26,233 nt of DNA from a virus, in IMG/VR virus record IMGVR_UViG_3300010160_000198, positions 1 to 26,233 of that record; one strand, written 5' to 3'. How positions within the stretch are numbered: the stretch's first letter is position 1; each line of letters starts with the position of its first letter. The notes beneath the pieces were generated by a model, which ran no database searches, was not told the origin of the DNA, and saw nothing but the letters and a program-made list of their open reading frames with translations. Below are positions 1 through 26,233 of the stretch, in pieces. Both the position numbers and the translations under genes were made by a program.

Positions 1-128
1 ACTGGGCGGAGCGGTCTTATGAAACTAACGGTGACTCTGGACTTATGTACACCATGCTTTTGCAGTGGGCTATGGGTGACGAATTGTTTGGAGAACAGTG
101 GGATAGAAACAAGGAGAAAAACACATGA
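1..128 (+). CDS. C-terminal end of an unidentified phage protein (5' truncated)
   Basis: An open frame runs in from the left edge for 41 codons and stops at TGA, which overlaps the ATG of the next gene in an ATGA arrangement. The visible tail is rich in Met, Trp and acidic residues and ends with a Lys/Asn-rich stretch. No family could be recognised from this fragment. The 4-bp stop/start overlap is the same as at several downstream junctions, so it is probably the end of a real gene in the same operon. Confidence 0.55.
   Translation, partial: WAERSYETNGDSGLMYTMLLQWAMGDELFGEQWDRNKEKNT
111..128 (+). repeat. Repeated translation-start cassette, copy 1
   Basis: AAGGAGAAAAACACATGA, containing the ribosome binding site and start codon of the first complete gene, matches 17 of 18 bases at 489-506, the start of another small gene. 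A shorter variant (AAAGGAGAAAACCATGA) lies before the zinc-ribbon-like gene. Confidence 0.6.
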
Positions 129-319
129 AGATGCGAGAGCGTAAGCATTTGTTTTGGTGGTTGCCCCGCGCAGAGATGTTTGTGCGTAGCCACAACAGGA
201 AAGTTAAACCCCTACCGCAAACCTACTGGGTTGGCAAAGGTGGCAACGCATACTTGCAAGATAAAAAGAATTGCATGCTAGGTGGAATTGAATGGTATGA
301 GGAGATGAGACATGACTAA
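125..319 (+). CDS. Small basic hypothetical phage protein (64 aa)
   Basis: A 64-residue protein rich in Arg and Lys, with a Trp pair near residue 11 and aromatic residues spread along its length. It is not recognised as a member of a known family. The start is supported by a strong ribosome binding site (AAGGAG, 8 nt before ATG) and by ATGA overlap with the preceding frame. Its stop overlaps the beginning of the next gene by 8 bp, so it sits inside a translationally coupled operon. No membrane segment or signal peptide is visible. A small DNA- or protein-binding early phage protein would fit, but the function is unknown. Confidence 0.6.
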   Translation: MKMRERKHLFWWLPRAEMFVRSHNRKVKPLPQTYWVGKGGNAYLQDKKNCMLGGIEWYEEMRHD

Positions 320-506
320 ACGCATAGAAATAGAGTACGAATTAAAAGCAGAAGAAGACGATGACATCCAAGAGTACAAGAAGCCTTGGGTTGGATTACG
401 AGCCGAAGAAATAGAAGACATACAAGACGCTGTGTTTGGTATGAAGCCACACTATGTTGCGTTAGCAAGAGCAGTAGAAGCCAAACTCAAGGAGAAGAAC
501 ACATGA
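312..506 (+). CDS. Small acidic hypothetical phage protein (64 aa)
   Basis: A 64-residue, strongly charged protein. The first half is very acidic, with a Glu/Asp run near residues 13-20; the second half ends in a Lys/Glu-rich helix. No domain is recognised. The gene overlaps the previous one by 8 bp and ends in an ATGA overlap with the next. The first 13 nt around its start (ACATGACTAAACG) are identical to those of the next gene, giving both proteins the N-terminus MTKR. The shared start hints at a duplicated initiation region. Function unknown. Confidence 0.6.
   Translation: MTKRIEIEYELKAEEDDDIQEYKKPWVGLRAEEIEDIQDAVFGMKPHYVALARAVEAKLKEKNT
489..506 (+). repeat. Repeated translation-start cassette, copy 2
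   Basis: AAGGAGAAGAACACATGA differs from the copy at 111-128 by one base. It sets the start of the 70-residue protein and spans the stop of the gene before it. The match continues only into the start codon, so the copied unit is the initiation region rather than the gene. Confidence 0.6.
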
Positions 507-715
507 CTAAACGAGAAACATTGGTGGCCTTTCTTAGAGATATGTTGCGTCCAAGAACATTGGAAGAACTTATTGATATCGAGATGCGAGATGCGTACCT
601 ATCAAAGATGCACGCGGAGAAGTCTCTTGAGTACGCTACTAGCGTAGTCGAATACAACCGTCAGCGCATCCGTCGCCTTGAAGAAAAATTAAAAGAGATA
701 GGAAGTAGCAAATGA
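503..715 (+). CDS. Small helical hypothetical phage protein (70 aa)
   Basis: A 70-residue protein predicted to be almost wholly helical, with a charged Arg/Glu/Lys-rich C-terminal half that could form a coiled coil. The frame is open further upstream, but this ATG is preferred because AAGGAG lies 8 nt before it and because it makes an ATGA overlap with the preceding gene. Its stop makes another ATGA overlap with the following gene. No family was recognised. Its short length and position point to an accessory early protein. Confidence 0.6.
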   Translation: MTKRETLVAFLRDMLRPRTLEELIDIEMRDAYLSKMHAEKSLEYATSVVEYNRQRIRRLEEKLKEIGSSK

Positions 716-1029
716 CACCCGAAGATGAAGAGTTCACACGCATCGAGATGGAGTCTCGAGTTAAGCAAGAGTATGTGCGGTCTATGAACCGCAAGCGTCA
801 GATCGCCGAACCACGAGATGCCGTAGTTCACTTGATGGACGAGTTAGCCATAGCAAGGGTTGCTGTCAGAGAACTAGGTGATAGGCTCTCAAAGGTAGAG
901 AAAAGCAACATCCAAGTTAGAAACGATACGCTAGAAGAAGCGATAAAAGAAGTAGAGTATCTTGCCGTTGTTTTAGGTGTAGATACAGTGCATGTCTTTA
1001 TGACTTTGTTAAGGAGTATGAAAGAATGA
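712..1029 (+). CDS. Helical coiled-coil-like hypothetical phage protein (105 aa)
   Basis: A 105-residue acidic protein. Its middle (about residues 40-90) has heptad-like spacing of Leu, Val and Ile and suits a coiled coil. It is joined to both neighbours by ATGA overlaps, so it is certainly translated in the same operon if the neighbours are. No catalytic motif, cysteine cluster or membrane segment is visible. It lies just upstream of the alpha-CTD-like gene, so the two products may be coexpressed. Function unknown. Confidence 0.6.
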   Translation: MTPEDEEFTRIEMESRVKQEYVRSMNRKRQIAEPRDAVVHLMDELAIARVAVRELGDRLSKVEKSNIQVRNDTLEEAIKEVEYLAVVLGVDTVHVFMTLLRSMKE

Positions 1030-1376
1030 TAGACGTACTGTTGAGGGATCAGATTGCTATGGCGGCTATGCAAGCAATGTTGATACGAGGAGATACAGAG
1101 GGCGTAGCAGAAGAAGCTTACCTACAAGCAGACAGGATGCTTGAGGCAAAAGTCAAAGCCCCCGCAAGTGATTGGTTAAGGGAAGACCCCGCAATTTATT
1201 TAGAACTACCAAGAAGAGTAGCGAACGCAGTCAGAGCACAACACATCTTAACTATGGAGGACTTACTGGATACGAGAGCGTATTTTTGGTTAAACCGAGT
1301 GCCCAACATGGGCGCAATGTCAGCAAAGCAACTATTCACCGCATTGGAAAATCGCGGTCTTAAACTTAAATCTTAA
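1026..1376 (+). CDS. RNA polymerase alpha-CTD-like DNA-binding protein
   Basis: The C-terminal half (about residues 57-114) matches the bacterial RNA polymerase alpha subunit C-terminal domain in length and pattern. It has an LxLPRRVAN segment like the LTVRSAN of E. coli, a central helix, an NMGAMS turn like NLGKKS, and the terminal RGLKL like RGLSL. Aligned by eye, the DNA-contacting residues R265, N268, G296 and S299 of E. coli correspond to R64, N67, G96 and S99, while K298 is replaced by Met98. The first 50 residues are helical and do not resemble the alpha N-terminal domain. The fold assignment is fairly secure; the role is inferred. It could bind AT-rich UP-element DNA or contact the host transcription machinery. 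It overlaps the previous gene by ATGA and is followed by a strong ribosome binding site for the DUF3310 gene. Confidence 0.72.
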   Translation: MIDVLLRDQIAMAAMQAMLIRGDTEGVAEEAYLQADRMLEAKVKAPASDWLREDPAIYLELPRRVANAVRAQHILTMEDLLDTRAYFWLNRVPNMGAMSAKQLFTALENRGLKLKS

Positions 1377-1386
1377 AGAGGAAAAT

Positions 1387-1893
1387 ATGGCAAAGAGATC
1401 ACAAGCAATGAGCACAAAAGTGCGTAAGTATTTAGCAAAGCACCCAACGGCAAAAGCACAGGCAGTAGCCGACGCTACTGGTGCAACGGTGCAATACGTC
1501 CACAACATTCGGTACGCTGATAAGAAGAATGGTGTGGCTAGCACACCGGCAGTGAAGAAGCCCAAGTGGAAACTATTAGAGGTGTCGACAAATGAGAAAT
1601 CCGTTAAAGAACGTATTGCAGATATACAGAGGGAGTTTATGAAAGGCGCTAAGGATATCGTTGCCACACACCACACCGACATGGTTAATCATCCACCCCA
1701 CTACAAGATGGGCGGTATCGAGACTATCGACTTCATTGAGGCGAAACAGTTTGGTTACAACCTAGGAAACGTAGTCAAGTACATAAGCCGTGCTGACTTC
1801 AAAGGTAGCCACTACGAGGACTTGCTCAAAGCACGTTGGTATCTGAACCGTGAGATCGCTAAGTTCTCACCAGACACAAAGGTAACCAAATGA
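1387..1893 (+). CDS. DUF3310 (SaV-like) phage protein with N-terminal HTH-like segment
   Basis: Residues 100-157 carry the DUF3310 signature: VNHPPHYK, a GIETIDFIEA segment, then LGNVVKYISRA and a C-terminal YEDLLKARWYLNREI helix. The domain is widespread in phages; the T7 nucleotide kinase gp1.7 has been placed in this family, so nucleotide metabolism during phage replication is possible but not shown here. The first 50 residues look like a small helix-turn-helix (KVRKYLAKHPTAKAQAVADA followed by a recognition-like helix), which is unusual for the family core and suggests a fused DNA-binding part. AGAGG lies just upstream of the ATG. The gene overlaps the next one by ATGA. Confidence 0.8.
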   Translation: MAKRSQAMSTKVRKYLAKHPTAKAQAVADATGATVQYVHNIRYADKKNGVASTPAVKKPKWKLLEVSTNEKSVKERIADIQREFMKGAKDIVATHHTDMVNHPPHYKMGGIETIDFIEAKQFGYNLGNVVKYISRADFKGSHYEDLLKARWYLNREIAKFSPDTKVTK

Positions 1894-2135
1894 CTACAAA
1901 AGCAAAAGAAGACGACAAGGCTGAACTGCATAAGTACACGACCTTTAAACTAGACGGCATCACTTACGTACCACACTACCGAGACACTAAGAGATACGTT
2001 GGCCCGGGGTATCCAAGACATACCGCTTCTGTATATACAGCATCAGACCTGTTTAGCGCTGGTGCTGTGCCAACCATCTCGTTTCTTTGGAAGCGTTCTG
2101 AGTTTGGCATTGTAAAAGTTGGGAAAATTGGATGA
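1890..2135 (+). CDS. Hypothetical phage protein (81 aa)
   Basis: An 81-residue protein with a charged N-terminus followed by a Tyr/Pro/Gly-rich beta-like body. It has no cysteines, membrane segments or recognised motifs. ATGA overlaps at both ends lock it between the DUF3310 gene and the DNA polymerase gene, so it is expressed with them. The location directly before the polymerase makes a replication accessory role possible, but nothing in the sequence proves it. Confidence 0.6.
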   Translation: MTTKAKEDDKAELHKYTTFKLDGITYVPHYRDTKRYVGPGYPRHTASVYTASDLFSAGAVPTISFLWKRSEFGIVKVGKIG

Positions 2136-3988
2136 ACCTAATCACCCTTGACTTCGAAACGTTCTACGATAAAGACTTCTCTCTATCCAAGTTAACAACT
2201 GAAGAATACATTCGCGATGACCGTTTTGAAGTTATCGGTGTAGGAGTAAAAATAAATGATGACGAAACGCAATGGTTCACAGGAACTCACGCCGACACCA
2301 GTGAGTTTTTATCTCGCTTTGACTGGGATAGTTCTTTTCTCCTTGCTCATAATTGCATGTTTGATGGTGCTATCCTTTCTTGGCGGTTTGGTATTAGGCC
2401 AAAAGTACTTCTCGATACTCTAGCAATGCTACGTGCCATTGATGGCACAGAGGTTGGTAACAGCCTAGCAAAAGCCGCCGAGCGTTATGGCTTAGGGGTG
2501 AAAGGTACTGAGGTAGTCGCGGCTATGGGTAAGCGCCGTGCTGATTTCTCTGCGCAGGACTTGGCGCAATATGGTGTGTACTGCAAGAACGACGTTAAGC
2601 TGACGTACGACTTGTTCAATATCTTGCAAGCAAACTTCCAGAAGCCAGAGCTAAAGCTAATAGACATGACTCTGCGTATGTTCACAGAGCCGACGCTACG
2701 TCTTGATCTACCTGTGTTGGAGCAACACCTTGTACTTGTACAAGAAAAGAAGGAAGCCTTGATTGCCGAGGCTTGTGCTGACAAGGAAGTGCTCATGTCC
2801 AATCAGAAGTTCGCCGAGCGATTGATTGAGTATGGTGTGCCACCACCCATGAAGGTTAGCCCCACGACAGGCAAAATGGCTTTGGCTTTGGCTAAGAGTG
2901 ACGAGGGGTTCAAGGCACTAGCAGACCACTGGGATGAGCGGGTGCAAGCACTTGTCGCCGCGCGTCTTGGGACAAAGTCCACACTAGAAGAGACACGCAC
3001 CCAAAGATTTATCTCCATAGCGAAGCGTGGTAGCCTCCCAGTCCCCCTCAGATATTACGCCGCGCACACAGGGCGGTGGGGTGGGGACGACAAACTAAAC
3101 CTACAGAACTTGCCACGCAAGTCACCCCTCAAGACTGCTATCGTAGTACCCGAAGGCTACATCATGATCGACGCCGACTCTTCACAGATTGAAGCGCGGA
3201 TCGTTGCATGGTTGGCGGGGCAAGCTGATTTGGTAAGCGCGTTTGCAAAAGGTGAAGACGTTTACAAGATCATGGCAACAAAGATATACAACAAACCTCT
3301 TGGAGAGATTGACGACTCTGAAAGATTTGTAGGTAAGACTACGATTCTTGGCGCGGGCTACGGCATGGGCTGGCGCAAGTTTCAGATACAACTCAAGAAC
3401 TTTGGGGTAAGTTTGGACGACAACATGTGCCAACATATCTTGAAGGTGTATCGCCAAGAGTTCCCATATATCCCTGCACTATGGGATGAAGGACACAAAA
3501 CCTTAGACGCACTGGCAAGCCCTAAACTTGTCACTACTCCGTTTGGGAAACAGGCACAGGCAGTAAGCGTACTCCCCGGAATTGGGTACGATCTTCCTAG
3601 CGGTTTACCTCTCAAGTATATGAACTTGCGTGCCCCTGAGATTGACTTGCATGGTCGACCACAGTACGTCTACGATACCCGCAAAGGTGAAGTTCGTATC
3701 TATGGCGGTAAGGTAGTCGAGAATCTATGTCAAGCCTTGGCACGCTGTGTGATCGGTGAGCAGATGCTACGAATAGCAAAACGCTACAAACCAGTTCTGA
3801 CTGTGCATGATGCCGTGGCGTGCGTAGTATCCGAATCAGAGCGCGATGAAGCCATTAAATATGTAAACGAATGTATGCGTTGGCGACCCAAGTGGGCTGA
3901 GACGCTACCACTAGCGTGTGAAATTGGCGTAGGAAAAAGCTACGGCGACTGCGGTAAAAAAATGTCTATTGAGAAATGGGGGCTGTAA
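2132..3988 (+). CDS. Family A DNA polymerase with 3'-5' exonuclease domain
   Basis: The phage replicative polymerase. The N-terminal proofreading domain has ExoI (D7 and E9 in LDFETF), ExoII (AHN..FD, D78) and ExoIII (Y150 to D154). The polymerase domain shows HTGR at 312-315, NLQNLPR at 323-329, motif A DSSQIEAR with catalytic D349 and E354, an O-helix around R398, K402 and Y410, and motif C VHD with D560. There is no 5'-3' exonuclease domain, as usual for phage enzymes. Two features stand out. The residue equivalent to E. coli F762 is Leu406. Motif C reads HDA where HDE is common. The start is fixed by ATGA overlap with the preceding gene. The protein should work with the primase-helicase and the candidate single-strand-binding protein further downstream. 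Confidence 0.95.
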   Translation: MNLITLDFETFYDKDFSLSKLTTEEYIRDDRFEVIGVGVKINDDETQWFTGTHADTSEFLSRFDWDSSFLLAHNCMFDGAILSWRFGIRPKVLLDTLAMLRAIDGTEVGNSLAKAAERYGLGVKGTEVVAAMGKRRADFSAQDLAQYGVYCKNDVKLTYDLFNILQANFQKPELKLIDMTLRMFTEPTLRLDLPVLEQHLVLVQEKKEALIAEACADKEVLMSNQKFAERLIEYGVPPPMKVSPTTGKMALALAKSDEGFKALADHWDERVQALVAARLGTKSTLEETRTQRFISIAKRGSLPVPLRYYAAHTGRWGGDDKLNLQNLPRKSPLKTAIVVPEGYIMIDADSSQIEARIVAWLAGQADLVSAFAKGEDVYKIMATKIYNKPLGEIDDSERFVGKTTILGAGYGMGWRKFQIQLKNFGVSLDDNMCQHILKVYRQEFPYIPALWDEGHKTLDALASPKLVTTPFGKQAQAVSVLPGIGYDLPSGLPLKYMNLRAPEIDLHGRPQYVYDTRKGEVRIYGGKVVENLCQALARCVIGEQMLRIAKRYKPVLTVHDAVACVVSESERDEAIKYVNECMRWRPKWAETLPLACEIGVGKSYGDCGKKMSIEKWGL

Positions 3989-4446
3989 TGCAGATAGGAG
4001 TTAGCCAAAACTTTCTTGGAAGTAAACCAGATGTGATAGATAGGTATGGCCCCGGTTGGTCAGTAGGGAGAATCAATACTGCGATAGCAACGGAGCTATC
4101 AAATGAAGATGGAACATATTTAACAAGGAAGGCAAAAATGATTTCAACAGACTACGAAAAAGCAACAGAGATTACAGAGACTGCGGACAAAATGTTCAAG
4201 CGCAACATAAGCGCTTTGATGAACACCACAGAAGAACTACAAACCAATATCAAGAAAGTCTCAGGTAATGTGCGTAAGGCGGCAGATGATTTGGCGGCAG
4301 GACTAACTAAGGTTGAGAAGACCGCAAACTTTGCAAACCTAGAACGCTACGTCAACTTACTTGAGCGTGCGGCAACTGCAATGTCGACTCTTGCTGAGTT
4401 GGAAAAAGAAGGTAAGTTAGACAAAATTTCGAGCGCACTCAAATGA
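3988..4446 (+). CDS. Helical hypothetical phage protein
   Basis: The C-terminal 100 residues are nearly all helical, with repeated Lys, Glu, Ala and Leu and coiled-coil-like spacing; no known family was recognised. The start is uncertain. An ATG overlapping the polymerase stop (TAATG) gives a 152-residue product and is listed here; an ATG 12 nt further upstream is also in frame. Alternatively, an internal ATG at 4138 has a much better ribosome binding site (AAGGAAGG, about 6 nt away) and would give 102 residues, beginning exactly where the helical part begins. The gene ends in an ATGA overlap with the nuclease gene, suggesting a coexpressed replication or recombination partner. Confidence 0.6.
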   Translation: MQIGVSQNFLGSKPDVIDRYGPGWSVGRINTAIATELSNEDGTYLTRKAKMISTDYEKATEITETADKMFKRNISALMNTTEELQTNIKKVSGNVRKAADDLAAGLTKVEKTANFANLERYVNLLERAATAMSTLAELEKEGKLDKISSALK

Positions 4447-5108
4447 ACTACACATGGTCATATTCAAGCATCTCGCTGTTTCAGCAGTGCCCACGCAAGT
4501 ATCACAGGATGCGTATCGTCAAAGATATCGTCGAGCCACCACAGGAACACTTGCTCTACGGCAGTGCGGTTCATAAGGCAGCTGAAGAATACATCCGTGA
4601 TGGTACTCCGATACCACAGAAGTACGCCTATATCCAGCCGTTCCTTGACCCACTGAAAGCCTTGTCGGGTGAGAAGTTATGTGAGCATGAGATGGGCTTG
4701 ACCAAGGACATGCAACCGTGCGCGTTTAGAGACAAGAATGTTTGGTTCCGTGGTATTGCCGACCTGCTTGTTATCGATGGCGAGAAGGCACGGATCGTTG
4801 ACTACAAGACTAGCAAATCCAGTAGGTACGCGGACAAGAAGCAACTAGAATTACTGTCCCTTTTGACCTTCAAGCACTTCCCGCAAGTTAAAACAATCAA
4901 GGCTGGCTTGATGTTCTTGGTAGTCAAAGACCTAGTTGCCGCCGAGTTCAATGCAGATCAACAGACCGAGGCTTGGGGCAAGTGGATACCCGAGACAAAT
5001 CAGTTAGAGAGTGCGATGATTACAGATGTTTGGAACCCTAGACCAAACTTCACATGCCGTGGTTGGTGCCCTGTCACCGACTGCGAACACAACAGTAAGA
5101 AATCTTAA
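4443..5108 (+). CDS. PD-(D/E)XK nuclease, RecB/Cas4-like with Fe-S type cysteines
   Basis: A stand-alone nuclease of the RecB/Cas4 type. The N-terminus has the family pattern YSSISLFQQCPRKY with Cys16, followed by GSAVHKAAEEY with His44. The active site is D107 and the D120-Y-K122 core (IVDYKTSK), with Q134 in the following helix. A C-terminal cysteine group, C205, C209 and C214, together with Cys16 reproduces the four-cysteine arrangement that holds an iron-sulfur cluster in Cas4 and AddB-type enzymes. At 221 residues it is the usual size for phage versions. It likely acts on DNA ends during replication, recombination or host DNA degradation. There is no CRISPR locus nearby, so a CRISPR role is unlikely. 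ATGA overlap fixes the start. Confidence 0.85.
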   Translation: MNYTWSYSSISLFQQCPRKYHRMRIVKDIVEPPQEHLLYGSAVHKAAEEYIRDGTPIPQKYAYIQPFLDPLKALSGEKLCEHEMGLTKDMQPCAFRDKNVWFRGIADLLVIDGEKARIVDYKTSKSSRYADKKQLELLSLLTFKHFPQVKTIKAGLMFLVVKDLVAAEFNADQQTEAWGKWIPETNQLESAMITDVWNPRPNFTCRGWCPVTDCEHNSKKS

Positions 5109-5119
5109 AGGAGAAAACC

Positions 5120-5458
5120 ATGAGTCTTACACCTACCCCTTTTTATAACGGCGAGAACGTGTGCACATGCTGTGATAAGCCTATGTATGTCAATGATGTT
5201 GGAGTTGTTTACCGACCATCCAAGAGTAGAGACGACTTTATGTTTTGTATTGACTGCGCCACCCAAATGACCATGTCGATAGCACAAGACATATCTAAAG
5301 TAGACAACCTAGACAATGCTTTGTCCTACTACTTCCAGTTCAAAACACCAGATGCCCGCGCAAAAAACCTACGCCGTCATGCCAATGCGCTTAAAGAGTT
5401 GGCACTAAAGATGGAAGCTCAAGCCGATGGATTTGAATTATTTGGTGATAAAGCATAA
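5120..5458 (+). CDS. Small zinc-ribbon-like hypothetical protein
   Basis: A 112-residue protein with two cysteine pairs, C15-x-C17-C18 and C43-x2-C46, separated by a beta-like stretch. This spacing suits a zinc ribbon. The second half is helical and charged. No precise family is recognised. The start has an excellent ribosome binding site (AAAGGAG) in a context nearly identical to that at the DUF3310 gene. The position between the nuclease and HNH genes suggests a DNA-related accessory role, which is inference only. Confidence 0.65.
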   Translation: MSLTPTPFYNGENVCTCCDKPMYVNDVGVVYRPSKSRDDFMFCIDCATQMTMSIAQDISKVDNLDNALSYYFQFKTPDARAKNLRRHANALKELALKMEAQADGFELFGDKA

Positions 5459-5467
5459 GGAGCCACC

Positions 5468-5734
5468 ATGCCATACGTAAATAAACCAAGACCGTACAAA
5501 CACGAGTACGAAACATATGACGGTACACCCGCCGTTAAAAAGAAAAGAGCCGAGCGAAACAAAGCACGGGCAATTATGAAAAAAGCAGGGCTAGTACACA
5601 AAGGAGATGGAAAAGATGTCGACCACAAACAACCCCTTTCAAAAGGCGGAAAAACTACAAGATCAAATCTCCGGGTTAAGTCTGCAACCGCGAATAGAAG
5701 TTTTGCCCGCAAATCAGACCACACTATTAAGTAA
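5468..5734 (+). CDS. HNH endonuclease
   Basis: An 88-residue, very basic protein. The C-terminal half carries an HNH signature: D52-H53 in VDHKQPLSKGG, N67 in SNLRV, and N76 in the final ANRSF segment, which takes the third HNH position. No cysteine zinc knuckles are visible. It is short even for free-standing phage HNH proteins, but all three motif elements are present. Such enzymes cleave or nick DNA and in phages are either selfish homing nucleases or packaging partners; with no terminase nearby, the role here is open. AAGGAG lies before the ATG. The 3' part overlaps the next gene by about 119 bp in a different frame. Confidence 0.8.
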   Translation: MPYVNKPRPYKHEYETYDGTPAVKKKRAERNKARAIMKKAGLVHKGDGKDVDHKQPLSKGGKTTRSNLRVKSATANRSFARKSDHTIK

Positions 5735-6059
5735 AAAAACGCAGGATACGATCGAAGAGTTAAAGAAACTTAGAGTACCGCATCCTGTTGCCACAAAACA
5801 AAGTTACCCACCAATAGTTCGTTTAAAGAGTACTGACTTGGAAGAACACCCTGCATTTGAGTTAACCGTGGAACAACTACGTGCCGCTTGGATGTTGGCG
5901 TATGGAACACGTTGGGTATCTATGGAAAAGCCGATGGACGACGACTATCTAAATGTTGTGGCGCATCGTCTGCTTGCTTTTGGCGAGGTAGAAACCCATA
6001 ACGTAATCGACCAGTACACGCCTATGGGCAGAATAAAAATGCAAGATGCAAGTAGTTGA
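5616..6059 (+). CDS. Hypothetical phage protein overlapping the HNH gene
   Basis: A 147-residue protein. The conserved-looking part is residues 70-147, with an ELTVEQLRAAWMLAYGTRW helix and a C-terminal helix ending near the stop. No family is recognised. Two in-frame ATGs exist at 5607 and 5616; the second is chosen because AAGGAG ends 9 nt before it, while it abuts the first. About 40 codons are therefore read from the same DNA that encodes the HNH motif in another frame. Its end overlaps the helicase start. The helicase neighbour suggests a replication-linked role, but this is inference. Confidence 0.65.
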   Translation: MSTTNNPFQKAEKLQDQISGLSLQPRIEVLPANQTTLLSKKTQDTIEELKKLRVPHPVATKQSYPPIVRLKSTDLEEHPAFELTVEQLRAAWMLAYGTRWVSMEKPMDDDYLNVVAHRLLAFGEVETHNVIDQYTPMGRIKMQDASS

Positions 6060-7587
6060 AAACAAATACTTAGTCATACAGACTGAAGAGCCACAGAAGA
6101 TTCTCTCGACTATCGCTAAGAGTGCCGAGTACACCGAGGATTCGGTGGCTGTTCATTGGGGACTGAAAGAAGCACAGATGCTAAAGACGCTTGGTTGGGA
6201 AGGCGTACCCTCCCCGATTGAGCGAGACTATGACTGGCCCGGACTCTATAGGCCAATGAACCACCAAAAGGATACCGCATCCTTTCTGACTCTACACCCA
6301 CGCGCTTTTTGTTTTAACGAACAAGGTACTGGTAAGACTGCATCAGCTATCTGGGCATCGGATTACCTGCTTGAGCAGGAATACATACGACGGGTATTGG
6401 TTATCTGTCCTGTGTCCATCATGCAAGCCGCATGGCAAGCCGACTTGTTTAAATTTGCTGTCCATCGCCACGTAGATGTGGCACACGGAGATCGCAAGAA
6501 ACGTAAGGCTATTGTTGAAGGCATCGCCGAGTACGTCATCATTAACTACGACGGTGTGAGCATTGTTGAAGAAGAACTCAAGGCTGGTGGGTTTGACCTC
6601 ATCATCATTGACGAAGCCAATGCCTACAAGAACTCTAGGACTGAGCGTTTTAAAACGTTAAGAAGAGTAACCACTCCTGATACTTGGATATGGATGATGA
6701 CTGGTACACCCGCAGCTCAATCACCATTAGATGCCTACGGCCTTGCCAAACTATGCGTACCCGCAAGAACCCCACACTTGTACACAGCGTTCCGCGATGT
6801 TGTGATGTATCAGTTCTCACGATTCAAATGGATTCCAAAACCGCAAGCCCAAGGCATAGTGCACAACCTCTTGCAACCTGCAATTCGCTTTGAGAAGAAA
6901 GACTGCATTGACTTACCTGATGTGACGCACACTTCGCGGTTCACTCCGCTAACACCACAGCAGTCTAAGTACTACAAAGACCTCAAGAAAGAGATGCTGA
7001 TTGAAGCAGTTGGCGATGAAGTCTCTGCCGTGAATGCGGCGGCTCAACTAAACAAACTATTACAAATCTCCTGCGGGGCTGTGTATACAGATACCAAGAA
7101 TGTCATAGAGTTTGACGCATCGAACCGATTAAACATTTTGTTAGAAGTTATTGAGGAGGCAAGCCATAAAGTTCTAGTGTTTGTGCCGTTCACGCACACG
7201 TTAGCTTTAATACAGGATTTCCTAACTAAGAATAAAGTAACGTCAGAGATTATCAATGGCTCTGTAAGCGTGTCAAAGCGTACCGACATCTTTAAAAGAT
7301 TTCAAGAGCAAGAGGAGCCACGAGTACTTTTGATTCAACCACAAGCGGCGGCACATGGGGTAACCCTTACTGCGGCAAACGTAATCGTATGGTACGCTCC
7401 TGTCACGTCGATTGAAACATACTTGCAAGCAAACGCACGTATCGATAGGCCGGGTCAGCGTAACCCTATGACGATCGTACATCTTGAAGGTAGTCCAGTA
7501 GAAACAAAACTCTACGGAATGTTGCAAAACAAATTGGACTTCCACAACAAGATTATTGATCTGTATAAAAGTGAAATTAACTCTTGA
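6046..7587 (+). CDS. SNF2-like superfamily 2 DNA helicase
   Basis: A DEAD/SNF2-type ATPase of 513 residues. Motifs in order: the Q-like residue Q74, Walker A NEQGTGKT (91-98), Walker B in the unusual form DEAN (189-192) rather than DEAH, motif III MTGTP (218-222), and motif VI QANARIDRPGQ (461-471) with the arginine finger. These two RecA-like lobes fit compact phage SNF2/UvsW-like helicases that remodel branched DNA or move along double-stranded DNA. No extra nuclease or zinc domain is present. The start is only weakly marked by a ribosome binding site and overlaps the preceding gene by 14 bp, so translational coupling is likely. The stop codon lies inside the -35 box of the following promoter. 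Confidence 0.9.
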   Translation: MQVVENKYLVIQTEEPQKILSTIAKSAEYTEDSVAVHWGLKEAQMLKTLGWEGVPSPIERDYDWPGLYRPMNHQKDTASFLTLHPRAFCFNEQGTGKTASAIWASDYLLEQEYIRRVLVICPVSIMQAAWQADLFKFAVHRHVDVAHGDRKKRKAIVEGIAEYVIINYDGVSIVEEELKAGGFDLIIIDEANAYKNSRTERFKTLRRVTTPDTWIWMMTGTPAAQSPLDAYGLAKLCVPARTPHLYTAFRDVVMYQFSRFKWIPKPQAQGIVHNLLQPAIRFEKKDCIDLPDVTHTSRFTPLTPQQSKYYKDLKKEMLIEAVGDEVSAVNAAAQLNKLLQISCGAVYTDTKNVIEFDASNRLNILLEVIEEASHKVLVFVPFTHTLALIQDFLTKNKVTSEIINGSVSVSKRTDIFKRFQEQEEPRVLLIQPQAAAHGVTLTAANVIVWYAPVTSIETYLQANARIDRPGQRNPMTIVHLEGSPVETKLYGMLQNKLDFHNKIIDLYKSEINS

Positions 7588-7596
7588 CATTGTCAA
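7584..7596. promoter_or_regulatory. Palindromic candidate operator over the -35 box
   Basis: TTGACATTGTCAA is a perfect 6+1+6 palindrome whose left half is the -35 hexamer itself. A dimeric repressor bound here would block RNA polymerase. A candidate regulator is the 80-residue HTH protein encoded about 1.6 kb downstream. A chance palindrome of this length within a promoter is possible but not very likely. Confidence 0.5.
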
Positions 7597-7611
7597 CAAA
7601 AAGAGTATAAT
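7584..7611 (+). promoter_or_regulatory. Consensus sigma-70 promoter
   Basis: A perfect -35 box (TTGACA, 7584-7589) and perfect -10 box (TATAAT, 7606-7611) are separated by 16 bp. The predicted start of transcription, about 7-8 nt downstream, is G7619 or its neighbour. The -35 box overlaps the helicase stop codon. The promoter would drive the structured leader and the genes from 7746 onward using host RNA polymerase. No comparably perfect promoter was noticed elsewhere in the window, though no systematic scan was possible. Confidence 0.85.
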
Positions 7612-7618
7612 GATTTTC

Positions 7619-7718
7619 GTTGATGATGTGTAATGCGGGTTAGCGCCGCATCTTCCTAGTTTTGTGCAAATACATAGGAAGGACGGACTCCACTGCTTTA
7701 TGTGAACACATCATCAAC
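7619..7718 (+). ncRNA. Structured RNA leader or small RNA, multibranched
   Basis: The region folds into a closed multibranch structure visible directly in the sequence. Stem P1 is a perfect 13-bp pairing of 7619-7631 (GTTGATGATGTGT) with 7706-7718 (ACACATCATCAAC). Inside it, P2 pairs 7633-7638 (ATGCGG) with 7646-7651 (CCGCAT) around a 7-nt loop. P3 pairs 7652-7658 (CTTCCTA) with 7675-7681 (TAGGAAG) around a 16-nt loop. P2 and P3 are directly adjacent, as for coaxial stacking, and a 24-nt single strand (7682-7705) returns to P1. The 5' end matches the predicted transcription start. There is no U-run after P1, so it is not a simple terminator. It lies 27 nt before the next start codon, so it could be a riboswitch-like leader, a processed small RNA or an mRNA-stabilising cap. 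It does not match any RNA family I can recall. Confidence 0.6.
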
Positions 7719-7745
7719 ACCTATAAAAAACAAATTGGAGTGAGT

Positions 7746-8141
7746 ATGGAATCAGAATTTTCTATTGAGAAAGTCGTCGAGGCTTACATTAAGATTCGCG
7801 ACACCAAAGAAGCAATGTACGCAAAGTACAAAGCCGAGTCTGCCCAGTTAGAGGAGCAGATGACTATCCTAAAGCACAAGTTACTTGAGGTCTCGAAAGA
7901 GACTGGCGTGACTAGCTTTTCAACACCGCAGGGCACTGCGTATCGAACCGTCAAAGACCGCTTCTGGACTAATGACTGGGAAAGCTTCTATAAATTTATG
8001 CAAGAGCATGAAGCAATGGGGCTATTGGAGAAACGTATTCATCAAACGAATATGAAAGAGTTCTTAGAGAACAACCCCGATGTTGAACCTATGGGTTTGA
8101 ACATTGATCGGGAATATGAAATCACCATTCGGAGGAAGTAA
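7746..8141 (+). CDS. Conserved phage protein of unknown function (Gp157-like helical N-terminus)
   Basis: A 131-residue protein. The first half is a charged helix of coiled-coil type (about residues 8-50); the second has a STPQGTAYRTVKDRFWTNDW segment followed by LLEKRIHQTNMKEFLE and a short beta end. I recognise the pattern as one recurring in phage replication modules but do not know its function; the helix-plus-strand layout loosely resembles siphovirus Gp157. The frame is open upstream to a TTG, but this ATG is chosen for its ribosome binding site (TTGGAG, 6 nt before). It is the first gene behind the consensus promoter and structured leader, and the next gene overlaps its stop by TAATG. 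Confidence 0.7.
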   Translation: MESEFSIEKVVEAYIKIRDTKEAMYAKYKAESAQLEEQMTILKHKLLEVSKETGVTSFSTPQGTAYRTVKDRFWTNDWESFYKFMQEHEAMGLLEKRIHQTNMKEFLENNPDVEPMGLNIDREYEITIRRK

Positions 8142-8338
8142 TGGACGACAACACCGAGATAACCACAATGGAAATGCAGTTCCGCAAGGAACGCGATGAA
8201 ATGTTCTACCGAGAGCGTGCGGTAGATCAGGCACTTGTTTTGATGAAACAGAACAAGTACTCCGATGGGTCAGTTGAAGAACTGCTCTTTAACGCAAATG
8301 CTATATACAACTTTATTAAAGGAAAATCAAATGAGTAA
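8141..8338 (+). CDS. Small helical hypothetical phage protein (65 aa)
   Basis: A 65-residue, Met-, Glu- and Gln-rich, mainly helical protein with no recognised motif. Its ATG overlaps the previous stop (TAATG) and its 3' end overlaps the next gene by 8 bp, so it is translated as part of the same coupled cluster. The location between a conserved phage protein and the candidate single-strand-binding protein suggests a minor replication-linked role. Function unknown. Confidence 0.6.
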   Translation: MDDNTEITTMEMQFRKERDEMFYRERAVDQALVLMKQNKYSDGSVEELLFNANAIYNFIKGKSNE

Positions 8339-9197
8339 CGACCTCGCACTTTTCAGCACCAATCTACCTGACTACCTAAAGGAAGTCGGCCTCGATGACA
8401 TGACCAAAGCACTTGCCGGTAACACTGGCATGAAGCGCATCTCCATCCGTGGTGGTGTGTTCCGCATGATGGTCAGCGGTGAGGAAATTGCAAAGAATGA
8501 AAACCGCGCAATGAACATTGTCATTGTGAACGGCGCAACTAAAGTGTCGCGTTCTTTCTACGCTGGTAAGTATGTTGCTGGTGAGACTTCGCACCCTGAC
8601 TGCTGGTCTAACGATGGCGAAAAGCCCGATGCAAGCATCGAGTACCCACAACACTCTTCTTGCGAAGGCTGTTCACAAAACATCAAAGGTTCTGGTCAAG
8701 GCGATTCACGCGCCTGTCGCTATCAGCAACGCTTGGCTGTCTTGTTAGCCGACGACGTTGGGGGCGATGTGTTCCAGTTGGTGTTACCCGCCAAGTCAAT
8801 CTTTGGTCGCGGTGATGTGGACAAGATGCCGTTTCAGCAATACGCTAAGTATGTTGGCGCACAAGGCAAGAGCCTCGGCACTTTGGTAACAGAGATGCGT
8901 ATGGACAGCGATAGCGATACCCCCAAGTTGACCTTCAAGCCCGCACGTTTCTTGACCAAAGAAGAGTGGTTAGTTGCTAAAGACAAAGGTGATAGCCCTG
9001 CCGCAAAATCCGCTGTCGTGCAGACACCTTCACAGACCGACGGTGTTAAGCGCAAATCGATTGCCGCCCCTGCACCTAAAGCTGAGGTAGAAGACATACT
9101 GCCTGAGCCAACTAAGCGCACTGCTAAGAAAAACGCTGAACCCGCCCCTAAAAAGGAGTTCAATGATGTACTGAAGCAATGGACTGATGACGAGTAA
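8331..9197 (+). CDS. Candidate phage single-stranded-DNA-binding protein with zinc cluster
   Basis: A 288-residue protein with three parts: a globular body (residues 1-215), a flexible Ala/Pro/Lys-rich linker (about 220-275), and a short acidic tail ending QWTDDE. The body holds a four-cysteine group, C91, C111, C114 and C129, typical of a bound zinc. Flexible linker plus acidic tip is characteristic of SSB proteins, which use the tip to recruit partners, and T4 gp32 also has a zinc site. No OB-fold signature can be seen by eye, so the call rests on layout and on the neighbours (polymerase, helicase, primase). The frame is open 22 codons further upstream, but this ATG is preceded by AAAGGA and fits the 8-bp overlap with the previous gene. 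It could instead be an unrelated conserved phage protein. Confidence 0.55.
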   Translation: MSNDLALFSTNLPDYLKEVGLDDMTKALAGNTGMKRISIRGGVFRMMVSGEEIAKNENRAMNIVIVNGATKVSRSFYAGKYVAGETSHPDCWSNDGEKPDASIEYPQHSSCEGCSQNIKGSGQGDSRACRYQQRLAVLLADDVGGDVFQLVLPAKSIFGRGDVDKMPFQQYAKYVGAQGKSLGTLVTEMRMDSDSDTPKLTFKPARFLTKEEWLVAKDKGDSPAAKSAVVQTPSQTDGVKRKSIAAPAPKAEVEDILPEPTKRTAKKNAEPAPKKEFNDVLKQWTDDE

Positions 9198-9439
9198 TGG
9201 ATAACAGAGGTTACGCAACTCGAATCGTCCGCGCCAACCAAGAAGCAGATATTAAAAGTCCCGGCGTAAAGCTGGGGCGCTTCTGCATCAAGAAAGACTA
9301 TTCCGTTCGTGAAGTTTCCGAGTACTTTGGAGTTAGCCGCATGACCATCTACAAGTGGTTTACAGGTGAGTGGATTCCACGCAAGGTACACGAGACCAAA
9401 ATTAACGAGATGCTTTCAAAGGTTGGGTTTGTTCAGTAG
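9197..9439 (+). CDS. Small HTH DNA-binding regulator
   Basis: An 80-residue protein with a helix-turn-helix at about residues 35-55: YSVREVSEYFGVSRMTIYKW, where the VREVSEYFGVS turn and the following RMTIYKW recognition helix are classic. It resembles Cro/CI or excisionase-like proteins in size. It is coupled to the preceding gene by TAATG and is followed by a hairpin. A sensible guess is that it controls one of the phage promoters, with the palindrome at the promoter upstream as the first candidate site. Confidence 0.75.
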   Translation: MDNRGYATRIVRANQEADIKSPGVKLGRFCIKKDYSVREVSEYFGVSRMTIYKWFTGEWIPRKVHETKINEMLSKVGFVQ

Positions 9440-9473
9440 CGTTCGGATGGGGCTCGCCGCGCCCTTCCGACGC
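9439..9473 (+). other. Strong imperfect RNA hairpin between HTH and primase genes
   Basis: The outer stem pairs 9439-9442 (GCGT) with 9470-9473 (ACGC); after one bulged T, CGGA (9444-9447) pairs with TCCG (9466-9469); the inner stem pairs GGGC (9450-9453) with GCCC (9461-9464) around a 7-nt loop. It begins in the stop codon of the HTH gene and ends 17 nt before the primase start. It lacks a proper U-run (ATTTCCT follows), so a terminator is doubtful; processing, attenuation or translational control are alternatives. Confidence 0.5.
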
Positions 9474-9490
9474 ATTTCCTAGAGGCGGCT

Positions 9491-12304
9491 ATGACAAGAG
9501 CAGATTTACTGTCGACGGTGTTATCGTCTGACGGGTGGTACTGCGTGGTGGGTCTAAAGAAGACAGGCCACCCTCGACAAATATTTGTTGAGGACATGCA
9601 GGGAGTAGAAGATGCCGTTCAGACTTTGCTGGACGAAGGATTTGACGTTTACTTTGCGTGTGCAAAGTACGAAGAATCAGGTTCACGTACTAACGATAAC
9701 GTGAAAAACATTAAGTCGTTTTGGCTTGATATTGACTGTGGGATAGGTAAGCCGTATGCCGATCAAGGTGACGGACTAGCCGCGCTTAAAACATTCTGTA
9801 AAACTGTTGGCTTACCGAGGCCGACGATTGTGAACTCTGGTCGTGGACTGCATGTCTACTGGCCTTTGACTGAACCAATCTCCCGCAAAGAGTGGGTTAA
9901 CACCGCTAAGCGTTTAAAAGTCGTGTGCAATCAGGAAGGCTTGGAGGACGATCCCGCTAGAACTGCCGATGCCGCATCTATCCTACGGATGCCCGACACA
10001 TTCAACCATAAGACTGAGCCACCACTACCAGTAACAGTTATGGTGATGGGCGACGAGATATCGTTCGGTGAGTTCAAAGACAAACTTGGCGTGATGGATG
10101 AGACGCCAGACTATCTGCCTACATTTGCAGATGACATGACCAAGGCGTTGATGGGCAATCGTCAACACCGATTCCAAATCATATTAGACAAGAACGTAAG
10201 TGGAACAGGCTGCCTGCAGCTAGCTAGAGCAATCACTGACCAAAAGATCTTAGACGAACCACGTTGGCGTGCCACGTTATCTATTGCTAAGTTTTGCACG
10301 GATGCCGACACCGCCATACACGATGTATCTAGAGATCACCCCGACTACCACCCTGACGAGACAGTCGCCAAGGTACAACTAATCAAGGGGCCTTACACAT
10401 GCGATTCGTGGGAGGCTATCAACCCATCAGGTTGCGCAGGTTGCATCCATAAAGGCAAGATTAAAAGCCCTATTGTTCTTGGCGCAGAGATTGCCGCCGC
10501 TACAGCAGAGGACAACACGGTTGAGTACGTGACGGAAGAGAAGACGGTTATCTACGATATCCCCGAATACCCTTTTCCATACTTCAGAGGTAAGAACGGC
10601 GGCGTCTATCGCAAGTCAGATGATGATGACCCCGAAGCCGATTTGATTTACGAACATGACCTGTATGTGGTCAAGCGATTGAAAGACCCGCAAGCGGGTG
10701 AAACCATTTGGATGCGTCTGCACACCCCTCGTGACGGCGTAAAAGAGTTTGCGTTGCCTGTGGTGGATTTGCTGACAACAGATAAGTTACGCGAGAAGCT
10801 GGCTTGGTTTGGTGTCGTAGCGTTGAAGAAGCAAATGGAAAACATCATGGCCTATATCGTTCGTTCGGTGAAGGAGATGCAATACAAACAAGGAGCAGAG
10901 ATTATGAGGACGCAGTTCGGTTGGACCGAGAAGGATAAATCGTTTATCTTGGGTGAGCGGGAGATTACCGCACAGGGTGACAAGTACAGTCCACCATCTA
11001 GTTACACAGCAGACCTTTCAGATTGGTTCAACCCAGTCGGTGACTTTGAAGAATGGAAAAATGTAATAAACAAGTACGACATTCCGGGGTTTGAGCCTCA
11101 TGCATTTGGATTCTTTACTGCGTTTGGCGCACCGCTAATGAAGCATCTGCATCTTAAAGGCGCAATCATTAACATGATTAACAATGAGTCTGGCACAGGC
11201 AAGACAACAGCAATCAAGGCTATGCACAGCGTGTATGGGCACCCCGAAGAACTGATGCTGATTGAGCGGGACACTATGGCTGTGCGGCTACACCGACTCG
11301 GTGTGATGAACAACATTGGATTGGGCTGTGACGAGATTACCAAGATGAAGCCAGAAGACTGTTCTGACTTTGCCTATGCAGTTTCCCAAGGCCGAGGCCG
11401 TGGACGGATGAACTCCAACTCGAACTCTGAGCGCAAGAACTTTGCTAAGTGGCAGACTATGCTTCTTTGTTCGTCAAACGCATCGATCGTAGACAAGCTT
11501 AAGTCCTTGAAGTCCACACCCGACGGTGAATTGATGCGGGTAATTGAGTATCAAATCCCTGAGACTAAGCTAATCACTAAGGAAGAAGCCGACGATCTGT
11601 ATCCCAAGCTCTACACAAACTACGGGCATGCAGGGTCTATCTACATCCGTGACTTGGTAGAAAACTTGGAAGAACGTATCTTAGAAGTTAAGGAACTACA
11701 GCGCATCATCGACAAGCAGATTGGATTTACAGGCCGTGAGCGGTTCTGGTCAGGTGTGGCGGCATGCAACATAGCTGGTGCTTTGTTTGCCAAGCGTCTA
11801 GGGATCCATGATATCGACGTAGGTCGCGTACTCAAATGGGCAGTCGCCGAGTTCGGTCAGATGCGTACAGAGATTAAGCCACCAGCCACAACCCACAGCA
11901 GTGTGATCGGCGAGTACTGGAGTGAGCACCGTCGCAATACCTTGGTGATTAACGACCAAGCGGACAAACGAACGGGGGTAGAGATGCTCCCTATCTTAGA
12001 ACCACAGGGCGAACTCATCATTCGGATGGAGCCTGATACCCGCAAGTTGTTCATCATCAGTAAGAAGTTACGGGCTTGGTGTGCCGAGCATCAGATCACG
12101 ATTAAGGATGTGCTGACCTCGCTTACCAAAGACGGTATCTATGTTGGCACCGTGAAGAAACGCATGGCTAAAGGCACAAAGATTAGCGGCATCCCGCCAG
12201 TTGATGCATTTGTATTTGATTGTTCTAAGGGCGACTTCCTTGACCCTGATGCTTTCATAGGTACTACAGATACGGATGAGGCGCAAGCCGATGAGGATAA
12301 ATGA
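9491..12304 (+). CDS. Primase-helicase: AEP-type primase with C-terminal DUF927-like ATPase
   Basis: A 937-residue replication protein. The N-terminal third is an archaeo-eukaryotic primase: WLDIDCG with D80 and D82 as metal ligands, SGRGLHVYW with His121, and a third motif around R166 and H173. A zinc-binding group follows (C304, C315, C318, H320) in the CxxCIHKG style of phage primases. The C-terminal part is a helicase-like ATPase of DUF927 type, with Walker A NESGTGKT (565-572), Walker B GCDE (D614, E615) and a further LLCSSN motif. It should unwind and prime DNA for the family A polymerase. The ribosome binding site (AGAGG) is modest, and the hairpin just upstream may control it. Its last 14 bp overlap the next small gene. 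Confidence 0.85.
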   Translation: MTRADLLSTVLSSDGWYCVVGLKKTGHPRQIFVEDMQGVEDAVQTLLDEGFDVYFACAKYEESGSRTNDNVKNIKSFWLDIDCGIGKPYADQGDGLAALKTFCKTVGLPRPTIVNSGRGLHVYWPLTEPISRKEWVNTAKRLKVVCNQEGLEDDPARTADAASILRMPDTFNHKTEPPLPVTVMVMGDEISFGEFKDKLGVMDETPDYLPTFADDMTKALMGNRQHRFQIILDKNVSGTGCLQLARAITDQKILDEPRWRATLSIAKFCTDADTAIHDVSRDHPDYHPDETVAKVQLIKGPYTCDSWEAINPSGCAGCIHKGKIKSPIVLGAEIAAATAEDNTVEYVTEEKTVIYDIPEYPFPYFRGKNGGVYRKSDDDDPEADLIYEHDLYVVKRLKDPQAGETIWMRLHTPRDGVKEFALPVVDLLTTDKLREKLAWFGVVALKKQMENIMAYIVRSVKEMQYKQGAEIMRTQFGWTEKDKSFILGEREITAQGDKYSPPSSYTADLSDWFNPVGDFEEWKNVINKYDIPGFEPHAFGFFTAFGAPLMKHLHLKGAIINMINNESGTGKTTAIKAMHSVYGHPEELMLIERDTMAVRLHRLGVMNNIGLGCDEITKMKPEDCSDFAYAVSQGRGRGRMNSNSNSERKNFAKWQTMLLCSSNASIVDKLKSLKSTPDGELMRVIEYQIPETKLITKEEADDLYPKLYTNYGHAGSIYIRDLVENLEERILEVKELQRIIDKQIGFTGRERFWSGVAACNIAGALFAKRLGIHDIDVGRVLKWAVAEFGQMRTEIKPPATTHSSVIGEYWSEHRRNTLVINDQADKRTGVEMLPILEPQGELIIRMEPDTRKLFIISKKLRAWCAEHQITIKDVLTSLTKDGIYVGTVKKRMAKGTKISGIPPVDAFVFDCSKGDFLDPDAFIGTTDTDEAQADEDK

Positions 12305-12485
12305 CCTTGACTATCAGATTAACTGGCGCAAGTTCAAAAGGGGCACGTCGTTCTTCGTGCCCTGCCTAAAACTAGAGGAAAGTAAAACAACGGTGTTGGC
12401 TGTGACCAAGCGTCTTGGTTTCAAGGTAGCAATAAAGGCCGTTATCGAAGACGGCATCAAAGGTCTGCGGGTTTGGCGTAAGTAA
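12291..12485 (+). CDS. Small basic hypothetical protein (64 aa)
   Basis: A 64-residue basic protein with a compact pattern: an N-terminal stretch, a GTSFFVPCLKL strand, a TVLAVTKRLGFKVAIKAV helix-strand region, and a Gly-Leu-Arg-Val-Trp end. This resembles small phage proteins of mixed alpha/beta fold, but no family is recognised. An in-frame ATG five codons upstream is also possible. Its start lies within the end of the primase gene, so it is coupled to it. Its TAA directly abuts the stop codon of the giant minus-strand gene. Confidence 0.6.
   Translation: MRINDLDYQINWRKFKRGTSFFVPCLKLEESKTTVLAVTKRLGFKVAIKAVIEDGIKGLRVWRK
12341..12362 (-). terminator. Candidate terminator of the late operon, inside the opposing gene
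   Basis: A perfect 7-bp stem (GGGCACG with CGTGCCC) surrounds an 8-nt loop. Read on the minus strand it is followed by CTTTTG, a short T-run. It lies about 124 nt beyond the stop of the giant late gene, in the direction of late transcription, and is embedded in the small plus-strand gene. The T-run is short, so termination efficiency is uncertain, and the hairpin may be coincidental. Confidence 0.35.
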
Positions 12486-15400
12486 TTACTGCATGCCGTA
12501 ACGCAGCATAGGGGCGGTACGTCCTAGCATCTTAGAATTTAACTTAGCACCAACCGCTTCGGCTTGTGCTTTAGCTTCTGCACGAGCGTCAAACGAGTTG
12601 GAGATAGCGTCGCCGTCGATAGCAACCTCTGGGTACTTCAAAGAAAACTCATTCGATTTCTGTAACGCATCTGCATAACTAGGTTTGCCACGCTCCATCC
12701 ACAGACGGTCAAGTAACGAGTTGCGTCGGTCTATGATTTTTTGCTCATAGGTTTTGGCTTGGATAGCAGCCTTCTGCGCCTGTGCAAGTTTCTCTGGCTG
12801 TAGACCAATAGCCTGCATTCCCAATTCCCATGTAGTGAATTGCTCTGGGTAGAGCCCGCCAATAACCTCACCGCCACTAGATGTAGCACCTTCAGTTCCA
12901 AGACGATACGCAGTAGCAGCTTTGCTAAACATAGCAGGGGCGGCTTTTTCAAACGCACGACCCCACTGACCCTCACCTGCTAACTGCCAAGCATCTGCCC
13001 AGTTAAGTCCTAACCCAACAGTTGGGCCGATGTTAGCAATAATGTCTTGCTGTAACGATTGGCGTACATCAGGAGAATATCGTCCTTCACGCCACCAGAG
13101 GTTTTTTAAATCCAAGCTAACACGATCAGCAAGCGATGTTCCAGTCGCAGTAGCAAGAGGTCCGCGTGCAAGTGCTTCGCCAAGGGCAACGCCAGCCTTC
13201 TCTGACTTCTCGGCGTCCATACCCATCTTCTTAAAGATTGCTGCGGCAGAACCACCAACTTCATTTTCCATGTAGTTGTAGAACCAGTTCTCCCAATCAA
13301 AGAACTCGTCATCATCGTCTGGCGCAAACATTTGAACGAGCTGACCGAGCATGGAGAAGAATGGCTGAGCAGCTATACCACCGAACAAGAACGACATACC
13401 GAGGATACCCGCAAGACGCTTCATACCTTCGCGATATGTTTCTTTGCGAATCTGCTCGGCCTCATCCAGACGTTGGTCAATAACCGCTGGCGTCAAACCA
13501 TCTTTAATCATCTCTTGGCGAAACTGCTCAATCTCAGCCTTACGGAATGGAGCACCGACAGACAAGTAAGTATTGCGTAGTATGTTGTATGTGGCACCGA
13601 TAGCGTACTGCTTAAACTGAGCGGCTACATTTAGCGAAGGGATTTCCGCAAAGATGCGTCCTTTTGTTTGACGGGTGTAGTCACCAAGGGTTAGCCCTCC
13701 AATATCGCGAGCCTCTTGCAACGCAAGCTCAAACGCTTCGCTTGGCTTATTTATTACAGGCTTACCAGCGTTGTCGCGCTCGATCACACCACGGATGTTG
13801 CGCTTAGGTTCTTTGGTGAACTTGTCGTACGCTAGTTCAAATACAGTAAGTAGTGCAATCTCACGATTAAGTCGTTCAGCTTGATGGAACATGCCAGCCA
13901 AAAGTTTCTTGATAGTGTTTGCATATCCAGTGTACAGCGCCGATGGGTTTTCACTGAGATCAAAAATATCGTTAGTCATGGAGATGTTAATGTCTCCATC
14001 GTCCACAAATCGTTTAGCCGCACGCTGAATAATGGGGTCCATCCTAGCCAGAATGCTGCTTTCCACGATAGATGGAAATGATACCTGTGCAAAATTGCCA
14101 CGTACCAAAGGCGCTAGCGAACGCTCAGGCATAGACAACCCATAAAGCGCCAAGTACTTAAGCATTTTTACATTAGTCTTAGCGTAGCCATAGCGCCCGC
14201 CGATATATGGCATTGTGAGTTGCGCCATACCAAGAATGTTAAGCAGCGCGCTAGCAGGAGCCGACAACATGAAGAAAAACGTAGTGCCTGTAATAGCACC
14301 AACGGCTTTAGCTACTAAGCTCTTGTCTTCAACGCCGAGGATAACTTTGGTGCGTTTCTCCAACTCCAATACGTAGTCACGGTATACCGCGCCCTGTTGA
14401 GGAGTTATGGCGTGTGCCGATTCCATATTGTCGATATGGTCACGGGCGTTGTTTATGTTGTTGACAAAAGGCTCGGCGTATTTAAACCTAGCCATTTGGT
14501 ATGCGCTACGCACGGCAGTCTGGGCAAACACACGCAACATATCACTGCTAGCACCTTGGACAGCCCGACGGTTGATAAACATCTTACGCATACTCTGCTG
14601 TGGCAATAGCATATAGACGAGTTGGTTAAGACTGTCTTTTATCTCAGACTTGATACCTGCTACATCTGTAGCGGTCAGGCTGTTAATTGTGTCCTCAAGA
14701 TCACGTAGCACTTGGGTCGTAGCAATGTTTTGAGAATACAACTCAGATATGCCATTACCCATACGCATAGTATCTGCGGCTGCTTTTTGTTGAGCATTGC
14801 CAGCCATCAACTGCCGACGACGTTTGTTAAACGAAAGGTTGCGGCTGAACGAATTTGGAAAGGTATAGAACTCTTTATTAGGTCCTTTACCAATTTGGAA
14901 CCAGTTATCTCCAAAACGACGTAGCGGGAAGTACGGGAATACTAGCTTGCCGGGGCCAAACTGATCGTTGATCTTACGTATCATTTCTTGACGCTGTGCT
15001 TTAGGTAGGCCCAATGCACGCTGCTTCATGGTGCGAACCATCTCAGTTACTTGAGCACCAAAGAAATCTCGTACTTCACGATAGAGTTGTTTAAACTCAG
15101 GACGCAAAGCAGCATACGCATTGTCAAGAGCGTCGGGTACGCCACCTGCAGGGACTCCAGCATCAGGGTCGCGTGCACGGATAGTAGATTCCAACATGAT
15201 GCGCGACATCAGAGATGACTGCTTTGGATACTTACTTTGCAACGGGCCCCATGTCTGCACAATCTTTTCAGCGACTCTAATCTGTTGCCCACGATACGCC
15301 ACCATCTTCTCAACAATATCTACCGCGCCTGTAAGCTGTGGAAACTTTGTACGAGTCAAATCTTTAAGCTGCCGTAAATTGAGTACTGGCAGTATCAGGA

Positions 15401-18400
15401 AACGAACACCGGAACCACTAGCGCTCCATAGCGCGCCAGTCAAATCTTTCAAAGCCGTACCTAGTGGTACGCGACCTTTAGCTGCAGCGGACAGCTCTTC
15501 TTTAATAGTAGTCTGCACCTTTTCTGCAGTTCGCCATGTGTCTGGTTTACTGATTGGCCCACGCACACGTTTCTTGGGTGGGTTTGTAGCAAAACGCAGG
15601 GGGCCTGCTTTCACAATACTAGGACGGTGTGGAGACAAGATATCGTTGACTGCCGACATTGCCGCACCAGTCAAGTTCTTAAACCCAAACAAGTTAGCAA
15701 CAAAACGAACAAACGAATTTAGTACTGATGTTTTCCTAGCAGGGTATGGGATAGCCTTAAGTTTGTTTTGAAAACCTTGGTTGGTCATTATCTCGGCAAC
15801 AAACTCAGAGATGCTGGTAAACCCATAGTCCCCCGGAGGTAGCTTGGACTGAGCATAGTCGTACATCTCATAGATGTCTGCAACTGCTTGGAGTTGCTCA
15901 GTAGTCAAATTGCCAAGTTGCCCGTACAGCATGAACTCAGTAGCCGCATGCACAATCTCGTGCAACACAACGCGGTTGTCTGAACCAAGGGTAGGATTGG
16001 GGCGGATGTTGATCGCATCCATAGTCGGCGCGAAGAACCCCGGTGCTGTTAAGCCCGTTATGTTTTTACGATAGGCTTCCTTGACTGCAGCCAACTCTGT
16101 ATTTACTGGGCTTGTGTCGATGCCACCAAGTTTGGTCAGCCCTTCATTGACGCGCTCAAGGTTCTCGGACTTGTCGTAGTCTTTAAAGTACTTCTCGTAT
16201 GTTTCAGGCGCAACGCGGCTCAAGTATGCAAACAACCGAATCTGTTGTTGTGCGGAACCGTCATCAATTAATTGGCGCACCAGTGCGCGTTCATTGTTAA
16301 AAACAATGCTTGTCGGCAAATTAAGTTCAGCCAACCGACGCGCAAGTTCCGCGTAGAGTCCTGATGTATTGCGTGAAATTGCACGCAGTGTTGCATTGAC
16401 GTCGTTGCGGTTGATCGCATCGACTACATCTTGATGTAGACCCTTTACGCTGTCCGGACTAGTGCTTCCAGTTGCTCTGGGGATTCCGCTTGTTGGGTTA
16501 GCAGAACTAGCGGCTCGTATATCGCCATACCCTCCTGATCCCCTTCCTGCTGGTACAGGCCGAATTGAGTCCTCGCTCCTACTTGCAGCGCTTCCATCCG
16601 ATGCTGAGGCGGAACCTTTTCCGTAGTCCTCAAGAGACTTTGCAGTGTTTTTAGTTGTTGATCGTCCATATGCTTCCCTCATTGCTGTAAAAGCGGATTC
16701 GTGTTTAGTCAAAACCTCCATGAGCGCATCACGGAAGTAATCTGCTAAACCTTCATCTGCAAGATATTGACGCACTTTCAGCATGTGCGTGTTGTGACCT
16801 ACGCCGTGACCCATGTCACCTGTGTGAGCCATCTCGTGCGTCATAGTTTCCCACAAATACTCGCGGGCACCGAACAAAGTCTTAGCCCCAAAGTCGTAGA
16901 ACGGGTTAATCAGCACCGCCTTGTACGGTACTTTGATATGCACACCGCCGTACCCTTTGTCTATAGAGACACCGCCAAAGAATAAGTTCTCTGGCTTAAG
17001 CACGTCGTAACCATACATGCCGCTATTGGCAAGTGCTTCCTTCATCTCAACCATAACCGTGCCGAGTTCGGCAAAGAACACTTCGGGGGTACCGTATTGA
17101 CGACCGACCTCTAAGAAATCTACGTTGGTATTGTTGTGGAAGATTGGCTGATTTGGATTCTGTGCCATATTCAGCAAGAAATCCTTCATCTCAGGCGCAG
17201 CTTGCTCGGCTTGGAACGTGCCCTTAGTTTGTTTTTCTTTTTGTTTGGCAGTATCAGCAACTGTTTTTCCGGTATCAACTGCAATAACCCGTGTGCCTTC
17301 GACCCGCACCTCTGATGGCATGGGCGGCAATTCACGTCGCTCCACTTTACCTCTGCGATCAAAAGACTTTTGCAGTTTATTAGTAGTGTCGGCAATGTCT
17401 TGCCCAACATCAACACGAGGCATTGATACGATGTTTTTAAAGTTCTCTTGTAGATCAGCAGCTTCATTGCCACGGGCTATTTGCGCAAGGTATGCGCCCA
17501 TTGAAGCAATGTCTTCGTCTAAACGCTTTTTAAAGCGTTCGCGGCTGTTTTCAAATGGGTAGTCTGGATGCTTAGCCTCTACATTAGGTTTTATGTTGAC
17601 AATAATGTCGTAGGGAATCTTTTCTTGTGGGTTTAATTTAAACTCGGTATTGAATTGGTACACGCCCGAAGACAACACTTGATGCTTTATTGAATAGGAA
17701 GAGCCCGAGTTTCGTTCTTTACTGAAATAGATGTCAGCGCTCCCCCAACCAAAGTTAACCTTAAATGGTAGGTACTTATCCGCAGGGAAATCTAATCCGA
17801 TAGGGAGTGTTTTTTCTTCATTCTTAAACGTGCTCTTCCGTACCGTCTTTACAATAACGGGGCCAATTAAAGGCTTTTCTAAGACGTCGTAGTATTCTGG
17901 GTTAGCTGAGAAATAAATGTCTTTCTTTTCGCCAGTCTTTGGGTCAACGTAGTACTCAGGAATCTTAACAGTAACAGTCGTGCCGTGCTCACCTTTGGGC
18001 GCAGGCTTTTTAACAATTTGAAACTTGCTATTAGCGATATCTTTGGATGTAGTATCTACAGTTACACGTACGCCATCACGTACGGTACTTAAAATTAAGC
18101 GCTCAGCACCAAGCATGAAGCCCATCTTTGCAAGACCAAGACCACCGCTTCTGTCTTCTGGGGCTAAGTCAGACTTATCTGAACCTGCAACTGTAAAAAA
18201 CGCATCACGCACAATCTCAGGTGTCATGCCCCGTGCGTTATCTTGTATGGTAATAGTGCGCTCGTTATCGTCAAAGGTAATGGTAATTTCACCCTGTTTA
18301 TAAAGCGACGGAGCTTTCTTACTAGATACAGCACCTTTTACTGCGTCAAAAGCGTTTTGCAATAGTTCTTTTACAGACACCTCAGCAATGCTTGCCGCAT

Positions 18401-20972
18401 ACATGTTTGCACCAAGCAACTGAATCAAGCCGCCCATGTCAGCGTTGAGCTTCCCTTGCTCAGACCCAAACTTCTTATCTTCTCCGATAGCCATAGCAGC
18501 GCTCTTAGAAGTAGTGTCGGGTCGAGCAACAAGTTCAACACGGGCTTTAGGTACGCGGTAAAACGCCTTTGGAGACTTAGCCCCATCAGGATGCAATTTC
18601 ACATGCGTGTCTTCAACCCCAATAACCGTGCCACTTGTGTTTCCATAGCGTACTAAGTCACCGACCATGAAGTCGTTTGTAATAGTATTGATGGCATCTT
18701 TAATTTTGTCGCCAAGAGCGTTGATTTCTTCGCTACCAAAATAAGGCTTGTCTTCTACAGGCTTAGGTGTTGTTGAATCTTCTGGTGTCTCAGGTGTAAA
18801 TAAATCTGTAATCGGCGCAGGCTTATCAACCGGCACCTGCTGTGGCGGCTCTTCAGCTAAAAATGGATAGCGCTCGTCTAATAACTCATCAATTCTTTCT
18901 TTCGGCTCTGGAGGCGCTTCTTGCTTTGGCTTAGCCGCTTGCATTGCTTCCCAGAATTCAGCCTCTTCTTCACTCAAAAGACCGCGCGCGTGCATAAGTT
19001 CAAACGCACGCATAAATTCTTTTTCGGCTTCTTTTTCCGCAGCGTTAATTTTTTCTTGGCTACCGGCTTTCTTACCTTTGTAACCCTTGTAGAGCGCCAT
19101 TGATTGATTAGCAAGCCTAGTACCGATTGCACTTAAATTACTAGCAGCACTAAGAAGTTCACGTTCTTCTGCAGTTGCTTTTGATTTAGCTTCTGCACGC
19201 TGGCTTGGGGTTTTATACATGACAGCGGGATGGTCCCAGCTAGACAAACGCGTTTGGATAAGCCTCATAGCATCATTGATGCCGTCTAGAATAAACCGCG
19301 TTTGTCTAAGATCGTCAGGTAATTGGTCGTGGTTGTTGGTATATAACTGGTTATAGAAAGCATCCAGCGTCTTATTGATCCCCGTAATGTATTTAAACAT
19401 TGGGGTATATTGTGGATTAGTTACATCGCGTGCCTCTGCTACCTTTTCAGAAATTTCAGTAGTAAGTGGTGTTTCCACTTTTTCTACAGCTTCAGTAGGC
19501 TCAATAATTTCAGTAGGTGTTGCAACCGCATCTGTTGGGGGCGTAAAAATATCAGGAGGCTCTGGGCCTTCTAGTGGAGTTATTTCAACTGGCGGTGCTT
19601 GGATTGCTTCGCGCTCGGCGGCAGCTTCTTGGTCAGCTATTTCACGCTCGTCCGCTTCTCTATCTAACGCATCAATAAGTTCTTCTTCAACTGCTTGACG
19701 ACCAGCGCTAGGGACAACCTTGCGGATCATGTCTTGTACGTCAGCATAGCCTTTACTTTGCGCGTACGAATTTAAAGCATTTGTTCTCTTAGAAGGTAGC
19801 GCAGCTAGAGATGCACCGGGTAATGTGCCAAACGCAGTCTCAACTGCAGTCTGCCCAAGCCCTTGTGTAGCAGTAATCTTGGGGTCAATAGTACTAGCAA
19901 CTAAGTTACCAACAAACTGAGGTACGACACTTTCAATTTCTTCACCAAGCAATTCGGCACCAGCACGTCCAGCAGCAGATAGCAAACCTTTTTTAGTCCC
20001 ACCAATAAGAGCTCTCTCAAGACCAGTTGCGCCAGACAGTGCGCCAGTAGCCGCACCAAACGCCTGCGAAGGAACCGCATATATCGGGGCAAGCATGTTT
20101 ACAGTATCGCGGTGCGATAGTCCCGAATCACGCAGACTACGGTATACCTCGTTCTTACTCCACTCTTGTGGTGAAATTTGTTTAAGTTGTTCAGCCGACT
20201 GAACCGCTGCATCGCCAGCGTTAGATAGCATATTAGCGGCAGTTACCGCTCTGGCACTTAATCCTGCTAGGCTCATACCAATTGATGGAATTAGCGAGCC
20301 AGCTCCCTGCATTATGACTTGCATACCAGCAGGAGTAAACATAGTTTGGTATGTTGCCCTAGCCGCGCCTACTTCGCCTTCTAGCTGTTGAGCACGAGAG
20401 ATAGCTCCTTGACGCGCTATTTCTGATCCTTTTGTTATTGGAGATACAGCGCGCTCAGCCCTTTGTTCTATGCCCCCAAACAAATCTGTACCGGGGTCTC
20501 CCGGAAGGTTGTTAAGGATACCTTTAAAGAAACCAGCGGGACCTTTAGACAACGCTGCCGTAAGATCAAGAGCAACCTCATCTGCTGTGCGATCACGCCC
20601 CACATATTCTGGCGACGGCGTCATTTCTGGTGGCAAACGACGGGCTGGTTTTGTAGTTTGCTCGGCGTAAGCACGGCGAGATAACCGCATGGCTTCTTCT
20701 GGAGATAGCGCAGGGTTAAATTCTTCAGTGTCAAAGACACTGCCAGTGAAAGTCTTAGGCTTGCGAGACGCCGCCTCGCCCATGATTGCCGCGCCTAAAT
20801 CCTCCCCCATAGGAGAGCCAGAAGAAGGCGTTTCAGCTACTACGGCATCGGTAGGCGGTGCCCACTTTTCAGCCTTAACTGCTACGGCATCACTAGGCGG
20901 TTTCCACCCCCCACTAGGCGCGTCGGCGGGTGGCTGCACTACTACAGCATCAGAAGGTGGTGTCCAAGCCAT
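12486..20972 (-). CDS. Giant polyvalent virion protein: GHKL ATPase, metallopeptidase motifs, PLxRFG region
   Basis: A 2828-residue protein. Residues 1-45 carry three WxPP(S/T)DAV repeats; a fourth copy is at 476-483. Residues 200-460 are Ala/Gly-rich with hydrophobic helices. Residues 841-990 form a GHKL (HSP90/histidine-kinase-type) ATPase: E869 and N873 in the N box, DNARGM at 911-916, GGLGLAKMG at 943-951. HEMAH (1379-1383) is followed by GHGVGH. A Ser/Gly-rich linker spans 1451-1508. A second site, HEIVH (1671-1675), has EFVAE near 1723-1727, gluzincin-like. The PLxRFG motif is PLRRFG (2016-2021), a hallmark of phage and plasmid polyvalent proteins. Hydrophobic segments lie near 2224-2258 and 2520-2550. 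The likely role, by family analogy, is packaging in the virion and delivery into the host cell. It is last in the late operon with no clear ribosome binding site (TAATCATG follows the previous stop), so reinitiation is likely. Confidence 0.85.
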   Translation of the reverse strand: MAWTPPSDAVVVQPPADAPSGGWKPPSDAVAVKAEKWAPPTDAVVAETPSSGSPMGEDLGAAIMGEAASRKPKTFTGSVFDTEEFNPALSPEEAMRLSRRAYAEQTTKPARRLPPEMTPSPEYVGRDRTADEVALDLTAALSKGPAGFFKGILNNLPGDPGTDLFGGIEQRAERAVSPITKGSEIARQGAISRAQQLEGEVGAARATYQTMFTPAGMQVIMQGAGSLIPSIGMSLAGLSARAVTAANMLSNAGDAAVQSAEQLKQISPQEWSKNEVYRSLRDSGLSHRDTVNMLAPIYAVPSQAFGAATGALSGATGLERALIGGTKKGLLSAAGRAGAELLGEEIESVVPQFVGNLVASTIDPKITATQGLGQTAVETAFGTLPGASLAALPSKRTNALNSYAQSKGYADVQDMIRKVVPSAGRQAVEEELIDALDREADEREIADQEAAAEREAIQAPPVEITPLEGPEPPDIFTPPTDAVATPTEIIEPTEAVEKVETPLTTEISEKVAEARDVTNPQYTPMFKYITGINKTLDAFYNQLYTNNHDQLPDDLRQTRFILDGINDAMRLIQTRLSSWDHPAVMYKTPSQRAEAKSKATAEERELLSAASNLSAIGTRLANQSMALYKGYKGKKAGSQEKINAAEKEAEKEFMRAFELMHARGLLSEEEAEFWEAMQAAKPKQEAPPEPKERIDELLDERYPFLAEEPPQQVPVDKPAPITDLFTPETPEDSTTPKPVEDKPYFGSEEINALGDKIKDAINTITNDFMVGDLVRYGNTSGTVIGVEDTHVKLHPDGAKSPKAFYRVPKARVELVARPDTTSKSAAMAIGEDKKFGSEQGKLNADMGGLIQLLGANMYAASIAEVSVKELLQNAFDAVKGAVSSKKAPSLYKQGEITITFDDNERTITIQDNARGMTPEIVRDAFFTVAGSDKSDLAPEDRSGGLGLAKMGFMLGAERLILSTVRDGVRVTVDTTSKDIANSKFQIVKKPAPKGEHGTTVTVKIPEYYVDPKTGEKKDIYFSANPEYYDVLEKPLIGPVIVKTVRKSTFKNEEKTLPIGLDFPADKYLPFKVNFGWGSADIYFSKERNSGSSYSIKHQVLSSGVYQFNTEFKLNPQEKIPYDIIVNIKPNVEAKHPDYPFENSRERFKKRLDEDIASMGAYLAQIARGNEAADLQENFKNIVSMPRVDVGQDIADTTNKLQKSFDRRGKVERRELPPMPSEVRVEGTRVIAVDTGKTVADTAKQKEKQTKGTFQAEQAAPEMKDFLLNMAQNPNQPIFHNNTNVDFLEVGRQYGTPEVFFAELGTVMVEMKEALANSGMYGYDVLKPENLFFGGVSIDKGYGGVHIKVPYKAVLINPFYDFGAKTLFGAREYLWETMTHEMAHTGDMGHGVGHNTHMLKVRQYLADEGLADYFRDALMEVLTKHESAFTAMREAYGRSTTKNTAKSLEDYGKGSASASDGSAASRSEDSIRPVPAGRGSGGYGDIRAASSANPTSGIPRATGSTSPDSVKGLHQDVVDAINRNDVNATLRAISRNTSGLYAELARRLAELNLPTSIVFNNERALVRQLIDDGSAQQQIRLFAYLSRVAPETYEKYFKDYDKSENLERVNEGLTKLGGIDTSPVNTELAAVKEAYRKNITGLTAPGFFAPTMDAINIRPNPTLGSDNRVVLHEIVHAATEFMLYGQLGNLTTEQLQAVADIYEMYDYAQSKLPPGDYGFTSISEFVAEIMTNQGFQNKLKAIPYPARKTSVLNSFVRFVANLFGFKNLTGAAMSAVNDILSPHRPSIVKAGPLRFATNPPKKRVRGPISKPDTWRTAEKVQTTIKEELSAAAKGRVPLGTALKDLTGALWSASGSGVRFLILPVLNLRQLKDLTRTKFPQLTGAVDIVEKMVAYRGQQIRVAEKIVQTWGPLQSKYPKQSSLMSRIMLESTIRARDPDAGVPAGGVPDALDNAYAALRPEFKQLYREVRDFFGAQVTEMVRTMKQRALGLPKAQRQEMIRKINDQFGPGKLVFPYFPLRRFGDNWFQIGKGPNKEFYTFPNSFSRNLSFNKRRRQLMAGNAQQKAAADTMRMGNGISELYSQNIATTQVLRDLEDTINSLTATDVAGIKSEIKDSLNQLVYMLLPQQSMRKMFINRRAVQGASSDMLRVFAQTAVRSAYQMARFKYAEPFVNNINNARDHIDNMESAHAITPQQGAVYRDYVLELEKRTKVILGVEDKSLVAKAVGAITGTTFFFMLSAPASALLNILGMAQLTMPYIGGRYGYAKTNVKMLKYLALYGLSMPERSLAPLVRGNFAQVSFPSIVESSILARMDPIIQRAAKRFVDDGDINISMTNDIFDLSENPSALYTGYANTIKKLLAGMFHQAERLNREIALLTVFELAYDKFTKEPKRNIRGVIERDNAGKPVINKPSEAFELALQEARDIGGLTLGDYTRQTKGRIFAEIPSLNVAAQFKQYAIGATYNILRNTYLSVGAPFRKAEIEQFRQEMIKDGLTPAVIDQRLDEAEQIRKETYREGMKRLAGILGMSFLFGGIAAQPFFSMLGQLVQMFAPDDDDEFFDWENWFYNYMENEVGGSAAAIFKKMGMDAEKSEKAGVALGEALARGPLATATGTSLADRVSLDLKNLWWREGRYSPDVRQSLQQDIIANIGPTVGLGLNWADAWQLAGEGQWGRAFEKAAPAMFSKAATAYRLGTEGATSSGGEVIGGLYPEQFTTWELGMQAIGLQPEKLAQAQKAAIQAKTYEQKIIDRRNSLLDRLWMERGKPSYADALQKSNEFSLKYPEVAIDGDAISNSFDARAEAKAQAEAVGAKLNSKMLGRTAPMLRYGMQ
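16445..16669 (-). other. Possible overprinted ORF inside the giant gene (74 aa)
   Basis: A complete ATG-to-TAA frame, shifted by one base from the giant gene, encodes a Gln/Leu/Glu-rich, helix-like 74-residue peptide. GAGGG lies 6 nt before its ATG, and a TGA in the same frame lies just upstream, so it has its own bounded start. It coincides with the low-complexity Ser/Gly linker of the main frame, where overprinting would be tolerated. The codon pattern of the linker could also produce such a frame by chance. Confidence 0.2.
20841..20966 (-). repeat. Three degenerate coding repeats, WxPP(S/T)DAV
   Basis: Three octapeptide repeats at residues 3-10, 23-30 and 37-44 of the giant protein (WTPPSDAV, WKPPSDAV, WAPPTDAV). 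The DNA copies have diverged, so the peptide rather than the DNA seems to be maintained. A fourth copy, FTPPTDAV, lies at 19524-19547. Confidence 0.8.
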
Positions 20973-20974
20973 GA

Positions 20975-23311
20975 TTACTGCTTAGTATAGGTTAAGCCAT
21001 CAGGTCCGACTAATGTTTGTCCTTGTTTAAGTGTCGCCCATTGTTTGGCAAACGCATCAGGTGTAATTGGCCCGCCTCCTTTTGGAGCACCGCTTTGTGC
21101 AGGCGATGGAGTTACTGGGCTAGCCGATGGAGCCGTAGGTGGTTTAGATAGTTCTTCTTGCAAGATTTCTGCGCGGCGTGCTTCCATCCCTCCCGTGTCT
21201 TTCTTACGCTGTGCCTCGTTGTATTTAAAGTCTGCAAGGATCCTGCTCTTAGTGCGTTCCTGTGCTTTATCGAGCGAAGTAGCATCAACGCGTGTTTCAA
21301 CACCGGGCAGGCCGGGGGCTTTACGACCTTGGTACGCACGAAGAGCGTCAACTTCTTTCTTAAGCGAAGAATATTTTGGATCGTTAGGATCCATAGTAGA
21401 TAGTTGCAATTCTTTCTGAACAATGATGTCGTCGGGTTTAGGCCCTTTTCCAGCACCGCCAGCACCAGCAGGAGCACGCATTGCTTGTATACCTTTAGCG
21501 TAGTTAGTACCCACTGCGGCCTCACGAGCGCGACCTTCTTTAACTGCATTGAGTCTTGCAACCTCGGCGTCTTGTACATCCTTGCGGGCTTCGCCGTATA
21601 GACCCATGTTTTCCTTACGCTTGGCATCAGCCAAGTGGAATTGCATCTGACCAAGGTATCTCTTCTCGGCGCGGTCGGCTTTAGCGGCTTCTGCAAATCC
21701 AGTACCAAGGGCACCTGCTGCTGCACCTAGTCCACGAAGTGCGTTTCCGCCTTGAAGAACAGCGGGAATTGCTTGCAAAGCAGCAAAACCTTTATTTTGT
21801 TCTAGGACCCTAGCACTGGTCTCTTTATCTTCAGCCAATGTCTTTTCTAGCGCGCCGTATGGATCAGGGCCAGCCATTTCTTTTAACTCTTCAAAAGATC
21901 GCTTTTGCGCAGACAACCTACCTTTGCGGGTTAGAGGATCATACTGTGGGCTGTTCATTAACCTTGCCTGCGAAGATAGCAAACCTTGCGCCATAGCCTG
22001 TTGTGTAGGCGTGCCTGTGTAACCAATCGAAGTTTCCCGTTCGTCAGCCTCTAATCTTTCATCATCATCCTCAGCGTTGGCTGAGGGAACTAATCCTCTA
22101 TCCTGAAACGCTAAAATGCCGCCACCAGCGGCACGGACTACACCATCTTGAGTCTGAGGTGGTAGGCTATTAAACGCACTGCCTAGACCACGGTCAATAG
22201 TAGCATTCTCTGATAGGCGTTTGTTTTCCGCCATTTGCTTCTGTAGGGCAATCTCAGCATCTAAATCACCGCGAGCCGCCGCCATCTGGTAGGAAGCAGG
22301 TAGTTGCTTTGCGGGTAGGAATTTGGAGATGCTTCTGACGTTGTCTTCGCTAGTTACAGAACCACCCTCGTCGTATCCGTGGACTTCGCCACCGCCTGCT
22401 CTGCTTAGCTGATTGATACCATAAGCACCTAGGCCCAAAGCACTGGCAGTTTGCAGTGAAGTAGGAGGGGCCTGATACATCTGCGTAGTAGATTGCTGAC
22501 CCAGTGGCAAACCACGGATCATGTCGGACATAAAGCCCAACTGCTTGTATGGATAGTTTTGCTGGTTGAGGAAGTCTTGGTACGAAGTATCCAAACCTTT
22601 TTGCATCTGAGCTTGTTGTTGAGCGCCGTATCCAGCTTGCAACTGATTGATGCCCATTTGCTGACCATACTGGTTTTGACCGAGTTGGCCCAAGTTAGCG
22701 GCAGATTGATTCATCAAGCCGTAGCCAGCAAGTTGGTTCTGTAGCCCTTGGTTGTATTGGTTCTGTGCTTGACCAAAGGCTTGGTTATATCCTTGACCAA
22801 TAATGCTATTTAGACCCGTATTACGGTTACGTTCATTCTCCGCAGCCATAATCGCTTCACGGGAACCGCCAAACGCACCGGCTTGCGTTGCTGCGCTCTG
22901 TTGTTTAGTAGCACCAATATCATATTGACGATTAGCCTCCGCTAACTGAGGAGCCAAAGACATTTGCAAGTAGGGGTTCATGTACCCGCCAACTTGTTGT
23001 TGGAACCCATAAGGATTAGCCTGACCCGCTACACCCATGCCGCCAAGTCCAGCCATAGTCGCACCAGCAGTTGCCTCACCCGTTTGCGGGGTTACAGACA
23101 TACCTTGGGCGTTTTGCATAGCCTGTTGTTGCATTGGGGAAAACCCTGCAATGCGGTCTTGGTTGTAAGTCTGGTATGGGTTCTGATTGACGTCGGTTAA
23201 CGCCTGACCCTTAGCCAGTATGTCTTTAGCATACGGTTTTGCCCATTCGGGCAGTTCTGTACTAGCTTTTTGTTCTGCCGCTGGTTGTTGGCTGTTACCC
23301 ATATCAGGCAT
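20975..23311 (-). CDS. Gln/Gly-rich virion structural or ejection protein (778 aa)
   Basis: The N-terminal third (to about residue 300) is rich in Gln, Asn, Gly, Ala and Tyr, with loosely repeated units at 171-252 and a segment AGAFGGSREAIMAAE; this style recurs in structural proteins of environmental phages. Two Gly-Gly motifs follow: RAGGGEVHGYDEGG (304-317) and AAGGGILAFQDRG (394-406). Residues 535-612 are a long charged helix, probably coiled coil, and the C-terminus ends in a small LKQGQTLVGPDGLTY domain. The frame opens nine codons earlier, but this ATG is chosen because AGGAG lies 7 nt upstream and it overlaps the previous gene by 8 bp. No enzyme motif is seen. Position between other virion genes and the giant protein suggests an internal or tail-tip component. 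Confidence 0.7.
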   Translation of the reverse strand: MPDMGNSQQPAAEQKASTELPEWAKPYAKDILAKGQALTDVNQNPYQTYNQDRIAGFSPMQQQAMQNAQGMSVTPQTGEATAGATMAGLGGMGVAGQANPYGFQQQVGGYMNPYLQMSLAPQLAEANRQYDIGATKQQSAATQAGAFGGSREAIMAAENERNRNTGLNSIIGQGYNQAFGQAQNQYNQGLQNQLAGYGLMNQSAANLGQLGQNQYGQQMGINQLQAGYGAQQQAQMQKGLDTSYQDFLNQQNYPYKQLGFMSDMIRGLPLGQQSTTQMYQAPPTSLQTASALGLGAYGINQLSRAGGGEVHGYDEGGSVTSEDNVRSISKFLPAKQLPASYQMAAARGDLDAEIALQKQMAENKRLSENATIDRGLGSAFNSLPPQTQDGVVRAAGGGILAFQDRGLVPSANAEDDDERLEADERETSIGYTGTPTQQAMAQGLLSSQARLMNSPQYDPLTRKGRLSAQKRSFEELKEMAGPDPYGALEKTLAEDKETSARVLEQNKGFAALQAIPAVLQGGNALRGLGAAAGALGTGFAEAAKADRAEKRYLGQMQFHLADAKRKENMGLYGEARKDVQDAEVARLNAVKEGRAREAAVGTNYAKGIQAMRAPAGAGGAGKGPKPDDIIVQKELQLSTMDPNDPKYSSLKKEVDALRAYQGRKAPGLPGVETRVDATSLDKAQERTKSRILADFKYNEAQRKKDTGGMEARRAEILQEELSKPPTAPSASPVTPSPAQSGAPKGGGPITPDAFAKQWATLKQGQTLVGPDGLTYTKQ
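22556..22801 (-). repeat. Gln/Asn/Gly-rich low-complexity coding region
   Basis: Residues 171-252 of the 778-residue virion protein consist of degenerate short units such as GQAQNQYNQGLQNQLAGYG and NLGQLGQNQYGQQMG. They are irregular in length, so slippage-derived expansion is possible. No function can be read from them; prion-like self-association is one idea. Confidence 0.6.
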
Positions 23312-23786
23312 GACTATTCTCCTGTAAGAAATCCGCAAAATCTTCGTGCGCCAGTACAGTACGGGCTTCTAGTGAGATTTCACGCATGTGGCTAAAGCCA
23401 CCCATTAAGAATGCGACTGAGCCATATAGCTCAACGCCCATTTGTTTTAACCACCACGCAGCTTGAAGATCACGTTTGACAGGAGATTTCTGCAAGTCGT
23501 TCGAGTCTAACCAAGCGTTTATACAAGTCATCATTATGGGCAACAAGTACCCTTTGTTACGTTCAAAGAACGGATTCTGAGGCATAAAGAACATTAGGTT
23601 TAGGAACACCCGATTTATGTCGTCGCCCTTAACTTCCTTGTCTTTGTCTACAAGATCGTCCCAAATCTCAACAGCATCCATCACGGTGCTTAAAAATATC
23701 AAAGCGTTGCTATCCCCGCAACAAGCCCTTTCACGTAGCTCGTCTCGTTTCTCTATCCATTCTGGGGTTAGGCGGTTGTCGCTCAT
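23304..23786 (-). CDS. All-helical hypothetical late protein (160 aa)
   Basis: A 160-residue protein predicted to be entirely helical, with many Trp, Phe and Leu. It has a DDLVD motif at about residues 43-47 (EIWDDLVDKDKEV), reminiscent of the DDxxD metal-binding motif of isoprenoid-synthase-type enzymes. A second such motif is not evident. No phage family name comes to mind. Its start overlaps the previous gene by ATGA and its end overlaps the next by 8 bp, so it belongs to the late operon. It is probably a small virion or assembly protein; an enzyme is only a remote option. Confidence 0.65.
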   Translation of the reverse strand: MSDNRLTPEWIEKRDELRERACCGDSNALIFLSTVMDAVEIWDDLVDKDKEVKGDDINRVFLNLMFFMPQNPFFERNKGYLLPIMMTCINAWLDSNDLQKSPVKRDLQAAWWLKQMGVELYGSVAFLMGGFSHMREISLEARTVLAHEDFADFLQENSHA

Positions 23787-25681
23787 GCAGGTAAGTATTT
23801 ATCAGCACGGTTGTTCTTTGCAACCTTGCCCTTACCGACTGTACGCTTCCGTGACGCCTGAACTCTGTCTAGCATAGCGTATAGTTTGCGTGCGCCAGCC
23901 TCAGTTGAGCCATTACCCAACTCAGAGACAATACGTGCAGGCACCACAAATTCACCGTCGGCTAAACGAGCGGGTTGTTTCTTACCGATTACAGCAGGTA
24001 TCGAATCAGATACGCCATCGCCCGGCCCGCGAAGTAAGCGACCACCATCAGAATAACCACCCAAGTTATATTGCGCATCGGAGAGTCCTCCTGTCGCCAT
24101 ACCGCCAGAAGCCATCAGATTTGCGGGATTACCTATGTATGCTCCGTTCAAGTACTTTGATTGCTGGACGGACGTATTACCTGTTTGTTGCCCGGCATAT
24201 ATAGCAGCCAATCCTTTAAGACTGTCTGTTGCGCCACCAAATGCACCTGTGCCTTGGGGTTGATTATTTGGCGCTGGGAATGTATTTACAGGGTCACTAA
24301 AAGGAGTTTGACCGGTATTAAAAAGTGGCAATAACCCGGCTCCACCTTTTGCGCCAATAGCAGTATTGTTCTGCCCAGTGAACCCAGTTTGACTTCCACC
24401 GCCAGAGCCTACGGCGCTATAACCGTTAGCACCAGCGCCACCAAACCCGCCGCCACCATTAGCACCACCAAAGTCAAGCGGGATGCTTAAGTCAAGGTTG
24501 CCGCTACCAGAAATACCGCCCTCAGCCATTTGGTCGGGCGTACCGTAAGAAGCTGTCGAGATATTTGCCATAGGGTACATAGTGTTTACCCCCATCATGG
24601 AATTATTAGACATTTGCTCAACTGGACCACCAGCCGCAAAGTGATACATACTTTTGGCCTCATCCGCTGAAATCGGCGAATATGTAGGTTGTTTAAAGTA
24701 TTTTTGCTGACGACCAAAATTGCCGCCCCCATATAGCATCTCATCGTAGGTTGGTACGTCTGGTGCAGGTGCTGGCTCGTATTTTCCGCCAGTAAACTGA
24801 TACCGTTGACCCATATCTTTGTCTGGCTCGGCGGGTTTTAGTGGGTCTTTTTGCATACCAGCAGCAACACTAGTAGCTGCGCCTAAGGCCGAATACTTAT
24901 TTGCCCCCGCCCAGTCCGCTGCATTACTAAACGATGCGCCACTTCTAATAGCCTGAGCCCGCTCGGAAGCGTTCATGGCGTTAAAGTCTTTTGGTATCGT
25001 AGCGTTATCAATAGCCCGCACGGATGCTTGCTCAGACACAGGGGCTGCATTTGATATTCCTTGTGCTGGTGGCTGAGCCCCCGCTACGTCCATACCGCCA
25101 GTGCTGGTGGGTAATGGCGCTGAACTGCCTGTATATTGCCCTACAGGACCGTAATCTTGATACGCTGTGGGTAATCCTGCGCTAGGGGTTATGGCTGGTG
25201 TAGTAGGCATTGCGCTAAACGCATCCGCTGAGGCAGAAGGCCCGAAATTCTCTACGCCCGATGGTATTACTGGCGCAGGAGGAGGAGCGATTGGGGTTGA
25301 GACAGTAGGAGTTACTGATGACGCACCTGCAGCGCCAGCCGAACCAGCTAAACCAGCGCCGCCATAAGCACCAAGGCCAGCCATAATGCCTTTGCTGAGA
25401 CTACCGGTACGCGCTGTTTGGAGACCACCAACAATAAGACCCGCAGCGCCTGCTTGCATACCGGGAATCATCATAAGACCTGCACCAGCTATCATAGGTA
25501 ACAAGGCGCTAAGAAACCCTGCTTCGGGCAATCCAGTTTGTGGGTTAATAGTTAAAGACCCGCCGTTTGCCTTTGCAATTTGTTGGAGGCTCGCAATCTC
25601 GCCTTTATCCATGTGGATAAGTTCGGTGTCTTTACCACGACCATGCGCGGCTAGGTGTTTTGCAGCAACTTCAAGGCTCAT
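23783..25681 (-). CDS. Gly/Ala-rich virion protein with tape-measure-like C-terminal motif (632 aa)
   Basis: The N-terminal 55 residues contain LIHMDKGEIASLQQIAKANG and TINPQTGLPEAGFL, recurring in environmental phage structural proteins. A hydrophobic Gly/Ala-rich segment spans about residues 55-120, then a Pro/Ala/Ser/Gly-rich low-complexity body. The C-terminus has SDGGRLLRGPGDG (to 556), SDSIPA (558-563) and LADGEFVVPA (573-582). This closely resembles the GPGTGxSDSIPA and LSDGEYVV motif at the ends of many tail tape-measure proteins, followed by a basic tail. The protein is shorter than typical tape measures, so it may be an internal or tail component sharing only that module. GAGG precedes the ATG by 5 nt. 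Confidence 0.7.
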   Translation of the reverse strand: MSLEVAAKHLAAHGRGKDTELIHMDKGEIASLQQIAKANGGSLTINPQTGLPEAGFLSALLPMIAGAGLMMIPGMQAGAAGLIVGGLQTARTGSLSKGIMAGLGAYGGAGLAGSAGAAGASSVTPTVSTPIAPPPAPVIPSGVENFGPSASADAFSAMPTTPAITPSAGLPTAYQDYGPVGQYTGSSAPLPTSTGGMDVAGAQPPAQGISNAAPVSEQASVRAIDNATIPKDFNAMNASERAQAIRSGASFSNAADWAGANKYSALGAATSVAAGMQKDPLKPAEPDKDMGQRYQFTGGKYEPAPAPDVPTYDEMLYGGGNFGRQQKYFKQPTYSPISADEAKSMYHFAAGGPVEQMSNNSMMGVNTMYPMANISTASYGTPDQMAEGGISGSGNLDLSIPLDFGGANGGGGFGGAGANGYSAVGSGGGSQTGFTGQNNTAIGAKGGAGLLPLFNTGQTPFSDPVNTFPAPNNQPQGTGAFGGATDSLKGLAAIYAGQQTGNTSVQQSKYLNGAYIGNPANLMASGGMATGGLSDAQYNLGGYSDGGRLLRGPGDGVSDSIPAVIGKKQPARLADGEFVVPARIVSELGNGSTEAGARKLYAMLDRVQASRKRTVGKGKVAKNNRADKYLPA

Positions 25682-25715
25682 ATATGCCTCACAAAAAGGG
25701 GGTTAATTGAGTTTA

Positions 25716-26039
25716 TCACGCCTTAATCCTTAATGGGTAACTTGTTGCAGACCCACCAGACGTATCGTAGTAAATATCGCCAGAACGCAAATTAGCAAAA
25801 TCAGCCTGTGTAGGAAGGCTAATAGTGGGAGCGCCTGTAGTGCTGGGTTTAGCACAACTTAAAGCAGAGATAACTTCTGTGGGGTTTGTTGTTCTCTCTG
25901 TTGCCGCGAGAACGGGTCCGGGGTTGTCTAGCGCATTAAAGTACTGACGCAAAATGCCAAGCAACGCATCCATAAACCTTTGGTCATACTCAACTGGAGC
26001 AAGTGGTAGTCGTGGGGCTACTACGCCTTTTGTTGCCAT
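25716..26039 (-). CDS. Small structural-type phage protein (107 aa)
   Basis: A 107-residue protein. The N-terminal half is helical (RFMDALLGILRQYFNALDN) and the C-terminal half is beta-like, with LRSGDIYYDTSGG and a basic end. I recognise the layout from virion modules of environmental phages, where it follows a large structural protein, but I know of no assigned function. The start has a strong ribosome binding site (AGGAG, 7 nt before ATG). A 34-bp gap separates it from the next gene, with no clear terminator. Confidence 0.65.
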   Translation of the reverse strand: MATKGVVAPRLPLAPVEYDQRFMDALLGILRQYFNALDNPGPVLAATERTTNPTEVISALSCAKPSTTGAPTISLPTQADFANLRSGDIYYDTSGGSATSYPLRIKA

Positions 26040-26041
26040 GC

Positions 26042-26233
26042 TTATCTCCTACCGTCAGGTCTAACGTCTATACGTGGGACACCCAACTGCCAGCTTGTAC
26101 CAAGGTCGGTTGACTCAATCTTAAAAGCCATCTGTCTGCCGCGAATGCGTACATAAACTTGTTCAGTAAACAGTTGGACGTTATAGACAGTTGTACTGGT
26201 GTAGTTTTGAGCGCTAGTTACTGCTCTATCGTC
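26042..26233 (-). CDS. C-terminal end of a large phage structural protein (5' truncated)
   Basis: An open frame enters from the right edge and gives 63 residues before TAA, 2 bp from the next start codon. The visible part is beta-rich, with VYVRIRGRQMAFKIES and a terminal LGVPRIDVRPDGRR. That ending is one I associate with a large tail or head-tail structural protein of environmental podovirus-like phages. The next gene's ribosome binding site (AGGAG) is inside its last codons, so the two are coupled. Identification is limited by truncation. Confidence 0.65.
   Translation of the reverse strand, partial: DDRAVTSAQNYTSTTVYNVQLFTEQVYVRIRGRQMAFKIESTDLGTSWQLGVPRIDVRPDGRR

Follow-up and report, generated by a model that had tools for sequence, protein, structure and literature searches.

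Among the described counterparts closest to the RNA reported here is the put RNA of HK022, a small structured phage RNA that lies near an early-operon promoter and has no dedicated protein; putL sits just downstream of PL, and putRNA is about 70 nt long, consists of two stem-loops and occurs in two copies in HK022 (PMC9378689). Riboswitch leaders, which carry conserved loops in covarying helices within a 5' UTR, offer a second comparison. GOLLD and ROOL offer a third as uncommon structured RNAs of phage ncRNA and tRNA regions, although these large phage RNAs are far larger than the element considered here (PMC12286853). Phage accessory tRNAs, finally, are RNA cargo that is gained and lost, and they can counter defence (PMC11555353).

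The window analysed in this study is an entire viral record of 26,233 bases, in which a structured RNA precedes a 131-aa gene that is surrounded by genes for a SNF2-type helicase, a family A DNA polymerase and a DUF927 primase/helicase-like protein. The putRNA of HK022 has two adjacent stem-loops, whereas the RNA described here has an outer helix (P1) that encloses three further helices (P2, P3 and P4), carries other conserved loops, is normally present in one copy and is also found stand-alone with a terminator. Its aptamer-like core has covariation support, as in riboswitch leaders; however, no expression platform was seen, the operon can dispense with the RNA, its neighbours elsewhere are unrelated, and stand-alone copies occur. 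The element lies beside tRNAs in three loci (L109, L137 and L242), but it has no cloverleaf and is recognised as a tRNA or tmRNA by neither ARAGORN nor Rfam.

An earlier sequence-only reading of this DNA had matched the RNA to no family, and this was borne out. No Rfam 15 family matched the element at the gathering threshold, a search of 7540-7800 at E values up to 10 returned a chance snR67 match alone, outside the element, and Rfam gave no match even in the array loci described below. An earlier description of the motif was not found in the open-access literature, an unindexed earlier report being possible; the isolate phages Rollin, Xp15, Effie, RHph_TM3_14A and HHU4 contain no copy, and BLAST returned none that was convincing. 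By Rfam and the open-access literature, the RNA is uncatalogued and is new as a family, not as a proven mechanism. An integron attC palindrome opens with AAC on the left and closes with GTT on the right; this candidate was rejected because P1 shows the reverse, GTT on the left and AAC on the right, and other P1 stems have neither.

The structured RNA and its promoter in the window

The outer stem of 13 bp, the two hairpins of 6 bp and 7 bp and the 24-nt strand described by the sequence-only reading were all recovered in both sequence and fold (Table 1). The minimum free energy fold of 7612-7749 (-41.3 kcal/mol, z = -3.43) includes P1, P2 and P3, none of 200 shuffled sequences folded as well, and the covariance model of the family matches the window at 7620-7717 with 69.9 bits. 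The strand left after P3 (7682-7705) has the place and length assigned to it, but it is not wholly single-stranded and contains a fourth helix, P4, that had been overlooked. Family members vary in how long P3 is and how it pairs, and no claim is made for it as a family-wide helix.

Table 1. Features of the locus, numbered along the 26,233-base window
Feature	Position	Strand	Remarks
-35 hexamer TTGACA	7584..7589	+	promoter match
Dyad TTGACATTGTCAA overlapping -35	7584..7596	+	probable operator; direct reading of homologous leaders
-10 hexamer TATAAT	7606..7611	+	promoter match
Structured RNA	7619..7718	+	5' end is the predicted transcription start
P1 5' strand GTTGATGATGTGT	7619..7631	+	covariation in all 12 modelled pairs
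P2 5' strand ATGCGG	7633..7638	+	6 bp with CCGCAT
Loop L2 GUUAGCG (DNA GTTAGCG)	7639..7645	+	nearly invariant
P2 3' strand CCGCAT	7646..7651	+	pairs with 7633-7638
P3 hairpin	7652..7681	+	CTTCCTA (7652-7658) with TAGGAAG (7675-7681), 7 bp; loop between
P4 hairpin CAC-UGCUUUAU-GUG	7691..7704	+	stem 7691-7693/7702-7704, 3 bp
Loop L4	7694..7701	+	8 nt, nearly invariant
P1 3' strand ACACATCATCAAC	7706..7718	+	13 bp, perfect, with 7619-7631
Shine-Dalgarno (SD) GGAG	7737..7740	+	outside the structured RNA; SD region about 20 nt from P1
131-aa gene downstream of the RNA	7746..8141	+	weakly like DUF7307 (Pam3 gp33-like), below its cut-off; clear match to phrog_13900

The sigma-70 promoter ahead of the RNA, with a 16-nt spacer between its hexamers, scores 12 out of 12 and is the sole perfect match in the window, where 0.01 would be expected by chance. 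Because the -10 ends at 7611 and the start is taken 8 nt further on, transcription is predicted to begin at 7619, the first base of P1, in agreement with the sequence-only reading; the same alignment recurs across the family. The -35 sits within a dyad of the form TTGAC-NNN-GTCAA, the second half of which is not needed by the promoter but persists in most homologous leaders (L002-L032); TTGACNNNGTCAA is found in nearly all of them, some without the RNA included. The dyad is probably an operator that sets the timing of the operon.

Covariation, conserved loops and predicted start of the family

A search across viral contigs with two conserved segments (GGTTAGCGCC N25-55 CACTGCTT) returned at least 120 stretches, whose flanks are unrelated and whose outer stems are complementary. 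In IMG/VR, the family comprises at least 195 distinct elements from at least 163 non-redundant loci, with RNAs of about 80-105 nt that are enclosed by P1, the sequence of which is free to change. When 85 non-redundant members were aligned, covariation was seen in every one of the 12 P1 pairs and in four of the six P2 pairs; 94.7% of the P2 cells are paired, and 16 of 21 pairs are altered on both sides. The covariation score was 0.457, whereas shuffles reached 0.166 and slid controls no more than 0.223. Because the search pattern fixes the 5' side of P4, this helix was scanned separately in elements having P1 and P2 that were picked solely for a middle P4 pair other than A-U, with pairing not required; the middle pair was standard in 69 of 69 such elements (50 G-C, 14 U-A and 5 C-G). 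Helices P1, P2 and P4 are supported by compensatory changes and the structure is secure; covariation confirms the RNA itself.

The loops are almost invariant across the family: L2 reads GUUAGCG, and L4 reads UGCUUYAU followed by A. Variants of L4 are rare (U5-to-A and Y6-to-G), and the family scans found changes at L2 positions 4, 5 and 6 in 0, 0 and 1 locus, respectively, the one case being a C-to-U change in L159 that could still pair with the G of L4. Run against 864 kb, the covariance model gave 98 hits with a lowest score of 43 bits; the relatives with simple hairpins gave no hit. Two tandem copies were observed at L157:3710-3899 on the strand opposite lysis-like genes, the second of which has CCC/GGG as its P4 and one changed P2 pair.

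The position of the promoter is a further trait of the family. Among the non-redundant loci, sigma-70 promoters scoring at least 9.5 out of 12 are found almost solely where the -10 stops 2-7 nt short of P1. Hexamers that match the -10 at five or more of six positions end 5-7 nt before P1 in 39 of 162 loci, where about 1 would be expected, the background elsewhere being 0.23 per position. Given this pile-up at -5 to -7, an RNA with its own promoter is taken to begin at P1, and in loci with a recognisable promoter the predicted transcription start is the opening base of that helix.

Genomic context and alternative readings

A strong promoter is present in about 24 of 160 loci, nearly all of which (about 20) precede the same 131-aa gene family, including proteins as diverged as those of the window, L111 and L189. 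Start codons cluster 14-36 nt beyond the RNA, and the conserved loops resemble a binding site. Each of these observations would suit a cis-acting leader, either a riboswitch or a protein-bound operator, for the gene behind it (in the window, the DUF7307/replication operon), yet this reading is judged unlikely. Elsewhere the neighbours are unrelated, comprising the terminase small subunit, repressor-like and other genes with no single pathway, and stand-alone copies end in terminators. Neither SD masking nor a terminator switch was seen, the SD of the window lying outside P1. Furthermore, the RNA is normally present once per phage despite the many operons available: among 50 phage records of 15-98 kb, 46 contain one copy and 4 contain two neighbouring copies. 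In 68 of the 163 loci, an SD-bearing gene lies no more than 45 nt away, and there a leader role is possible.

The genes and promoter also remain where the RNA does not. The 131-aa protein is encoded in 31 IMG/VR loci, 30 of which have usable leaders. The whole RNA is present in 17 of these leaders, with compensation in P1 (GTTGGTAACGCGT with GCGCGTTACCAAC; GTTGGTGGTGTGT with ACGCATCACCAAC); eight have a short hairpin on the same bases instead of the interior (L008, L011, L018, L019, L022, L024, L025 and L032; in L022, GTTGGTGGGGATCACCAAC), and five are without the whole element (L027-L031). Presence of the RNA, placed as a label on the gene-DNA tree, requires at least 4-5 changes, and L020, L022 and L023 have identical gene DNA, with the RNA present in L020 and L023 and its interior absent from L022. 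Gain and loss with the gene and promoter retained imply that the RNA is dispensable to the promoter-gene unit. When relocated copies were sought in the relatives without the RNA at this site, one weak match only was obtained (E = 0.0099). The sequence-only reading had suggested that the RNA could sense a metabolite or control timing before the replication cluster, and had named leaders that keep the genes and lose the stems as one observation that would count against it. Such leaders were found, some without the interior and some without the element, and at other loci the RNA adjoins unrelated genes, usually once per phage; by this test, the cis-regulatory proposal loses. As to the type of RNA, a riboswitch aptamer or a stand-alone small RNA had been offered, of which the latter fits best and the former is not supported.

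A put-like nascent RNA, which would bind RNA polymerase so that terminators are ignored, is improbable. The put RNA itself antiterminates by way of the polymerase's zinc-binding domain. The placement of the RNA at the start of early-type operons or before the terminase small subunit, as for putL in HK022, agrees with this reading, as does the lack of any protein partner gene travelling with the RNA. However, the closed multi-helix architecture and normally single copy differ from the two stem-loops and two copies of HK022, and some copies have their own terminator at once downstream: L155, in which a terminator directly follows the element, copy 1 of L099, and the stand-alone L158, which reads TATACT, 6 nt, P1 through P1 and TTTTTTT. 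For copies directly before their own terminator, pure cis antitermination would be pointless. Strict terminators within 75 nt of the element were found in only 3 of 163 loci, and in none of the gene-leading loci.

The eight relatives that keep a short hairpin at the same base, together with hairpins read at the same position in Xp15 and Acinetobacter phages, would suit a plain 5'-end stabiliser, in which a stable stem at +1 shields the mRNA from decay. This reading also has a low probability, since it leaves both the two nearly invariant loops and the copies within arrays unexplained, and the leaders of L027 and L029-L031 have no obvious hairpin. A self-cleaving ribozyme would be in keeping with a compact multi-helix RNA that has about 25 conserved bases and many contexts, sometimes in arrays, but is very improbable, as known ribozyme models in Rfam gave no match at E values up to 10 and promoter-borne copies, in which P1 begins at +1, have nothing upstream to remove.

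The arrays in question are non-coding and combine the RNA with other recurrent hairpins. A second recurrent hairpin (AACACGCATGGGGATTG ... CAGTCCCCAGCCGTGTT) is present in 28 loci (e.g., L054:5330-5430 and L099:2952-2990) and often abuts the element, overlapping its GTTGG strand; the two stems could compete. At L099:2930-3770, the element lies between two further conserved segments without an Rfam match, all within a non-coding stretch of some 600-800 nt that has a promoter of its own. Such stretches are also found in L037, L058, L060, L127, L129, L130, L146, L151, L171, L244 and L266, and are possibly further phage RNA genes or one large RNA. The array at L054:5100-5560 additionally contains tRNA-like pieces (GGTTCGAAACC and GGTTCGAGGCC) that were not called by ARAGORN or Rfam.

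Among 84,980 species genomes, the exact pattern was found in seven contigs, three of them with the same sequence, and a model search of 399 Achromobacter-order genomes yielded 2. The carriers with a name comprise Achromobacter dolens, Vreelandella rituensis and Curvibacter, along with bins labelled Burkholderiales and beta proteobacterium. The carriers A. dolens LMG 26840 (L157) and V. rituensis (L153) are isolates, in which the copies appear to have a prophage setting; the Curvibacter copy, by reading of its surroundings, appears to lie between chromosomal genes, close to one that is gyrA-like. The contigs L153, L152 and L154, which derive from a Vreelandella isolate (L153) and two unrelated metagenome bins, are identical around the element, suggesting misbinning or contamination. 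Their phage-like sequence has a long non-coding region, which in L153 is located between terminase-like and portal-like genes.

A proposed trans-acting RNA cargo

The reading preferred here, to which about even chances are given, is that the element represents a small structured phage RNA of a new family, namely a modular and normally single-copy RNA gene. That such a gene acts beyond its neighbour is indicated by its presence once per phage, its varied surroundings, a start site of its own, the stand-alone forms and its recurrent gain and loss. From copy number and changing neighbours in particular, the RNA probably acts in trans rather than as a riboswitch of the replication operon. The active face of such an RNA gene would be its two nearly invariant loops, perhaps joined by a 4-bp loop-loop contact of AGCG in L2 with UGCU in L4. 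The variable positions of L4 (U5 and Y6) are those left unpaired in the loop-loop model, a pattern that fits the contact without proving it. Pairing of both loops with helix 18 of the Achromobacter 16S rRNA, to which GUUAGC and UGCUU are collinearly complementary, was tried and rejected, with 11 pairs compared with a mean best of 11.6 for 300 shuffled loop pairs; the best-scoring 16S site in this test most likely lies in flanking DNA.

Acting mainly in trans, the RNA would bind a conserved host component, which may be RNA polymerase, the ribosome, an RNase or a defence protein, and would be accessory cargo much like phage tRNAs and decoy RNAs. In the window it would at the same time form the opening ~100 nt of that operon's replication mRNA, where P1 may additionally protect the mRNA 5' end. 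A fuller version of this proposal can be put forward only tentatively: that many phages share an accessory trans RNA, in one copy each, which binds the host component through its two paired loops and serves counter-defence or the takeover of host expression.

If true, this would define a class of RNA cargo in phages that can be exchanged among operon leaders, tRNA clusters and stand-alone genes. The family has firm covariation support and is absent from Rfam; it turns up often in environmental phage contigs and seldom in sequenced genomes. For a single-copy, mobile RNA that is anchored at the transcription start, a pair of nearly fixed loops implies a partner that is specific and conserved, which, once found, would reveal a phage strategy that is invisible to protein-based annotation.
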